Shown one piece after another: positions 1 to 64,000 of a stretch of 64,000 bases of DNA. Below the pieces are notes generated by a model, which saw nothing but the letters and a program-made list of their open reading frames with translations, did not search any database and had not been told where the DNA came from. The position numbers were made by a program, and so were the translations under genes. The DNA lies in NCBI GenBank assembly GCA_015060625.1, contig SUYC01000007.1:62001-126000 (forward strand), written 5' to 3'. The first letter of the stretch is position 1. Every line of letters starts with the position of its first letter. The DNA comes from Xylanibacter ruminicola (lineage in GTDB: Bacteria; Bacteroidota; Bacteroidia; Bacteroidales; Bacteroidaceae).

Positions 1-600
1 GTGGCGCTGCTTTATCAGCCAGCATCGTTTGCACCTATCTGTAGCTATGCTATTCGTGTGAATCCCGTTGAAGGCATGCGCCCCACGCGAGATATTCTCT
101 ATACTTGTGGTGAGACAGTTTCGGGCGACACACTACATGTGTTTGTGGTGCATCAACCCAGTAAATTTGGAGGTGATAAACACAGTCGGCCATTCAGACA
201 AGCTGTGGCTGACCGACTGTGTTTGTCGCTTGATTCTATCAGAGCTATCTCACCCGATGCGAAACTGATAGTAGCTGGTGACTTTAATGATGGTGCCATT
301 AGCCAGAGCCTGCAACAATATGAGCACCACGGTTTGGTGAATCTAACCAAGCAGGCTCGGGGTGAGAATGGTGTTCGTGGCACCTATCGCTATAAAGGTG
401 ATTGGGAAAGCATCGATCATATCTTGGGCAGTACTTCTGTCTGTAATAAAGTGGATAGCGCTTTTATTCATGCACCTCAGTTCTTGTTAGAAGAGGATGC
501 CAAATATGGTGGCTTTCGTGCTCGAAGAACGTATATCGGTCCTCGCTATCAAGGTGGATTTAGCGACCACCTGCCATTAGTTGTGCGATTTATTTTCTAA
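1..600 (+). CDS. Endonuclease/exonuclease/phosphatase family protein, 5' truncated
   Basis: C-terminal part of a metal-dependent EEP-fold hydrolase. It shows the family's ordered motifs: 'VAGDFND' (residues ~91-97), 'SIDHILGS' (~137) and the terminal 'SDHLPLV' with the Asp-His pair. The reading frame is open to base 1 and the GTG there is only the window edge. The N-terminal half, which should carry the catalytic Asn and Glu, is missing, so substrate cannot be judged (nuclease, sphingomyelinase-like and phosphatase members all exist). In Bacteroidales such proteins are often secreted or lipid-anchored, but the signal region is outside the window. Its stop overlaps the stop of the convergent MFS gene by 11 bp. 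Confidence 0.85.
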   Translation: MALLYQPASFAPICSYAIRVNPVEGMRPTRDILYTCGETVSGDTLHVFVVHQPSKFGGDKHSRPFRQAVADRLCLSLDSIRAISPDAKLIVAGDFNDGAISQSLQQYEHHGLVNLTKQARGENGVRGTYRYKGDWESIDHILGSTSVCNKVDSAFIHAPQFLLEEDAKYGGFRARRTYIGPRYQGGFSDHLPLVVRFIF

Positions 601-1978
601 TGTTCGGCAACTGCAAACCATAGTTCTTACGCTTGTCAACAATCAGCATTGTAACTGCTGTTATAGCTGCCCCTAATGCTGTAAAACCAAAGATAAGCAT
701 AGAAGTGGTATAAGTTGGATCTGTTTCATTAGCTATTCCTACACACATAGGAATTACTGCACGCCCGAAATTTTGGATAAAGAAAATCATAGAGTAGGCT
801 GTGCCTAAACACTTTAGTGGTATAATCTTGGGAACGCAAGGCCACAAGGCGGCTGGTGCCAATGAATAGCCAATGCTGAGTGTTACCATCAAAGCAATGG
901 CGAAACCTCCACCGTCCCCTCCAAAAGAGGGAGGAATAGGCAGTGAAAAACCGAAATGAACGGCTGTAAGCATAAGTGCGCCTGTTATCACTAAGGTAAC
1001 GCCTTTGCCATAGCGATCATAAATCAAACCGAACAGGGGGGTCATCAGAATTGTGCCAAAAGGGGCTATCGACGAAAAGAAACCTGCGATATCAGGATCA
1101 ACGCCGTATTTCATCACCATCAGTTTGGTTGAGAATTTAAGGAATGGTGAAACGGCAGAATAGAACAGAACGCAGAATAATGTAATGAGCCAAAAACCTG
1201 GATTACGAAGGGTAACAAGAATATCGGAAAAATGGAATTCATCTCCAGTATGCCTAGAATCACTAGTCTTACTAGAATTACTAGTACTACTAGGCCTACT
1301 TTCATCTAACTTACGATCCATGATACAGAATACCAAAAATGCGAGCAGACCGATGCACAAGAATGCCAGTGAGATTAATAGTGGCATAGAGAGTGTGTAG
1401 TGGCGGGCGATGGGAGCAGAGATGCTAAGGGCAGCGGCTGTACCCAAACGAGCCATGGCTAACTGTATGCCCATAGCCAAGGCCAGCTCATGACCGGTAA
1501 ACCAACGTACCATTGCTTTTGAAACGCTGATGCCCGTCATCTCATAGCCTACACCGAATATCGCAAATCCTAAGGATGCCCAAACAGCCGAAGCAGGCAA
1601 CTGATAATCAAGGAATGCAATGGGCTCATTTCCAAATTCGGTAGTAACGGCATAATACTTGATAAGTGTGCCGATTGCCATCAGGCTGCAGGCTAACGTG
1701 CCCGTAAAGCGGATGCCCATCTTGTCGAGAATCAGTCCCGAGAAGAAAAGCATCAATAAAAAAACATTGATAAAACTACCTGCACCAGAGAAGAATCCAT
1801 AGTCGGCAGGTGTCCAACCCAAACCGCCTTGTTCCTTGGGCAGTTCGAGCAGGCTTTCGAGTGGTGACATGACGTCATTAACGAAATAGCCCATCATCAT
1901 GGCTGTTGCCACGATGATGAGCACTGTCCATCTCGCAAAAGGCGAGTCGTTAAGTTGTTGACGGATGACCGTTGTCAT
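590..1978 (-). CDS. MFS transporter with CTAG-array linker
   Basis: A 462-residue major facilitator superfamily transporter with about 12 hydrophobic segments in two six-helix halves. Substrate is not inferable. It is clearly paralogous to the MFS gene at 3481-5103 (shared stretches around 'ILDKMGVRFT', 'GITVSKAMVRWFTGHELALAMG' and 'LWPCVPKIIP'). The central cytoplasmic loop after 'MDRKLDE' holds a Ser/Thr-rich insert (SRPSSTSNSSKTSDSRHTG) encoded by five CTAG words at exact 9-bp spacing. The paralog has a different, shorter acidic loop there. It is the last gene of a leftward operon, three bases downstream of the DUF1846 gene. The start is ATG at 1976-1978. Confidence 0.9.
   Translation of the reverse strand: MTTVIRQQLNDSPFARWTVLIIVATAMMMGYFVNDVMSPLESLLELPKEQGGLGWTPADYGFFSGAGSFINVFLLMLFFSGLILDKMGIRFTGTLACSLMAIGTLIKYYAVTTEFGNEPIAFLDYQLPASAVWASLGFAIFGVGYEMTGISVSKAMVRWFTGHELALAMGIQLAMARLGTAAALSISAPIARHYTLSMPLLISLAFLCIGLLAFLVFCIMDRKLDESRPSSTSNSSKTSDSRHTGDEFHFSDILVTLRNPGFWLITLFCVLFYSAVSPFLKFSTKLMVMKYGVDPDIAGFFSSIAPFGTILMTPLFGLIYDRYGKGVTLVITGALMLTAVHFGFSLPIPPSFGGDGGGFAIALMVTLSIGYSLAPAALWPCVPKIIPLKCLGTAYSMIFFIQNFGRAVIPMCVGIANETDPTYTTSMLIFGFTALGAAITAVTMLIVDKRKNYGLQLPNIRK
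1254..1293 (-). repeat. 9-bp CTAG array in the MFS linker
   Basis: CTAG begins at 1254, 1263, 1272, 1281 and 1290, five out of five positions at a 9-bp step. On the coding strand the units read cCTAGtagt, aCTAGtaat, tCTAGtaag, aCTAGtgat, tCTAGgcat. Four bases are invariant and the other five vary. The codon frame is NCT AGN NNN, giving [P/T/S]-[S/R]-X tripeptides. See also 37665-37731 and 42354-42402. Confidence 0.9.
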
Positions 1979-1981
1979 ATA

Positions 1982-3478
1982 TTACTTCTTCTTCACAGGA
2001 TCGCAGGTCAAACCACAGCCCAGTTTTTTGAATATCTTGCGGTCAACCTCGCTGAGCATCACAGTGGTGTGTACCTGACAACCACGTAGTTTGGGTAACT
2101 GCTCCAGAGCCTTACGACAATTCTCTGCAAGCAGTGCGTCCCCAGGGGCTGAGCTTTCATCGTTGTTCGACAATACGCTCAGGGCTACCAGTACCTCATC
2201 AGTATGTAGGCGTGGGTTCTTACCACCAAGATATTCAATCTTGGTCTTTTGTACAGGCTCAATCAGACTCTGTGGAATCAGCTTGGCCTCATGGTCAATC
2301 TCTGCCAGATGTTTAGTAGCATTGAGTAGCAACGCAGCACTGCAACCTAACAGTGGTGACGACTTGGCAGTGATGATGGTACCATCTTCCAACTCGATTG
2401 CTGCTGCTTGCTGACCTGTCTCTAACTTCTTCTCGTAAGCGGCAGTGGTAACAGGACGGAAAGCGGTAGTAATCTTTGCCTGATTGAAGAGCATGCGGAT
2501 TTTGTTTACCTCACTCTCGTTATCGGCACCGTCGGCCATTTTGTTAGTTGCATCGTAGAATCGACGGATAATCTCATCTTTCGAAGCCTTGCAGCACACT
2601 TCATCGTCGCTGATACAGAATCCAATCATGTTCACACCCATATCTGTGGGCGACTTGTAAGGATTCTCACCGTATATACCTTCGAAGAGAGCATTCAGAA
2701 CTGGGAAGATCTCAATGTCGCGATTGTAGTTAACTGCTGTCTTGTTATATGCCTCCAGATGGAATGGGTCGATCATGTTCACATCGTTCAAGTCGGCGGT
2801 GGCAGCCTCGTAGGCGATGTTGACAGGGTGCTTCAAAGGCAGGTTCCATACAGGGAAAGTTTCAAACTTAGCATATCCGGCACGGATGCCACGCTTATTC
2901 TCATTGTAGAGCTGGCTCAGACAGGTAGCCATCTTACCGCTGCCAGGACCTGGCGCTGTTACGATGACCAGTGGACGTGAGGTTTCTACATAGTCGTTCT
3001 TTCCAAAGCCCTCATCGCTGGCAATGAGTTCCACGTTGTGTGGATAACCGTCGATGGGGTAGTGGATATATGATTTGATGCCCTCACGCTCCAAACGATG
3101 GCGGAACTGATCAGCAGCGTGCTGACCATTGTAGTGGGTGATAACCACACTGCCTACCATGAAGTTGCGCCCCATGAACTCATCGCGAAGGCGCAGCACG
3201 TCCTCGTCGTAGGTGATACCCAGGTCAGCACGAACCTTATTCTTTTCGATATCCTCGGCACTAACTACGATGACAATTTCGATACTGTCGCGCAGCTGAC
3301 CCAGCATACGCAACTTTGAGTCGGGCTTGAAACCAGGTAGTACGCGTGATGCATGGTGGTCGTCGAACAGTTTGCCACCTAATTCCATATAGAGTTTACC
3401 ATCGAACTGAGCGATGCGTTCCTTGATATGCTCGGACTGAATCTTGAGATATTTGTCGTTATCGAAACCTATTTTCAT
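1982..3478 (-). CDS. DUF1846 (UPF0371) family protein
   Basis: A 498-residue cytosolic protein matching the DUF1846/UPF0371 family over its full length (N-terminal 'KIGFDNDKYLKIQSEHIKER'). A P-loop-like glycine-rich segment, 'TAPGPGSGKMATC', lies around residues 174-186. No transmembrane segment is present. The family is widespread in bacteria without, to my knowledge, an assigned reaction; the glycine-rich segment suggests nucleotide or phosphate binding, which is inference. It sits between two paralogous MFS transporters and is only 2-3 bases from each, so the three are surely co-transcribed and perhaps act on the same compound. Confidence 0.88.
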   Translation of the reverse strand: MKIGFDNDKYLKIQSEHIKERIAQFDGKLYMELGGKLFDDHHASRVLPGFKPDSKLRMLGQLRDSIEIVIVVSAEDIEKNKVRADLGITYDEDVLRLRDEFMGRNFMVGSVVITHYNGQHAADQFRHRLEREGIKSYIHYPIDGYPHNVELIASDEGFGKNDYVETSRPLVIVTAPGPGSGKMATCLSQLYNENKRGIRAGYAKFETFPVWNLPLKHPVNIAYEAATADLNDVNMIDPFHLEAYNKTAVNYNRDIEIFPVLNALFEGIYGENPYKSPTDMGVNMIGFCISDDEVCCKASKDEIIRRFYDATNKMADGADNESEVNKIRMLFNQAKITTAFRPVTTAAYEKKLETGQQAAAIELEDGTIITAKSSPLLGCSAALLLNATKHLAEIDHEAKLIPQSLIEPVQKTKIEYLGGKNPRLHTDEVLVALSVLSNNDESSAPGDALLAENCRKALEQLPKLRGCQVHTTVMLSEVDRKIFKKLGCGLTCDPVKKK

Positions 3479-3480
3479 AT

Positions 3481-5103
3481 TTATTCTGTAATGTTTGGAA
3501 GTTCAAGACCAATACCTTTCTTCTGATCTACAATCTTCAGTACGAAGCCCAGTACGAGGGCTGCTACACCCAGCGAAGCCAACATAACCAGTGGCGCAGT
3601 GTAGTTGAACTGAGTGGGATCGGTTACGCCAGGGTTGGTACTGTCGAGTACCTTACCGATGAGCAGTGGGAAAAGCCACAAACCGATGTTCTGAATCCAG
3701 AAAATCAGAGCGTAGGCCGAGCCAATAACCTTAGCGTCAACCAGCTTGGGCACTGAAGGCCAAAGACTTGCTGGTACCAGTGAAAACGATGCACCCAGTA
3801 CTAGAATGGTGGTGTAAGCAATGATGATGCCACCAACGGCATTGCCCTTGAACATAGGCAACACGAAAGCGAAGGTGAGGTGACATGCAATCAGCAGGAT
3901 TGATCCAAGTACCAACATGGTGGCTGCCTTTCCGTGGTGGTCGAGATAGCTACCAAGGATAGGAGTGATGAGCACTGCCAGCAGTGGGAATACTGCAAAG
4001 ATACTCTCAGCCGACTGGCGCATGAAGCCCATATAGCAATATGTGATGAGAGCAACGATTGACAGAGCCAGCAAACCGAAGCGGAGGTTGGCTTTCTTCT
4101 GGAAGTTAGAAGCGAAACCTGCAGCTGCAACAATCAGCATGATGACATACTGAACGATGGTAACATCAGGCTGTGCCCAGAACGAATCAGCATCAGGCGC
4201 AGTCAGTGTGAGGTTACACTGCAGCATGTTTACAGCATACTTCTGGAATGGGAAGATAGCTGAATAGTACAGCACGCAGAGCAGGGCTACAATCCAGAAA
4301 CCGGCATCGGTAAGAATCTTACCAAGGTCGCTGATTTTGAAGGGATCGTCCTTCTCTTCTGCCTCGCCAGTCTGTGCATCCAACTTCTGGTCCATGAAGA
4401 AGTAAACGATGGTCATGATGAGAGCGATACACATCAGCACAACACCAAAGGCCACTGAGCGGCTAACAGATACCTCGCCACCCAGACGGGCAAAGAATGG
4501 CGAGAAGATCATACAGGTGGCCACACCCAGACGAGCCAAGGCCATCTCTGAACCCATAGCCAGCGCCATCTCGCGCCCCTTGAACCATTTTACGATTCCA
4601 CGACTTACGGTGATACCAGCCATCTCGCAGCCACAACCAAAGATCATGAATCCACAAGCTGCAAACTTAGCCGAGGCTGGCATGCCGGCATAGAAGGGAG
4701 ATACACCCAGCTCGTCGAACACGGGGATGTAATTCAGATTATTATTGAACCATGCCTCGAGTCCAGTTCCCATAAAGCTTTCGCTTACGGCATACCATTT
4801 TACACAGGCGCCTACCACCATCACTGCTGCAGAGAGAACAGCTGTGAAACGTACGCCCATCTTGTCGAGAATGATACCCGCAAAGATGAGGAAGAACACG
4901 AACACATTCAGGAATACCTCAGATCCCTGCATGGTACCGAAAGCGGTAGAGTCCCAACCGCGGGTCTCCTGCATCAGGTCCTTGATAGGCGAGAGGATAT
5001 CCATAAAGATATAGGCACAGAACATGGCTAGTGCCAGAAGTAAAAGTGCGGTCCAACGCATACCGGCGCTATCGCGCAATGTTTTTTGAATTGCTTGAGT
5101 CAT
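3481..5103 (-). CDS. MFS transporter
   Basis: A 540-residue major facilitator superfamily transporter, longer than its downstream paralog (462 aa) because of extra sequence between helices in both halves. It has about 12 hydrophobic segments. The central loop reads 'DQKLDAQTGEAEEKDDPFKISD', acidic where the paralog carries the CTAG-encoded Ser/Thr stretch. Substrate unknown. The start is ATG at 5101-5103, preceded by a 16-bp tandem repeat in the short gap behind the S9 peptidase gene. It is the third gene of the operon yidC - S9 peptidase - MFS - DUF1846 - MFS. Confidence 0.9.
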   Translation of the reverse strand: MTQAIQKTLRDSAGMRWTALLLLALAMFCAYIFMDILSPIKDLMQETRGWDSTAFGTMQGSEVFLNVFVFFLIFAGIILDKMGVRFTAVLSAAVMVVGACVKWYAVSESFMGTGLEAWFNNNLNYIPVFDELGVSPFYAGMPASAKFAACGFMIFGCGCEMAGITVSRGIVKWFKGREMALAMGSEMALARLGVATCMIFSPFFARLGGEVSVSRSVAFGVVLMCIALIMTIVYFFMDQKLDAQTGEAEEKDDPFKISDLGKILTDAGFWIVALLCVLYYSAIFPFQKYAVNMLQCNLTLTAPDADSFWAQPDVTIVQYVIMLIVAAAGFASNFQKKANLRFGLLALSIVALITYCYMGFMRQSAESIFAVFPLLAVLITPILGSYLDHHGKAATMLVLGSILLIACHLTFAFVLPMFKGNAVGGIIIAYTTILVLGASFSLVPASLWPSVPKLVDAKVIGSAYALIFWIQNIGLWLFPLLIGKVLDSTNPGVTDPTQFNYTAPLVMLASLGVAALVLGFVLKIVDQKKGIGLELPNITE

Positions 5104-5106
5104 TAT

Positions 5107-5138
5107 TTCAATTTTTTAATTCTTCAATTTTTTAATTC
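5107..5138. repeat. 16-bp tandem repeat at a gene junction
   Basis: TTCAATTTTTTAATTC occurs twice back to back (5107-5122 and 5123-5138) with no mismatch. It fills the gap between the S9 peptidase stop codon and the MFS start, and the second copy runs through the peptidase stop codon (5132-5134). It is one of several short, differently sequenced tandem repeats at gene borders in this window. Confidence 0.9.
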
Positions 5139-7303
5139 TCCTTCAGCCAGCGATCCAACCAGTTAAAGAAGGTGCGCTGCCACAGTACACCATTCTGTGG
5201 TTTCAGTACCCAGTGGTTCTCATCGGGGAAGATGAGCAACTCTGCTGGAATACCCTTCATGCGAGCTGCATTGAAGGCCGACATACCCTGAGTGGCGTTG
5301 ATACGATAATCCTTCTCGCCATGGATCACGAGGATTGGTGTGTCCCATTTGTCGATGAACTGATGAGGTGAGTTCTTGTAGGTTTTGTCGGCACGAGCTG
5401 TGCGGTCTTTGTTCCAATAGGCATCATCGTACTCGAAGTTAGAGAACCAGTTCTCTTCTGTCTCTGTGTACATAGCCTCAAGATTGAAAGCACCATCATG
5501 TGATATGAATGCCTTGAAACGCTTGTCGTGGTGACCTGCCAGATAGTAAACAGAGAAACCACCGAACGAGGCACCTACAGCACCCAGGTGATTCTTATCT
5601 ACGTAAGGCAGATTGTTGGCAGCATCGTCGATAGCAGCCAGATAGTCCTTCATGCACTGACCTGTCCAATCACCAGAGATTTCCTCCAGCCACTCCTGAC
5701 CGAATCCTGGCAGACCACGGCGGTTGGGTGCTACTACAACATAGCCCTGCGAAGCCATGATCATAAAGTTCCAACGGTAGCTCCAGAACTGTGATACAGG
5801 ACTCTGAGGACCGCCCTCACAGAACAGCAAGGTGGGGTACTTCTTTGTCTCGTCAAAGTTTGGTGGCAGAATCACCCATACTAGCATCTGCTTGCCATCG
5901 CTAGTGTTCACCCAACGCTGCTGAACAGTTGGCTTAGCCAACTGATCCAAAATATGCTTGTTCTCGTAAGTGAGTTGCTTGGTCTGTGTCTTCTCTGGCT
6001 TCTTGAAGTTTGGAGTAACAATATACAGGTCGGCAGGTGAAGTGTAGTTATGACGTTCCATCAGCAACTGCTTACCGTTGTTCATCAAGTGAATCTGTCC
6101 AAAGTCGTCCCAAGTGTTGGTGAGCTGTTTCAACTCGCTCTTCCAGTTGACGGCATAGAGGTTGATGGTTGCGTGCCATACGCCAATGAAGTAAATCATC
6201 ACGTCCTTATTATCGCTCCAAACAAAATCCTCAACACCTGAGTCGAAACTCTCGGTTACATATTTTTTCTCGCCTGTTGTCAGATTGTAAACGCACAGGC
6301 GCAGACGGTCAGCCTCATAGCCATCGCGCTCCATCGAAGTCCAAGCGATATACTTTCCGTCGGGCGAGAACTTTGGATTCTGATCGTATCCTACGTTGTT
6401 TTTCAGATTCTCTTTGGCGTTCACGCTCTGAAATTTCAGTGTCTTGGTTGGATCAACCTTTGGTGCCTTGTAATCAGCTGGCTTGCAAAGGTTTTTTGTC
6501 TCGCGCGTACCTATTATATATAGATAAATATCAGAGTCGGTAGAGATCGAATACTCCAAACCGGTTTTCTTACGGCAGGTGTAGGCAATCGACTTGGAGT
6601 CGGGTGCCCAGTCCAATTGCTCAATACCACCAAAAGGCTCCATTGGACACTCATAAGGCTCACCTTCCAAAATGTCGATGCCATCCTTGATGCCATCCTC
6701 TGTTACATCAGCTACGAAGGGATGCTGGATTGACTCTACATAGTGGTCCCAGTGTCGATACATCAGGTCTGTAACCAGTCGGCCTGTAGCCTTTGGAAGG
6801 TCGGATGGGTTCTTCTTGATAATCTCATTGAAATCCAATGAGTGAAGCAGAATAACCTTCTTTCCATCAGGCGAGAACTTGAACCCCTCGATAGGTTTAG
6901 AGGTGTTTGAAATCTGTTTGCGGTCAGAACCATCTGGGTTCATGGTCCACAACTGGCCGCCGGTCAGGAATGCAATCTTTCCCAGATACCAGGTTGGGGC
7001 GGTTTCGCTTTTGCTACCTGTGGTCAGTGTGGTATTGCCTGTACCATCTGCGTTGATGATAGCTATCTTCTGCTGACTCTTATTAGCCTTTACACTATAG
7101 TAGCCAATTTGGTAAACAATCTGCTTGCCATCAGCCGAAGCTTCAGCAGCGCCTACACGCCCCATAGCCCAAAGTGCCTCGGGCGTCATCAGGTTGCTGC
7201 TCAGTTTTATGTCCTGTTTTCCTATTTTCACGTTCTCTCCTGCATAAACTAGTGATACTAAATTGGATAGTAACACTATGATTCCTAAATATTTCTTCAT
7301 CAT
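5132..7303 (-). CDS. S9 family peptidase (prolyl oligopeptidase type)
   Basis: A 723-residue exported serine peptidase of the DPP4/acylaminoacyl-peptidase type. The N-terminus has a cleavable signal peptide ending near 'LVYA-GEN' (about residue 21). Residues ~40-450 form WD40-like/TolB-type beta-propeller repeats ('FSPDGKK', 'WAPDSKSIAYT', 'FSPDGKYIAWT'). The C-terminal alpha/beta hydrolase carries Ser579 in 'GASFGG', Asp665 in 'HGEKDYR' and His697 in 'DENHW', so the catalytic triad is complete. It is expected in the periplasm, cleaving short peptides. It abuts yidC with no intergenic base (ATG ATG at 7298-7303) and is probably co-transcribed with it. Confidence 0.92.
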   Translation of the reverse strand: MMKKYLGIIVLLSNLVSLVYAGENVKIGKQDIKLSSNLMTPEALWAMGRVGAAEASADGKQIVYQIGYYSVKANKSQQKIAIINADGTGNTTLTTGSKSETAPTWYLGKIAFLTGGQLWTMNPDGSDRKQISNTSKPIEGFKFSPDGKKVILLHSLDFNEIIKKNPSDLPKATGRLVTDLMYRHWDHYVESIQHPFVADVTEDGIKDGIDILEGEPYECPMEPFGGIEQLDWAPDSKSIAYTCRKKTGLEYSISTDSDIYLYIIGTRETKNLCKPADYKAPKVDPTKTLKFQSVNAKENLKNNVGYDQNPKFSPDGKYIAWTSMERDGYEADRLRLCVYNLTTGEKKYVTESFDSGVEDFVWSDNKDVMIYFIGVWHATINLYAVNWKSELKQLTNTWDDFGQIHLMNNGKQLLMERHNYTSPADLYIVTPNFKKPEKTQTKQLTYENKHILDQLAKPTVQQRWVNTSDGKQMLVWVILPPNFDETKKYPTLLFCEGGPQSPVSQFWSYRWNFMIMASQGYVVVAPNRRGLPGFGQEWLEEISGDWTGQCMKDYLAAIDDAANNLPYVDKNHLGAVGASFGGFSVYYLAGHHDKRFKAFISHDGAFNLEAMYTETEENWFSNFEYDDAYWNKDRTARADKTYKNSPHQFIDKWDTPILVIHGEKDYRINATQGMSAFNAARMKGIPAELLIFPDENHWVLKPQNGVLWQRTFFNWLDRWLKEN

Positions 7304-9193
7304 TTATCTTTTTTGTTGGTTCATTCTTTGTTTCTGCAGCTCCTCAGCCTGTTTCTGCATAGCCTCCAGTCGGGCTGCCAGTCCAGATGTCTTTTTGTTA
7401 GGATTGTTCTTGTTCTCCTTATATTTAGCTTCCAGAATGGCGAGCAGCTTCTCGTCGTTGGTAGTCTTGCGGAGAGTCCACATGATGGCGGCCGAGAAGA
7501 ACAGTGAGATAAAGTAGTAGAAGTTCAAACCTGATGAGTAATCGTTGAACATAAAGAAGAACATCACAGGCATCAGGTACATCATCCACTGCATCATCTT
7601 CATTTGCTCAGCCTGCTGCCCCACCATCTGGTCGCGCTGCTGACGCATGGTCATATAGCTGTAAAGCACGTTGGCTACACAGAACAGAATACAGGTGAGC
7701 GACAGATGGTCGCCGATACCCCATATCTGTGTGCCCCATTCGATGATAGGATCGTAGGTAGAAAGGTCGCTAATCCAAAGGAACGACTCGCGGCGCAACT
7801 GGATTGCATTTGGAACGAAGAAGAACATAGCCATCCAGATAGGGAACTGAATCAGCATGGGCAAACAACCGCCCAAAGGTGATACACCATACTGAGAGTA
7901 CAACTGCATCATGGCCTGCTGTTTCTTCATCTGGTCCTCGGGCTTATCGTATTGTTTTGTAGCCTCGTCAAGTTTTGGTTTCAGTACGCGCATCTTGGCT
8001 GATGACATGTAGCTCTTCTTCACCATTGGGAAGGTGATAACCTTAAGCAGCAGGGTAATCAGAATCAGTACAATACCCATCGAGAAGCCCCATGAAGTAA
8101 GCCAGTCGAATACGTAGATAGTAAACCAGCGGTTAATCCAACGAACCAACCACCATCCCAGGTTTACTAACTGCTCCAGGTCGAGGTCTTTGCCGAATGT
8201 GCTCTGCTGTTCTACATCCTTAATCAAGCGGAAATCGTTAGGGCCTATATACATCTCAAACTCTGTAGCCTTTGAACCTGTGGGGTCGAAAGCAGTCTTC
8301 AGCTTGGCATTAAACTGCTTCAGATAGCCAGAGCCTTTCTGCTGAGGAATACTGGTCAGCAGTGCGTTGGCTGCAAACTCATCCTTAGCAATCAGTGCGG
8401 CAGAGAAGAACTGGTTTTTGAAAGCAACCCAGTCCAATGCTTCGTCAATATTCTCGTCAATCTTTTCTGAAGTCTCGTTCAGATAGTCGGTACCACCACC
8501 TTTCTCCTTGTAGGTAACCGATGTGTAACGGTTCTCAAAGGTGAAACCTTTCTCCTGCTGGCGCGCCAGATCAGTCCATTCAATGTCCATCTGCTGATAG
8601 TTGGGTGCGAACATGCCTTGCAGACCGTTGGCTTTTACGTTGAAATGCAACATGTAGTCTTTACCCAATACATAGTTGAATTCAATACTACCGCCATTGC
8701 CAGCCTGGGCTGTCATGGTAAGTGTAGAATCTGTTACGTTAGATGGGGTGAAGAACAGATCTTTGGTGATGATATTCTCCGACTTGCCTGCCAGCATAAA
8801 GTTCATCTGCTGAGTCTTGTCGTCGAAGAGCGTTACATCCATACCATCTTCCAGATTCTCAAAACCTTTAATCACTGCTTTTGCCAGTGTGCCGCCTTTT
8901 GTGTTGAAAGTCAGTTCAACCTTGTCATTCTTCAGAACAATGGGCTGGTTCTTGCCGTTAAGAGCTGCATAGAATAGTGCTGTTGTGTCACCCTGAGCAG
9001 CAGCTGCAGCCTGTGCCTTACGAGCAGCCTCTTCAGCTTTCTGCTTCTTGGCGGCATTCTGTTGCATCACTGTAGCAATACTGTCTTGCTTTCTTGCGGC
9101 CTCAATTTCCTCCTGCGAAGGCTGATTGTACCAGCTGAAGCCGATTAGCACCAACGCAATAAGGATAAAGCCGATAATAGTGTCTTTATTCAT
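7304..9193 (-). CDS. yidC: Membrane protein insertase YidC
   Basis: A 629-residue YidC/Oxa1 insertase, which inserts and folds inner-membrane proteins with or without SecYEG. It has an N-terminal membrane anchor (residues ~5-20), an Ala/Lys/Gln-rich segment, a large periplasmic P1 beta-domain (to ~350), and the conserved five-helix core. The core contains 'LLKVITFPMVKKSYMSSAKMRVLKPKLDE' (cytoplasmic C1 coiled region) and 'GVSPLGGCLPMLIQFPIWMAMFFF'. The C-terminal tail is basic and Gln-rich, as in other Bacteroidetes. A -7 box on the minus strand lies about 43 bp upstream of the start. It is the first gene of the leftward operon. Confidence 0.97.
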   Translation of the reverse strand: MNKDTIIGFILIALVLIGFSWYNQPSQEEIEAARKQDSIATVMQQNAAKKQKAEEAARKAQAAAAAQGDTTALFYAALNGKNQPIVLKNDKVELTFNTKGGTLAKAVIKGFENLEDGMDVTLFDDKTQQMNFMLAGKSENIITKDLFFTPSNVTDSTLTMTAQAGNGGSIEFNYVLGKDYMLHFNVKANGLQGMFAPNYQQMDIEWTDLARQQEKGFTFENRYTSVTYKEKGGGTDYLNETSEKIDENIDEALDWVAFKNQFFSAALIAKDEFAANALLTSIPQQKGSGYLKQFNAKLKTAFDPTGSKATEFEMYIGPNDFRLIKDVEQQSTFGKDLDLEQLVNLGWWLVRWINRWFTIYVFDWLTSWGFSMGIVLILITLLLKVITFPMVKKSYMSSAKMRVLKPKLDEATKQYDKPEDQMKKQQAMMQLYSQYGVSPLGGCLPMLIQFPIWMAMFFFVPNAIQLRRESFLWISDLSTYDPIIEWGTQIWGIGDHLSLTCILFCVANVLYSYMTMRQQRDQMVGQQAEQMKMMQWMMYLMPVMFFFMFNDYSSGLNFYYFISLFFSAAIMWTLRKTTNDEKLLAILEAKYKENKNNPNKKTSGLAARLEAMQKQAEELQKQRMNQQKR

Positions 9194-9235
9194 TTTTATT
9201 TTGCTTTTTTATTAATGTACGCGTAAATCAAGGTG

Positions 9236-9243
9236 CAAAATTA
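9236..9243 (-). promoter_or_regulatory. -7 box for the yidC operon
   Basis: TAATTTTG on the minus strand, followed by CACC, 43 bp upstream of the yidC ATG. It shares the 109-bp divergent region with the promoter of the DUF3078 gene. Confidence 0.7.
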
Positions 9244-9286
9244 CGAAAAAAATGCGAAAAGAATGCATTCTATAGCCAAAAAATTG

Positions 9287-9294
9287 TATCTTTG
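9287..9294 (+). promoter_or_regulatory. -7 box for the DUF3078 gene, near-leaderless
   Basis: TATCTTTG followed by CACC, with only 8 nt between the box and the ATG at 9303. Transcription would start about 4-6 nt after the box, leaving almost no 5' leader. Confidence 0.75.
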
Positions 9295-9302
9295 CACCAG
9301 AT

Positions 9303-10481
9303 ATGAGAAAAGTTGCTTTATTATTGGCAGCATTTTGGGCGCTTAGCGCTTCGGCTGCTCAACCAAAAGATACATTAGACGGACGCTATTTTCGTTTGTT
9401 TGCACCAGTCACTTTCTATCATAATGTGGCTAATAAATCACTTTCGATTCAGCAGGATTCGGCTGTTCAAGACCCTGTGGCCGATGCTATCGACCAAGCC
9501 TTGCTGCATATCTATCTGAATCGACCTGATTTGGTGAATACTACAGAGTCGGAACTGCAGCAAACCGGAAATATCCGTAAGGATGTGGATCAGCCTATTA
9601 AGAACCAGGTAAAACTGGTTGAAAAGGTTGAGAGTCCTGTTATCGATATGCCCGATGATGTGCCTACAACCATTCTGGTTCAGAAACCTGATTTCTGGAC
9701 CAAAAAAGGTGATGGCTATCTGCAGTTTATGCAGAACTATGTAAGTGGCAACTGGTATAAGGGTGGTGAAAGCAATTACTCGATGGTAGGATCGCTTACC
9801 TTAGAAGCCAATTATGATAACCGTAATAAATGGAAATGGGATAATAAGCTGGAACTGAAATTGGGATTTCTGCGTTCGCGAACCGACTCGGTTCATAAGT
9901 TCAAGTCGAACGAAGACTTGATTCGTCTTACCAGCAAGGTAGGTCTGCAAGCCGCTAAGAACTGGTATTATACCTTGCAGTTGTTGGCTTATACTCAATT
10001 TACCCAGGGCTTGAAGTCGAATGATCGTGCAGTTTATTCTGATTTCGGTTCGCCTTTCAACCTGAACTTCGGTCTTGGTATGGATTATAAATTAGCTACC
10101 AAGGATAAAAAATGGACAGGTACCGTCAACCTGTCGCCACTGGCAGTTAACTATCGTTATGTTGATCGTTTAGACCTTTCTACCTACTATGGTTTGAAAG
10201 AAGGCCGCCATTCGTTGGTTGACTTTGGTTCGCAGCTTACTGCTGATGTGACATGGAAAATTAACGATGTGATTACATGGAAGTCGCGCCTCTATGCATT
10301 CACATCGTATAAGCGTGCAGAGGTTGAGTGGGAAAACACTTTCGCTCTGCGTGTATCAAAATATATATCAGCTAACCTGTTCCTCTTCCCTCGTTTCGAC
10401 GATACTGGTAAGAAGGACGATGATCTGGGTTACTTCCAGTTCAAAGAGTATAGCTCTATCGGATTCTCCTACAGTTTTTAA
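9303..10481 (+). CDS. DUF3078 domain outer-membrane protein
   Basis: A 392-residue protein with a signal peptide (cleavage near 'SASAA-QPKD', ~residue 19) and a C-terminal beta-barrel-like half made of alternating aromatic strands ('GNWYKGGESNYSMVGSLTLEANYDNRNKWKWDNKLELK'). It ends in 'SIGFSYSF', with the C-terminal Phe typical of outer-membrane barrels. This matches Bacteroidetes DUF3078; no function is known to me. The region around residues 40-130 is not barrel-like and may be a periplasmic plug or linker. The start is chosen at ATG 9303 because the -7 box lies immediately in front. Its stop overlaps the convergent DUF1573 gene by 4 bp. Confidence 0.85.
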   Translation: MRKVALLLAAFWALSASAAQPKDTLDGRYFRLFAPVTFYHNVANKSLSIQQDSAVQDPVADAIDQALLHIYLNRPDLVNTTESELQQTGNIRKDVDQPIKNQVKLVEKVESPVIDMPDDVPTTILVQKPDFWTKKGDGYLQFMQNYVSGNWYKGGESNYSMVGSLTLEANYDNRNKWKWDNKLELKLGFLRSRTDSVHKFKSNEDLIRLTSKVGLQAAKNWYYTLQLLAYTQFTQGLKSNDRAVYSDFGSPFNLNFGLGMDYKLATKDKKWTGTVNLSPLAVNYRYVDRLDLSTYYGLKEGRHSLVDFGSQLTADVTWKINDVITWKSRLYAFTSYKRAEVEWENTFALRVSKYISANLFLFPRFDDTGKKDDDLGYFQFKEYSSIGFSYSF

Positions 10482-10864
10482 TTCTCTGTCATTTCACCCT
10501 CGATGTAGAGACGAGTCATTTCTACGACACCGTTGGTGCGGATAGTGATTGACTTTTTGAAGTGACCGGGGAATTTGCCAGCGCCATTGTAGGTAACCTT
10601 AATCTCACCCTTCTCGCCAGGCTTGATAGGTGCCTTGGTGTACTCAGGTACGGTGCAGCCACAGCTGGCTACAGCCTGATTGATAACCAGGGGCTTTTCG
10701 CCTACGTTGGTATAGGTGAAGGTGTAAGTCACAACAGGATTCTTCTCTGAGAAACTACCGAAATCATGTGTCAGTTTATCGAACTTGATTTCTGCAGGTT
10801 TCTGTGCCAATGCAGCAGTTAAACTGCAAACCAGCATCAAAGCTATCAATGCAATCTTTTTCAT
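10478..10864 (-). CDS. DUF1573 domain protein, secreted
   Basis: A 128-residue protein with a signal peptide ('MKKIALIALMLVCSLTAALAQ') followed by one DUF1573 immunoglobulin-like domain with the typical 'THDFGSFSEKNPVVTYTFTYTNVGEKPLVI' and 'SCGCTVPEYTKAPIKPGEKGEI'. The 'SCGC' cysteine pair is present. The family is abundant in Bacteroidetes and resembles choice-of-anchor/ASPM-like domains; a periplasmic or surface structural role is inferred. It has its own minus-strand -7 box (TAACTTTG at 10896-10903). No terminator is seen between it and the convergent DUF3078 gene. Confidence 0.9.
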   Translation of the reverse strand: MKKIALIALMLVCSLTAALAQKPAEIKFDKLTHDFGSFSEKNPVVTYTFTYTNVGEKPLVINQAVASCGCTVPEYTKAPIKPGEKGEIKVTYNGAGKFPGHFKKSITIRTNGVVEMTRLYIEGEMTEN

Positions 10865-10895
10865 CTTTTTTGTCGTTTAAATATTTAAATCAGTG

Positions 10896-10903
10896 CAAAG
10901 TTA
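10896..10903 (-). promoter_or_regulatory. -7 box for the DUF1573 gene
   Basis: TAACTTTG on the minus strand followed by CAC, about 32 bp before the start codon. It lies in an AT-rich divergent intergenic region shared with aspS. Confidence 0.7.
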
Positions 10904-10968
10904 CTATAAAAATATGAATTAATAACGAAGAATTAAGAAATATGTTTGTCTATTATCAATTTTTTATG

Positions 10969-10976
10969 TAATTTTG
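10969..10976 (+). promoter_or_regulatory. -7 box for aspS
   Basis: TAATTTTG followed by CACC, 29 nt before the aspS ATG. A TTTG sits about 20 bp upstream as a plausible -33 box. Confidence 0.7.
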
Positions 10977-11005
10977 CACCTTAAATGAATAAATAGCAAT
11001 TAAAT

Positions 11006-12787
11006 ATGTACAGAAGTAAGACTTGTGGAGAGCTTAGGCTCCAGGATGCTGGTAGTGTTGTAACACTGGCCGGATGGGTACAGCGAAGTCGTAAGATGGG
11101 TGGTATGACCTTCGTTGATCTTCGCGATCGTTATGGTTTGACTCAGCTTGTTTTCAACGAGGCTGACGATGCAGAACTTTGCGATCGTGCCAACAAACTT
11201 GGTCGTGAGTTTTGTATTCAAGTTAAGGGTGAGGTAAGCGAGCGACAGAGCAAGAACCCAAAGATGCCAACAGGCGACATTGAAATTCTTGTAAAAGAAC
11301 TGAATGTGCTGAGCGAGAGTCTCACACCTCCTTTCACTATCGAGGACAATACCGATGGTGGCGATGATATCCGTATGAAGTACCGCTATCTTGATTTGCG
11401 CCGTGCTGCTGTTCGTAAGAATCTTGAACTGCGTCACCGTATGACCATCTTGATTCGTAACTTCCTCGATGCACAGAACTTTATAGAGGTGGAAACACCT
11501 ATTTTGATTGGTTCTACTCCTGAGGGTGCTCGCGACTTTGTGGTTCCTTCACGTATGAACCCAGGGCAGTTCTATGCCCTGCCACAGTCACCACAGACCC
11601 TGAAGCAGTTGCTGATGGTATCAGGTTTCGACCGTTATTTCCAGATTGCCAAATGTTTCCGTGACGAGGACCTGCGTGCCGACCGTCAGCCTGAGTTTAC
11701 ACAGATTGACTGTGAGATGTCGTTTGTTGATCAGGAGGATGTTCTCCAGATTTTCGAGGATCTGGCTCGCCATCTGTTCAAGGAGGTACGTGGTATCGAA
11801 CTGCCTGCTCTGCAGCGTATGACATGGCACGAGGCTATGCGTCGCTTCGGTAGCGATAAGCCCGATTTGCGTTTCGGCATGGAGTTTGTAGAGCTGATGG
11901 ATCAGCTCAAGGGCACTGGCACATTCCCTGTATTCAATGATGCTACCTATATTGGTGGTATCTGTGTGCCAGGTTGTGCTAACTATTCTCGTAAGCAGCT
12001 CGATGAACTTACCGAGTTTGTAAAGCGTCCGCAGGTAGGTGCCAAGGGCTTGGTTTATGTTAAGTTCAACGAGGATGGTACTGTTAAGTCGTCTATCGAT
12101 AAGTTCTATACTCCTGAGGTTTGGTCTCAGGTTAAGGAGGCAATGGGTGCTAAGGATGGCGACCTGGTTCTGATCCTGAGTGGCGACAATGCTAACAAGA
12201 CTCGTGTTCAACTCTGCACACTCCGTTTGGAGATGGGTGATCGTCTTGGACTGCGCGATAAGGACAAGTTCGTATGTTTGTGGATTATCGACTTCCCACT
12301 CTTTGAGTGGAGCGATGAGGAGCAGCGCCTGATGGCTACTCACCACCCATTCACAATGCCTAACCCTGATGATATTCCTCTGCTGGATACCGATCCTGCC
12401 AAGGTTCGTGCCGTAGCTTACGACTTCGTTTGCAATGGTGTTGAGGTAGGCGGTGGCTCACTGCGTATCCACGATGGTAAGCTGCAGGAAAAGATGTTCC
12501 AGATTCTGGGCTTCACCCCCGAGCGTGCTATGGCTCAGTTCGGATTTTTGATCAATGCCTTCAAGTACGGTGCACCCCCTCACGCAGGCTTGGCCTTCGG
12601 TCTCGATCGTTTCGTAAGCCTCATGGCAGGTCTTGACAGTATTCGCGATTGCATCGCATTCCCCAAGAATAATAGCGGTCGCGACGTGATGCTTGATGCT
12701 CCTGGTGAGTTGGATCAGAAACAACTTGACGAACTCCAACTTAAGGTTGAACTGCGTTCTACCTCCTCCTTGCAAGGCAGTGAATAA
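11006..12787 (+). CDS. aspS: Aspartyl-tRNA synthetase
   Basis: A 593-residue class II synthetase that charges tRNA-Asp. It has an N-terminal OB-fold anticodon-binding domain ('[23 protein letters not shown]'), motif 1 region ('[20 protein letters not shown]'), motif 2 ('[18 protein letters not shown]'), the bacterial GAD insertion (~300-400) and motif 3 ('GLAFGLDRF'). The full length matches bacterial-type AspRS. Whether it is discriminating (Asp only) or also charges tRNA-Asn cannot be settled by eye. The last residues, 'STSSLQGSE', look like an extra tail and are encoded next to a hairpin whose loop contains the stop codon. Confidence 0.97.
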
Positions 12788-12803
12788 AGTTCACTGCGCT
12801 TGC
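12772..12803 (+). terminator. Hairpin spanning the aspS stop codon
   Basis: GCAAGGCAGTGAA - TAAAG - TTCACTGCGCTTGC forms an imperfect stem (8 perfect pairs next to the loop, one bulge further out), with the aspS TAA in its loop. No U-run follows, so a classical intrinsic terminator is doubtful. It may be a REP-like or regulatory hairpin. Confidence 0.45.
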
Positions 12804-12890
12804 TTCGTTCGTCGGTTGACCTACATCAAGAATAATTTTCATTCTGCTAAAAAAGCCTAAAAATCAGTGAGTTGTCTGAATAAAAAGCGG

Positions 12891-12898
12891 TATTTTTG
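12891..12898 (+). promoter_or_regulatory. -7 box for the H1-like winged-helix gene
   Basis: TATTTTTG preceded by GTTGTC about 19 bp upstream (-33), a good Bacteroidetes promoter. The leader of about 50 nt before the ATG at 12956 is longer than most here. Confidence 0.75.
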
Positions 12899-12955
12899 CA
12901 AGCGAAAATTAACAGAGGTATTACACTTCAAATAGAGTATTAATTTTTTAGAACT

Positions 12956-13264
12956 ATGGCAGAAAAGAAAGCAACAGCAAAGAAGGCTACCGAGACAAAG
13001 GTGGTCGCAGCTAAAAAGACAACCGCAAAAAAGGCCGCAGCTCCTAAGGCAGCTGCAAAGGCTGTTCTCGCAATCAATGCTGAGAATGTAGGTTTCAAGG
13101 CAGGTGATGTATATCAGGCACTTGCAGCAGCAGGTAAGGCTCTCACTGTGAAGGAGATTGCTAAGGCTGCAAAGATTTCTGAGGAGGAGACTCTTCTTGG
13201 TTTGGGTTGGCTCTTCAAGGAGGGTAAGCTCGCTAATGATGGTGAAAAAGTTACATTGGCTTAA
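12956..13264 (+). CDS. Histone-H1-like tail fused to a winged-helix domain (DUF2582-like)
   Basis: A 102-residue protein in two parts. Residues 1-37 are a Lys/Ala/Thr tail ('KKATAKKATETK...KKTTAKKAAAPKAAAKA') like eukaryotic H1 C-termini and bacterial Hc1 proteins. Residues ~40-102 are a compact winged-helix domain ('NVGFKAGDVYQALAAAGKALTVKEIAKAAKISEEETLLGLGWLFKEGKL') resembling DUF2582. The likely role is abundant nucleoid binding or DNA bridging, inferred from composition. It has its own strong promoter and an intrinsic terminator, so it is a single-gene unit. Confidence 0.85.
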   Translation: MAEKKATAKKATETKVVAAKKTTAKKAAAPKAAAKAVLAINAENVGFKAGDVYQALAAAGKALTVKEIAKAAKISEEETLLGLGWLFKEGKLANDGEKVTLA

Positions 13265-13283
13265 GCCTTTTAACGAATGATAG

Positions 13284-13317
13284 AAAAAGGTCGGTAATCG
13301 CTTTACCGGCCTTTTTT
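13284..13317 (+). terminator. Intrinsic terminator after the H1-like gene
   Basis: AAAAAGGTCGGTAA, loop TCGC, then TTTACCGGCCTTTTTT: a strong hairpin with a U-run, 20 bp after the stop codon. Confidence 0.9.
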
Positions 13318-13328
13318 AAGCAAAAATA

Positions 13329-13610
13329 ATGACATACGATAAGCAGATACTAAGCATACTTACCAGTGTAGGTGAAAAGGGCATCAGCGTTATGCAGGTG
13401 TCCAAACATGTGTATAATATGAATTTGAGTTTTTTCTATACCCCCGATCTCAATGAAATCCGTGCCTATGTGCAGCAGTATCTGCTTAAGAATTCCAAAT
13501 CGCCACAGTCGCTCATTGAGTCAACAGGGCGTCGTGGGTATTACCGTTTAAATACCCAGAATAATCCCGATGCTCGTCAACTTATGTTAGAGTTTGGCAG
13601 TTCTTTGTAA
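13329..13610 (+). CDS. Small conserved hypothetical protein, winged-helix-like
   Basis: A 93-residue protein not recognised with confidence. The order of short helices ('QILSILTSVGEKGISVMQVSKHVYNM', then 'LNEIRAYVQQYLLKN') followed by 'GRRGYYRLN', which looks like a wing, suggests a small winged-helix fold. There is no signal peptide or membrane segment. It starts 12 bp after the preceding terminator without an obvious promoter box. Its 3' end overlaps the convergent glycosyltransferase gene by 34 bp, the longest antisense overlap in the window. Confidence 0.65.
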   Translation: MTYDKQILSILTSVGEKGISVMQVSKHVYNMNLSFFYTPDLNEIRAYVQQYLLKNSKSPQSLIESTGRRGYYRLNTQNNPDARQLMLEFGSSL

Positions 13611-14719
13611 ACTGTTTCGTATAGTTTTAACAGTTGTTCGGCGGTTTTGCGCCATGAGAACAAACAGGCTCTTTTAAGTCCGATTTCTTTTTGCGTCTCA
13701 TAGTAAGTTTTATCGTGTTCCAAGCGTAACATCTGTTCTGCTATCTCATCAGGATTCTCTGGGTTGACGAGAATCGCTTCATTGCCACCAATTTCGGGCA
13801 TCGACGATGTATTCGATGTAATCACTGGTGTGCCACAGGCCATCGCCTCAAGTAGCGGAATACCAAAACTCTCTCTTAGCGATGTGTATAGAAAGGCAAA
13901 AGCACTGTTATAGATGTAAGGCAAGTCGCTGTTTACGATATAGCCTGGCATCACAATAAACGGTCTGATGTTTTCGATATTGTTGCACTCAATGATGCCA
14001 TTAAGATACGTCTGGTCTAAATCTGCCATCAGTAGCTTACGTCTTACAGTCGATTCTTTCAGGTATTTCGAGTAGGCTATCAGTGTTCGCTCTGTATTCT
14101 TCTTCGGATCGGTATTTCCAAGAAAAAAGAAATAGCCTGGTTTTTCGATATACGATTGGTAGATATCTGCCACGTCCCTCAAGGGTTTAAACCAGTCGTT
14201 ATAGCCATTATAAATCATGGCCATACGCTCTTCGGGGATATTCAGTTTGTTGATGATATTCTGTTTCTCAAAGTTCGATACCGTAATGATACGGCGACAT
14301 TTCTGTAGAATCTTTGGTACGACCTTACGTCTGTAAAGCCATCCCATGTTCTGGTAAATGGACTTGTTGTTTTTGTCTCTTGGTTCCAAAAAAATGATAT
14401 CATGCAGTGTTAGAATCAGCGGGATGTCGCAGTATATCGGTGCGGTGTTACTCGTGCAGTGCAACATGTCCAGATCGTATTTCTTGACAGCTTTGGGCAG
14501 AGTGATCTGCTCCCAGACAGGATAGAAACTTTCGCCAATCACTATGATATGAAAATTCTTGGAGTCTTTCAGGCATCTGTCAATACCGGGTGCCACAAAT
14601 ACAAAGTACTCGTTTTTAATGTCTATTTTTTGTAGTTCTCTAATTTCTTGGAGAACCACATAGTCCATACCGTGCTTATTACGGCGGAACACCCTTTGTG
14701 CCTCGATACCTATTCTCAT
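13577..14719 (-). CDS. Glycosyltransferase family 4
   Basis: A 380-residue GT-B fold glycosyltransferase. The C-terminal donor-binding half contains '[45 protein letters not shown]', the conserved E-x7-E region of GT4 enzymes. The N-terminus ('[29 protein letters not shown]') and '[26 protein letters not shown]' resemble mannosyl/rhamnosyltransferases of O-antigen clusters. Sugar specificity is unknown. It is the last gene of a leftward group (GT4, GT4, acyltransferase, GT4); the acyltransferase stop overlaps its start by 4 bp. Confidence 0.9.
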
Positions 14720-15306
14720 ATCTGCTTGATGACTTTTGCTGGTACACCTGCCACAAGTGAGTGCGGTGGCACATCCTTAGTTACTACAGCGCCTGCAGCC
14801 ACCACGCAATGGTTGCCAATGGTTACGCCTGGCAGTATCACGGCGTTCGCTCCAATCCATACGTCATCCTCGATACTAACGGCATTGGTGCTTATACCCT
14901 GCTCATCTATCCGTTTGTTGGAGTCGGTAAAATTATGGTTCAGAGCTGTTACGGTGATGCCTTGTGCTAAGTTTACGTGATTACCAATCTTTACCGGACC
15001 TATCACCGTATTATGTAAACCTATTCTAGTGTGATTGCCAATCTGTACATCGCCCACAGCATTGTTGATACAGGCAAACGATTCTATAACCGAATAATCT
15101 CCAAGTGAGAATTTGCGGTAGGGAGGGGTGTCCATTCTGGCTGATTTGTGAATTACTGCGTGTTTGCCGCGATGCTGGTATAGTGGAGCCAATAATCTTA
15201 TAAACCAGCGTGGTCTCGTCTGCACCTGGTTCATAATCACCCAATCAATCAACTTTTTAAGTTTTGGACAATTATCTAATCTTGCTCTTACGTTTTCGTT
15301 GTCCAT
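14716..15306 (-). CDS. Hexapeptide-repeat acyltransferase
   Basis: About 196 residues with left-handed beta-helix hexapeptide repeats from ~70 to the end ('[31 protein letters not shown]', '[48 protein letters not shown]'). The 'NHNF' segment around 127 has the usual catalytic His. It is a maltose/galactoside O-acetyltransferase-like (LbetaH) enzyme, probably acetylating a sugar of the surface glycan. The track starts at 15315; I prefer the ATG at 15304-15306 (MDNENV), which reduces overlap with the upstream GT4, but either is possible. Confidence 0.85.
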
Positions 15307-16474
15307 CACTTTCAATCAACGTCTTCCATTGTTCGGCAATCACATTCGCGTTAAAACGTTGCGCTATCATTATCGCCTCGTTCGATTTTAATTGCCATTC
15401 CATGTGGGTGGCATCCTCCAACCGTTGAGCCAGATCGTCCACGTTTCCATTCTTGAAGTACATGCCGAAATCGCCAAGAATTTCTTTGCTCGAAGGCAGA
15501 TCCGACGAAATCACAGGCAGTCCGTGAGCCATCGCCTGTACCAGTACCAGCCCGAAATCTTTCCATCTCGAACTCGATACATAGATGCTGGCCTGCGAGT
15601 AGAACATCTGGATGTTCTCGGTAAAGGGATGTATCTTTATTCTTTTCGTCAGATAGCGATTCTCAATCATCTTGTTCAGTGCCTCTTTCTCTGGTCCATC
15701 TCCTACAATATCCAGATACCAGTCGGAATTGCGCTGAGCAAACTTGTCGAAGGCTTTTATCAGCAGGTCGAATCCCTTATGTTTTGGGGTTAATCTTCCT
15801 ACTGCTAAGAATCGTTTATTCTTTCCTGTTGATGGAGCGCCTGGTTTGAGTGTCAGTGGATTTGGAATTACAAAAGGTGAGAATCCGTAGGCATGATAGT
15901 ACATCTCCGAATCCTGCAGGTACAACAGCACGGTCTCATCTAGCTTCTGCAACTGCCTACCATAGTGGTATTTTAGCTCAGTACCTAAGTAAGGCGATGC
16001 TTCTCTCAGGAAAGCGTTAAACGAGTTGTATATCCAGCCGATAGCTTTTACACCACCTAAGTCTCTTTTGATGGTTGCCAGTCGCATGGAGAGATATGAG
16101 TTTACTGCAATAATCGTGTCGAATTGGCCTTCTTTTAGTATTTTTACAACAGCTTCTCGCATCTCTCTGGGAAAAGAGCTGTGCGCATATAAATCAGAGG
16201 TGATGGCTGTTTTTGGCAGAGCGTTTTTATACAGATAGCTGTATGCGTTGTATAACATGCTTTTCCATTTTTCGGTTTTTCGAAAATGGGTAAACACAAT
16301 CTTCACGGGATAGTCTTTCAACCCATACATCGATAAGTTTTGTTGCTTTGGATCCTCAAAACTTACGATAGTCACATCATAATATTTTGTCAGCTCCTCA
16401 GCAATTACGGCAGTCACTCTCTGCATGCCGCCCGATTTAAAAATACTATCTGTTATAAAACATATTCTCTTCAT
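15272..16474 (-). CDS. Glycosyltransferase family 4 (copy A of a tandem pair)
   Basis: A 400-residue GT4 enzyme: N-terminal '[27 protein letters not shown]', C-terminal '[40 protein letters not shown]'. It is highly similar along its whole length to the next gene upstream (16565-17737), so the pair arose by tandem duplication. Its upstream region is also a copy of the other gene's promoter region. The track's TTG at 16492 is rejected for the ATG at 16472-16474 (MKRICF), which aligns with the paralog's start. Copy A has 'RWKDFG' where the family normally has 'RWEGFG', a change at the donor-binding motif that may alter specificity or activity. Confidence 0.9.
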
Positions 16475-16497
16475 ACATGTATAATCAGCCAAATTAT

Positions 16498-16541
16498 CGT
16501 TTACAAAAGTACAAATATTTTTGGATTATTCCAAATTTTAT
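16498..16541 (-). promoter_or_regulatory. Duplicated promoter region with relic divergent promoter
   Basis: This is near-identical to 17761-17804. It holds a minus-strand -7 box (TACTTTTG, 16504-16511) driving copy A and the palindrome TTGGATTATTCCAA (16521-16534) that supplies the -33 box. Just beyond, where the other copy has TATATTTG for glf, this copy reads TTTATTTC, a decayed promoter facing into another gene's 3' end. Confidence 0.7.
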
Positions 16542-16564
16542 GCTTTATTTCTCCGAAAAATTGT

Positions 16565-17737
16565 TCATTCTATCAGTTGTTTCCACTGTGTAATGATATT
16601 TTTGATGTCAAATCGCTGTGCGATAGCTATTGCGGTTTTCGATTTTTCCTGCCATTCTATATGTGTGGCATCCTCTAATCGTTGCGCCAACTCTTCTATG
16701 TTTCCATTCTTGAAGTACATTCCAAAGTCGCCCATGATTTCTTTACTTGTTGGCAAATCGGAAGATACTATAGGTAATCCATGAGCCATTGCTTCAACTA
16801 AAACTAAGCCAAATCCCTCCCATCTTGAACTTAATACGTAGACTTGTGCGTTTGAATAGAAAGACTGGATATTATTGGTGAACGGATGAATGGTAATCCG
16901 CTTCTCTAAACTGTATTCTTGAATTAATTCCTTGTATAGGTCCTCCTCTGGTCCCTCTCCAATAATGTCAAGTTGCCATTCCAGATTCTTTTTTGCAAAT
17001 ATGTTGAAAGCCTTTATAAGTAAATCAAACCCTTTATGTAGATGCGAAAAGCGCCCAACTGCCAAGAATCGTTTTGATGTACCAGAAGATACTCTACCTG
17101 GTATCAACGTTAGTGGGTTGTATATGATGGTTGGTTTAAATTTTGGATCAAATTTATAATAATTTATTGCATCATGATTGCAAAGGAGAACCACTTCGTC
17201 TAATTTTCTGAACTGATATACGTAGTGCCTCTTTCTTTTCTGGCCAATATAATAATGTGAATCCTTACCAAACAAGGCCTCAAACGAATTATGCAACCAG
17301 CCAATCAGTTTTGTGTTTGGCAAATCTTTTTTTAAGGTGGCTAATCTGGCTGCTAATGGGGCATGCACACCAATAATTACATCATATTTTCCTTGTTTTA
17401 ACTCCTCCAATAATGCATTTTTTAATTCCGAGGGGTATGAACTATGGGCATACAAGTCTGAACACCATTTTGCTTTTGGTTGTAATTTTAGATACAATCC
17501 GCTATAGGTTTTGCAAAAATAGGTTTTAAATCTTCCTACCTGTGGATAGGCAAAAAATCTATATTTGATGTTTGCCTCGTTAAGCTGGTAGAGGGCGGTG
17601 TCCTTTTCCTCAGGTTTGTCAAAGGTTACAATGCTTACATCATAGTTCTTTGCCAGTTCCTTGGCAATTACAGCAGTCACTCTTTGTACCCCGCCTATAC
17701 TGAAAATGCTATCAACAACAAAGCAGATTTTTTTCAT
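16565..17737 (-). CDS. Glycosyltransferase family 4 (copy B of a tandem pair)
   Basis: A 390-residue GT4 enzyme, paralog of 15272-16474 ('[27 protein letters not shown]'; '[47 protein letters not shown]'). The canonical 'RWEGFG...E' motif is intact here, unlike copy A. Its base composition is more AT-rich than copy A, suggesting that the two have been apart for some time or were acquired separately. It is transcribed divergently from glf from a compact shared promoter region. The acceptor and donor sugars are unknown. Confidence 0.9.
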   Translation of the reverse strand: MKKICFVVDSIFSIGGVQRVTAVIAKELAKNYDVSIVTFDKPEEKDTALYQLNEANIKYRFFAYPQVGRFKTYFCKTYSGLYLKLQPKAKWCSDLYAHSSYPSELKNALLEELKQGKYDVIIGVHAPLAARLATLKKDLPNTKLIGWLHNSFEALFGKDSHYYIGQKRKRHYVYQFRKLDEVVLLCNHDAINYYKFDPKFKPTIIYNPLTLIPGRVSSGTSKRFLAVGRFSHLHKGFDLLIKAFNIFAKKNLEWQLDIIGEGPEEDLYKELIQEYSLEKRITIHPFTNNIQSFYSNAQVYVLSSRWEGFGLVLVEAMAHGLPIVSSDLPTSKEIMGDFGMYFKNGNIEELAQRLEDATHIEWQEKSKTAIAIAQRFDIKNIITQWKQLIE

Positions 17738-17760
17738 ATACCTACAAAAAAGCCTTATTA

Positions 17761-17814
17761 CGTTTACAAAAGTACGAAATATTTTGGATTATTCCAAATT
17801 TTATCCTATATTTG
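17761..17814. promoter_or_regulatory. Back-to-back divergent promoters sharing a palindromic -33 region
   Basis: On the plus strand, TTGG (17784) and TATATTTG (17807-17814) drive glf. On the minus strand, CCAA (17794-17797) and CAAAAGTA (17767-17774, read TACTTTTG) drive the GT4 gene. Both -33 elements lie in one palindrome, TTGGATTATTCCAA, so the two polymerases would compete for the same DNA. Confidence 0.75.
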
Positions 17815-17833
17815 CACAAAAATCAGTATTAAT

Positions 17834-18964
17834 ATGGCAAAGGAATACGATTATCTGATAGTTGGAGCTGGCATATATGGTGCAACTTTTGCCTGTATGG
17901 CGCATCGCCAAGGTAAACATTGTTTGGTTATCGACAAGCGTAATCATCTTGGTGGCAATATCTATTGCGAGAACATCGAGGGTATCAATGTCCACAAGTA
18001 CGGTGCTCATATATTTCATACGTCCAATAAAAAAGTGTGGGATTTCGCAAACTCTATTGTCGAATTCAACCGTTATACCAATTCGCCTATAGCCAACTAT
18101 AAAGGTAAGCAGTATAACCTGCCATTTAATATGAATACCTTCTATCAGATGTGGGGCGTGCTCACACCTGCAGAGGCTCAGGCCAAGATAGAAGAGCAAC
18201 GTCAGGAAGCGCTCGAAAAGATGAAGGCCGATGGTGTCACAGAACCAAGAAACTTGGAAGAACAGGCACAGTTACTAATAGGTAAGGATATCTACGAAAT
18301 CCTAATCAAGGGATATACCGAAAAACAATGGGGTCGCAAATGTAGCGAATTGCCTGCTTTTATTATCAAACGCCTCCCTGTGCGTTTCGTTCACGATAAT
18401 AACTATTTTAACGATCGCTTCCAAGGTATTCCTATCGGTGGCTATAATAAACTCATTGATGGCCTGCTTGAAGGCGTTGATATTAAGTTGAATACAGATT
18501 TCTTTGATAATCGTCAACATTGGGAACAGATAGCTGATAAGGTTCTTTATACAGGAAAACTTGATGAATACTTCGATTACCAATATGGAAAGCTCGAATA
18601 TCGTACTGTTCGTTTCGAAGAAGAAATTCTCGACATGCCTAACTATCAGGGTAATGCGGTCATGAATTTTACCGATGCTGAGGTTCCTTATACTCGCATC
18701 ATCGAGCACAAACATTTCGAAATGTTTGGTGATGATGTTTATATATGCTCCAAGACAGTTATTTCTCGCGAATATTCTACTGAATGGAAAGATGGCATGG
18801 AACCTTATTATAGTGTAAACGATGATAAGAATATGTTGCTATATCAACGATACAAGGATCTGGCCGATCAGAATCCCAATCTGATCCTAGGTGGTCACTT
18901 GGCCGAATACAAATATTACGACATGGCTCCAATTATGGAAAAAGTTATGAAACTATTCAAGTAG
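17834..18964 (+). CDS. glf: UDP-galactopyranose mutase
   Basis: A 376-residue flavoenzyme that converts UDP-galactopyranose to UDP-galactofuranose, so the glycan made here probably contains galactofuranose. It has an N-terminal FAD-binding Rossmann motif ('YLIVGAGIYGATFAC', residues 5-19), then 'GGNIYCENIEGINVHKYGAHIFHTSNKKVWDF', 'YTEKQWGRKCSELPAFIIKRLPVRFVHDNNYFNDRFQGIPIGGY', and the C-terminal 'DDKNMLLYQRYKDLA...LGGHLAEYKYYDM'. The track's start at 17684 is rejected: the -7 box at 17807-17814 lies inside that extension, and homologues begin at 'YDYLIVGAG'. It is the only plus-strand gene in the left half of the glycan island. Confidence 0.97.
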   Translation: MAKEYDYLIVGAGIYGATFACMAHRQGKHCLVIDKRNHLGGNIYCENIEGINVHKYGAHIFHTSNKKVWDFANSIVEFNRYTNSPIANYKGKQYNLPFNMNTFYQMWGVLTPAEAQAKIEEQRQEALEKMKADGVTEPRNLEEQAQLLIGKDIYEILIKGYTEKQWGRKCSELPAFIIKRLPVRFVHDNNYFNDRFQGIPIGGYNKLIDGLLEGVDIKLNTDFFDNRQHWEQIADKVLYTGKLDEYFDYQYGKLEYRTVRFEEEILDMPNYQGNAVMNFTDAEVPYTRIIEHKHFEMFGDDVYICSKTVISREYSTEWKDGMEPYYSVNDDKNMLLYQRYKDLADQNPNLILGGHLAEYKYYDMAPIMEKVMKLFK

Positions 18965-20003
18965 TTGATTTGTGAATACAATTGAATGTTTTTGCTAATA
19001 GAGCGACTAATTTGAATTGCTTGTCGTAAATGTTGCGATAAAAACTGAGTTTTAATAATAACGATATAGGCCAAAATAATAGCAAGAAGAATATGCTAAT
19101 AATATATCTGTGATTCAGGAGTGATTTTGTGAGTATCTTTGTTCTAACTTTTCTGAATTTGTACTTTTGTATCTCTGTTTTTTTATATGTTTGCATGAGG
19201 TACAAGGCTTTGACAATATAGTTGAAAGTAAATAATATAAAGTCTACGTAATGACCTTGGTATGGTTCATCCAACAGTTTATCGGATATATATAAAAAAC
19301 TTTCTATATTCTTTTCTGCCTTTTCGCTGGTGGTGTTTACTATAGATTGTGGGTTGAATTCGTAAACATATGTAACATCTGGAATTATAACAATATAATT
19401 ACTTGTGCTATATTGGCGGTATGACCATAATACATCCTCATTTAATAGTCCTTCAACAAAATAAATATGATGTTTAAGAATATGCTCCCGACTAACTAGT
19501 TTGTTCCATGCAGCATTTTTGATTTTTATGTCATAGTAAAATTTCATGATGTCATCGGTGTTAGTCGCAATTTCAATTTCTTTAATGGGGAATGGTACTT
19601 TTTCCTCTTTACAATCATAATAATTGGCAATTATAGAGTCGGCCTTAGGGTTCTTTTCCAATGCTTCTATCATTTTAGATATGCTGTTAGGCTTCATATA
19701 ATCATCAGAGTCGATGAATAGTATAAAGTCTCCTTGTGCTGCATTTATGCCTGTATTTCTTGCTGCGGAAAGGCCTTTGTTATGTTCGTGAGTTATGATT
19801 CTAAAAAGTATATTACCCGAATATAATTTGATTTTTTCTTTTGCGATAGTGATGCTTTTGTCAGGCGAACAGTCATCTATCAGGAGGCACTCCATGAAGA
19901 CGTTGTCCATGTCTTGTGAAATGATGGATTCAATACATCTACTTATGTATTTTTCTACTTTATAAACTGGTACAATGATTGAAATGCGATAATGTTGTTC
20001 CAT
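18957..20003 (-). CDS. Glycosyltransferase family 2
   Basis: A 348-residue GT-A fold enzyme with 'ISIIVPVYKVEKYISRCIESIISQ' at the N-terminus, the nucleotide-binding Asp in 'LLIDDCSPDKS', and the metal-binding DxD-type motif 'LFIDSDDYM' near residue 97. The C-terminal third has a hydrophobic segment ('IISIFFLLLFWPISLLLKL') that may sit in or on the membrane. It is AT-rich like the rest of the island. Its 3' end overlaps glf by 8 bp tail to tail; 6 bp separate it from the fused glycosyltransferase upstream, so it closes that operon. Confidence 0.9.
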   Translation of the reverse strand: MEQHYRISIIVPVYKVEKYISRCIESIISQDMDNVFMECLLIDDCSPDKSITIAKEKIKLYSGNILFRIITHEHNKGLSAARNTGINAAQGDFILFIDSDDYMKPNSISKMIEALEKNPKADSIIANYYDCKEEKVPFPIKEIEIATNTDDIMKFYYDIKIKNAAWNKLVSREHILKHHIYFVEGLLNEDVLWSYRQYSTSNYIVIIPDVTYVYEFNPQSIVNTTSEKAEKNIESFLYISDKLLDEPYQGHYVDFILFTFNYIVKALYLMQTYKKTEIQKYKFRKVRTKILTKSLLNHRYIISIFFLLLFWPISLLLKLSFYRNIYDKQFKLVALLAKTFNCIHKSTT

Positions 20004-20009
20004 ATTATA

Positions 20010-22286
20010 CTATTTTTTAGAAATAATGTTTGTAAATAATTGATGCCACAATATCATGATATTGTCAATATTGTATCGTTGAATATTAATTTTTGCTTGT
20101 TTGCTCATCTCATTTCTTAATTGCGGGTTTTCAATAAGTTTGCAAATTCCCTCTGCGAGCATAGTTGAATTACCATTCTCGCATAATATGCCGTCTTCAC
20201 CATCGTGAATAATGTCGCGTGGGCCACATGGACAAGCGAATGAAACGCATGGCAAACCAACTGACATTGCCTCGGCTAGGACAAGACCGAATCCCTCGTA
20301 TCTTGAGCTAAATACAAAAAAAGAACTTTCTTTGTATTTCTTTATGATGTTGTTTGTCGCTCCATGGCAAATAATGCTTGAAGATAGATTGTTATTAATG
20401 ATAAGCTGTTCGTAGAATGTCTTATCTCCAGGACCATAAATATTTAAGATCCATTCTGGATGCTTTGAGTGTACCATTTTCCATGCTTCAATGAGTATGT
20501 CAAATCCTTTTTGATAAGTGTATCTGCCTACCGCAATAACTTGTTTGGTATTGCATAGCTTTATTTCTTCATTGTGGATTGTTATAGGGTTGGGAATTAC
20601 GGATATGTTGTTAATCCCTTTCCAATATGAAGCATCTTCATTTGTGAGTACAACAAATCTGTCCAGTTTCTTAATTTTGTTGTCCAATTGCTTCATCCAT
20701 AAGAAAGACAACCCCTTATTTATGATATGTGGAAGAAACTTTATATTAATATTTCTATATTTGTATCGCCCAAAATGAATTTCACCTATTTTTTTACTTC
20801 CGTCTTTTATGTCATTAATAAAATTTATTTCTCTTCTTAATAACGATGTGGTGATATCAGGTTTGAGCCACCTTAGTGTTATTTCTAACTTATGGTGATA
20901 CTCGTTCTGTTTTATGAGATAATAAAAGAAACGTTTCCAAATAGAGAATCTCCATAGTTCGTCTATGTTTACGTCAAGTTGGATTATTTTTACTTTTTTT
21001 GACAGGGGAAAAAAGGGCTTAATACCTTTGTTGTCAGTTGTGATAATCGTGATGTCATATCCTAATTGGTCAGATAAGTAATTAACTTTTTCTGTTAGGA
21101 CTCTTTCCATTCCAGAGGCTCTGTTTAGGGATGGAATACAATATGCAAGCCGAATTGTATTATCTGATTTCTTTTTGGGAAAAGATTCTTCTAACACATG
21201 CTTCATTTGATTCTCCCATGACAGGTTTTTAATAGATTCTCTGATTTCTTTAGGCTTGATAGCGAGTTTCCTATAAAAATCAACGATTTGTTGAATATCT
21301 ATAGGTGATTCATTTGCTGGCATTTTTAATACATATGGTTTGGTATCGAAATCGCTGTCTGTTTCTGAATACATAAAAGGAATGCCTCTTGCTGCATATT
21401 CGCGGTTTTTTAGGGTTTTGATATGTTGAATGCCTACTCGATGCCTTCCAAGGCTACCGACACCAAAATCACATTTGTCGAATATCTCATCTAATTCTTC
21501 GCCGTGTTTTTTGCCATAGAGTATAACATAATCTTCCATATGATAGTTATGAATAATTTGTCTTATTTCATTTTCCTCTTCGATAGAATAAAAATAACCT
21601 ACCATATGAAATCTTACGATATAAGTTCGTTTTTGAACATAATAAGTTGCAAGCCCTTTTACAACTCTGTCAAAGCCATGCCAATTGTGAATCTCAGCAA
21701 CACCAATTAGATTCAGTTCTTCTGATGTGTTGTTAAGATTTGTTTTTAAACGGATACTTTCAAAATCGATTCCGTTCGAAATTTTAATGGTTCGTTGTCC
21801 AAAAATGAAGTCGTCATCCGAAAATGTAACGATAGCATCTAATTTTTTGGCAAATTGGTTTCTAAATAGCAGGTCAGGTATTAGTTGTCGTTTTAAATAC
21901 CAATTACTATGTTCGGAATCGTAAGGGAAAGTTGGAATCTCCATTACTACCTTTATGGCTTTTGATTTAATTTTCTTTAACAATCTGATTGTAAAGGGAT
22001 TTGCGTTGTGGTTTGAACGTATATAGATATAATCTATTTGATTTGATTCTATATAATTAATGATAGATGCAAATTCTATACGTTTTTTTATTTTGGCCAA
22101 AATACCATTTCCGTAATTTGAAATACATATGTCATCCACCATCCTTTTTTTGGTATTGGTCTCGTCCATATAACAGGCACAAACATTGTGCCCGAGTTTC
22201 TTTAAAGCTTTTATTTGATATGATATTTTTTTGCTAATACCATTATTTGGATCTAGACCATGAAATGTGATGTATAATATGTTCAT
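20010..22286 (-). CDS. Fusion of two GT4-type glycosyltransferases
   Basis: About 758 residues forming two glycosyltransferase units. The N-terminal unit (~1-375) begins 'MNILYITFHGLDPNNGISKKISYQIKALKKLGH' and has a GT-B fold pattern with 'GVAEIHNWHGFDRVVKGL'. The C-terminal unit (~380-758) begins 'IRLAYCIPSLNRASGMERVLTEKVNYL' and carries the canonical 'FVFSSRYEGFGLVLAEAMSVGLPCVSFACPCGPRDII'. The C-terminal unit is clearly related to the stand-alone GT4 at 23460-24620. The start is moved to the ATG at 22284-22286, one base after the upstream GT2 stop codon. Such an enzyme could add two successive sugars; that is inference. Confidence 0.88.
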   Translation of the reverse strand: MNILYITFHGLDPNNGISKKISYQIKALKKLGHNVCACYMDETNTKKRMVDDICISNYGNGILAKIKKRIEFASIINYIESNQIDYIYIRSNHNANPFTIRLLKKIKSKAIKVVMEIPTFPYDSEHSNWYLKRQLIPDLLFRNQFAKKLDAIVTFSDDDFIFGQRTIKISNGIDFESIRLKTNLNNTSEELNLIGVAEIHNWHGFDRVVKGLATYYVQKRTYIVRFHMVGYFYSIEEENEIRQIIHNYHMEDYVILYGKKHGEELDEIFDKCDFGVGSLGRHRVGIQHIKTLKNREYAARGIPFMYSETDSDFDTKPYVLKMPANESPIDIQQIVDFYRKLAIKPKEIRESIKNLSWENQMKHVLEESFPKKKSDNTIRLAYCIPSLNRASGMERVLTEKVNYLSDQLGYDITIITTDNKGIKPFFPLSKKVKIIQLDVNIDELWRFSIWKRFFYYLIKQNEYHHKLEITLRWLKPDITTSLLRREINFINDIKDGSKKIGEIHFGRYKYRNINIKFLPHIINKGLSFLWMKQLDNKIKKLDRFVVLTNEDASYWKGINNISVIPNPITIHNEEIKLCNTKQVIAVGRYTYQKGFDILIEAWKMVHSKHPEWILNIYGPGDKTFYEQLIINNNLSSSIICHGATNNIIKKYKESSFFVFSSRYEGFGLVLAEAMSVGLPCVSFACPCGPRDIIHDGEDGILCENGNSTMLAEGICKLIENPQLRNEMSKQAKINIQRYNIDNIMILWHQLFTNIISKK

Positions 22287-22287
22287 A

Positions 22288-23340
22288 TTATATGAGTTTT
22301 TTCTTTTTTGCAATGCCAATTACTATAGCTGCGGAAAGCCAGCTAGGTAAAATTCCAATAACGTAGAATAATAAATTAACTAAGCAATGCTTTTTAAATC
22401 GAACTATTTCCAGTAATGATGCTGGGTGTTTCATTGCGTCTTTTATCATTCTGTTGGATAAAGGGGGAGTGATGACTTTTCTGTTTTTTAAAGCGCCAGA
22501 TAAAATGAACAGCATCTGTACCATACTTCTGGCGCATCTTGCCTCATAATAAGGCTTGTCTTTTAAAAACTTGTTTTTGTTTTTTATGTAGGTGAATATA
22601 TTTATAAATTGCTTTATTTCTTCCAAATTAATTTTTTCTCTACCTTGATAATTTGATAGGGAATTACTTCTAATAACATAATAATATGTTACATTGGGTA
22701 CTATTACCCCTCTTGAGACAAGTGGAACAATATCTGCACTGAACATGACGTCTTCGTAAAAACGGACTGATTTGAAGTAGAAGTTATTTTTTTTTATAAA
22801 TGAAACATTGAAAAGGGTGTTTGTCGCATAGTCACGAACATATTGATGCATGTCTCTAAATACATATGAACCAAACTCATCTTTTTTGCATAATACTTTG
22901 TATTCTTGTATAAGATATTCCTGACCGATATCAAGTGGAGCCCCATTTTCGTCTACAGTTTTTATTGCACCATAAACAACATCGGCATTGTGGCTTATTG
23001 CTTCTTTGTATAAAATGCTGATACAATCATTACTGATATAGTCGTCAGAATCCATGAAAAGGAGATATTCACCTTGGCAGTTATCAATAATAGTATTTCT
23101 TGCAATACTTAATCCTTTATTTTCAGGTTGATTAAGGATACGTATGTTTTTTCCGTTCGGATGACTATTAGCGATACTGTTGACAATAGTCATGGAATTG
23201 TCTTGGGTACTATCGTTAATTATTAGGATTTCAATTTTACCATCGAAATCTTGGTTGAGAGCAGACAAAAGACTTTTTTTGATGTACTTCTCAACGTTAT
23301 AGATTGGAATGCCAATAGTTATGTTAAAATTTGAATTCAT
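22288..23340 (-). CDS. Glycosyltransferase family 2
   Basis: A 350-residue GT2 enzyme: 'ITIGIPIYNVEKYIKKSLLSALNQ', 'ILIINDSTQDNS', 'ENKGLSIARN', 'YLLFMDSDDYIS'. Start ATG at 23338-23340; the track's 54-residue extension runs through the promoter region. It is homologous over its full length to the GT2 at 24617-25642 (both have 'TIGIPIYN' and end in '...KKLI'). It ends with a hydrophobic segment ('LLFYVIGILPSWLSAAIVIGIA'). It is divergent from the GT4 at 23460 and forms the mirrored half of an inverted gene-pair duplication. Confidence 0.9.
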   Translation of the reverse strand: MNSNFNITIGIPIYNVEKYIKKSLLSALNQDFDGKIEILIINDSTQDNSMTIVNSIANSHPNGKNIRILNQPENKGLSIARNTIIDNCQGEYLLFMDSDDYISNDCISILYKEAISHNADVVYGAIKTVDENGAPLDIGQEYLIQEYKVLCKKDEFGSYVFRDMHQYVRDYATNTLFNVSFIKKNNFYFKSVRFYEDVMFSADIVPLVSRGVIVPNVTYYYVIRSNSLSNYQGREKINLEEIKQFINIFTYIKNKNKFLKDKPYYEARCARSMVQMLFILSGALKNRKVITPPLSNRMIKDAMKHPASLLEIVRFKKHCLVNLLFYVIGILPSWLSAAIVIGIAKKKKLI

Positions 23341-23357
23341 TATTTTGAATTTTTGTG

Positions 23358-23365
23358 CTAAGGTA
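23358..23365 (-). promoter_or_regulatory. Probable -7 box for the leftward GT2/GT4-fusion operon
   Basis: TACCTTAG on the minus strand (one mismatch to TAnnTTTG), with CCAA at the expected -33 distance (23385-23388). Confidence 0.5.
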
Positions 23366-23427
23366 GTGATTTCTTTGGAATTTTCCAAATAAATAATGAT
23401 TTTTTTTCTAGTTTCAATAAAAAAATG

Positions 23428-23435
23428 TATATTTG
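23428..23435 (+). promoter_or_regulatory. -7 box for the rightward GT4 operon
   Basis: TATATTTG followed by CATG, 24 bp before the ATG at 23460. It would drive at least GT4 and GT2, whose reading frames overlap. Confidence 0.7.
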
Positions 23436-23459
23436 CATGCAGAAATATTATAATAATTG

Positions 23460-24620
23460 ATGAGAATACCAAAATACAAGATTGTTTTTTGCACTCCTGC
23501 AATTTATTCTGCTGGAGGTGTTGAACGAATAGTGTCTAGTAAAGCTAATTATTTTGCAGATCAATTTGGTTATGATGTTACAATAGTAGTGACAGAAGGA
23601 CAGGGAGCAATTTCCTTTTTTACTTTGTCTGACAAGGTGAAAATTATTAATCTTTGTTTAAACTTTGAGGAACTGTGGGGGATGCCATTTTGGAAAAAAG
23701 TTGTTCTGTATATTGGAAAACAACGACAATATAAAAAACGCTTAAAAACGATCCTACATGATGTTCATCCTGATATAACGATTAGTACGTTGCGTCGTGA
23801 AGCGAACTTTATTAATTCAATAGACGATGGAAGTATAAAAATTGGTGAACTTCATCTTCCTAGGTCAAACTATAGGAAGAACGATGCAAAAAAATCAAAT
23901 ATAATAAAGAAGCTTTTTTATAAATGGTGGGTCTCTGATGTTGTAAATGTTTTTGGCCGATTTGATAAGTTGGTTGTGTTAACAAATAATGCTGCATTAG
24001 AATGGCCAGAGCTTAAAAACATATATTTAATTCCTGACCCAATGAGTTTGGCAATTTCAAAATTTAGCTCGTTAGATAATAAACGTGTTATAGCTGTGGG
24101 GAGATATTCGTTTGAGAAAGGATATGATATGTTGTTGAAAATATGGTCTATTGTAGAGAAACAATGTACTGATTGGCGTTTAGATGTTTATGCCATGGGT
24201 GATCCTACACCATATGTTAAGATGATGACAGAGCTTTGTATCGATAGAAACCGTTGTCGATTAAATGCTGGTATGTCTAATGTTTTGGATGAGTATCTCC
24301 AGAGCTCCATTCTTGTTCAACCATCTCGTTCTGAAGGTTTCGGACTTGTTATGGTAGAGGCTATGGCTTGTGGATTGCCTGTTGTTGCATTTGATTGTGA
24401 AAATGGTCCCCGGTCAATTATGAGAGATGGTGAGGACGGTTTTTTGATCCCAATGTTTGACATAAACTTGTTTGCTAGTCGTCTTGTCGCGTTGATGCAT
24501 AATGAATCATTAAGATACGAGATGGGAAAGAATGGTAGAATAAAATCTGAACAGTATGGAATAGAAAAGGTAGCATTACAGTGGAAACAACTATTTGACG
24601 AATTGATGAAGAAAAGATGA
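23460..24620 (+). CDS. Glycosyltransferase family 4
   Basis: A 386-residue GT4 enzyme ('YKIVFCTPAIYSAGGVERIVSSKANYFADQFGYDVTIVVTEGQG'; 'LVQPSRSEGFGLVMVEAMACGLPVVAFDCENGPRSIMRDGEDGFLIP'). It is closely related to the C-terminal half of the fusion at 20010-22286, including the shared 'LRRE.NFIN...DGS.KIGE.H'. The DG motif after 'GPRSIM' is typical of capsule/LPS GT4 proteins such as WcaL/AmsD relatives. The track's TTG at 23457 is rejected for the ATG at 23460. The stop overlaps the next start (ATGA). Confidence 0.9.
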   Translation: MRIPKYKIVFCTPAIYSAGGVERIVSSKANYFADQFGYDVTIVVTEGQGAISFFTLSDKVKIINLCLNFEELWGMPFWKKVVLYIGKQRQYKKRLKTILHDVHPDITISTLRREANFINSIDDGSIKIGELHLPRSNYRKNDAKKSNIIKKLFYKWWVSDVVNVFGRFDKLVVLTNNAALEWPELKNIYLIPDPMSLAISKFSSLDNKRVIAVGRYSFEKGYDMLLKIWSIVEKQCTDWRLDVYAMGDPTPYVKMMTELCIDRNRCRLNAGMSNVLDEYLQSSILVQPSRSEGFGLVMVEAMACGLPVVAFDCENGPRSIMRDGEDGFLIPMFDINLFASRLVALMHNESLRYEMGKNGRIKSEQYGIEKVALQWKQLFDELMKKR

Positions 24621-25642
24621 AATATAATGTGACAATAGGAATTCCAATTTATAATACAGTTGATTGTGTTCAAATGTCATTGATGTCTGCATTGGCGCAG
24701 ACTTATCCTTCTATAGAATTTCTTTTGGTTGATGATGGCTCAAAAGATGGGTCACTTGCTGTTGTAAATCGTATTATTCAAAACCATAACAGAAAAGATG
24801 ACGTTAGAGTCTTAATTCATTCGGAAAATTTAGGTGTTTCTGTTTCAAGAAATCGTATAATAGATGAAGCTGCAGGTGAGTATCTTTTTTTTATGGATTC
24901 TGATGATGCGATTGCTTCAAATACGATAGAATTAATGATGCAGAATGTCCGTAGATATAATGCTGAAATCGTATTCGGTTCTTATGAAAAATGCGAAATT
25001 TCTGGAAAGAAAACACTCTATCAATATCCTTTGTTGCAGTTCATGAAAGAGGATGAATTGGCTAGTTTTGCTTATCGTAAATATGCAGGAATCCAGGCTT
25101 CTTCATGTAATTTTTTAGTAAAAACTTCTATTCTTAGAGAAAATCAGCTTCGTTTTATTGATACTGATTATTGGGAAGACTTGGTGTTCACTTTTGATTT
25201 GGTTACCTATATATCCCGTGCTGTTTTTCTTCCAGATATAACTTATTCCTATAAATGTAGAATGAATTCTTTGTCGCATTATCATACTCGTGACAGAATT
25301 TCGAAAGAAGAGGTAATGAAGAATATTAAGGCTATAAATCATTTGAAGGATACAACTAAGTCGTTATGTAAAAAGAATTATTATCCTAATCGATGCTTTA
25401 GTATCGCTATGACAGACTTTTTTATTGTCTGTAATATCTTGAAACTTAGAAAAGTGATTAGACCTCCATTTAACATGGCAGAGATGAAATCTGTTCTTGA
25501 TCATCCTTCTTCTTTTATAAAAATTTGTACGTTTCGTCAGGCATTTGTTCGTAATATGCTATTGTTTCTTTTGGGAAAACTTCCATCTTTTATTTGTGTT
25601 TGGATTGTTTGGTTGATAGGCAAGGTTAAAAAGTTGATATAA
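24617..25642 (+). CDS. Glycosyltransferase family 2
   Basis: A 341-residue GT2 enzyme: 'VTIGIPIYNTVDCVQMSLMSALAQTYPSIEFLLVDDGSKDGS', 'NLGVSVSRNRIIDEAAGEYLFFMDSDDAI'. The nucleotide-binding 'VDDGS' and the DxD-type 'DSDD' are both present. Translationally coupled to the preceding GT4 by a 4-bp overlap. It ends with a C-terminal hydrophobic helix ('MLLFLLGKLPSFICVWIVWLIG') like its mirror paralog at 22288-23340. It probably extends the same oligosaccharide as the GT4. Confidence 0.9.
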   Translation: MKYNVTIGIPIYNTVDCVQMSLMSALAQTYPSIEFLLVDDGSKDGSLAVVNRIIQNHNRKDDVRVLIHSENLGVSVSRNRIIDEAAGEYLFFMDSDDAIASNTIELMMQNVRRYNAEIVFGSYEKCEISGKKTLYQYPLLQFMKEDELASFAYRKYAGIQASSCNFLVKTSILRENQLRFIDTDYWEDLVFTFDLVTYISRAVFLPDITYSYKCRMNSLSHYHTRDRISKEEVMKNIKAINHLKDTTKSLCKKNYYPNRCFSIAMTDFFIVCNILKLRKVIRPPFNMAEMKSVLDHPSSFIKICTFRQAFVRNMLLFLLGKLPSFICVWIVWLIGKVKKLI

Positions 25643-25678
25643 TATTTGGCGGTTTACGTTTTATTTTGTATCTTCGCA

Positions 25679-25686
25679 CACGGAAT
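25679..25686 (+). promoter_or_regulatory. Probable -7 box for the GT2/GT4 pair at 25.7-27.7 kb
   Basis: TATCTTCG (one mismatch) followed by CACAC, with TTGG at 25656-25659 as -33. It argues for the ATG at 25703 as the true start of the following gene. Confidence 0.55.
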
Positions 25687-25702
25687 TGTAATCTTTATTA
25701 TT

Positions 25703-26560
25703 ATGTCTAATTGGTACGAAAAATATCTTTCAATATATGGTAAACCATTCAGCGAGGTTCCTCAAGATGTTGTTGATGGAACTCGTAAAAGGCTTGCTGC
25801 ATTGCAAAGTGACAATCCTATTGCATCCATTGTTGTTATAGGATATAATGAAGAAACTCACTTACAGGCTTGTCTTTGGGCTATCAGTGAAATCAGATGT
25901 AAATATCCTGTAGAAATTATTGGTGTGGATAATGACTCCAATGATAGGACAGCTGAAATATATGAGAAATCAGGTATTCCTTATTATACAGAGTATCAAC
26001 ATTCTTGTGGGTATGCTCGTCGTTGTGGCTTACAGCATGCTAAGGGTAAGTATTATTTTGATGTGGATAGTGATACTTTATATCCTCCGATGTATTACGA
26101 ATTGATGTTAGAACAACTGATGAAACCAGGAATTGTTGCTGTTTCTGCTACATGGGGCTATATCCCTGATGCAAACCATTCAAAGTTAGGGCTTAAGCTA
26201 TTTGAACTATGTCGTGACTTATTTCTTTGGGTTCAGCATTTTAAACGTCCTGAGTTAAGTGTAAGAGGGTTAGTTTTTGCATATAATGCTGATTGTGGAC
26301 GAAAGGAAGAATATCGGGTAGATATAATCCGTGGAGAAGATGGCTCTATGGCTTTGTCATTAAAGAAATATGGAAAGATCAAATTTGTTCATGATAAAAG
26401 ATGTAGAGCCATTACTGGTTATGGAACGATTGGAAATCAGTCATTATGGCAGAGTTTTGTTGATCATGTTAGAATTCAAAGTAAAGGTATAACTAGGATA
26501 TTTTGGAAAAAAGATCATTATGAAGATAGTGAAGATAATTTAGTTGAGAATAAAAGATGA
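25703..26560 (+). CDS. Glycosyltransferase family 2
   Basis: A 285-residue GT2 protein: 'IASIVVIGYNEETHLQACLWAISEI', 'IIGVDNDSNDRTAEI', then 'GKYYFDVDSDTLYPP' with the DxD-type metal site. 'IRGEDGSMALSLKKYGKIKFV' near the C-terminus resembles the E-D-x-S region of GT2 enzymes. The track's start at 25646 would place the promoter inside the gene, so I use ATG 25703 (MSNWYEK). Translationally coupled to the next GT4 by ATGA. Confidence 0.87.
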   Translation: MSNWYEKYLSIYGKPFSEVPQDVVDGTRKRLAALQSDNPIASIVVIGYNEETHLQACLWAISEIRCKYPVEIIGVDNDSNDRTAEIYEKSGIPYYTEYQHSCGYARRCGLQHAKGKYYFDVDSDTLYPPMYYELMLEQLMKPGIVAVSATWGYIPDANHSKLGLKLFELCRDLFLWVQHFKRPELSVRGLVFAYNADCGRKEEYRVDIIRGEDGSMALSLKKYGKIKFVHDKRCRAITGYGTIGNQSLWQSFVDHVRIQSKGITRIFWKKDHYEDSEDNLVENKR

Positions 26561-27675
26561 GAGTTTTGTATGTAAACGATGCGATAGCGATATGGGGTGG
26601 TCTAGAGCGTATACTTGTTGAAAAAGCAAACTATTTGACTAATCATTATGGTTATGATGTTGCGATTGTTACCTCAGAACAGGGAGAACATAAAGTTCCA
26701 TATAGTATAAGTCCTCAGATTTATTTAAAGGATTTGGGAATCAGATTTCATCAACAGTATAATTATCGTGGTATTAAACGTTTCTTTAAATACTTTAAAT
26801 TGCATCGGAGTTACCTTGCTCATTTACGCAAAATGATTAATGAATTCCAGCCAGATGTAATAGTAGTCATGCGAGTTGAATTGGTTTCTGATGTTTTGAA
26901 GGTTAAGGGTGCTATTCCTCTAATTTTTGAATCTCATGCATGTTGCAAATGTGATTTGTTTGAAGGTTATGGCTTTTGGCGACGGATACATTATTCTTGG
27001 CACATTTATCAAGCTAGTAAGGCTGATACTATCGTCGCATTAACCAATCGCGATGCGGCTGATTGGAGGAACTATTCAAAAAAGGTTCAGATAATCCCCA
27101 ATATGGTAAACCTTAACAAATCAAATAGATATAGTTTGCATGAATCTAAGGAAATTCTGTTTGTTGGACGCCTTTCTAAGCAGAAAAATATTGATGGCTT
27201 ATTAAGGATATGGGAAATCGTTTCTAATAGATTCCCCAAATGGAGTCTACATATATATGGTGAGGGAGACGAAGAAACTGCACTCATGAAAAGTATTTCT
27301 TCTACTAATGGAAATGTCGTTTTGCATAAACCAATTTCTAATCTTGATGACATATATATAAATAGTTCTATGCTTTTGCTTACATCTATATACGAACCAT
27401 TTGGTTTGGTTATGCCTGAAGCTATGAGCTATGGCCTTCCAGTAGTGGCTTTCAATTGTCCATATGGACCATCAGATATCATTTCGGATGGCTTAGATGG
27501 CTTTTTGATAAAAGAAGGAGACATTTATGCATTCGCTCACAAAGTTTGTTTATTAATAGAGAATAGACAATTACGTATGCAAATGGGTGTAAATGCAATA
27601 AAATCGTCTCAAAGATATTTACCCGATAATATTATGCTTTATTGGAAAAATTTGTTTGAAAAATATCTAAAATAA
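26557..27675 (+). CDS. Glycosyltransferase family 4
   Basis: A 372-residue GT4 enzyme ('VLYVNDAIAIWGGLERILVEKANYLTNHYGYDVAIVTSEQGEH'; 'LLLTSIYEPFGLVMPEAMSYGLPVVAFNCPYGPSDIISDGLDGFLI'). The 'G-GLER' loop and the E-x7-E motif (with 'EPFGLVMPE') are in place. It is related to but more distant from the GT4 at 23460. The last gene of the rightward group; its stop lies inside the end of the convergent fucosyltransferase gene (9-bp overlap). Confidence 0.9.
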   Translation: MRVLYVNDAIAIWGGLERILVEKANYLTNHYGYDVAIVTSEQGEHKVPYSISPQIYLKDLGIRFHQQYNYRGIKRFFKYFKLHRSYLAHLRKMINEFQPDVIVVMRVELVSDVLKVKGAIPLIFESHACCKCDLFEGYGFWRRIHYSWHIYQASKADTIVALTNRDAADWRNYSKKVQIIPNMVNLNKSNRYSLHESKEILFVGRLSKQKNIDGLLRIWEIVSNRFPKWSLHIYGEGDEETALMKSISSTNGNVVLHKPISNLDDIYINSSMLLLTSIYEPFGLVMPEAMSYGLPVVAFNCPYGPSDIISDGLDGFLIKEGDIYAFAHKVCLLIENRQLRMQMGVNAIKSSQRYLPDNIMLYWKNLFEKYLK

Positions 27676-28500
27676 AATCCATTGTTCTGGTTGTGGATTA
27701 AAAAAAAAGATTTTTTGATCACATATTTTGGGAGCAATAATAATTCTTTCTTGATATGTGTTTAGCCAAGCTCCCCACCAGCTAAAAGTGCTGTTGGCAA
27801 TAATGTTATGCCTGCATTTGCTCATTAAAAACATGTCCTTATATGAATCTTCTCCTTTATTATGATCTATTATTTTATAATGTTTGATATTCATTTGTGA
27901 GGCTAATAATTCTGCTTCGTTTATGTCGTCTGAGAAAATAAAGTAATATGGATCATCGATTTTATTCTCAATGTATTTTATTGCTTTTTCGTAATAATCT
28001 CTGTTTAATATCGTCATGCCGAATTGTGAATAATCTCCTCTTCGGATGTGAAGAGATACTGAGTTGCAGGTTTGTAACAGTAAAGCTAAATTTTGGTTCT
28101 TATTATCTATTCCTTGGAACGTAAATGTTTTGTGTACATCCTCTTTGATATTTGCGAAATATTTTTCATTTTGCCAATATCCATAATAATAAAGGGATAA
28201 AGAATCTGAAAATTGCTTATTATATCTGAGATTGTCTTTTTTTATGATGCCCAAAGGATCGTAGTGGTCTAATATTCGTAACCACTTCATATGTAGGCCT
28301 TGTTTGTTAATACAATTTTCTTTGATACCGAATACTTTTTCAAGTTCGTATCCATTATGCATCTTCCAATTGTATTTATTCCAATAGTCATAATATGAAA
28401 TATCTAACTTTACATTTATGCCTTTTGTTCTAAGTGCAAGCACAAACGCGTATTGAAACATTTGATTTCCTAAACCACCAGTAATAATAACTTTCTTCAT
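27667..28500 (-). CDS. Alpha-1,2-fucosyltransferase-like protein, GT11
   Basis: A 277-residue GT11 enzyme with 'KVIITGGLGNQMFQYAFVLALRTKG' at the N-terminus, the GDP-fucose binding 'VSLHIRRGDY' (H-x-R-R-G-D) and 'NIIANSTFSWWGAWLN' near the C-terminus. It probably transfers fucose, or a related GDP-sugar, to the glycan. No GDP-fucose synthesis genes are in this window. Start ATG at 28498-28500; the extension to 28521 is rejected because it enters the -7 box. Strongly AT-rich. Confidence 0.92.
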   Translation of the reverse strand: MKKVIITGGLGNQMFQYAFVLALRTKGINVKLDISYYDYWNKYNWKMHNGYELEKVFGIKENCINKQGLHMKWLRILDHYDPLGIIKKDNLRYNKQFSDSLSLYYYGYWQNEKYFANIKEDVHKTFTFQGIDNKNQNLALLLQTCNSVSLHIRRGDYSQFGMTILNRDYYEKAIKYIENKIDDPYYFIFSDDINEAELLASQMNIKHYKIIDHNKGEDSYKDMFLMSKCRHNIIANSTFSWWGAWLNTYQERIIIAPKICDQKIFFFNPQPEQWILF

Positions 28501-28518
28501 AGCTCTATGTTTTGATGA

Positions 28519-28526
28519 CAAAGATA
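28519..28526 (-). promoter_or_regulatory. -7 box for the GT11 gene
   Basis: TATCTTTG on the minus strand with CCAA at 28546-28549 as -33, 18 bp before the ATG. Confidence 0.7.
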
Positions 28527-28557
28527 CAACAATATGATGATTTTTCCAAATACTTTC

Positions 28558-29556
28558 TTATTTTTTTTGTTTTCCAAAAAGAATAGGACATTCTTCCCTG
28601 TTGAAGATAATTGGTAACAACAACACTTCTATGATGAATGCTATGGTTATACATTCATACCAATCGTAGGCGATGTTTGATGTGCTTATACTTTTCTTAA
28701 CAAGGAAATCGATGATGCCAATCATCATGCGGTGGAGGCCAAAGATGAGCATGGTGCCGATGGAGATGAGAGTGATGATGCGGCTCTTGATGCTGTTGAG
28801 CGATTTTGAAAGGTATATGAATGCATAAACCGATACGAAGTTTACCACATAATATAAAATAATGTGGAATACGAATCTGTCTTCGTTGATATGCCAATAG
28901 AATAAGATGAGGCTGAGGAGTAGGGTTGAACCGCCGATTGCTATATCTTTTCGTAGATTTAGTGTTTGGAGAAAACCTTTCTGTTGGAAGAGGTTGCCCA
29001 TGAAGAAGAAACATAGGCAACGTATCAGTCCGTGATAGGTGATATATGGGGCGTAGTGATAATACTTGTTGGCGCCATAGAGGATCATGGTGATGACGGA
29101 AAGTATCAGCATGATGGTTTTGCCGTGTTTGTTCTTATTGAGTACATCTGTCAGTATGTGCATGAGGAATAGGGCTATCAAGAACCAAGTTACACCATTC
29201 AACTCGCAGGAGAAATTGCTGTTTAGTTGGCCAAGCATAGTGCCAACAATAGGCTTTACGGCATCCCCGCAGGTTATGCCGCCATGCTCTATGTAGAATT
29301 TGGCTGCCCAATAGGGGTAATATATTACATTATATATAATATAAGGTATTAAGAGGGCATAGCCATATTTCTTGGCTGACTCTTTGATTGTTAGGTTTTT
29401 CTTCTTGAGATAACCTGATACAAAGAAAAACGTGGAGAGGATAACTGAGGCTAGATATTGCAGATAAAAGGTGTCTTCTTGTTGGGGTAGGTGGCAGAAT
29501 ACCACTACCGTCATGCAGAATGCTTTAGCCCAATCTATCCAATTAATTCGGTTCAT
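28558..29556 (-). CDS. Acyltransferase-3 family membrane protein
   Basis: A 332-residue protein with about 10 hydrophobic helices and the family's N-terminal catalytic region ('INWIDWAKAFCMTVVVFCHL', with the conserved His at residue 22). Such proteins transfer acetyl or other acyl groups to surface polysaccharides across the inner membrane. It is divergent from another acyltransferase-3 gene, from which it is separated by only 61 bp of face-to-face promoters. It is one of four acyltransferase-3 genes in the window. Its middle part has a GC-richer stretch (around 28.7-29.0 kb) than its ends. Confidence 0.87.
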   Translation of the reverse strand: MNRINWIDWAKAFCMTVVVFCHLPQQEDTFYLQYLASVILSTFFFVSGYLKKKNLTIKESAKKYGYALLIPYIIYNVIYYPYWAAKFYIEHGGITCGDAVKPIVGTMLGQLNSNFSCELNGVTWFLIALFLMHILTDVLNKNKHGKTIMLILSVITMILYGANKYYHYAPYITYHGLIRCLCFFFMGNLFQQKGFLQTLNLRKDIAIGGSTLLLSLILFYWHINEDRFVFHIILYYVVNFVSVYAFIYLSKSLNSIKSRIITLISIGTMLIFGLHRMMIGIIDFLVKKSISTSNIAYDWYECITIAFIIEVLLLPIIFNREECPILFGKQKK

Positions 29557-29558
29557 GT

Positions 29559-29611
29559 TGCAAAATTACGAAAAAATATCCATATTGTGAATTCTTTTTC
29601 GTAATTTTGCA
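29559..29611. promoter_or_regulatory. Divergent near-leaderless promoters with 17-bp inverted repeat
   Basis: TGCAAAATTACGAAAAA (29559-29575) and its exact reverse complement (29595-29611) are separated by 19 bp. Each arm contains a TAATTTTG box (minus 29561-29568, plus 29602-29609). The boxes lie only 4 and 8 nt from the two start codons. Confidence 0.8.
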
Positions 29612-29617
29612 CAGAAT

Positions 29618-30631
29618 ATGGCAAAACAAAGGATTGAATACATTGATGCGATGCGAGGATTTACGATGATTCTCGTGGTATTTGCACATGTTTGTCATTT
29701 CTGTTTGGGCGATTCTAGGATGGGCTATAATGCAGTGTTTATCCTATTTCGATTGCCTTGTTTTTTTATGATTAGTGGGTTGTTGTTTGAGTCTGTGTCC
29801 CAACGTCCGTTTAAGGAGGTCGCTAAACATAAAGCCATGGTTCAACTGTTGCCAACCTTTATATTCCTGCTGATTTTGGCACCGCCACCAGAGTTTTTTC
29901 ATCAGTTGGGTGCGGTTAAAGGCGGATATTGGTTTACTTTTGCATTATTTGAGTTTTTCATTCTCTATATGCTGATGGTTAGGGCTAGTAGGAGGCTGAC
30001 TCCCATATTTGCGATTGCACTAACCTTGGCTTCTTTTATCTATTCACGTTATTATTATAGTATTCGAACGTCGGCAGATGAATGGCTGTTGATGGTTATG
30101 GACTTTCTTGGATTCTTGAGCGTTATCACCTGGCGCTTTTTTATATTCTTCTATTTGGGAACATGGATAAGACGTCACTTTGATGCCTTTATTCGATGGA
30201 CGAGCAAACCTATTGTGATAGGGCTGATAACTGTAGCGTTTTTCTTGATTGCTTCTACATCACATCATGATCATCTACTATTTGAGATTTTTCGATTCTA
30301 TGGTGGTGGCGTCACAGGTATGATTATGGTGTTTACATTCTTCCGCTTGTCTGCTTCGTGGCTTAAGCGATGGCATATTTCAAAGCCCTTGCAATATGTT
30401 GGAACTCGAACACTTGATGTCTATCTGCTGCATTTCTTCTTTTTGCCGCGCTTTTTGATGGCTTATGCAGCCCAATTGGCTGCGTATAATAGCCGTTTCG
30501 TTGAGTTTTGGGTGATACTTGCTGTATCACTCGTTGTGCTGGCGCTAACATTGGCTGCAAGCTATGTTATTCGTCTCAGTCCTTTCTTGGGACATTATCT
30601 GTTTGGGGTAAAGTACGATAAAACGGCCTAA
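29618..30631 (+). CDS. Acyltransferase-3 family membrane protein
   Basis: A 337-residue multi-pass protein with 'IEYIDAMRGFTMILVVFAHV' at the N-terminus (the R..H acyltransferase-3 signature) and about 10 hydrophobic segments. Its base composition is closer to the housekeeping genes than its divergent neighbour, so the two are probably not recent duplicates. Role inferred: O-acylation of a glycan or lipid. Its stop overlaps the convergent NTP_transf_5 gene by 4 bp. Confidence 0.87.
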   Translation: MAKQRIEYIDAMRGFTMILVVFAHVCHFCLGDSRMGYNAVFILFRLPCFFMISGLLFESVSQRPFKEVAKHKAMVQLLPTFIFLLILAPPPEFFHQLGAVKGGYWFTFALFEFFILYMLMVRASRRLTPIFAIALTLASFIYSRYYYSIRTSADEWLLMVMDFLGFLSVITWRFFIFFYLGTWIRRHFDAFIRWTSKPIVIGLITVAFFLIASTSHHDHLLFEIFRFYGGGVTGMIMVFTFFRLSASWLKRWHISKPLQYVGTRTLDVYLLHFFFLPRFLMAYAAQLAAYNSRFVEFWVILAVSLVVLALTLAASYVIRLSPFLGHYLFGVKYDKTA

Positions 30632-31545
30632 GTCAGATTGTGCCAGGTATAATGCCAAAGTTTGTGCCACCAGTTATGGAAGGTAAAACCGTCACCCATC
30701 ATCACGCCTAGAATATACTGGCCTTCTTCCTCCAATGGCTCAACGGGCATGTGGTTCGTGTCCAAATTAAATATCTCTTTCATCAACCACATGATACCTT
30801 GTGAAAAACGCGTCAATCCTAATTCTTTAATCTCACCATCAATAGTATTTTGTGAGAATTGGAACTGTTTACTTCTGCCATCACCAAAACGGAGTACATA
30901 GAACAGGTCCATGAGGTTGCGCATCTGTAAACGCTTCTCTAAAAATAAGTTATACAGATGAACAATCTGAAGAACAATCGTCATGGCATGCGAGGGTACA
31001 GTCAGTTCGCCTGCTTTGCGAAACATCAGGTCGTTGTTCTGCAACATCCATTTTTCGAGTCGGGTGTTACGTTGAGATGATTTGCCTGCGTGCAGTTCGG
31101 TATGTATGCGTACATTGATGTCGGCCCATTGGTTCAGGTCAACCTGATTCTTATAGCCGAATACATAGAGATCAACCCCCTTGGTATAGCGAAGTGGTTG
31201 TAGCTCACGGTCGTAGAAACGAACCAAGCCAGGTCCAGTAACAACTGATGAACGTAGATGGTGTGAATGTAGCTCTTCTTGTAGCGTAACCAGTCTGCGA
31301 CTCCTGCCGCGATTTTGTTCTTTTGTTTTCTCTGCCTCAGCCATCCAGTCGAGCGATAACTCTTGTGGAGGCACCAGGCCGTAGTCGAATAGTTTGGTGA
31401 TACCATGATAACAGATACCTGTAACAGCGTGACGCTTGGCCAGTTCAAAAAATAACTTCCATTCATGGGGCTCAGGAAAGCGGCTAACACAATCCAACTG
31501 TCCCACAGAAGCTTGCATTAACTCAAAAAATAATTTTCTGATCAT
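30628..31545 (-). CDS. Nucleotidyltransferase family protein (NTP_transf_5-like)
   Basis: A 305-residue cytosolic protein resembling the uncharacterised nucleotidyltransferase family PF14907, common near Bacteroidetes polysaccharide genes. Visible features are the helical N-terminus 'LFFELAKRHAVTGICYHGITKL' and a core 'GPGLVRFYDRELQPLRYTKGVDLYVFG', where 'KGVDLYV' would be the position of the Asp pair of a nucleotidyltransferase; the usual D-x-D is not clear here, so activity is uncertain. It overlaps the downstream permease gene by 4 bp, suggesting co-transcription of permease, ATPase and this gene in one leftward unit. Confidence 0.7.
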   Translation of the reverse strand: MIRKLFFELMQASVGQLDCVSRFPEPHEWKLFFELAKRHAVTGICYHGITKLFDYGLVPPQELSLDWMAEAEKTKEQNRGRSRRLVTLQEELHSHHLRSSVVTGPGLVRFYDRELQPLRYTKGVDLYVFGYKNQVDLNQWADINVRIHTELHAGKSSQRNTRLEKWMLQNNDLMFRKAGELTVPSHAMTIVLQIVHLYNLFLEKRLQMRNLMDLFYVLRFGDGRSKQFQFSQNTIDGEIKELGLTRFSQGIMWLMKEIFNLDTNHMPVEPLEEEGQYILGVMMGDGFTFHNWWHKLWHYTWHNLT

Positions 31546-32288
31546 GATAATAGATTCATGTACTTAATGATAAGCAATGTGATTCCGAGTGCCAATACCG
31601 ATGAGGCGATACAGCCAAGTACGGCGTATAACATCATCGCAAAAGCATTGATGGGGGCAAATCCGCCCAGTAGCATTCCACAGAATAAAAGGGGGAGAGA
31701 GACTAATGCCAATGCAGAAAGGTTGGCGATAGTGGGTGAAAGGATGGCTAACAGACTGGTGCGTATAAAGGGCATCAATGCCTGCCACTGCGAAGCACCA
31801 TTGCCGAGCAGAAAATCATATTGGCCGCGATTGCGCTGCAACATCGTCACAAAATTGTTGATACCTCTTACTAGCATGGATGCTGAATGGCCTAATAGTA
31901 CAGCCATGACTGGTAAAAACCAACGGGCTGATATGTGGTCAATAGGCAGTACTGCTACTAATAGCCATAGTCCAACTAACAGTGTGCCTCCAAAAAGTCC
32001 AGTACTTGCAGGAAACAGATACTGCAAGATGGTGAGTTTGCATTTGGTGATGACAAGGAATCCTGCCCATACAGCCATCACCAAAAGCCATCCTATCGAT
32101 AGCCAGATGTTGTCAACCTTATATACGGCCCACACAATCAGCGAAAAGATAAGTAACTGTATAAACCCTTTCGTTAACGCCGTGGCAAATGGCTTCATGG
32201 AAGGGCGGTCTAACAAATAAAGGGCTCCCAAAGGCAGTATTAATAACAATAGTGCTAAAATGGTATGTAGTATCAATGTTGTAGTCAT
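31542..32288 (-). CDS. ABC transporter permease, FetB/UPF0014-like
   Basis: A 248-residue membrane protein with about 7 hydrophobic segments and the family's conserved C-terminal half ('MPFIRTSLLAILSPTIANLSALALVSLPLLFCGMLLGGFAPINAFAMMLYAVLGCIASS'). It belongs to the FetB/YbbM family, whose E. coli member takes part in iron export/homeostasis. The ATPase gene immediately upstream overlaps by 4 bp, matching the FetA-FetB arrangement. The substrate in this organism is inferred only. Confidence 0.82.
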   Translation of the reverse strand: MTTTLILHTILALLLLILPLGALYLLDRPSMKPFATALTKGFIQLLIFSLIVWAVYKVDNIWLSIGWLLVMAVWAGFLVITKCKLTILQYLFPASTGLFGGTLLVGLWLLVAVLPIDHISARWFLPVMAVLLGHSASMLVRGINNFVTMLQRNRGQYDFLLGNGASQWQALMPFIRTSLLAILSPTIANLSALALVSLPLLFCGMLLGGFAPINAFAMMLYAVLGCIASSVLALGITLLIIKYMNLLS

Positions 32289-32887
32289 ATCTGAAACTGG
32301 TTTAAATCAATTACATGATGGGCATATGCTATGAGTTGCGGGTTTCTGCTGGCAATCAATACGCATTTGCCTTGCGCTGCTTGCTGTTGGAGCAACTGCA
32401 GCATCTGGGGTGTTAGCTCTGGTGAGAGATGCGATGCCGGTTCGTCTGCTACCAGAATAGGTTTGTCTGTCGCATCTGCTATAGTGATACTCGCTAAACG
32501 GAGCACCTCTTCAGGGGATAACGGCTCTGTCTCAGGCATTTCTGCTATTGATGGCAACTCGCCATTCCAAACACCGTACTCGTCGGGTTCAACCTGCATG
32601 GGTTGTGGTTGGTATAGCTGATTGCGTAACAGGTGGATATGCTGAGGCAGGTAGCACATAATCTTACGAAATGCAGGGGCCGATTGAACAGTTAGCAGTT
32701 CTCCGTCAACACTCACAAATCCTTCGGTGACAGGCAGAAATCCCATCAGCGTACGCAGAAAGGTGGTCTTACCCGAACCTTCTGGACCCGTGATGCAAGT
32801 AATCTTTCCGTCGTTAGCTATAAAGGACAAGTTCTTAACCAAAACTTTCCCAGGAACGGCTATTGTAGCGTCTTTAACCTCTAACAT
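32285..32887 (-). CDS. ABC transporter ATPase with degenerate signature and H-loop
   Basis: A 200-residue ABC ATPase. Walker A 'GPEGSGKTT' (34-42), a Q-loop Gln (~82, 'YLPQH') and Walker B 'ILVADEP' (144-150) are intact. The ABC signature LSGGQ is replaced by 'LSPEE' (123-127), and the switch His expected near residue 180 is absent ('LIASRNPQ'). It is paired with the FetB-like permease by a 4-bp overlap. Start ATG at 32885-32887 is preferred over the track's 32905, which lies in the promoter. Either this is a low-activity ATPase or the subfamily tolerates these losses. Confidence 0.82.
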   Translation of the reverse strand: MLEVKDATIAVPGKVLVKNLSFIANDGKITCITGPEGSGKTTFLRTLMGFLPVTEGFVSVDGELLTVQSAPAFRKIMCYLPQHIHLLRNQLYQPQPMQVEPDEYGVWNGELPSIAEMPETEPLSPEEVLRLASITIADATDKPILVADEPASHLSPELTPQMLQLLQQQAAQGKCVLIASRNPQLIAYAHHVIDLNQFQI

Positions 32888-32902
32888 AATAAATTGTTTG
32901 TG

Positions 32903-32910
32903 CAAAAATA
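32903..32910 (-). promoter_or_regulatory. -7 box for the FetAB-like operon
   Basis: TATTTTTG on the minus strand, followed by CAC, 15 bp before the ATPase ATG. Confidence 0.65.
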
Positions 32911-32953
32911 CAAAAAAATCTCATCATGCCATCAGTTATTACTCATTTTTTTG

Positions 32954-32961
32954 TAACTTTG
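32954..32961 (+). promoter_or_regulatory. -7 box for aguA
   Basis: TAACTTTG followed by CGCC, 10 nt before the ATG at 32972; the leader would be about 5 nt. Confidence 0.75.
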
Positions 32962-32971
32962 CGCCAAAATT

Positions 32972-34003
32972 ATGAGCATCGAAAAAAATAACTCAAAAAA
33001 ACAGTGGCGACTACCTGCAGAATGGGAGCCACAATCTATGGTGCAGCTAACATGGCCGCATGCAAAAACAGACTGGGCACCCATGCTCGATGAAATCACT
33101 GAGACTTACAAGGAAATGGCTGCCGCCATCTCAAGTCGCGAGGATCTTTTGGTCGTCGCCCCCGAAAGCTTTGACTCAACTCTCACTTCTCACCTCTCAC
33201 TTCTCACCTCGAACGACACTTGGGCGCGCGACCATGGTTTCATCACATTGATCGATGATCAAGGCAATGCCCGTTTATTGGATTTCTGTTTCAATGGTTG
33301 GGGTGAAAAGTTCGCCGCCAATCTTGATAATGCCATTAATAGGCATCTATTCGATGAGGGTAAAGTTCAGGGCGAATATGTAGATTGCTTGGATTTCGTG
33401 CTCGAAGGGGGCTCGATTGAGAGTGATGGTCAGGGTACCGTCTTTACCACCTCTTGCTGTTTGTTGGCTCCTCATCGTAATCAGCCGATGACGAAAGCTG
33501 AGATCGAGGCACGACTGAAGCGCGACCTTTGTGCTGAACGTGTGGTTTGGATCGACTATGGGCATCTGGTTGGTGATGATACCGATGGGCATATTGACAC
33601 CTTGGTACGCATTGCACCCAACGACACCTTATTATATATAGGGTGTGATGATGAGACTGATGAGCATTACGAAGATTTGAAGAAGATGGAGGAACAGCTC
33701 AAAACCTTCCGTACCATGGCTGGTAAACCATATAATTTGGTTAAGTTGCCTATGTCACGACCAATTTTTGATGAAGGCGAACGACTGCCTGCCACCTATG
33801 CAAATTATTTGATTATGAATGGTGCTGTTTTGGTGCCTACTTATAACCAGCCTGATCTTGATGCTGAGGCTATGAGATTGATAGGTGAGGCTCACGAGGG
33901 TAGAGAGGTTGTAGGCATCGATTGTAGAAGCATTATTAAGCAGCATGGTTCACTCCATTGTTGCACGATGCAATACCCAGCAGTAGTGAATAGTGAAAAG
34001 TGA
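32972..34003 (+). CDS. aguA: Agmatine deiminase
   Basis: A 343-residue member of the peptidyl-arginine-deiminase (PAD_porph)/agmatine deiminase family, converting agmatine to N-carbamoylputrescine. 'WRLPAEWEPQSMVQLTWPHAKTDW' at the N-terminus, 'NDTWARDHGFITL' (~residue 87), 'EGGSIESDGQGTVFTT', and the catalytic Cys330 in 'GSLHCCTMQYP' near the end are all present. The segment just before 'NDTWARDHG' ('STLTSHLSLLTS') is encoded by a heptanucleotide repeat (TCTCACY x4) and is probably an insert. A second, different heptamer repeat overlaps the stop codon. The next gene, aguB, catalyses the following step. Confidence 0.93.
   Translation: MSIEKNNSKKQWRLPAEWEPQSMVQLTWPHAKTDWAPMLDEITETYKEMAAAISSREDLLVVAPESFDSTLTSHLSLLTSNDTWARDHGFITLIDDQGNARLLDFCFNGWGEKFAANLDNAINRHLFDEGKVQGEYVDCLDFVLEGGSIESDGQGTVFTTSCCLLAPHRNQPMTKAEIEARLKRDLCAERVVWIDYGHLVGDDTDGHIDTLVRIAPNDTLLYIGCDDETDEHYEDLKKMEEQLKTFRTMAGKPYNLVKLPMSRPIFDEGERLPATYANYLIMNGAVLVPTYNQPDLDAEAMRLIGEAHEGREVVGIDCRSIIKQHGSLHCCTMQYPAVVNSEK
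33181..33208 (+). repeat. Heptamer repeat inside aguA
   Basis: TCTCACT, TCTCACC, TCTCACT, TCTCACC: four 7-bp units in a row with only the last base alternating (equivalently a 14-bp unit twice). It is in coding sequence just upstream of the codons for the conserved 'NDTWARDHG'. Confidence 0.9.
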
Positions 34004-34006
34004 AGA
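33986..34006 (+). repeat. Heptamer repeat at the aguA stop codon
   Basis: GTGAATA, GTGAAAA, GTGAAGA: three 7-bp units spanning the aguA stop (34001-34003) and the gap before aguB. Confidence 0.8.
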
Positions 34007-34012
34007 TAAAAT

Positions 34013-34897
34013 ATGAAGGAGTTAAGAGTAGGTTTTTTGCAGCAGCATAATACTGCTGACACCAAGGACAATATTCTGAGATTAGGCGAGGGTATTGCCG
34101 ATCTGGCAAAACGTGGTGCACAACTTATTGTACTGCAGGAGTTGCATAATACACTTTACTTCTGTCAGACGGAAGATGTGGATCTGTTCGATTTGGCCGA
34201 GACTATTCCTGGTCCATCTACCAAGTTTTACTGTGAGTTAGCAAAGAAACATGGCGTTGTTATCGTGGCTTCGTTGTTCGAGAAACGTGCGCCTGGTTTA
34301 TACCATAATACAGCTGTTGTCATCGAGAGCAATGGTGAGATTGCTGGTAAGTACCGTAAGATGCATATTCCCGATGATCCTGCTTATTACGAGAAATTCT
34401 ACTTTACGCCTGGTGATTTGGGATTCCATCCTATTCAAACATCGGTAGGCAAATTGGGCGTATTGGTTTGTTGGGATCAGTGGTACCCAGAGGCTGCCCG
34501 ACTGATGGCAATGCAAGGTGCCGAGATGTTAATCTATCCCACAGCTATTGGCTATGCCGAGAACGATACTCCCGAAGAGCAGCAGCGCCAACGTATGGCT
34601 TGGCAGACGGTGATGCGTGGTCATGCAGTGGCTAATGGTCTCCCTGTTGTTGCTGTTAATCGCGTGGGATTCGAACCCGATCCTTCTGGTCAGACAGGTG
34701 GCATCCAGTTCTGGGGAACCTCGTTTGTGGCAGGTCCTCAGGGTGAGATTATCTATGAAGCTTCAACAGATGATGAAGAGAGCATCATCGTAGAGATGGA
34801 TATGGATCGCTCAGAACAGGTGCGCCGTTGGTGGCCATTCCTTCGCGATCGTCGTATCGATGCCTACGGAGATATAACTAAGCGCTTCATCGACTAA
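34013..34897 (+). CDS. aguB: N-carbamoylputrescine amidase
   Basis: A 294-residue nitrilase-superfamily carbon-nitrogen hydrolase that releases putrescine from N-carbamoylputrescine. The catalytic triad is visible as Glu43 ('VLQELHN'), Lys116 ('KYRKMHIPDDP') and Cys153 ('VLVCWDQWYPEAAR'). 'FGTSFV'-type C-terminal sequence ('QFWGTSFVAGPQGEIIYEAS') agrees with AguB. It follows aguA by 9 bp, giving the two-step agmatine-to-putrescine pathway in one operon. An arginine decarboxylase is not in the window. Confidence 0.94.
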   Translation: MKELRVGFLQQHNTADTKDNILRLGEGIADLAKRGAQLIVLQELHNTLYFCQTEDVDLFDLAETIPGPSTKFYCELAKKHGVVIVASLFEKRAPGLYHNTAVVIESNGEIAGKYRKMHIPDDPAYYEKFYFTPGDLGFHPIQTSVGKLGVLVCWDQWYPEAARLMAMQGAEMLIYPTAIGYAENDTPEEQQRQRMAWQTVMRGHAVANGLPVVAVNRVGFEPDPSGQTGGIQFWGTSFVAGPQGEIIYEASTDDEESIIVEMDMDRSEQVRRWWPFLRDRRIDAYGDITKRFID

Positions 34898-34939
34898 AGG
34901 TAAAAAGGTAAAAAAGTAAAAAGGTAAAAGGATAAAAAA
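34896..34939 (+). repeat. GGTAAAAA tandem repeat between aguB and glutamine synthetase
   Basis: About five units of a 7-8-bp word (GGTAAAAA, GGTAAAAA, AGTAAAAA, GGTAAAA, GGATAAAA) fill most of the 51-bp gap. No -7 box is visible there, so glnN may be co-transcribed with aguAB or use a promoter disguised by the repeat. Confidence 0.85.
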
Positions 34940-34948
34940 TATAAGACA

Positions 34949-37141
34949 ATGTCAAATCAGCTTAGATTTCAGGTTGTAGAAGAAGCTTTTAAGAAAAAAG
35001 CTGTAGAGGTGAAAATGCCAGCAGAGCGTCCCTCAGAGTATTTCGGCAAGTTTGTGTTCACTCGTGAGAAGATGTATAAGTATCTTCCTATCACAGTGTA
35101 CAACAAACTGATTGATGTCATAGATAATGGCGCTCGTTTGGATCGTTCGATTGCCGACGAAGTAGCCGAAGGTATGAAAAAATGGGCACAGGAAATGGGG
35201 GCAACCCATTATACCCACTGGTTTCAGCCTTTGACAGAGGGCACTGCCGAGAAGCACGATGCTTTTGTAGAGCACGATGGCAAGGGTGGTATGGTCGAGA
35301 AGTTCAGTGGCAAACTGCTGGTTCAGCAGGAACCTGATGCTTCAAGTTTCCCTAATGGTGGTATCCGTAATACTTTCGAGGCTCGTGGCTATTCTGCTTG
35401 GGATCCTACATCACCCGTATTCATTATCGACGATACACTCTGTATCCCAACAATCTTTATTGCTTATACTGGCGAGGCACTCGACTATAAGGCACCATTG
35501 CTGCGTTCGCTCCATGCTGTTAATAAGGCAGCTACAGATGTATGTCAGTATTTCTATGACGATGTAACTAAGGTACAGGTAAACTTAGGTTGGGAGCAGG
35601 AGTACTTCCTGGTTGACGAGGGCTTGTATTCGGCCCGTCCCGACCTGATGCTCACTGGTCGCACTTTGATGGGGCACGAGAGTGCCAAGAATCAGCAGAT
35701 GGACGACCACTATTTCGGAACCATTCCCGATCGCGTGCAGGCCTTTATGAAAGATTTGGAGATTCAGGCCTATGAGTTGGCAATCCCTTGCAAGACCCGC
35801 CATAACGAGGTGGCCCCCAACCAGTTTGAGTTGGCACCTATCTTCGAGGAGTGTAACTTGGCTGTCGATCACAACATGCTGTTGATGTCGCTGATGAAGA
35901 AGGTGGCACGCAAGCATGGCTTCCGCGTGTTACTGCACGAAAAGCCTTTCGACGGTATCAATGGTAGTGGTAAGCATAACAACTGGAGTCTTTCTACTGA
36001 TAGCGGTGTACTGCTTCATGCCCCTGGTAAAACACCAGAGGAGAACCTTCGTTTTGTAACATTCATTGTCGAAACGTTGATGGCAGTTTATAAGCACAAC
36101 GGATTACTTAAAGCTTCGATTGTAAGTGCTACTAACGCTCATCGTCTGGGTGGCAACGAGGCACCTCCTGCTATTATCAGTTCATTCCTGGGCAAACAGC
36201 TCACAGAGTTGCTCGATCATATCGAACTCTCTGATAAGGATGATCTCTTCAATATTAAGGGCAAGCAGGGTATGGAGATTGATATCCCACAGATTCCTGA
36301 TCTGATTATCGATAATACCGACCGTAACCGCACGTCGCCATTTGCCTTTACAGGTAATCGCTTCGAGTTCCGTGCACCAGGTTCGTCGTCAAACTGTGCA
36401 TCGGCTATGATTGCACTTAACTCGGCTGTTGCTGAGGCTTTGCAGAATTTTAAGCAGCGTGTGGACAAGCGTATTGCTAAAGGCGATAGCCGCCTCTCTG
36501 CAATTGTTGATATCCTGCGCGAGGATATTAAGACCTGCAAACCTATCCGTTTCGATGGTAATGGCTATAGCGACGAGTGGGTTAGCGAGGCTGCTAAGCG
36601 AGGCTTGGATGTAGAGAAATCGACACCGAAGATTATCGAGCACTATCTCGACAAGGACAGCGTGAAGATGTTTGAGTCGGTTAAGGTGATGAATCGTAAA
36701 GAGTTAGAGGCTCGTAACGAAGTGAAGTGGGAGACATATGTGAAGACTGTTCAGATTGAGGCTCGTGTGATGGGTGACCTGTCGATGAATCATATCATCC
36801 CAGTGAGCACACACTATCAGAGTCAGCTCATTAAGAATGTGCAAGGTATGAAGGATGTATTTGACAAGTCCGAGGCAGAGCGCTTGTCTGCTCGTAACAT
36901 GAAACTGATTAAGGAGATTGCCGAGCGCACAGAGCGCATCGAGCAGTTGGTTGATGATCTGACCGAGGCTCGTCGTGTGGCTAACCGCATCTATAATATT
37001 CATGAGCGTGCTCTGAAATATCATGATACCGTATGTCCAACAATGGCTGCCATCCGTTATGAGATCGACCATCTTGAGATGATTGTTGAGGACGGTCTGT
37101 GGTCGCTGCCTAAATATCGTGAGTTGTTATTTATCAGATAA
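34949..37141 (+). CDS. glnN: Glutamine synthetase type III
   Basis: A 730-residue GSIII enzyme, the long form found in Bacteroides and cyanobacteria, that makes glutamine from glutamate, ammonia and ATP. It carries the type III N-terminal region with 'THYTHWFQPLTEGTAEKHDAF', 'FPNGGIRNTFEARGYSAWDPTSPVFI', the catalytic core 'CKTRHNEVAPNQFELAPIFEECNLAVDHNMLLM' and 'GINGSGKHNNWSLST', and a C-terminal helical extension. Full length and complete. Its position after putrescine-forming genes that release ammonia suggests, but does not prove, a functional link. Confidence 0.96.
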   Translation: MSNQLRFQVVEEAFKKKAVEVKMPAERPSEYFGKFVFTREKMYKYLPITVYNKLIDVIDNGARLDRSIADEVAEGMKKWAQEMGATHYTHWFQPLTEGTAEKHDAFVEHDGKGGMVEKFSGKLLVQQEPDASSFPNGGIRNTFEARGYSAWDPTSPVFIIDDTLCIPTIFIAYTGEALDYKAPLLRSLHAVNKAATDVCQYFYDDVTKVQVNLGWEQEYFLVDEGLYSARPDLMLTGRTLMGHESAKNQQMDDHYFGTIPDRVQAFMKDLEIQAYELAIPCKTRHNEVAPNQFELAPIFEECNLAVDHNMLLMSLMKKVARKHGFRVLLHEKPFDGINGSGKHNNWSLSTDSGVLLHAPGKTPEENLRFVTFIVETLMAVYKHNGLLKASIVSATNAHRLGGNEAPPAIISSFLGKQLTELLDHIELSDKDDLFNIKGKQGMEIDIPQIPDLIIDNTDRNRTSPFAFTGNRFEFRAPGSSSNCASAMIALNSAVAEALQNFKQRVDKRIAKGDSRLSAIVDILREDIKTCKPIRFDGNGYSDEWVSEAAKRGLDVEKSTPKIIEHYLDKDSVKMFESVKVMNRKELEARNEVKWETYVKTVQIEARVMGDLSMNHIIPVSTHYQSQLIKNVQGMKDVFDKSEAERLSARNMKLIKEIAERTERIEQLVDDLTEARRVANRIYNIHERALKYHDTVCPTMAAIRYEIDHLEMIVEDGLWSLPKYRELLFIR

Positions 37142-37156
37142 GTAAATCGCACAAAA

Positions 37157-39154
37157 ATGAAGAAACTCTTAACTATATGGATGCTCATGGTTGCTGTTGT
37201 ATCAGCCAAGGCCCAAATGATGGATCCAGTGCACTTCACCACTCAGATAAAGGATCTGAAGAATGGTGAGGCAGAACTGGTATTTAAGGCAACGATTGAT
37301 GCTGGTTGGCATGTCTATTCTACCGGCTTGGGCAATGATGGTCCTATTTCGGCCACGTTCAATTCTGTAAAGATGGATGGCGCTCAGCCAGTTGGAAAAT
37401 TGCAGGCTCGTGGTAAGGAAATCAAACAGCATGATAAACTCTTCGGGATGGAAGTGCGGTATTTTGAGAACGCAGTCACTTTTGTACAGAAGATTAAGTT
37501 TACCAAAGCCAAGTATGATATCGAGTGCTATGTGGAGTATGGCGCTTGTAATGATCAGGCTTGTCTGCCGCCATCAGAGGCATCACTGAAAGCCAGCGGA
37601 ACTGCTAGCCAGTCTCAGGCTGAGGTCCTGCCTGAGCAGCAGCCGACATCGGCTGCTGATACAACTAGCCAAACTAGCACAACTAGCCCCACTAGTAATA
37701 CTAGCCTGGCTAGAACTGATAGCCAGGCTAGCAGCTTGCTTTGGGCGCCAGTCATCTCTGAGCTTCAGACTTTTAATGGCAACTCAGCTCCTACCGAGAA
37801 TATGGCCCTGTGGCTGATATTTATCGAGGGTTTATTAGGTGGTTTTATCGCCTTGTTCACACCTTGTGTATGGCCCATCATACCGATGACGGTGTCGTTC
37901 TTTCTTAAACGTAATAAGGATCGTGCCAAGGCTATCCGCGAGGCCACTACTTATGGTGCAAGCATCGTGGTTATCTATGTGCTGTTAGGTTTGGCAGTAA
38001 CCTTGCTGTTTGGTGCAAGTGCGCTGAATGCTTTGGCCACCAATGCAGTATTCAACATTTTCTTCTGTTTGTTGTTGGTGGTATTTGCTGCTTCGTTCTT
38101 AGGAGCATTCGAAATCACCTTACCTGCATCATGGTCAACCAAGATTGACGAGAAATCTGAGAGTACCACTGGTTTGCTGAGCATTTTCCTGATGGCCTTT
38201 ACTTTGGCTTTGGTGTCGTTCTCTTGTACAGGTCCTATCATTGGTTTCCTGCTGGTGGCTGTTTCAACTCAAGGCAGTATCGTGGCACCAACCGTTGGCA
38301 TGTTGGGCTTTGCCATCGCTTTGGCCATTCCCTTCACCTTGTTTGCCATGTTCCCGTCGTTACTCAAGTCGGCTCCCAAGTCGGGTGGTTGGATGAATGC
38401 GATTAAGGTAACACTTGGTTTCATTGAATTAGCTTTTGCACTCAAGTTCCTGAGTGTGGCCGACTTGGCATACGGTTGGCATATTCTTGATCGTGAGGTG
38501 TTCTTGTCGTTGTGGATTGTAATCTTTGGTTTGCTGGGTGCTTATCTGCTGGGATGGCTCAAGTTCCCGCACGACGATGATAAGCATCGTACCAATGTGC
38601 CGCAGTTCTTCTTGGCTATGGCATCGTTGGCTTTTACCATTTATATGATTCCTGGTTTGTGGGGCGCACCTTTGAAAGCTATATCTGCTTTCGCTCCTCC
38701 GATGAGTACACAAGACTTTAATCTGCAGAAAACGGTGACCGAAGCCAAATACAAGGATTACGAACAGGGCATGGCTGCAGCCAAGGCTGAGCATAAGCCG
38801 GTTATCATCGACTTTACTGGATTTGGTTGTGTAAACTGCCGTAAGATGGAAGCTGCGGTGTGGAGTGATCCTCAGGTCGCTGATATCCTGAATAATAAGT
38901 ATATCTTGATATCACTTTATGTAGATGATAAGACTCCATTGGCCGAACCTGTCGAGGTGGAGGAGAACGGACAGAAACGTACCTTGCGTACTGTGGGTGA
39001 TAAGTGGAGTTATCTGCAGCGCGTCAAGTTCGGTGCTAATGCCCAACCGTTCTATGTGCTATTAAACGAAGAAGGCCACCCGCTAGCGGGCAGCCGTTCT
39101 TACGATGAGGATATTCAAGGTTATATTGAATTCTTGAATAAAGGTCTGAAATAA
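37157..39154 (+). CDS. DsbD-like thiol:disulfide interchange protein with CTAG-array linker
   Basis: A 665-residue protein. It has a signal peptide (1-20), a DsbD-alpha-like periplasmic domain (~25-145) with the Cys131/Cys136 pair ('YGACNDQACLPPSEA'), a low-complexity linker (~147-195), a membrane domain of about 8 helices (~205-510) with the conserved cysteines in 'FTPCVWPIIPM' and 'SFSCTGPIIG', and a C-terminal thioredoxin-like domain with Cys558-x-x-Cys561 ('FGCVNCRK'). It should carry electrons from cytoplasmic thioredoxin to periplasmic thiols. The linker is encoded by seven CTAG words in eight 9-bp steps. It starts 15 bp after glnN. Confidence 0.92.
   Translation: MKKLLTIWMLMVAVVSAKAQMMDPVHFTTQIKDLKNGEAELVFKATIDAGWHVYSTGLGNDGPISATFNSVKMDGAQPVGKLQARGKEIKQHDKLFGMEVRYFENAVTFVQKIKFTKAKYDIECYVEYGACNDQACLPPSEASLKASGTASQSQAEVLPEQQPTSAADTTSQTSTTSPTSNTSLARTDSQASSLLWAPVISELQTFNGNSAPTENMALWLIFIEGLLGGFIALFTPCVWPIIPMTVSFFLKRNKDRAKAIREATTYGASIVVIYVLLGLAVTLLFGASALNALATNAVFNIFFCLLLVVFAASFLGAFEITLPASWSTKIDEKSESTTGLLSIFLMAFTLALVSFSCTGPIIGFLLVAVSTQGSIVAPTVGMLGFAIALAIPFTLFAMFPSLLKSAPKSGGWMNAIKVTLGFIELAFALKFLSVADLAYGWHILDREVFLSLWIVIFGLLGAYLLGWLKFPHDDDKHRTNVPQFFLAMASLAFTIYMIPGLWGAPLKAISAFAPPMSTQDFNLQKTVTEAKYKDYEQGMAAAKAEHKPVIIDFTGFGCVNCRKMEAAVWSDPQVADILNNKYILISLYVDDKTPLAEPVEVEENGQKRTLRTVGDKWSYLQRVKFGANAQPFYVLLNEEGHPLAGSRSYDEDIQGYIEFLNKGLK
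37665..37731 (+). repeat. 9-bp CTAG array in the DsbD linker
   Basis: CTAG begins at 37665, 37674, 37683, 37692, 37701, 37710 and 37728; at 37719 the word is ATAG. The step is exactly 9 bp. The units are aCTAGccaa, aCTAGcaca, aCTAGcccc, aCTAGtaat, aCTAGcctg, gCTAGaact, gATAGccag, gCTAGcagc. The frame is NCT AGN NNN as in the other two arrays. A further CTAG at 37605 has the same codon frame but is not in 9-bp register. Confidence 0.92.
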
Positions 39155-39185
39155 AAAATCCCCGCCAACCGGCGGGGATTTTTAT
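39154..39185. terminator. Bidirectional intrinsic terminator
   Basis: AAAAAATCCCCGCC, loop AACC, GGCGGGGATTTTT: a 13-bp perfect stem with A- and T-runs on both sides, between the convergent dsbD-like and valS genes. It serves both strands. Confidence 0.95.
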
Positions 39186-41893
39186 TACTTGTTCTTCAGA
39201 GCAGCGATGCTTTCTTTCAGCGCTGCAATCTTCTCTTCTGAGTCACTCTGCTTCTTGCGCTCAAGTGCAACAACTGCTTCAGGGGCGTTAGCTACAAAGC
39301 GTTCGTTCGAGAGTTTCTTCTTGACACCTGCCAAGAAACCTTCGAGGTGCTGTAACTGAGCCTCCATCTTGGCAATCTCAGCTTCAACATCAATCATATC
39401 GCCTACAGGAACAGCAAACTCATCGGTACCTACCATGAAGGCAGATGCGGTGGCGTCCTTTTCTGCAACGACATTGATACTCTTCAGGTTGGCCATCTTG
39501 ATGGTCACTGCATCAAACTCTGCATAGTTGTTCTTGCCAACCACCTGCAGGTCGAGCTGCTCTTTAGGTGCAATGTTCTTCTGGTTGCGAACCATTCGAA
39601 CACCCGATACAATCTGCTTGACATTCTCAATCTGGGCTGCTAACTCTTCGTCGGCCTTAGTAGGAGCGTCGAGTTTCAGACTAACCTTCATGATGCTTTC
39701 GCCTTCCTGACGGTCGTACAAGTGCTGCCACAACTCCTCTGTGATGAATGGCATGAATGGGTGCAACATCTTCAGCAGAATCTCGAAGAACTCGAGTGTC
39801 TTATCATAAGTGGCTTTGTCGATGGGCTGAGGCTCGCCATTGATGTAAGCAGGCTTAATCATCTCGAGGTACCAGCTTGAGAACTCGTCCCAGAACAGTT
39901 TGTAAACTGCCATCAGGGCTTCGCTGATACGGTACTTCTTAAACAGATCCTCAACCTCGGCATTGGTCTGCTTCAGCTTAGCTTCGAACCACTTGGTGGC
40001 AATCTTGCCAGCTTCGGTCTGCTCGATATCAGCTACCTTCCAGCCTTTTACAAGTCTGAAGGCGTTCCAAATCTTATTATTAAAGTTACGTCCCTGCTCG
40101 CACAGTGCTTCGTCGAACAGAATATCGTTACCAGCAGGTGCTGAGAGCATCATACCCATACGTACACCATCGGCACCAAACTTCTCAATCAGTTCGATGG
40201 GATCAGGTGAGTTACCGAGTGACTTAGACATCTTGCGGCCCAGCTTATCGCGAACGATACCGGTAAAGTAAACGTTCTTGAAGGGGAAGGTGCCCATATA
40301 CTCCTCACCAGCCATAATCATACGAGCAACCCAGAAGAAGATGATGTCTGGACCAGTAACCAAGTCGGCAGTGGGGTAGTAGTACTTAATCTCCTCGTTG
40401 CCAGGATTGTTGATACCATCGAACAGTGAGATGGGCCACAACCATGATGAGAACCAGGTATCGAGTGCATCCTCGTCCTGTTTCAAATCACTCAACTGCA
40501 GGTCGGCATTACCGCTTTCCTTACGAGCCAGTTCCAGTGCCTCTTCTGCTGTCTCGGCTACTACAAACTTCTCTTCGTCGTAATAGTAAGCTGGGATGCG
40601 ATGTCCCCACCACAGCTGGCGTGAGATACACCAGTCCTGAATATTCTCCAACCAGTTCTTATAAGTATTCTTATACTTTGCAGGATAGAACTTCAGTTCA
40701 TCGTTCATCACTGGTGGCAGGGCGATGTCGGCAAAGTGCTGCATCTTCAGGAACCACTGCAGTGAGAGGCGTGGTTCGATAGCAGTATCAGGATTACGCT
40801 CAGAGTAGCCTACCTTATTAATATAGTCCTCAATACGCTCCATCAGTCCGGCTTCCTGCAGGTCCTTGCTAATCTGCTTACGGCAGTCCATGCGGTCCAT
40901 ACCTACATAGAGTGGGCTCTGCTCAGAGATAGTGCCATCGGGATTAAAGATGTCGATAGTCTCCAAATTGTGAGTCTTACCCAGCATATAGTCGTTGGTA
41001 TCGTGTGCAGGAGTTACTTTCAAACAACCGGTACCAAACTCAATATCAACGTAACGGTCCTCGATGACAGGAATCACACGACCCACCAGAGGTACAATCA
41101 CCTTACGGCCCTTCAGCCACTGGTTCTTGGCATCCTTAGGGTTGATACACATCGCGGTATCGCCCATGATGGTTTCAGGGCGGGTAGTAGCAACCACAGC
41201 GTAATAACCCTTCTCATCCTTGTGGATGATGTTACCCTCGGCCTTCAAAGCCTCCTCGTTATCGAGAGTTGTCAGGCCATCTACATAATATTTTAGATGG
41301 AACAGATGGCTCTTCTCCTCTTTATAGATTACCTCCTCGGTAGAGAGGGCTGTCAGAGCTTTTGGGTCCCAGTTAACCATGCGGAGCCCGCGGTAGATAA
41401 GGCCCTTATTATAGAGGTCAACAAAAACTTTAATAACGCTCTTGCTGCGTGTCTCGTCCATGGTGAATGCGGTGCGGTCCCAGTCGCAGCTGGCACCCAG
41501 GCGGCGCAACTGCTTCAGAATGATGCCGCCGTGCTCGTCGGTCCAATCCCAAGCGTGCTTCAGGAACTGCTCACGGGTCAGATCGCGCTTCTTGATACCT
41601 TCGCTGGCGAGTTTCTTTACAACTTTAGCCTCGGTAGCGATAGAAGCATGGTCGGTACCTGGTACCCAACAAGCATTCTTTCCCTCCATGCGAGCACGAC
41701 GCACCAGGATATCCTGGATGGTGTTGTTCAGCATGTGTCCCATGTGCAATACACCTGTTACATTGGGTGGCGGAATAACGATTGTGTAGGGTTGACGTCC
41801 GTCGGGTTTACTGGCAAAGAGCTTGTTGTCCAGCCAGTACTGATACCATTTCGATTCGACCTCTTTAGGGTCGTATTTGCTAGCTAATTCCAT
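39185..41893 (-). CDS. valS: Valyl-tRNA synthetase
   Basis: A 902-residue class Ia synthetase charging tRNA-Val. The HIGH-type motif is '[15 protein letters not shown]' (~45), the editing (CP1) domain includes '[13 protein letters not shown]', the KMSKS motif is '[11 protein letters not shown]', and the C-terminal coiled coil ('[46 protein letters not shown]') is typical of bacterial ValRS. Start moved from the track's 41989 to ATG 41891-41893 ([13 protein letters not shown]), because the extension would include the -7 box and overlap mazG. Confidence 0.97.
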
Positions 41894-41926
41894 ATATAAT
41901 ATTTTAATATTTTGCAAAAATCGCTG

Positions 41927-41934
41927 CAAAATTA
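41927..41934 (-). promoter_or_regulatory. -7 box for valS
   Basis: TAATTTTG on the minus strand, 33 bp before the valS ATG, back to back with the mazG promoter. Confidence 0.7.
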
Positions 41935-41956
41935 CTAAATTTTCAATTAATATTAG

Positions 41957-41964
41957 TACTTTTG
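41957..41964 (+). promoter_or_regulatory. -7 box for mazG
   Basis: TACTTTTG followed by CAC, 19 bp before the mazG ATG at 41984. Confidence 0.7.
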
Positions 41965-41983
41965 CACGGAAAAAGATAGTTTT

Positions 41984-42856
41984 ATGCATACAAAAGAAGA
42001 AAAAATGCAGGCTTTCGGTCGTTTTCTTGACGTTTTAGACGCGTTAAGAGCTAATTGTCCATGGGACAAAAAACAAACTAACGAGAGTCTCCGTCCCAAT
42101 ACCATCGAAGAGACGTATGAACTCTGCGATGCACTCATCAAGAATGATATTCCTGATATTTGTAAGGAGTTAGGCGATGTGCTGTTGCATATCTGTTTCT
42201 ATGCCAAGATCGCCGAGGAAAAAGCGCAGTTTGATATGGCTGACGTATGTAATGCGCTTACTCGCAAGATGATAACCCGCCATCCGCATGTTTATCACCC
42301 CTCACAGATTGAGGCCGAGAACCCCAAACCGCTGCCATACGTTCCTGGTGATTCTAGCCAGTCAGGCCCAGCTAGTACTTCTAGCTCGGCTAGAGTATCT
42401 AGCGTAACTCAAGTTCTAGAAAACTGGGAACAGATTAAGTTAAAGGAAAAAGATGGTAATAAGTCGGTGTTGTCGGGGGTGCCCGATGCCCTGCCTTCGC
42501 TCATTAAAGCTTATCGCATTCAAGATAAGGCACGCAATGTTGGTTTCGACTGGGAAGATCGTCAGGATGTGTGGAAAAAAGTACATGAGGAGCTGGCTGA
42601 ATTAGAGGTGGAACTGAATAAGGAAGATAAAGAAAAATCAACTGAGGAGTTGGGTGATTTCTTGTTCAGCGTGATTAATGCAGCCCGATTGTATAAACTC
42701 AATCCTGATAATGCCCTTGAAAAGACAAACCGAAAATTTATCAATCGGTTTAACTATATCGAGGCGCATAGCATCAAGATTGGTAAACCGCTTAAGGATA
42801 TGACCTTAGGCGAGATGGATGCTCTTTGGAATGAAGCAAAAGAAAAGTTGAAATAA
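41984..42856 (+). CDS. mazG: Nucleoside triphosphate pyrophosphohydrolase MazG with CTAG-array linker
   Basis: A 290-residue all-alpha NTP pyrophosphatase hydrolysing (d)NTPs to NMPs. It has two MazG domains: the first with '[28 protein letters not shown]...[19 protein letters not shown]' (E-x-x-E and E-x-x-D metal motifs), the second with '[37 protein letters not shown]'. The domains are joined by a linker lengthened by '[22 protein letters not shown]' (residues ~124-145), which E. coli-type MazG lacks. The linker is encoded by a CTAG 9-bp array. It is followed one base later by a lipoprotein gene. Confidence 0.95.
42354..42402 (+). repeat. 9-bp CTAG array in the MazG linker
   Basis: CTAG begins at 42354, 42372, 42381, 42390 and 42399; the missing step at 42363 reads CAGG and the next step at 42408 reads CTCA. 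The units are tCTAGccag, tCAGGccca, gCTAGtact, tCTAGctcg, gCTAGagta, tCTAGcgta. The codon frame is NCT AGN NNN. A further CTAG at 42416 is one base out of register. Confidence 0.88.
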
Positions 42857-42857
42857 T

Positions 42858-43541
42858 ATGAAAAAGTTAGTTTTCCTGAGTGTAGCTATGGCAGCTATGA
42901 TGATGTTGAGCTGTGGTGGTAACAGCCATCAGGCTGAGCGTGAAGAGGATACTGTAGATGTGAACGACTTGATTCGTGATCATACACTCTATGGTCTCTG
43001 TGGAGCAATTCCTTCAACTTCTCAATTGAAGGTGATAACCGATACTGGCGACACGCTGGCACTTGATATCACTCGAGCCATCGAAAATCGAAAGATGTTA
43101 GGCTCTATAAGAGTAGGCGATCGCTTGGCTGTGATGACTAATAAAAATCAGACAGAGGCTTCTGAGGTTATCAATATCAACTTGTTGTTGGGCGACTGGG
43201 TGATGCCCGATCCTTTGGATGGTAGCGATGAAATTGGTATCCGTATCAAAGAGGGTGGTGTGGCTGAATCGATTGAGATGACCAACATTATTTATCGTAC
43301 TTGGCGTATCTTCAATGGCAAACTGGAAATTACGTCTATTCGCGAAGGTGGTGAACAGTCTGAGGAAACCAACAGCTTTGATATACTGAAACTTTCAGCA
43401 GATACGCTCGTATATAAGACCATTGGTAAGCCACAGGATGAGGAGGAAACCTTTGAGTATAGCCGTTGGCGAGAGAAACCAAAGCCTGATCTTCATGGCT
43501 TGAAACTGGAGGAACATCAGGATGAGTATATGAAGTTGTAA
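42858..43541 (+). CDS. Lipocalin-like lipoprotein, hypothetical
   Basis: A 227-residue protein with a lipoprotein signal ('MKKLVFLSVAMAAMMMLSCGG', Cys19). The mature part has two segments: ~40-110 small beta-rich ('LYGLCGAIPSTSQLKVITDTGDTLALDITRAIENRKMLGSIRVGDRLAVM') and ~115-210, resembling a lipocalin-like fold ('LLGDWVMPDPLDGSDEIGIRIKEGGVAESI...TYRTW'-type pattern). Function unknown. It starts 1 bp after mazG, so it is co-transcribed. Confidence 0.8.
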   Translation: MKKLVFLSVAMAAMMMLSCGGNSHQAEREEDTVDVNDLIRDHTLYGLCGAIPSTSQLKVITDTGDTLALDITRAIENRKMLGSIRVGDRLAVMTNKNQTEASEVININLLLGDWVMPDPLDGSDEIGIRIKEGGVAESIEMTNIIYRTWRIFNGKLEITSIREGGEQSEETNSFDILKLSADTLVYKTIGKPQDEEETFEYSRWREKPKPDLHGLKLEEHQDEYMKL

Positions 43542-43558
43542 CTTTTAATTTTTGTGAT

Positions 43559-44473
43559 TTGGAACCATTTAAAGTTCATATATTAGGATGTGGAAGTGCT
43601 TTGCCTACACTTCGCCATAATGCTTCGTCGCAGGTGGTCGAGGTGCGAGAGAAGGTTTTGATGCTTGATTGTGCCGAAGGCACCCAGATGCAGTTACGAA
43701 AGTGCAGGGTACGTTTTAATAAACTCAGTCATGTGTTTATTACCCATCTGCATGGCGATCATTGTTTTGGACTGATTGGCATGATTTCAACGTTCGGTTT
43801 GTTAGGACGTACTGCCAAGCTGCATGTTCATGCTCCCAAGGAGCTTGGAGAGGAATTAGACCGACAACTTAAGTTCTATACCCACGACTTGGGCTACGAG
43901 GTGGTATTCTATCCAGTAGATACCATACAGCGCCAAGTGGTATATGAAGACCGCAGCATTACGGTCGAGAGTATTCCGTTGATACATCGTATGCCTTGTT
44001 GCGGTTATTTGATTAGCGAAAAACCGGCACAACCTCACATACGCCCTGAGATGCTGGAATGCTATGGTGTTCCACGTAGTCAGATTAATAACATTAAAGC
44101 AGGAGCTGATTGGACCACGCCTGATGGCGATGTGATTCCCAACGAGCGATTGGTAACGCCTGCTGATCCTGTTCGTAGCTATGCATATCTGTCGGATACA
44201 CGCTATATTCCTGATCTTTGGCAGCAGGTGAAGGGTGTGAGCACACTTTATCACGAGAGTACTTATGGCGACGACCATTTGCCCCAGGCCGAGAAATACT
44301 GTCATTCCACAGCCCGACAGGCAGCGATGGTGGCTCGCGATGCGGGGGCTGGCAAACTGTTGTTAGGTCATTATAGTTCGCGATATGAGGATGAAACAGT
44401 GTTGCTGAATCAGGCCAAAGAAGTATTCGAGAATAGTTTTTTGACTAATGAAATGGCAGTTTTTGATGTGTAA
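43559..44473 (+). CDS. rnz: Ribonuclease Z
   Basis: A 304-residue metallo-beta-lactamase-fold endonuclease that trims tRNA 3' ends. The zinc motif 'THLHGDH' (His63, His65, Asp67, His68), 'LIHRMPCCGYLI', 'LSDTRYIPDLW' and 'LYHESTYGDDH' are all present, and 'GAGKLLLGHYSSRYED' gives the C-terminal His. The start is TTG at 43559: the following 'EPFKVHILGCGSALPT' aligns with the usual N-terminus of this family, and there is no in-frame ATG nearby, so translation efficiency may be low. 17 bp after the lipoprotein stop. Confidence 0.93.
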   Translation: MEPFKVHILGCGSALPTLRHNASSQVVEVREKVLMLDCAEGTQMQLRKCRVRFNKLSHVFITHLHGDHCFGLIGMISTFGLLGRTAKLHVHAPKELGEELDRQLKFYTHDLGYEVVFYPVDTIQRQVVYEDRSITVESIPLIHRMPCCGYLISEKPAQPHIRPEMLECYGVPRSQINNIKAGADWTTPDGDVIPNERLVTPADPVRSYAYLSDTRYIPDLWQQVKGVSTLYHESTYGDDHLPQAEKYCHSTARQAAMVARDAGAGKLLLGHYSSRYEDETVLLNQAKEVFENSFLTNEMAVFDV

Positions 44474-44529
44474 AAAGGACGTAACGTTACTTTTTTTGCT
44501 TAAAATTTGTTTGTTTCGGAAGATTTGCC

Positions 44530-44537
44530 TATCTTTG
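44530..44537 (+). promoter_or_regulatory. -7 box for the sorting-domain-like gene and L,D-transpeptidase
   Basis: TATCTTTG followed by CCCCG, 23 bp before the ATG at 44561. Confidence 0.75.
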
Positions 44538-44560
44538 CCCCGATTATAGATAAATTGCTT

Positions 44561-44863
44561 ATGAGGAAATTTCTACTCATATCAACCATATTGTTCCTGC
44601 TGGCGGTCCCAGTTTTAGCTACTGGAATGCTGACGGACCCGGCTTCTTCGGCACAATTCGATGAACCATCGATAGCGGTCGAAGGTCGTACTGTAACTAT
44701 AAGTGGTGCTCAAGGCGAGAAGCTTCAGGTAGTGTCGCTCACAGGTCGTTTAGTGGCAGAATATGAGATTGATGCCCCCGTTCAGCGTTTGGAACTAAAT
44801 CTTTCTAAAGGGTGTTACGTATTAAAAGTAGGAAAAATAGTTCGCAAGGTATCCATCCGATAA
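44561..44863 (+). CDS. Small secreted protein resembling a stand-alone T9SS C-terminal domain
   Basis: A 100-residue protein with a signal peptide ('MRKFLLISTILFLLAVPVLA') followed by an ~75-residue beta-sandwich-like segment ('VEGRTVTISGAQGEKLQVVSLTGRLVAEYEIDAPVQRLELNLSKGCYVLKVGKIVRKVSIR'). This resembles the C-terminal sorting domain of type IX secretion cargo ('YVLKV...KV.I') but has no cargo attached. Start ATG 44561 is preferred to the track's 44507, which precedes the promoter. Its last 52 bp overlap the L,D-transpeptidase frame. Confidence 0.72.
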   Translation: MRKFLLISTILFLLAVPVLATGMLTDPASSAQFDEPSIAVEGRTVTISGAQGEKLQVVSLTGRLVAEYEIDAPVQRLELNLSKGCYVLKVGKIVRKVSIR

Positions 44864-46302
44864 GTTTCGGTTTGCTGAGTATCTGTTTGTTGCTGGTTTC
44901 CTGCTTTGGTCGTGGAAACCAAGAACTTTCAGAGGCAGAACGTTCCGCTTTTGGCGAATATGTTAATCAGTTGGATACTACGGTTACTGGTGCATGGTTT
45001 GATAGGATGGGGGTTTCAGCAGATGCTGATTCTGTGTTAGCCTATCTACGTCGTGAGGTGCCACGAAATGGTTTGGATACAGTGGCATTTTTTATACCTG
45101 AGATTGCCGAGGATTTAGAGATTGTGCATCAGCTGATGTTTGATTCTGTAGGTGTAAGTATCAATGAAGTACTGCCTCGTTTGGATGCTCATCTGTCAAA
45201 AGCCTATATCCGTTATACTACTGGTCAGCGTTATGGTTTTATGAAACCGCGTGTCTTTAACCGCATGGATCCCAAGGTGGGTAATCCCGATATTTTTGCC
45301 CGTGTGTTTGATTATGATCCTGCTTTGCCAGATACTACCGAGGCAGCCAAGAAAATGACTGAGAGCGATCGCTTGGATTATCTCATTTCTTCTGCCCCTG
45401 AAACATATATCTATAAGGCATTGCTGAATGAGATGGATAAGACTACCAGTGCCGAAAAGCGGCATCAGATTGCAGTTAATATGGAGCGTTGCCGCTGGAA
45501 GATAGAGCATCCAAAAGATTTAAAACGTCAGATATTGGTAAATATCCCAGCTCAGCAGCTTTGGGCGATAGGTACTGATAGCGTACTCGATATGCGTATC
45601 TGTTGTGGCGCTGTGCCCACCAAAACGCCTCTGCTGCATAGTGCCATCAGCTATCTGCAGGTGAATCCTGAGTGGGTGATTCCACAGAATATCGTAAAGA
45701 CCGAAGTGGTGCATCATGCCGGTGATTCGGCTTATTTTGCCCGTAATCACTATTTTATTATCGATAAGGAGTCTGGTGATACATTAAATGTAACTAAAGT
45801 GGATGCTAACTCGTTGCTTTCTGGCAAACTGCGCGTCAGTCAGAAGGGTGGTGTGGGTAACTCTCTGGGGCGTATCGTATTCCGTTTTCCCAATGATTTC
45901 TCGATTTATTTGCACGATACCAATAACCGCAGTGCTTTCCAGCGCGATCGTCGCACTCTGTCGCATGGTTGTGTCCGTGTGCAGAAGCCTTTTGAGCTGG
46001 CTTGCTTCCTGTTGTCTGATGTGGATGAATGGACACGTGAGAGTCTTCGTATCTCCATGGATATTCCGCCGGTATCCGATCGTGGTCGTGAGTGGCTGCA
46101 CAAGCATGCCGATGCGCCGCATCCGTATCGCCTGATATCCTATCATGCCGTTAAACCTCATGTGCCGTTATACATATTATATTATACCACCTTCCCGAAT
46201 CCTAAGACTGGTGCCATCGATTACTGGCCCGACTTGTATGGATTTGATAAGGTTATCAGTAAAGAATTAAAATGGATAAGCGAAGGGAGTTCGAGTCGAT
46301 AG
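44812..46302 (+). CDS. L,D-transpeptidase (YkuD/YcbB-like) lipoprotein
   Basis: A 496-residue cell-wall enzyme. It has a basic N-terminus, a hydrophobic stretch and a lipobox ('LLSICLLLVSC', Cys31), a long helical middle domain like the YcbB scaffold (~80-240), and a C-terminal YkuD domain (~240-440) with 'IYLHDTNNRSAF' and the catalytic 'SHGCVRV' (His385, Cys387). It should form 3-3 peptidoglycan cross-links or attach proteins. The start is the GTG at 44812, inside the previous gene; a start further in would lose the charged region of the signal peptide. The 3' end overlaps the sigma factor gene by 31 bp. Confidence 0.88.
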   Translation: MLRIKSRKNSSQGIHPISFGLLSICLLLVSCFGRGNQELSEAERSAFGEYVNQLDTTVTGAWFDRMGVSADADSVLAYLRREVPRNGLDTVAFFIPEIAEDLEIVHQLMFDSVGVSINEVLPRLDAHLSKAYIRYTTGQRYGFMKPRVFNRMDPKVGNPDIFARVFDYDPALPDTTEAAKKMTESDRLDYLISSAPETYIYKALLNEMDKTTSAEKRHQIAVNMERCRWKIEHPKDLKRQILVNIPAQQLWAIGTDSVLDMRICCGAVPTKTPLLHSAISYLQVNPEWVIPQNIVKTEVVHHAGDSAYFARNHYFIIDKESGDTLNVTKVDANSLLSGKLRVSQKGGVGNSLGRIVFRFPNDFSIYLHDTNNRSAFQRDRRTLSHGCVRVQKPFELACFLLSDVDEWTRESLRISMDIPPVSDRGREWLHKHADAPHPYRLISYHAVKPHVPLYILYYTTFPNPKTGAIDYWPDLYGFDKVISKELKWISEGSSSR

Positions 46303-46769
46303 TTCGCGAATATAGCGAGCAGCTGTACTGGCAGATACGTCGCATCGTGCTTACCCACGACGATGCCAACGATGTGCTTCAGAATACTTTTCTGAAAGCA
46401 TGGAATGGCTTTGATAATTTTCATGGCGAATCGAAGGTTTCTACCTGGCTGTCGCGAATTGCCATCAACGAGAGTCTCGACTTTTTGCGTCGCAATAAGC
46501 ATCAGGGTTCTGCTTCTTCCGATGATCTCTCGGTTGCTAACTCACTTTTGGCCGATGAGTATTTCGATGGCAGCGAGACCGAGGCGATGTTGCAGCAGGC
46601 GGTGGCTCAACTGCCCGATGTGCAACGAACTGTTTTTCAATTACGATACTTCGAGGAGATGAAATACAGTGATATCAGTGAGCTACTCGATACGTCGGAG
46701 GGAGCATTAAAAGCGTCTTATCATATTGCTGTGAAAAAGATTACAGAATTTTTTAAGTCGCGCGATTAA
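46272..46769 (+). CDS. ECF-type RNA polymerase sigma factor
   Basis: A 165-residue sigma-70 family protein with region 2 ('DDANDVLQNTFLKAWNGFDNFHGESKVSTWLSRIAINESLDFLRRNK', residues ~28-76) and region 4 ('LPDVQRTVFQLRYFEEMKYSDISELLDTSEGALKASYHIAVKKI', ~115-158); regions 1 and 3 are absent, as in ECF factors. It overlaps the L,D-transpeptidase gene and is followed by a membrane-anchored small protein and an exported protein, a layout suggesting envelope-stress control. The target promoter is unknown. Confidence 0.92.
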   Translation: MDKRREFESIVREYSEQLYWQIRRIVLTHDDANDVLQNTFLKAWNGFDNFHGESKVSTWLSRIAINESLDFLRRNKHQGSASSDDLSVANSLLADEYFDGSETEAMLQQAVAQLPDVQRTVFQLRYFEEMKYSDISELLDTSEGALKASYHIAVKKITEFFKSRD

Positions 46770-46800
46770 ACTTTTTGAATATCAATACGTCATATATACG

Positions 46801-47166
46801 ATGAACGAAGAAATGTACATACAGGAGAAGGTTGGAAAGCAGAATCCGTTCCGCGTTCCAGAGGGTTATTTTGATAACTTAACTGCCCAGGTGATGCAGA
46901 ATCTGCCTGAGCAGCCTAAGCGTCGTACTAAGTCGGTATTTATGCGTCCTGTTTTCTATGCAGCAGCCAGCGTGTGTGCTTTGTTGGTAGCTGGGGCTAC
47001 ATGGATGTGGCAGCCTGCTGCAGATGGAACTACAACAGATACCGTTCAGGCTCAGGCTGTTGCTCAGCCTCAGCAGCAGGAGATGAATAGTGAGTATGTT
47101 GAGGATGCTGTTGACTACATGATGCTTGATAATCACGAAATCTATGCTTACTTGGCTGAAAATTAA
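46801..47166 (+). CDS. Single-pass membrane protein, possible sigma-factor partner
   Basis: A 121-residue protein with a cytoplasmic-like N-terminus containing 'NPFRVPEGYFDNLTAQVMQNLPE', a single hydrophobic segment near residues 50-67 ('VFYAAASVCALLVAGATWMW'), and a Gln/Ala-rich external part ending in 'MLDNHEIYAYLAEN'. The 'PFRVPEGYFD' motif is familiar from short proteins encoded behind ECF sigma factors in Bacteroidales. No recognisable zinc anti-sigma motif is present, so an anti-sigma role rests on position and topology only. Confidence 0.75.
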   Translation: MNEEMYIQEKVGKQNPFRVPEGYFDNLTAQVMQNLPEQPKRRTKSVFMRPVFYAAASVCALLVAGATWMWQPAADGTTTDTVQAQAVAQPQQQEMNSEYVEDAVDYMMLDNHEIYAYLAEN

Positions 47167-47179
47167 AAGTTATTTAAAG

Positions 47180-47617
47180 ATGAAAAAACTACTAGTTTCT
47201 ACTGTTTTAATGTTAATGGTTGTTCTTGGTGCACAGGCTGAGGAACAACAGAAGTTCTCGCCAGAGAAGTTTCAGGCCGATTTAGAGCAGTATATCACTA
47301 CCGAAGCAGGTCTTACCAACGATGAGGCCGCTAAGTTCTTCCCGTTGTATCGTGAGATGCAGAAGAAGCAGCGTGTTGTCTATAACAAAATACACGAACT
47401 CTTTAAGTTGCCGCATGATGAAGCATCGTGCAAACGTGCCATTCAGCGACGCGACCAGTTAGAGATAGAGTTGAAGCAGATTGCGCAGACTTATCATAAT
47501 AAATTCCTGCGTGTTATTCCGGCTTCAAAGGTGATAGGTACGATTATTGCCGAGGATAAGTTCCATCGTCGTGCTTTCCGCAATTTTGGTCAGCATAACC
47601 GTGCCCCTAAGAAATAA
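47180..47617 (+). CDS. Exported helical protein, Spy/CpxP-like
   Basis: A 145-residue protein with a signal peptide ('MKKLLVSTVLMLMVVLGAQA') and a helical, charged mature part ('FQADLEQYITTEAGLTNDEAAKFFPLYREMQKKQRVVYNKIHEL', 'RRDQLEIELKQIAQTYHNKFLRVIPASKVIGTIIAEDKFHRRAF'). The pattern of 'LT..EA..F.P.Y.E' followed by long amphipathic helices resembles Spy/CpxP periplasmic chaperones, a reasonable output of an ECF envelope-stress operon. The start is ATG 47180. It overlaps nth tail to tail by 11 bp. Confidence 0.78.
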   Translation: MKKLLVSTVLMLMVVLGAQAEEQQKFSPEKFQADLEQYITTEAGLTNDEAAKFFPLYREMQKKQRVVYNKIHELFKLPHDEASCKRAIQRRDQLEIELKQIAQTYHNKFLRVIPASKVIGTIIAEDKFHRRAFRNFGQHNRAPKK

Positions 47618-48242
47618 TCTTAGCACAGTATTTGTTGATTTCGCATGTTTCACAGTGAGGTTTCCTCGCTGTGCAAACATATCGTCCGTGTAGTAAAAGC
47701 CAGTGATGCGCATTGGGTATATCCTCTTCTGGGATATACTTGGTGAGTGCCATCTCAACCTTGTATGGTGTATTATCGCTTTTACTAACAAGTCCCAGTC
47801 GGTGAGCCACACGATAAACATGAGTATCAACAGCCAAGGTAGCCTTGCCAAAAGCTACACTCTGAATGACATTCGCTGTTTTTCGACCAACCCCTGGCAG
47901 TGTTAGCAGTTCATCCAGCGTGCTTGGAACCTCGCCATTAAACTTCTCCATCAGCACACGAGCCATTTCTACCAAGTGTTTAGCTTTGGCGTTGGGATAT
48001 GATACACTCCTGATCCATTCAAAGATGTCTTCTTCTTCAGCCTTTGCCATCGACTGCGCGTCGGGGTAATGAGCAAACAAATCAGGTGTTACCTGGTTGA
48101 TTCGTTTATCCGTACACTGAGCACTCAGTACTACTGCCACTAACAACTGGAATGTACTACCGAAATCCAATTCGGTAGTTACCATGGGCATCTTCTCTCT
48201 AAAATGCCCAAGAATCAGGTCGTATCTTTCTTTCTTTTTCAT
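47607..48242 (-). CDS. nth: Endonuclease III
   Basis: A 211-residue DNA glycosylase/AP lyase for oxidised pyrimidines. The helix-hairpin-helix is 'LLTLPGVGRKTANVIQ' with catalytic Lys121, the catalytic Asp is Asp139 in 'AVDTHVYRVAHRLGL', and the [4Fe-4S] ligands are Cys190, Cys197, Cys200 and Cys206 (C-x6-C-x2-C-x5-C). Complete and of standard length. It lies one base downstream of the UbiA gene and is probably co-transcribed with it. Confidence 0.97.
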   Translation of the reverse strand: MKKKERYDLILGHFREKMPMVTTELDFGSTFQLLVAVVLSAQCTDKRINQVTPDLFAHYPDAQSMAKAEEEDIFEWIRSVSYPNAKAKHLVEMARVLMEKFNGEVPSTLDELLTLPGVGRKTANVIQSVAFGKATLAVDTHVYRVAHRLGLVSKSDNTPYKVEMALTKYIPEEDIPNAHHWLLLHGRYVCTARKPHCETCEINKYCAKIIS

Positions 48243-48243
48243 C

Positions 48244-49122
48244 TTACAGATAGATAATTACAAAGAATGAGGCTATCCAACCCAGGATACAGAATTGCAC
48301 GAAATGGTCCTTTACCAAAGATTTGGTAGGACTGCCACTCAATCCGAACACAATCATATTCTGCAGATAGCGTAGTAAACCAGCTAATACCCAGCCCGAC
48401 GTGAGGTAAACATAACGGGTGCCTAAGCGATGAATCACCTCTGGCGACATGGTGTACATAATGTAGCACACCAATGTTACCGAAGCTATGATAGCAGTTG
48501 CCTCATTGATAAAAGTCTTATTATAGCCAGTAATCGAGATACGGGGTTTGGTCCCCGTCTGTTCGTAGATACGATAGTCATCATTACGCTTGGTAAATGC
48601 CAAGAATAGCGTTACCAGGAAGGTCATCAGTACCAGCCAGTGCGAAATGTAGATATCCGTTGCGATACCTCCAACTAATACGCGCATCACAAAACCTATG
48701 GCTATAATCGATACGTCGAGGATAGCAAACTGCTTCAACTTCAGGCAATAGCCGATATTCATCAGCCAATAACCAATAATGATGGCATAGAGGTAAGGCG
48801 TATTAAGACTCTCTGCCAATGGCAGAATGGCTAATGCACCAATGGTACATAGTAGCATCATCACATAGCCTCCCATCACAGAAACTTTGCCTGAAGCAAT
48901 GGGGCGGTGACATTTCTTTGGGTGCTGACGATCAGCCTCTACATCCTTCAGATCATTGAAGCAATAGATAGAGCTTGAAATCAAACAGAACGAAGCAAAC
49001 ACCACCAATGTAGGCCAAAAGAATTCCGGCTTCAGCAGGTTGGTACTGAAGAAAATGGGCGCAAATACAAACACGTTTTTGAGCCACTGCAATGGGCGTA
49101 TCAGTCGTATATAATGTATCAT
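48244..49122 (-). CDS. UbiA-family prenyltransferase, DPPR synthase-like
   Basis: A 292-residue membrane protein with about 8-9 helices and the UbiA Asp-rich motif 'NDLKDVEADR' (Asn56-Asp64). 'IRLIRPLQWLKNVFVFAPIFF' and 'HRPIASGKVS' resemble decaprenyl-phosphate phosphoribosyltransferases, which make prenyl-phosphate pentose donors for cell-envelope glycans. In this phylum that assignment is inferred from similarity only. Start ATG at 49120-49122; a -7 box ends 5 nt upstream, so the mRNA is likely leaderless. Confidence 0.85.
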   Translation of the reverse strand: MIHYIRLIRPLQWLKNVFVFAPIFFSTNLLKPEFFWPTLVVFASFCLISSSIYCFNDLKDVEADRQHPKKCHRPIASGKVSVMGGYVMMLLCTIGALAILPLAESLNTPYLYAIIIGYWLMNIGYCLKLKQFAILDVSIIAIGFVMRVLVGGIATDIYISHWLVLMTFLVTLFLAFTKRNDDYRIYEQTGTKPRISITGYNKTFINEATAIIASVTLVCYIMYTMSPEVIHRLGTRYVYLTSGWVLAGLLRYLQNMIVFGLSGSPTKSLVKDHFVQFCILGWIASFFVIIYL

Positions 49123-49127
49123 TGCTG

Positions 49128-49135
49128 CAAAGGTA
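49128..49135 (-). promoter_or_regulatory. -7 box for the UbiA/nth operon, leaderless
   Basis: TACCTTTG on the minus strand followed by CAGC, 5 nt from the ATG. Confidence 0.7.
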
Positions 49136-49176
49136 CAATTATGTGAGCAAAATTCCAAATAAATCGATGTCTTTTT

Positions 49177-49611
49177 TTACCACAGGTAATCTTCTTTCCA
49201 ATCGTCGTAGCGGATTTCTCCATCCCAACCTTCTTCGTGGAAGATACGGGCAATGTGCTGTTGGTCTTTTGGAGGAATGGGACGTGTGCCGTTGCGATAC
49301 TCGTAGAAACGCTTACGCGAAAAGAGTGCGATGAGGCGTTTCTTAACAATACGTGCAATAGGATAGGGAATGTCATCAAAAATGTGCTTAATGCCGATGG
49401 CGTAGGTAACAATCTCATCCTTTTGATACAAGGTGCATTGCAGTGAGTTCACGTTTGGGTAGTAAGGATTAACACTGGTAACTACATGGAAGTCGCTACC
49501 ATAGTATTGACCTGTTAGCCAGTGCAGACAGGTCTGGTGTAGTGGACACTCGTGTATAAAACACGGTAAGTTATGTGCGGCTTGCGCACGGAGGCATTCT
49601 TCTTTATTCAT
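49177..49611 (-). CDS. DUF6078-like hypothetical protein
   Basis: A 144-residue cytosolic protein ('MNKEECLRAQAAHNLPCFIHECPLHQTCLHWL') with four Cys and several His in the first 30 residues, a likely metal site, then 'YPNVNSLQCTLYQKDEIVTYAIGIKHIFDDIPYPIARIVKKRLIALFSRKRFYEYRNGTRPIPP'. The pattern matches a small family in Bacteroidales that I know as DUF6078, without assigned function. The start is ATG at 49609-49611, with a -7 box at 49635-49642 (TAACTTTG, minus) and CCAA further up as -33. Confidence 0.75.
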   Translation of the reverse strand: MNKEECLRAQAAHNLPCFIHECPLHQTCLHWLTGQYYGSDFHVVTSVNPYYPNVNSLQCTLYQKDEIVTYAIGIKHIFDDIPYPIARIVKKRLIALFSRKRFYEYRNGTRPIPPKDQQHIARIFHEEGWDGEIRYDDWKEDYLW

Positions 49612-49670
49612 ATAGTATGGTTGTTTTGTTGGTGCAAAGTTACAAATTTTCTGTGAAATATCCAAATTTT

Positions 49671-49978
49671 AATGTCATAATGTCATTTCTGAAATAACTT
49701 ATTGATATTTAGTGATTTATAAATGATGACATTATATGAAATTAATTATTTTAACATCATATAGGGTAGTTTAATAGCTGTCGAAATACACGGAACATAG
49801 TGTTTCATACGTAGAAACACAGTGTTTCCTTAGGCGAAACACTATGTTCCTTTCGATGAAACATGTTGAAACACTTACCTCTTGGAGTGTAATATGACAT
49901 TATACTTAATAATATGATATCATAATGTCATGATTTAAATATCTGTTAATTAGTCTTTTATAATAAATATGACGTTAT
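49671..49978. repeat. ATGACATTAT words flanking the palindrome array
   Basis: Copies: 49671-49678 (partial AATGTCAT), 49677-49686, 49726-49735, 49894-49903, 49922-49931, and 49969-49978 with one change (ATGACGTTAT). Three lie left of the palindrome array and three right, in both orientations. Confidence 0.8.
49792..49872. repeat. Four palindrome-like 15-mers at exact 22-bp spacing
   Basis: GGAACATAGTGTTTC (49792), GAAACACAGTGTTTC (49814), GAAACACTATGTTCC (49836) and GAAACATGTTGAAAC (49858). Unit 3 is the exact reverse complement of unit 1, and unit 2 is self-complementary apart from its central base. The 7-bp spacers are unrelated to each other. Confidence 0.9.
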
Positions 49979-50025
49979 GATATCAATTTTGCTATATTTT
50001 TCTTTGATATCTAAATCTTTTTTAT

Positions 50026-50033
50026 TATCTTTG
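50026..50033 (+). promoter_or_regulatory. -7 box for the VirE-type gene
   Basis: TATCTTTG followed by CATCC, 27 bp before the ATG at 50061. Confidence 0.75.
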
Positions 50034-50060
50034 CATCCGGAATTAATCATCAATAACAAT

Positions 50061-52217
50061 ATGACAAAGATAACCCTTATAAAAAACTATCGCCAGACCG
50101 AAACACTGCGTGTGCTTGAACTGACTGATATCGTAGAAATGATTGGCGGTAATGAATATCGCCAGGTGGTAGATGAACTGCGCCGACTCTATCCTGTGTT
50201 CGACTTGACTCGCCAAGCAGATGGCTCGGTGAGTGGTGCAGATATGACCATTGCCAAACTACCGCGTATCTGTTTTGCATCAGAAATGGAGAACCGTAAC
50301 CACCAACGTTTAACCTTGGGTTATACTGGCTTGGTGCTGTTGGAGGTGAATAACCTAACAGGTTATGATGAGGCTGATGCCATCCGTACTGGTGCTGGCG
50401 AAGTGCCTCAAACACTGATGGCATTTGTGGGCGCTTCTGGGCGTAGCGTAAAAATCATTTGTAAGGGTGAATTGTTTCCCAGTGATCGCATCAAAGATAC
50501 CAATAATCCGTTGCCAACGGAGCCCAATGAGATAGCCGATTTTCATGAGAATCTGTATGAAAGAGCCCGTCTGGCTTATAATGCCCAATTGGGTGTAACT
50601 GTCGAAAAGCTGGAACCACGTTTGGATCGTACTTGTTATATAAGTACAGATGCCAAGGCGGTGTTCAATCCAATGGCCATCCCCTTTTATGCCCGTGCCG
50701 AAAAACCCAACCAGACACTGTCGTTGGTTCGCACATCAACACTCGAAAAGGCTGATGAGCTGTCGGGACAGAGTCGTTATTTTACTATGTGCCACATCTT
50801 TGAATTCAATCTGAGTAAGGCTTACGATGAATGCGAAGGACTGGAAGGCGAGGACCTGGAGCATGAGTTGCTGACGCGACTGGCCATTCACTGCCTGGAA
50901 ACGGGTATCCCGATGGCCATTGCCAAACGTATGGCACGCTATCGAGCTTATGCTATTGGTGATGACGACCTGCTAATAAATAAGGTGTTCGATAATGTGT
51001 ATCGACCTCAGGTGGTTAAGCGCTATCAGGAGCGTAATGGTTATAAACCCGAAAAGAATATTCCCCAGGAAACGCTGTTAACGATGAAAATCGACCTTTT
51101 CCTGAACGAGAACTACGAGATTCGTAAGAATGTGATGCGTGGTGTGGCTGAGTTCAGAGAGCGTACCGGTATAGGATTTGCATTCCGTGATTTGACCGAG
51201 GAGGCGCGCAATTCAATCACTATGAGAGCGTTGCGCCAAGGCATTAAGTGTTGGGATAAGGATATCCGTCGCTATGTGAATTCGGATGATATCGAGCTTT
51301 ATGACCCTATGAACGAGTATCTGGATGGTCTGCCCAAATGGGATGGAAAGGATAGGGTAGAGGGTGTGGCAAAGCGTATTCCTACTAGTTACGAAGAGTG
51401 GCCTGAGTTGTTCCATCTGTGGATGCGATCGATGGTGGCCATGTGGATGGGCAAGGGGCAATTGACGGGTAACTCGTTGGTGCCATTGTTGATTGGTCGC
51501 CAGGGTTGCGGTAAGTCGTCTTTCTGCCGCATCCTGTTGCCCCAACATTTGCGCGATTACTATAATGATCGCATCAACTTTAAGAACGAGACCGATTTGA
51601 ACTTAGGTCTGACATCGTTTGGCTTGATTAATCTCGATGAGTTTGATAAGATTACCCAACGCCAGCAGATTGTGCTGAAATACCTTGTTTCTACAGCCGA
51701 TTTAAAGTATCGTCCACCATACGGCAAGGCCTATTCGGAGCATCGCCGTTTTGCCTCGTTCATTGGTACAACTAACGAGATGATGCCGCTGACCGATCCC
51801 AGTGGAGCCCGACGTTTTATCTGTGTGATGGTTGAGGGTGATGTCGACTTTAAGACATCCGTGGATTATCCTCAACTTTACGCCCAGCTGTTGTACGAAA
51901 TACACAACGGCGAGCGTTATTGGCCAACTCGCGAACAGGAGCAGCAGTTGATACAGCGAAACCTTAGTTATCAGCAGCTTAGCGGTCTGGGTGAGATGGT
52001 GATGGCTGTGCTACAGCGTCCGGCTGACGACGATCCAAATGCCAAGTGGATGTCGCTTAAGGAAATCTCAGTTCTCTTGAAACAATCATTCAAAGGTTAC
52101 AAGGAAGAGAGTAGCATCTTCCGTAAGATAGGTGCCTTCCTGAACCGCCCCGAGTATCGCTTCAAAAGTCAGCATAAAATGACAGGCACTTTCTACTGGG
52201 TAAAATTGCGCGAGTAA
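50061..52217 (+). CDS. VirE/BT4734-type primase-helicase-like protein
   Basis: A 718-residue protein. Residues ~1-190 match the BT4734-like N-terminal domain ('LTLGYTGLVLLEVNNLTGYDEADAIR...FVGASGRSVKIICKGEL', a primase-like fold). A linker to ~370 follows, and the C-terminus is a VirE-type P-loop ATPase with Walker A 'IGRQGCGKSSF' (~477-487), Walker B-like 'FGLINLDEFDKI' and sensor 'FASFIGTTNEMMPLTDPSGARRFICV'. Proteins of this kind are usually found on Bacteroidetes mobile or phage-like elements and act in DNA replication. Here it has no integrase or mobilisation partner. Start ATG 50061; the track's 49977 precedes the promoter. Confidence 0.88.
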   Translation: MTKITLIKNYRQTETLRVLELTDIVEMIGGNEYRQVVDELRRLYPVFDLTRQADGSVSGADMTIAKLPRICFASEMENRNHQRLTLGYTGLVLLEVNNLTGYDEADAIRTGAGEVPQTLMAFVGASGRSVKIICKGELFPSDRIKDTNNPLPTEPNEIADFHENLYERARLAYNAQLGVTVEKLEPRLDRTCYISTDAKAVFNPMAIPFYARAEKPNQTLSLVRTSTLEKADELSGQSRYFTMCHIFEFNLSKAYDECEGLEGEDLEHELLTRLAIHCLETGIPMAIAKRMARYRAYAIGDDDLLINKVFDNVYRPQVVKRYQERNGYKPEKNIPQETLLTMKIDLFLNENYEIRKNVMRGVAEFRERTGIGFAFRDLTEEARNSITMRALRQGIKCWDKDIRRYVNSDDIELYDPMNEYLDGLPKWDGKDRVEGVAKRIPTSYEEWPELFHLWMRSMVAMWMGKGQLTGNSLVPLLIGRQGCGKSSFCRILLPQHLRDYYNDRINFKNETDLNLGLTSFGLINLDEFDKITQRQQIVLKYLVSTADLKYRPPYGKAYSEHRRFASFIGTTNEMMPLTDPSGARRFICVMVEGDVDFKTSVDYPQLYAQLLYEIHNGERYWPTREQEQQLIQRNLSYQQLSGLGEMVMAVLQRPADDDPNAKWMSLKEISVLLKQSFKGYKEESSIFRKIGAFLNRPEYRFKSQHKMTGTFYWVKLRE

Positions 52218-52294
52218 ATGTGTTATAATAGTTAATAAGGGTTAATTAATTATTGTTTGTAGTAATATTCTTCTCGTTGAACCGGATTATTTTG

Positions 52295-52302
52295 TATATT
52301 TG
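52295..52302 (+). promoter_or_regulatory. -7 box for the first LruC lipoprotein
   Basis: TATATTTG followed by CCG, about 40 bp before the ATG. Confidence 0.7.
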
Positions 52303-52342
52303 CCGAAAATAAACAATTAAATCGATTAATATTTTGACGCTT

Positions 52343-54406
52343 ATGAAGAAGTTATTTACAATTGCAGTATTAGGATTAATAATATCCAGCTGTACAAAGG
52401 GTTTTGATGCGCCGGAGCCAACGCCAGATCCAACCCCAGATCCAACGCCAACCAACAACAAGGCTACTCAGGAAGAGATTAATGCCAATGTTGCTAAAGT
52501 ATTTGGAACAACCTTCAGTTCTGATCAGGATTGGAGTTCTACAACCAAGTATACAGTTACAATCACTGCAGATGCTCCAATGAGCGACATCGCTAAAGTT
52601 CAGATTCTGACAGAGGCTCCTTATTTTAACGAGGATGCCCGTGTGTTGAATGAGGCTACAACTAGTAAAGGCCAATCTGTATCTCTGACATACGATTGCC
52701 CAGCAGAGTATACCGAATTGGTAGCAGCATGTGTTGACAGCAAGGGAATCTACTATGTAGCAGGTTTCAAGGCTGGTGATGCTCAAGTTAATTTCCAGAA
52801 GGCTGCCCAGGCCCGCACAAGAGCTGCTTATGATCTTCCTGCTTTCCCAGCTATAAGCGGCTTGAAGATGAAATACAGAAATTCAGCTCTCTCATATAAT
52901 GCTATCCGTGCTCAAAAGGCTGGACAGGATGGTGAAGATGCCAGCATTAATCCTTGGCTGAACAGCAATTGGAACAATGAGCGCATCTGGATGTTTAATA
53001 ATGAAGGTGGTAATGATACTTGGAAAGTTGAAAGACAGACCATTTTCCGTGAGGTTACAATAACCGATGCGGAGAAGCAAGGGTTGGAGACGATCTTGAA
53101 AGATGTTGGTGGAAAGAGTGGACGTGATAATACTCATAAACAGGTTAATTTGGAGACCATTCGCAATTCTCCGTTATATCAGCTGACAAAGAACTATTTG
53201 GTTGCCGACGGAAAGGCTCCAATCACATTATCGCCAGTTCAGATACAAACTACTGATTATTCAAGCGTTGCCTTGTATTATTATTATTTTAATCCAAGCG
53301 AATTGGAGGGCAAGTCAGAGGAACAGCAACTTACTTTCCTGAAGAGCCTGCCTAAGTTTAAATGTGTTGATGGTAAGCAGACTAAGGAAGCTAGCGGCAC
53401 CGCTAGTGGTAATGGTGAATTCTTTAAGGTTCATGAATATGTTCTGCCTTATTTCGGTGATGTGACGAGTAGTCCTACTACTGATCTTGAAGTGCAGGGC
53501 TTCACAATTCCTGCAGGCTATTATATAGGCTTTATGCTAAGAAAGAATAAGAACGACTATAAAGATACTTATATGCCAAATAACGATATTACTGGCTATA
53601 ACGGAACAAACTATGCTAATAAGTCATATGCTAAAATTGAAAATGGCGAGGTATATGCTGATGGTCGTTTGAACGAGCAGATTAATCAGTATCCGAAGTT
53701 TAACGAGGCTGTAGATAAAGGTATGTTGCTGAATGACCCTCGTGCTGCCATCTTTGGTGCAAACCAAAAAGCATATATGATGTTTGAAGACGGAAGTGAT
53801 GTTAATTTCGTAGATATGATTGTTGAAATTAATGGTGGCGTGAATATGGTTGATGTTGCCCAGGAAATTAACAACAACGTATACACTTTCTGCTTTGAGG
53901 ACCGACAGCTTGGCGACTATGATATGAATGATGTTGTAATCAAAGCAAAGCGTTTAAATATCACCCAGGTTGAGTACTCTGTAGTTGCTTGTGGTGCTTA
54001 CGATGAGCTCTATCTTCGTAATATTGATGGAAAAACATTGAATGGGAACACGGAAATACACGCTCTGTTTGGTGAAAACAACCTCTCAACGTTCATCAAC
54101 ACTCAAAGCAAGAACTATAATCCTGTATCAGAAGTGATTACCGTCGATCCTTCATTTAGTTTCACAGACTTCTCTAAGCAGGTATACATCTATAACAAGA
54201 CACAGAATAAAGATGTAAAGATGTCGCAGAAGGGGCAGGATCCTCATGGTATCATGATTCCTTGTGATTTTGCTTATCCCGTGGAGCGAACATGTATAAA
54301 GGATGCCTATAAGCAGTTTAATAACTGGGGCGAGAATCCTGTAAGCTCTACTAATTGGTATCTGTCTCCAGAGGATGGTAAAGTGATGAGTGTATCTGTA
54401 AAATAA
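52343..54406 (+). CDS. LruC-domain lipoprotein (first of a tandem pair)
   Basis: A 687-residue lipoprotein (lipobox 'GLIISSCTKG'), a Pro/Thr/Asp linker ('PTPDPTPDPTPT', encoded by a 12-bp repeat), a large beta-rich middle part and a C-terminal LruC-type domain ('GANQKAYMMFEDGSDVNFVDMIVEI', 'YTFCFEDRQLGDYDMNDVVIKAKR'). The domain has calcium-site-like Asp-rich loops. It is highly similar along its length to the next gene. Probably exposed on the outer membrane; role unknown. Start ATG at 52343 rather than the TTG at 52334. It contains 'GCT AGC GGC ACC GCT AGT' where it differs in length from the paralog. Confidence 0.85.
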   Translation: MKKLFTIAVLGLIISSCTKGFDAPEPTPDPTPDPTPTNNKATQEEINANVAKVFGTTFSSDQDWSSTTKYTVTITADAPMSDIAKVQILTEAPYFNEDARVLNEATTSKGQSVSLTYDCPAEYTELVAACVDSKGIYYVAGFKAGDAQVNFQKAAQARTRAAYDLPAFPAISGLKMKYRNSALSYNAIRAQKAGQDGEDASINPWLNSNWNNERIWMFNNEGGNDTWKVERQTIFREVTITDAEKQGLETILKDVGGKSGRDNTHKQVNLETIRNSPLYQLTKNYLVADGKAPITLSPVQIQTTDYSSVALYYYYFNPSELEGKSEEQQLTFLKSLPKFKCVDGKQTKEASGTASGNGEFFKVHEYVLPYFGDVTSSPTTDLEVQGFTIPAGYYIGFMLRKNKNDYKDTYMPNNDITGYNGTNYANKSYAKIENGEVYADGRLNEQINQYPKFNEAVDKGMLLNDPRAAIFGANQKAYMMFEDGSDVNFVDMIVEINGGVNMVDVAQEINNNVYTFCFEDRQLGDYDMNDVVIKAKRLNITQVEYSVVACGAYDELYLRNIDGKTLNGNTEIHALFGENNLSTFINTQSKNYNPVSEVITVDPSFSFTDFSKQVYIYNKTQNKDVKMSQKGQDPHGIMIPCDFAYPVERTCIKDAYKQFNNWGENPVSSTNWYLSPEDGKVMSVSVK

Positions 54407-54417
54407 CTATAATTCTT

Positions 54418-54467
54418 TATATCATAAGAGGCGTGTGCAATCAGTTGCACGCGCTTCTTATGATATA
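54418..54467. terminator. Long hairpin after the first LruC gene
   Basis: TATATCATAAGA..GTGTGCAA, loop TCAG, TTGCACGCGC..CTTATGATATA: about 20 paired bases with one small internal mismatch, 12 bp after the stop. The flanks are AT-rich; it probably ends transcription and may act on both strands. Confidence 0.85.
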
Positions 54468-54527
54468 ATAAAAGTTAAATTTCTTAGATCTGTAGTTTTT
54501 TTTATCCTTGTTTAGGATTTAAATTTG

Positions 54528-54535
54528 TAACTTTG
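54528..54535 (+). promoter_or_regulatory. -7 box for the second LruC lipoprotein
   Basis: TAACTTTG followed by CCA, 41 bp before the ATG at 54577; the second copy is therefore a separate transcription unit. Confidence 0.7.
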
Positions 54536-54576
54536 CCAAAAATTAAGCAATATAATCAATTAAATATTTGACATTT

Positions 54577-56625
54577 ATGAAAAAGTTACTTTCATTAGCA
54601 GTTTTCGGATTAGTATTATCCGGCTGTGTAAAGGGGATTGATGGTACTGAGCCGGAACCAACACCTACCCCAACAAACAATAAGGCAACTCAAGAAGAGA
54701 TTGATGCCAACGTTGCTAATGTGTTTGGAACCACCTTCAGTCCTAATCAGGATTGGAGTTCTACAACCAAGTATACAATATCAGTTGTGGCAGATGCGCC
54801 AATGAGTGATATTGCAAAGGTTCAGATTCTGACAGAGGCTCCTTATTTTAACGAGGATGCCCATGTATTGAATGAGGCTACAATCAGTAAAGGACAATCT
54901 CTATCATTAACATATGATTGCCCTGCAGAATACACCGAACTCGTAGCTGCTTGCGTTGACAGTAAGGGTGTGTACTATGTTGCAGGTTTTAAGGCTGGTG
55001 ATAGCCAGGTAAATTTCCAGAAAGTAGCTCAGGCTCGTACAAGAGCAGAATACACTTTGCCTGACCTCCCCGCTGTTAGTGGACTGAAGATGAAGTACAA
55101 GAATTCACATCTCTCGTTTAATGCTATCCGTGCTCAAAAGGCTAATCAAGGTGAGGGGGGCAATATAGCCCCATGGAAGAACAGTAATTGGGATAATGAG
55201 CGCCTCTGGATGCTAAGCAATGCAGGTGGTAATAGTACTTGGAAAGTGGCTAAGCAGACTATTTATCGTACTGTTACAATGACAGAAGATGAAAAGACTG
55301 GTTTGGAGACTATTTTGGCAGCTGTTGGTGGAAAGAATGGACGTGATAAACATTATAAAGAAGTAAATTTGGACACTATCCGTAATTCTCCTGTGTATGC
55401 GCTAACTAAGAACTATCTGGTTGCTGACGGAAAAGCACCTATAACAGTATCGCCCGTTCAGATGCAATCTTCTGATTATAAATACAATAATTTGTATTAT
55501 TATTACTTTAATCCAAGCAAATTGGAGGGCATGTCGAAAGATGAGCAGGTTACTTTCTTAAAAAATCTTCCAAAATTCAAATGTGTAGATTGTAAACAGA
55601 CAAAGGATGCTAGCGGTACAACTGCTTCAGACAAGAATGGTGATTATTTTAAGGTTCACGAATATGTTCTGCCTTATTTCGGTGATGTGACGAGTAGCAC
55701 TACTAGTGATGTTACAGTGCAGAGCTTCACTATTCCTGCTGGCTATTATGTTGGCTTTATGCTGAGAAAGAGTCAAGATAAATACTTAGACTCCTACACT
55801 ACAGATAACGATATTTATAATGGAACAAATTATACTCAAAATTCTTATAGTTTAACTAATTATGGTGAGGTATATGCTGATGGTCGTCTAAATGTACAGA
55901 TTAATCAGTATCCGGACTTCAAAAGTGCTAAAGGTAAAGGTATGAAGTCAGATGATCCTCGTGCAGCCATCTTTGGTGCTAACCAAAAAGCATATATCAT
56001 GTTCGAAGATGGTGTGGATGTAAATTTCGTAGATATGATTGTTGAGGTTCAGGGTGGCTTAAATGAAGTAGATGCTGCGCAGCAGATTAATAATAATGTA
56101 TATACCTTCTGCTTTGAGGACCGTAACCTGGGTGACTACGATATGAACGACGTAGTAATCAAGGCCGAGCGTTTGAATATCTCGCAGGTTAAGTACACAG
56201 TAGTTGCCTGTGGTGCATACGATGAGCTCTATCTGCGAAATATCAATGGTAATACTTTGAATGAAACGAAAGAGATTCACTCTCTATTTGGTGTAACCAA
56301 TCTCTCGACATTTATCAATACCCAGAGCAAGAACTACGAGCCTGTTTCAGAAGTAATTACAGTTGATCCGTCATTCAGCTTCACAGATTTCTCAAAACAA
56401 ATTTACATCTTCAATAAAACACAGAATTACGATGTAAAGATGTCACAAAAGGGCGAGGATCCCCATGGTATCATGATTCCTAGTGATTTTGCATATCCTG
56501 TGGAGAAAACATGTATTAAGAATGCCTATACCCAGTTTAATACTTGGGGCGAGAATCCTGTAACTTCTACTGATTGGTATCTGTCACCAGTTGAAGGTAA
56601 GGTAATGAATGCCTTTGAAAAGTAA
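54577..56625 (+). CDS. LruC-domain lipoprotein (second of a tandem pair)
   Basis: A 682-residue paralog of 52343-54406, with the same layout: lipobox 'GLVLSGCVKG', a shorter Pro/Thr linker ('EPEPTPTPTNN'), the beta-rich middle, and the LruC-type C-terminus ('GANQKAYIMFEDGVDVNFVDMIVEV', 'FEDRNLGDYDMNDVVIKAERLN'). Differences cluster in the linker and in the middle around residues 190-460, while the last ~200 residues are nearly unchanged, suggesting different surface contacts on a common anchor. It has its own promoter and terminator. Start ATG 54577 rather than TTG 54568. Confidence 0.85.
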   Translation: MKKLLSLAVFGLVLSGCVKGIDGTEPEPTPTPTNNKATQEEIDANVANVFGTTFSPNQDWSSTTKYTISVVADAPMSDIAKVQILTEAPYFNEDAHVLNEATISKGQSLSLTYDCPAEYTELVAACVDSKGVYYVAGFKAGDSQVNFQKVAQARTRAEYTLPDLPAVSGLKMKYKNSHLSFNAIRAQKANQGEGGNIAPWKNSNWDNERLWMLSNAGGNSTWKVAKQTIYRTVTMTEDEKTGLETILAAVGGKNGRDKHYKEVNLDTIRNSPVYALTKNYLVADGKAPITVSPVQMQSSDYKYNNLYYYYFNPSKLEGMSKDEQVTFLKNLPKFKCVDCKQTKDASGTTASDKNGDYFKVHEYVLPYFGDVTSSTTSDVTVQSFTIPAGYYVGFMLRKSQDKYLDSYTTDNDIYNGTNYTQNSYSLTNYGEVYADGRLNVQINQYPDFKSAKGKGMKSDDPRAAIFGANQKAYIMFEDGVDVNFVDMIVEVQGGLNEVDAAQQINNNVYTFCFEDRNLGDYDMNDVVIKAERLNISQVKYTVVACGAYDELYLRNINGNTLNETKEIHSLFGVTNLSTFINTQSKNYEPVSEVITVDPSFSFTDFSKQIYIFNKTQNYDVKMSQKGEDPHGIMIPSDFAYPVEKTCIKNAYTQFNTWGENPVTSTDWYLSPVEGKVMNAFEK

Positions 56626-56646
56626 ATATTCTTTATTCAAATATGT

Positions 56647-56682
56647 AAAGTCGTGTAAAGTTAGTGCTTTACACGACTTTTT
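56647..56682. terminator. Intrinsic terminator, bidirectional
   Basis: AAAGTCGTGTAAAG, loop TTAGTG, CTTTACACGACTTTTT: a perfect 14-bp stem with a T-run, between the second LruC gene and the convergent SGNH gene. It overlaps the 3' end of the SGNH gene. Confidence 0.92.
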
Positions 56683-57452
56683 AAGATATGAGCTATAATC
56701 TCTTGGGCGATAGCTGAGTCAAGTACTGCATAACCTTTGTCATTCAAGTGCATTTGATCGTCATTGTATAGCTCTTTTAAGTCGTTTTCGTAACTTTTGT
56801 TCCATGATTTGTATCTAATTACAGTAACTTTATCTTGATATCCTTTAGCTTGAATAAGTTCATCAAGAGCATCTCTGAACTGTTGTTTACAATCCAAATC
56901 AGTGTCATTTATGAACATAGAAATCTGCCTTAACAGTTTCTTATCAGTCTTTTGATTCTTATATGTTTTTATGATATTGTAGTCAGGAATTTCCAAGATT
57001 ATTGGATGAATATAGTTGGCAAGCATGAATTGTATGATACAGTCCATACTCTTCTGATAGTAGGATATACTCATCTTTTTATAGGTATCGTTTATTCCAG
57101 CAGAGATGAAACAGTAATCATACCCTTGTTGTATGAAATGCTTAAGGCTGTCCATCTCGAATAAGGCATGGTAGATCTCTTTACTTGTTAATCCTCCAAT
57201 TCCGTATGAACTTACGATTGCGGGGCGTTGCAATTTATTTTCAAGTAACTCTTTAATCTTACATTGATGAAACTGATGTCCAAATGCCCAACTATCACCG
57301 ATGTAGGCAATTCGGATTGTATCATCGTGATGTTGGATAGTCTGATAAGTGGAGTGCATTTGGGCCGGTGTATAGTATGAATGTAGTTTTGCACCCAACA
57401 TGATACATATGGCAATAAATACAATAAGCGATATGATTAGTTTGTATTTCAT
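56661..57452 (-). CDS. SGNH/GDSL-family hydrolase, membrane-anchored
   Basis: A 263-residue protein with an N-terminal hydrophobic segment (~5-20, anchor or signal), then the SGNH blocks: Ser54 in 'YIGDSWAFG', a Gly/Asn block in 'FISAGINDTYK', and 'DDQMH' with Asp232 and His235. It is an esterase or acetyltransferase-type fold acting outside the inner membrane. It overlaps the upstream acyltransferase-3 gene by 4 bp, mirroring the AT3-SGNH fusion enzymes that O-acetylate surface glycans; here the two parts are separate genes. Confidence 0.87.
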   Translation of the reverse strand: MKYKLIISLIVFIAICIMLGAKLHSYYTPAQMHSTYQTIQHHDDTIRIAYIGDSWAFGHQFHQCKIKELLENKLQRPAIVSSYGIGGLTSKEIYHALFEMDSLKHFIQQGYDYCFISAGINDTYKKMSISYYQKSMDCIIQFMLANYIHPIILEIPDYNIIKTYKNQKTDKKLLRQISMFINDTDLDCKQQFRDALDELIQAKGYQDKVTVIRYKSWNKSYENDLKELYNDDQMHLNDKGYAVLDSAIAQEIIAHILKSRVKH

Positions 57453-58540
57453 CGGTTACCTGATAATATGTTCTTGACTTTTGGGAAATATCGGTTGAGA
57501 ATCTGATATATTGAAAGGCTTAATAATGTTGAAATAACGACGCATGCAATGTACAATATGATGTGTATGATGTCAGATGCGTCTGAGAAATGGGCTACAC
57601 AGAACTTTCGTAAAACGACCACGATAGGGTAATGTACGCAGAAAACAATGAATGCTGCATTTGGAAGCCATTTGCTTGTATATTCATGTCGTACACACCA
57701 ATCTCCCAACAATAATAATGCCGGAATGTTGAATATCAGCGATATGCGGTGAATCTGGAGATTGGCAGGCGTGCCGATATAAACATGAGAGAGAATGTCG
57801 CCTATCGCAAATATTACGAATAAAGATAAAACCACCCCTTTCTTTCTGTCAATTAACTCTAAAGGATTCATGTCCAGGATTGAAAAATATGCTCCAAGGC
57901 TAAAGAATAATACGGTTTGTGGTATAAAAGCATTATTAGGAGTTGTCATCCACCAAAAAGTAACAAAGATTAGAAATACTTCTCTAACGTACCTTATTAT
58001 ATAATAAAGCAATGGAGAGATAATCGACATGATAATTAGATTTCGAATATACCATAATGGGCAGAGTAGAGGTACAAAGTTGCCATCGTCGTATGAACCT
58101 CTATCCCAGAATAGGCGCAGATAGTCAATGAAAGAATAGTCAACCATACTATTTCCATTAATGTCTTGTGGATAACCTAAGATATATGCAAACAAATATA
58201 AAAGTAGTATTAGTAGATTCCATAGTATATATGGAATGAATAGAGTATGAAATCTGGAATGTAGTTTCCCAAAATAACTTTTCTTGCTCAAGAAGAACAA
58301 ATAGCCAGAGATGAAGAAGAAACATGGAACACCTGTTTCACCCAACCAAAGTGTGAAAGGATAAACCGCCTTGAAGTATAACTCATGTTCGCCCTCCATT
58401 CGTTGTACAGAATAGCAATGGAGCATGATGATAAGAAATATGAGTGGAAATCGCAACCACGTTATTATAGCAGGTAAACAATTTGCATTGCTTGTAATAT
58501 GAGTTTTGGGGATAAACAGTGAATCATTTATTTCTTTCAT
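57449..58540 (-). CDS. Acyltransferase-3 family membrane protein
   Basis: A 363-residue protein with about 10 membrane helices. 'NCLPAIITWLRFPLIFLIIMLHCYS' supplies the R..H catalytic signature and 'GVPCFFFISGYLFFLSKK' the typical second motif. It probably passes acyl groups from the cytoplasm to the SGNH partner encoded downstream. A -7 box (TACCTTTG) lies 5 nt upstream of the ATG, so the operon mRNA is likely leaderless. AT-rich. Confidence 0.9.
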   Translation of the reverse strand: MKEINDSLFIPKTHITSNANCLPAIITWLRFPLIFLIIMLHCYSVQRMEGEHELYFKAVYPFTLWLGETGVPCFFFISGYLFFLSKKSYFGKLHSRFHTLFIPYILWNLLILLLYLFAYILGYPQDINGNSMVDYSFIDYLRLFWDRGSYDDGNFVPLLCPLWYIRNLIIMSIISPLLYYIIRYVREVFLIFVTFWWMTTPNNAFIPQTVLFFSLGAYFSILDMNPLELIDRKKGVVLSLFVIFAIGDILSHVYIGTPANLQIHRISLIFNIPALLLLGDWCVRHEYTSKWLPNAAFIVFCVHYPIVVVLRKFCVAHFSDASDIIHIILYIACVVISTLLSLSIYQILNRYFPKVKNILSGNR

Positions 58541-58545
58541 GTTTG

Positions 58546-58553
58546 CAAAGGTA
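58546..58553 (-). promoter_or_regulatory. -7 box for the acyltransferase-3/SGNH operon, leaderless
   Basis: TACCTTTG on the minus strand followed by CAAAC, 5 nt from the start codon. Confidence 0.7.
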
Positions 58554-58724
58554 CATTATTTTTTTTATAATTCTAAATTATATATATTTTTTTTATAATT
58601 ATATAACTGAATTGTAACAGCTCATCACTCGCTCTTTGTGGAATGCGTAGTACCTACTATACAACTTTTAGTTAATAAAGTGTAAATAGAATAGTGTAAC
58701 CTATCAAGTAATTAATTAAAGTGC

Positions 58725-58732
58725 TATATTTG
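58725..58732 (+). promoter_or_regulatory. -7 box with a long leader before the GT39-like gene
   Basis: TATATTTG followed by CATTATT, 182 nt upstream of the ATG at 58915. Confidence 0.6.
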
Positions 58733-58914
58733 CATTATTAAATGAATAGGTTATAGTAATGACAAATGCTACACGCGATACAAGGTTACCCATGAAATAG
58801 GGCTGAATATGCAGATTGTAGTAAAGTAGATTCTATTCCAGGTTAAGGATGGCCAATTTTGTCGTATGTTGAAAGATCGTTATTGTTAATAATCATGAAT
58901 TAATTTGAAGCATA

Positions 58915-60204
58915 ATGTTTTTACAAAAGAAGAGAGAACTTAAAATTATATATTTATTATCACTTATATTCTGTATTTGTCTTTATACTAGATATGGAAG
59001 ACAATGGGGATATGATACCATTAGTTATATAAGAGCATGGGATAATATATCTAACCTCCAATTAGATTTATGGAGGACTCCAATATATCCAATTTTCATT
59101 GGAATCACAAAGATTGTATTTGGAGCCCACTATTTAATAGCTGGAGTAATAATACAACACATTGTCTTCATCATATCGATAGGTTATTTTTACATTCTTT
59201 CTTGTAATACTATAAAAAACAATAGAATTTCTTGGTGGCTTACGGCTATTTATGCATTATATCCCTGTATACCAACATGGAACTGTTTTATCCAAACCGA
59301 AGCATTTGCCATATATAGCATGGTGTTTTTGCTGTATTTTACAATAGAAGTATACAAAGAAAGCAACATGAAAAATTCTTTGCTTTTTTTATTTTGGCTG
59401 TTGTTTCACATATTCCTTCGCCCATCTCAAGTATTTCTTCTTCCTGTATTTGGAGTTGGTTTTACGTTATTATATATCAAAAGCCGTAATAAAACCAATG
59501 CTATCAGAACTCTTACGTGTATAAGTATAGCATGCATTAGTATGCTATTCTATATTTATAGTTTTTACAATTCATTTGGGGTATTTACGCCCTGCGGAAT
59601 AGGTGTACTTAATAAATATTGTATGCTAAGAAAAGATTCGGTTATAAATGAAGTAACAATACAGAATAGCAGCTTTAGAAAATATATAATCGAAAAAAAT
59701 GATTTATATAAAGGAACCCAGACTCCTATAGATTCAGTAGATTTATATAAAGAGGCAGAATATGGTATAGAAACTTTTGGGCTCAGATTAGTCTCTGAGG
59801 AATTGTCTCATTCCCCAGACAGGACAATTGGTTATTCTCTGAATAGTTTGATTTTAAGAATTCAAAAAGCATCTAATGATAGCTTTTTGTACACATACCT
59901 GCAAAAATGGACGAAATTGTCAATTATTACTGATGTAATAGGTGTTCGATTGAACGCTATATTTTGGGTATTGTTCATATTTATTTTGCTATTGTTGAGA
60001 TATATTTGGCGATATAAATGTATTCCTTGGTTTACATTTACATTGCTATTAATAGCGGGAAGTCAACTAATAATAACAATTGTAGCCTGTCAGGATGAAT
60101 GGGGAAGGTTAATTATGCCAGCTATTTCTGTTTACTTAATTATTATCGGATTACTTTGCTCAATGTTGCAATTTAAGACAATAGAATGTCCACTATTAGA
60201 ATAG
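58915..60204 (+). CDS. Multi-pass membrane protein, GT39/ArnT-like
   Basis: A 429-residue very AT-rich protein with about 10 hydrophobic segments. The first external loop has 'QWGYDTISYIRAWDNISNLQLDLWRTPIYPIFIGI', i.e. the acidic residue, Arg and Pro pattern seen after helix 1 in lipid-linked sugar transferases of the GT39/ArnT/PMT type. A soluble segment around residues 240-330 sits between late helices. It could alternatively be an O-antigen polymerase-like protein; I cannot tell by eye. No close neighbour on the same strand until the acyltransferase 400 bp on. Confidence 0.65.
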   Translation: MFLQKKRELKIIYLLSLIFCICLYTRYGRQWGYDTISYIRAWDNISNLQLDLWRTPIYPIFIGITKIVFGAHYLIAGVIIQHIVFIISIGYFYILSCNTIKNNRISWWLTAIYALYPCIPTWNCFIQTEAFAIYSMVFLLYFTIEVYKESNMKNSLLFLFWLLFHIFLRPSQVFLLPVFGVGFTLLYIKSRNKTNAIRTLTCISIACISMLFYIYSFYNSFGVFTPCGIGVLNKYCMLRKDSVINEVTIQNSSFRKYIIEKNDLYKGTQTPIDSVDLYKEAEYGIETFGLRLVSEELSHSPDRTIGYSLNSLILRIQKASNDSFLYTYLQKWTKLSIITDVIGVRLNAIFWVLFIFILLLLRYIWRYKCIPWFTFTLLLIAGSQLIITIVACQDEWGRLIMPAISVYLIIIGLLCSMLQFKTIECPLLE

Positions 60205-60324
60205 AATGCAAAACGGTCGACATACTGCTGCTTTGTATAATATAATACTGTTTTTTAATACATTTTAATATACACTGTTGAGCAGAATTTTATTTAAATC
60301 AAGTTTTATTCGAAGAAAAATGCC

Positions 60325-60332
60325 TACCTTTG
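60325..60332 (+). promoter_or_regulatory. -7 box for the candidate RNA
   Basis: TACCTTTG followed by CAACCG; transcription would begin near 60336, at the left arm of the closing stem. Confidence 0.6.
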
Positions 60333-60333
60333 C

Positions 60334-60563
60334 AACCGTTATCTCACGCCGAGCTGATTTCGCAAGAGTTCGGAGCGACTATAAGGAGGAACACTACAGT
60401 TTGAGATGCGTAGCTGACGCTTTGTTTTTGGCCGTTTTGAAACTATATATACCAACGGAGTGAGACGACTCTGTCTCGTTCTCATACTATGTCTGTGGAA
60501 TACTTCAAACGATAAACAAGCAGAGGCTAGATACCCCGTTTTTCATTTGTAGTAACGGTTTTT
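60334..60563 (+). ncRNA. Candidate structured RNA with closed ends
   Basis: The 5' end AACCGTTA (60334-60341) is the exact complement of TAACGGTT (60553-60560), which is followed by a short T-run. Between them are local hairpins: an imperfect CGCCGAGCT/AGAGTTCGGAGCG stem (60347-60377), GCGT-AGCTG-ACGC (60410-60422), GAGAC-GACTCT-GTCTC (60464-60479), and a possible CCGTT/AACGG stem at the 3' end. TCTCAC near the 5' end could also pair with GTGAGA at 60462. It may be a stand-alone small RNA or a leader of the acyltransferase gene. I do not recognise a known family. Confidence 0.4.
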
Positions 60564-60620
60564 CAATTTAACCAGTCCGATTTTGGGTGTTAGACGGGCA
60601 TAGAATTTACATTAAACGCG

Positions 60621-61577
60621 ATGCGAGCAGACTTGGGACAAAGAGTTGCATTTATTGATGTTGCAAAAACAATTTGCATAATGCTTATGGTCATCGGACA
60701 TTGGACAAAAGATGATACCGTCTTTACATACATCTATTCATTCCACATGCCAGCACTGTTTGTCATATCAGGCTTTCTTTACAGACCCCACTCATGGAGA
60801 ATGACACTCATGGCCTTCGCGTTTCCATATTTCTTCTTTTCTATGATTAGCCTCGTAGTCAAGTTGTTTTTGGGTGAATTGCAAATTGTAGAATTGGCAG
60901 ATCCTCGTTTTGTATTTCGTATTATTCATTATAGATATGGTTTAGAGGCAGGACTGTTTACTGGCGACTGGTTCTTATGGGCTCTTATCGGGCTCAGATT
61001 CATGTTTGGTGATATATCCTGGCTTCATTATACAAGAAAATTTTACTTGTATTTGGCTATAGTTGCAACAGTCTATATGACATTTGAAAAACACCTTATT
61101 AGCATAGATTCTTTGTTTCGAGGTTATTATATAGGTAGACTTGTCCCCTGTCTTCCTTTCTTTTGCTTGGGATTATTCCTAAGAAAAATGGATTGGAAAC
61201 CATGTCAAGTCCCAAGAATTTGTATTGTAATGATGTTTGTGTCTTTTTTGTTGATACCAACTTTTAATCACGCATTGGGAATTTATGATAATAGTTATGG
61301 ATACTCATATCTTTTGTATGCGGCAAATGCTATGCTTGTGTCAGTATTTGTTTTTGTGATTTCTGACATGGTTCCAACATCTAAATATATTATTACATTC
61401 TCAAAAGGAACATTGGTTATACTAGGGCTTCATAGTCCTTTGTTGCATATTCTGGATCGCATACTTCCTAGCGATATCAATATTCTCTCTCCTTTTATCA
61501 CCATGTTGTTATGCTATTATGCTATATTAGTCTGTGAGAGATACTTCCCTATGCTTTTAGGAAAAGTCAGGAAATGA
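60621..61577 (+). CDS. Acyltransferase-3 family membrane protein
   Basis: A 318-residue protein with 'QRVAFIDVAKTICIMLMVIGHWTKDD' (acyltransferase-3 signature with the conserved His) and 'SFHMPALFVISGFLYRPHSW' as the second motif, plus about 9-10 helices. It is the fourth acyltransferase-3 in the window. The start is ATG 60621; the next in-frame starts would cut into the first helix. It is preceded by the candidate structured RNA rather than by a close promoter. Confidence 0.88.
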   Translation: MRADLGQRVAFIDVAKTICIMLMVIGHWTKDDTVFTYIYSFHMPALFVISGFLYRPHSWRMTLMAFAFPYFFFSMISLVVKLFLGELQIVELADPRFVFRIIHYRYGLEAGLFTGDWFLWALIGLRFMFGDISWLHYTRKFYLYLAIVATVYMTFEKHLISIDSLFRGYYIGRLVPCLPFFCLGLFLRKMDWKPCQVPRICIVMMFVSFLLIPTFNHALGIYDNSYGYSYLLYAANAMLVSVFVFVISDMVPTSKYIITFSKGTLVILGLHSPLLHILDRILPSDINILSPFITMLLCYYAILVCERYFPMLLGKVRK

Positions 61578-61716
61578 CTGTTTAATAAAAAATGACATTG
61601 ATATTTGTGGTTCACATTTAGTAAATTAACAAGTTGTTTCTCTTAGAAAATGCCGTATCAATTCTTAAGATAGTAAAAGAATTGCTTAAAAACTTGCATG
61701 ATTCAGAATAATGATG

Positions 61717-61724
61717 TATTTTTG
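61717..61724 (+). promoter_or_regulatory. -7 box for the terminal glycosyltransferase operon
   Basis: TATTTTTG, 17 bp before the ATG at 61742; it probably drives the three overlapping or adjacent glycosyltransferase genes to the window end. Confidence 0.65.
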
Positions 61725-61741
61725 TGGCAAAATAGGAATAT

Positions 61742-62542
61742 ATGTTGATTACGATTATTACAATAAACTATAACAATAAAGAAGGTCTACGCCAAACAAT
61801 CGAGAGCGTAGTGGTACAGTCTTGCCGGGATTTTGAATATATTGTAATTGATGGTGGGTCTACGGATGGCAGTTTGGAAGTTATTAAAGAGCATTCGAAA
61901 GAAATAGATTTTTGGGTGTCTGAGAAAGATCGCGGTATTTATCATGCCATGAATAAAGGAGTGACACATGCGCATGGAGATTACTGTATTTTTATGAATT
62001 CTGGTGATTGCTTTTATGATAATAATGTTTTAGAGATTCTTTCAGGTCATCATAATTTTGAAGATGTTATTGTTGGTAAAGTTTCTATTGATAAAGATGA
62101 TGATTTGATATCGCCGCCACCCCCAAAGGGAGAATTATCATTATATCATCTCTATTCGGGGGCTATCCCACATCAAGGTTCATTTATTAGGACCGAATTA
62201 CTTCGAAAATATCCATATGATGAGGACTTAAAAATATCGTCTGATTGGAAGTTTTTTATTCAGACGCTTATTATGGATAACTGTTCTATATGTTTTATGG
62301 ATATATTTGTTGCACGTTATGATATACATGGACTAAGTAGCTCGAATCCACAATTAATGAGGGAGGAAAAGGAATCTGTTTTATCTGAATTGTTTCCTCC
62401 CCGAGTATTAAAGGATTATAAACGGATGAAGCAGTCCGAATGCTTGACACAATTACTTACTCCTCGTTTGAAAAAGAATTATTGTATAGATAAATTGATT
62501 TACAGAATAGGCTCGTTCCTGTTGAAAATTAGGTCCAAGTAA
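61742..62542 (+). CDS. Glycosyltransferase family 2
   Basis: A 266-residue compact GT2 enzyme of the WcaA/WfgS kind: 'ITIITINYNNKEGLRQTIESVVVQSCRDFEYIVIDGGSTDGS', then 'WVSEKDRGIYHAMNKGVTHAHGDYCIFMNSGDCFYDN'. The signature 'S-E-x-D-x-G-I-Y-D/H-A-M-N-K-G' is characteristic of the short GT2 enzymes in Bacteroidetes capsule clusters, often galactosyl- or N-acetylhexosaminyl-transferases; the exact sugar is unknown. It is 2 bp from the next gene. Confidence 0.92.
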   Translation: MLITIITINYNNKEGLRQTIESVVVQSCRDFEYIVIDGGSTDGSLEVIKEHSKEIDFWVSEKDRGIYHAMNKGVTHAHGDYCIFMNSGDCFYDNNVLEILSGHHNFEDVIVGKVSIDKDDDLISPPPPKGELSLYHLYSGAIPHQGSFIRTELLRKYPYDEDLKISSDWKFFIQTLIMDNCSICFMDIFVARYDIHGLSSSNPQLMREEKESVLSELFPPRVLKDYKRMKQSECLTQLLTPRLKKNYCIDKLIYRIGSFLLKIRSK

Positions 62543-62544
62543 TT

Positions 62545-63492
62545 ATGATGGAAAAGAATAATCCTTTAGTAGTAGTTTGGTGTCTAACATATAATCAAAA
62601 AGATTATATACGAGATGCTCTTGATGGTTTCGTAATGCAGCAAACTAATTTCCCATTTGAGGTAATTGTTCATGATGATGCTTCGACGGATGGTACTACA
62701 GCGATAGTAGAGGACTATGCTAAAAGATACCCGGATATTGTGAAGCCGATGATAGAGACTGAAAATCAATGGAAAAAAGGGGGACTGAAACGTATTATCA
62801 ATATCATGAATGAGCACCATCGTACAGGTAAGTATATTGCTTTTTGTGAAGGAGATGATTATTGGACAGATAAAAGAAAACTTCAAAAACAAGTGGATTT
62901 TCTAGAATCACATCCTGATTATTCTTTGTGCTTTCATAGTGCAAAAAAAATTTATGAGACTGATACTACGGCATGGATCAACTGTGAAGATATTGAAGAT
63001 AGAGACTACGAGCCTACCGATATCTTTATCAATTGGACCATTCCAACAGCATCTGCAATTTGTTGCAAAAAAGCTATGGACTTCTATTCCAATTTGAAGG
63101 GTGCTGAGAGAATTCAGAACTATGATATATTCGTTTTTCTTAGCTGTGCTATGGTTGGAAAAATGCGTGGAATGCATGACCAGATGTCAGTTTATCGAAT
63201 TCAGGGTGAAGGATTAACATATAATCAACAGGCGATGGTTAAGACGAGAATGAACAATCCTGATCATTTCATCTGTCTGAAAGAGAATTTTCCTATTGTT
63301 GATTCCAAACCAATAGATGAGACGATATCAAAAACATATTTTGAAAGGGCGGAGATACAATGTGCGTTTTTATTAAAACTCAGGGATTTTTGGATGTCGT
63401 TTAAATACTGCCCAGTGTGTTTTATGAGAATGTATAGTAAGATGTTAGTTAGGTTGTTGTTGCGAAAAGGGAATGAACATGAAAAGAAATAA
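62545..63492 (+). CDS. Glycosyltransferase family 2
   Basis: A 315-residue GT2 enzyme: 'LVVVWCLTYNQKDYIRDALDGFVMQQTNFPFEVIVHDDASTDGTTAIVEDYAKRYPD' and 'GKYIAFCEGDDYWTDKRKLQKQVDFLESHPDYSLCFHSAK'. The 'EGDDYW' metal/acceptor motif is strongly conserved in this subfamily of capsular GT2 proteins. ATG ATG at the start; either could be used. Its 3' end overlaps the next gene by 14 bp. Confidence 0.93.
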   Translation: MMEKNNPLVVVWCLTYNQKDYIRDALDGFVMQQTNFPFEVIVHDDASTDGTTAIVEDYAKRYPDIVKPMIETENQWKKGGLKRIINIMNEHHRTGKYIAFCEGDDYWTDKRKLQKQVDFLESHPDYSLCFHSAKKIYETDTTAWINCEDIEDRDYEPTDIFINWTIPTASAICCKKAMDFYSNLKGAERIQNYDIFVFLSCAMVGKMRGMHDQMSVYRIQGEGLTYNQQAMVKTRMNNPDHFICLKENFPIVDSKPIDETISKTYFERAEIQCAFLLKLRDFWMSFKYCPVCFMRMYSKMLVRLLLRKGNEHEKK

Positions 63493-64000
63493 AATAGTTA
63501 TAGGATATGTCTGTGAGAGTAATCCGTATGAAGATAAGACTGCTTGGAGTGGTTTAAACTACAAGATACGAGAAAGTATTGAGAATGCAGGTTTTAATGT
63601 GATATGGCTTGATTGTCGTCCTAATGGAAGACTATCCAAACTATGTCGCCTATGGAATGAGTTCTTTCATGGTAAAAACACAATGTTTGAACATACGCGG
63701 TTCTTTTTTAAATTAAGGGCTAAAGCAGTTAATAGAGCAGAATTGGAAAAATGTGATGTCCTGTTTTTCCCGAGAGGCGCACAGATGATGAACTATTTAA
63801 ATACCAACATTCCGTATATCTATTATTCAGACGCAACCTTTCAATTGCTATGTGGCTATTATTGGGCATCTCTTTCGAAATGGCAATATCGAATTGGTAA
63901 TACTCTTGAAGCATATGCGATATCAAATAGTAGAATTAATATAAGAGCTTCTCATTGGGCAGCCAATTCTGTTGTAAAAGATTATTGTTTCAAGGCGGAG
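63479..64000 (+). CDS. Glycosyltransferase family 4-like protein, 3' truncated by the window
   Basis: At least 174 codons, open to the window end and absent from the ORF track. It begins 'MKRNKIVIGYVCESNPYEDKTAWSGLNYKIRESIENAGFNVIWLDCRPNG', the usual opening of a GT-B glycosyltransferase whose acceptor domain starts with 'I-G-Y-V-x-E...W-S-G-x-x-Y-K-I'. The visible part ends in 'YAISNSRINIRASHWAANSVVKDYCFKAE', before the donor-binding domain. It overlaps the upstream GT2 by 14 bp. Confidence 0.82.
   Translation, partial: MKRNKIVIGYVCESNPYEDKTAWSGLNYKIRESIENAGFNVIWLDCRPNGRLSKLCRLWNEFFHGKNTMFEHTRFFFKLRAKAVNRAELEKCDVLFFPRGAQMMNYLNTNIPYIYYSDATFQLLCGYYWASLSKWQYRIGNTLEAYAISNSRINIRASHWAANSVVKDYCFKAE

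Follow-up and report, generated by a model that had tools for sequence, protein, structure and literature searches.

In REPtrons, the gene for the TnpA_REP protein (RAYT) adjoins its cognate REPs and most REPs are dispersed genome-wide; the class of REP follows the protein, recognition shows tetranucleotide specificity, and the sites are mostly non-promoter intergenic ones (PMC8266576). Heptamer repeats such as TAACTGA, described from Beggiatoaceae, Cyanobacteria and some Bacteroidetes, are short, of fixed step, mostly intergenic near gene ends, and patchy in distribution (PMC4679880). Reading frames can also receive repeats, as is the case for Rickettsia palindromic elements and PARCELs, which are inserted in frame into housekeeping and other protein genes (PMC2996958).

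The 64-kb stretch of DNA analysed here (the window) carries CTAG at 9-bp steps in three genes. A sequence-only reading had placed arrays there, and all three were found at those positions with the unit counts given, namely 5/5, 7/8 and 5/6 (Table 1). In heptamer repeats the whole unit is repeated, whereas here four to seven bases are fixed, the rest are free, and there is a linked gene. Rickettsia elements and PARCELs differ in being long palindromes or 75-nt repeats without a 9-bp core register. No description of these arrays, or of the "four helix bundle suffix" proteins treated below, was found in the open-licence literature, in line with the earlier statement that none was known.

Table 1. 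CTAG arrays of the window, their host genes and neighbouring CTAG copies
Feature	Position	Strand	CTAG at register positions	Details
Array 1	1254..1293 (starts 1254, 1263, 1272, 1281, 1290)	+	5/5, 9-bp steps	MFS transporter central loop, aa 229-242 of 462; frame NCT AGN
Host of array 1, MFS transporter gene	590..1978	-		MFS_1 PF07690
Lone CTAG 5' of array 2	37605..37608	+		Same linker, out of 9-bp register
Array 2	37665..37731	+	7/8	DsbD_N/DsbD_TM linker; miss is ATAG at 37719
Host of array 2, DsbD-like protein-disulfide reductase gene	37157..39154	+		
Array 3	42354..42402	+	5/6	Linker of two MazG domains; miss is CAGG at 42363
CTAG 3' of array 3	42416..42419	+		Leu-Glu codon pair, 17 bp past last unit
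Host of array 3, MazG nucleoside triphosphate pyrophosphohydrolase gene	41984..42856	+		

All three host genes, including the minus-strand MFS gene, use the frame NCT AGN NNN. CTAG is absent from the DsbD linker in 11 of the 11 orthologues compared. The MazG genes of two other genomes (G013 and G018) contain degenerate units in the same register as array 3, and at the codon pair downstream of that array the window reads GTT CTA GAA versus GTC TTG in close relatives. Further degenerate short-step repeats were noted in the window at 33175-33210 and 34900-34940, of the types CTCANNN (7-bp step) and GTAAAANN (8-bp step).

The CTAG arrays at 9-bp steps are real and far beyond chance. The window holds 59 copies of CTAG against 183 expected from dinucleotide shuffles, and CTAG is therefore depleted, as had been stated earlier for bacteria in general; 17 of these 59 copies fall within the three 9-bp registers. 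When all 256 tetramers were scanned at periods 5-30, CTAG with period 9 was the sole combination in the window with three independent runs of at least four diverse units. The genome of the window has 39 overlapping four-unit CTAG matches versus none for the reversed pattern GATC, and the control patterns GATC and GGCC were near zero in genome counts. Among the array loci fetched, neighbouring CTAGs are mostly 9 bp apart, with a lesser peak at 18. CTAG units with one mismatch occur at +/-9 from array edges in 36% of cases in the genome of the window and 25% in other genomes, versus about 5% at most other offsets. The fixed core with variable spacers that had been reported from the window holds for the whole genome, where 64 of 77 spacers are different and nearly random, and cores are more conserved than spacers.

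Chance, Ser/Thr linker codon bias or ordinary tandem-repeat slippage might be invoked, as many arrays lie in tolerant Ser/Thr linkers and one genome (G009) has runs of identical units in some arrays. Codon bias had been named at the outset as what could overturn the reading, and it was not borne out: permuting synonymous codons within the window genes gave two arrays of at least four units in 2000 shuffles, against three observed. This result and the tetramer and period scan rule out models of codon bias and slippage; together with the conserved cores, the near-zero controls, and the use of two reading frames and of intergenic sites (see below), they leave this explanation with virtually no credence.

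In the genome of the window, arrays also occur in the genes for AlaRS (two), PurL (two), UvrA, ThiE, SprA, an ABC-F ATPase and others. Four-unit CTAG arrays are present in 33 of 60 genomes of the same genus, each of the 33 with between 1 and 189 matches; we take the genus to be Prevotella as broadly defined by GTDB. Strong arrays were also found in unrelated families of the order (G235, G381, G269, G367, G213). Among the matches listed in a scan of contigs, most came from rumen or gut Bacteroidales, including Prevotella sp. tc2-28, P. conceptionensis and Prevotellamassilia timonensis, and a few from Victivallales, Lentisphaeria and Kiritimatiellae. The 9-bp CTAG arrays found in gut bacteria outside Bacteroidota (L076 in Verrucomicrobia UBA3783; L051, L088 and L091 in Victivallales) reach up to 42 register positions and have more repeated units. 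In the nearly complete genome G010, most CTAG arrays lie within about 100 kb (C3:1599601-1703153; L349-L352), in successive gaps between housekeeping genes, beside CTCAACT heptamer arrays and GCCCGTCC inverted repeats. Depletion of CTAG was considered as a marker of array-bearing genomes and set aside, since outside arrays there is no clear difference. A viral origin was likewise rejected, since the matches in viral contigs mostly resemble repetitive sequence with few unit types.

The arrays, whose nature the sequence-only reading had left undecided, are linked to genes of family TIGR04258, the "four helix bundle suffix" proteins. The first lead came from the f80/g82 family, in which the sole match to five CTAGs lies directly upstream of a TIGR04258 gene in three species; the L035 protein scores 73 bits against a curated cut-off of 40. 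At these loci (L035-L037) the five CTAGs form a 14-bp stem near the start codon in the three species, a possible autoregulatory element. A hairpin function for the arrays in general was rejected, a long stem being found only there. When 59 TIGR04258 genes were fetched regardless of arrays, 40 had a typed array within 220 nt, versus 18 of 617 control ORFs (odds ratio 70, Fisher 6e-36), the array types having been defined after the flanks were seen. The arrays abut the gene, often beginning with its stop codon, and lie on both sides of it at four loci (L066, L073, L089, L464). Two genomes (G005 and G015) have CTAG matches at 9-bp steps sufficient for one array only, and that array is sited at the TIGR04258 gene. 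A forward test in P. nigrescens (WP_004367454.1 in NZ_CP082843.1) found four CTAGs at 9-bp steps about 45 nt past the stop codon, with the near-misses CCAG and CTAC at the array edges. The same record, a complete one, has a dispersed three-unit CTAG array at 227745, and the 203 kb of it that were read contain only 24 CTAGs, seven of them in arrays.

Co-occurrence of gene and arrays at the level of genomes is moderate. TIGR04258 exceeds its cut-off in 35 of the 60 genomes of the genus, in 24 of the 33 with 9-bp CTAG arrays versus 11 of the 27 without them (p = 0.018). No TIGR04258 gene was found in the genome of the window or in eight other array-bearing genomes, among them the nearly complete G010, and G429, which has more CCGG arrays than any other genome, yielded no gene flanked by CCGG. 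The arrays of the window's genome may accordingly be orphans. Its TIGR04258 gene may be gone, a possibility with which the frequent near-misses at the array edges agree; alternatively, the gene could sit in the 3% that is missing or have diverged too far. No TIGR04258 gene was found in the window, and the link was therefore invisible from the window alone.

Gene and array sit together, and the type of array follows the lineage of the protein, not the genome. On the protein tree, 12 changes account for array type, and none of 1000 label shuffles needed fewer than 20. CTAG and CTATAG cores, at steps of 9 or 10, are paired with GGI(K/R)ERM and coiled-coil tails, CTTAAAGAC with short GGFSERM tails, and 8-bp arrays (TCGA, AACG) with zinc-ribbon tails in 8 of 8 cases, versus 0 of 45 for other tails. 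That CTAG is the core of the element, as first claimed, holds for the window; elsewhere it is one of several lineage-specific cores, which include CCGG, CTATAG, CTTAAAG and the 8-bp TCGA/AACG class. Array type differs between paralogs of a single genome (G421 has four paralogs, each of its own type; G008, G006 and G437 have three each), so the composition of the genome cannot explain the type. In at least three genomes the core in a housekeeping gene is the one that flanks the genome's own TIGR04258 gene: CTAG at both places in G007, an ATAGA array in PurL with CTATAG at the gene in G452, and CTCCGAG in AlaRS with CTCNGAG at the gene in G023. The AlaRS core of G420 resembles the flank of its GGFSERM gene. 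A 7-bp class (TCAATTG, CTCTAAC) is also present, with no gene tied to it. The zinc-ribbon subfamily beside the 8-bp arrays (L491-L493, L499, L503, L505, L510, L517) has tails of the form CPxCGKPMIKRMAKKG...FWSCSxYPxC. Five other TIGR04258 proteins (L468, L474, L478, L495, L511) have C-terminal tails made up of low-complexity repeats, NQS, NPN or TPT for example, as though translation of the gene had run on into the adjacent array.

Lineage-specific cores recall DNA uptake sequences, which are likewise short motifs found genome-wide, coding sequence included. An uptake-like drive, in which array fragments would be preferentially taken up and arrays accumulate, could account for dialect-like differences in core and for the presence of arrays in housekeeping genes, both of which resemble the biology of uptake sequences (PMC3630211, PMC2397512). 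The arrays, however, are periodic, clustered and limited to tens of loci, with the core depleted as a singleton, instead of forming thousands of isolated sites, and several cores occur per genome, each beside its own gene; an uptake drive is, on these grounds, highly improbable.

Some IS families use CTAG as their target. A transposon of this kind could leave footprints, either the 4-bp CTAG duplicated together with a few bases from its ends or a 9-bp duplication produced by cuts at CT^AG, and these would yield a fixed step, a palindromic core and 9-bp steps that preserve the reading frame. Against this, spacers are nearly random, none of the arrays inspected contained a recognisable IS, and the TIGR04258 link and the other cores would be left unexplained, which makes such footprints equally hard to accept. 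Cutting and religation of 9-mers by microhomology was rejected along with them, the spacers being too diverse.

The TIGR04258 protein of P. timonensis is modelled by AlphaFold (mean pLDDT 85) as a four-helix bundle followed by a long helix, 173-248, which starts in a basic stretch, GGIKERMHRARTGFR. The fold matches the intervening-sequence protein (IVP) of X. campestris (2GSC, five chains) and an S23 protein of Bacteroides (2RLD) with Foldseek probability of about 1 and weak E-values; for 2GSC the TM-score is 0.73-0.79 by target length, at probability 1.0 and E 0.05, the shared fold being a four-helix bundle. By sequence, Pfam 23S_rRNA_IVP PF05635 gives E 4e-7 and 30.6 bits, just under the cut-off of 33.8, and TIGR02436 gives 20.8 bits against a cut-off of 24. 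TIGR04258 proteins share with the S23/23S rRNA IVP family the N-terminal four-helix fold, with sequence similarity short of the family cut-offs, but they add the suffix and a zipper-like or zinc-ribbon tail, lie outside rRNA genes and are tied to DNA arrays. The tail of L066 gives leucine-zipper or bZIP-like matches (HALZ, E 2e-6; bZIP_1, E 0.05). These models suggest an oligomer that may present basic-zipper or zinc-ribbon tails to regularly spaced cores. No catalytic domain was recognised, and no HuH (Y1 transposase-like) nuclease was found, Pfam, NCBIfam and fold searches giving only the S23/IVP four-helix domain. No homologue was found in phages or viral contigs.

Among the loci examined, intergenic arrays outnumber genic ones. 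Of 108 intergenic arrays, 86 lie in tandem gaps, 18 in convergent and four in divergent gaps, although divergent gaps make up a quarter of intergenic bases, and array starts tend to coincide with a stop codon or come just past it. The inter-domain linkers that the sequence-only reading had given as the sites are one class of site; intergenic sites after stop codons are far commoner per base. Its single frame, NCT AGN, which the three window genes share, gives way elsewhere to both frames free of the TAG stop (36 in NCT.AGN, 20 in CTA.GNN). One array in the latter frame, in contig C24 of the window's genome (L341, 1997-2719), encodes the hydrophobic stretch of an apparent signal peptide of a TPR protein (LVKLVKLAGLARLALLAALV). 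Between genes, step length varies from 8 to 12 bp, with 8-, 10- and 12-bp steps beside 9; within genes, the step of 9 preserves the reading frame. Relative to the gene, spacers are found in either orientation. The arrays constitute an element at the level of DNA, and the earlier proposal of a nucleotide-level element kept in tolerant coding positions is upheld by the use of both non-stop frames and of intergenic sites. A role in RNA, in which the IVP-like protein would bind repeated CUAG in transcripts and tune mRNA stability or translation, would suit arrays that lie in coding sequence or just past stops and are rare in divergent gaps, and S23/IVP relatives are associated, as the family name tells, with rRNA intervening sequences. 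We consider it very unlikely, since spacers in both orientations and mostly palindromic cores fit double-stranded DNA better.

Orthologous genes bear on the gain of arrays at tolerant sites. In AlaRS, five genomes carry CTAG arrays in one and the same loop, which in their relatives, the closest (G448) among them, still has its short ancestral form. In further genomes this loop, or another one, is occupied by arrays of CCGG, CTTAAGGAC or CTCCGAG or by hairpin elements. At orthologous sites, one species may have CTAG where another has CCGG; G429 is rich in CCGG arrays. At the first PurL site, the window's genome reads SLDKLDNLALLEYLERV versus SQDKIDEYLDRV in G418, a net growth of 15 nt. Its five CTAGs lie exactly 9 bp apart in spite of this growth because flanking codons changed (CAG to CTA, ATT to CTA and CTC to CTA), with D, K, E, Y and R retained, which points to selection on the core or its directed maintenance. 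The same AlaRS and PurL loops have acquired arrays more than once, and some units arose by substitution under protein constraint. The MazG gene of G013, a genome without an intact four-unit array, reads CTAG, CTAA, CTAG, CTAA, CTAC in register and resembles an array that has decayed. In Prevotella AlaRS and PurL, the same tolerant sites accommodate several unrelated types of repeat; in-frame long hairpin elements of the CCCCCGAGGGGG type and 7-bp arrays (TCAATTG, CTCTAAC) occur in the AlaRS loops of L400 (G433) and L407 (G444) and in the PurL of L441 (G430) and L431 (G418).

Such constrained substitutions could also be expected of host-beneficial binding sites of TIGR04258 proteins, forming a regulon or serving the nucleoid, that arose by slippage and point mutation and were kept by selection with no spreading activity. 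Cores are conserved and spacers variable, in-register CTAGs came from substitution with conserved residues retained, and an array adjoining the gene fits autoregulation. On the other hand, host genes and array number (0 to 189 matches) vary widely between close species, no gene class is obviously shared, and the avoidance of divergent promoter gaps is unusual for regulators. We regard this alternative as unlikely.

The arrays are probably the dispersed cognate DNA repeats of TIGR04258 proteins, in a REPtron-like arrangement for which binding, the mechanism of spreading and function are inferred. As in REPtrons, repeats lie beside the gene and are dispersed through the genome, their class follows the protein, and most sites are intergenic and away from promoters; tetranucleotide specificity would be common to both. 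The differences are that no HuH nuclease domain was found in TIGR04258, that the units measure 8-10 bp with variable spacers in open arrays, whereas REPs are single 20-40 nt hairpins tagged with GTAG/CGTC, and that in-frame copies lie inside essential genes. A TIGR04258 protein has an S23/23S-rRNA-IVP-like four-helix domain, to which a basic helix continuing as a coiled coil is joined; one subfamily has a zinc ribbon instead. Within about 200 nt of its gene there is usually a tandem array in which a short core, in most array types a palindrome, recurs at a constant step of 8, 9 or 10 bp. It may bind the tandem cores at about one per helical turn. Its presence would cause arrays to start at positions that tolerate them, in many cases a C-TAG stop codon or surface loop, and then to grow, the cores being kept as spacers drift. 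Where it is lost, arrays would decay, and the genome of the window may be at that stage. The arrangement would amount to a REPtron-like pairing of gene and genome-wide repeats built on a non-transposase protein.

A further step can be proposed tentatively, namely a self-propagating repeat system in which oligomeric DNA-binding proteins of the S23/IVP fold would write and maintain their own tandem arrays chromosome-wide, essential genes included in frame, with one specificity per paralog and with step and core set by the tail.

These results suggest an undescribed kind of repeat-spreading system in Prevotella-related gut bacteria. If this reading is right, the arrays would explain lineage-specific Ser/Thr- or Leu-rich inserts in the AlaRS, PurL, UvrA, MazG and DsbD of Prevotella-like gut bacteria. 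The widespread, little-studied family TIGR04258, with its S23/IVP relatives, would have a proposed role, and REPtrons would be joined by a second kind of system that pairs a gene with dispersed repeats and that, in this case, edits essential proteins without loss of frame. A DNA-recognition code would be readable from core and step against the protein tail, and could be tested in cultured strains.
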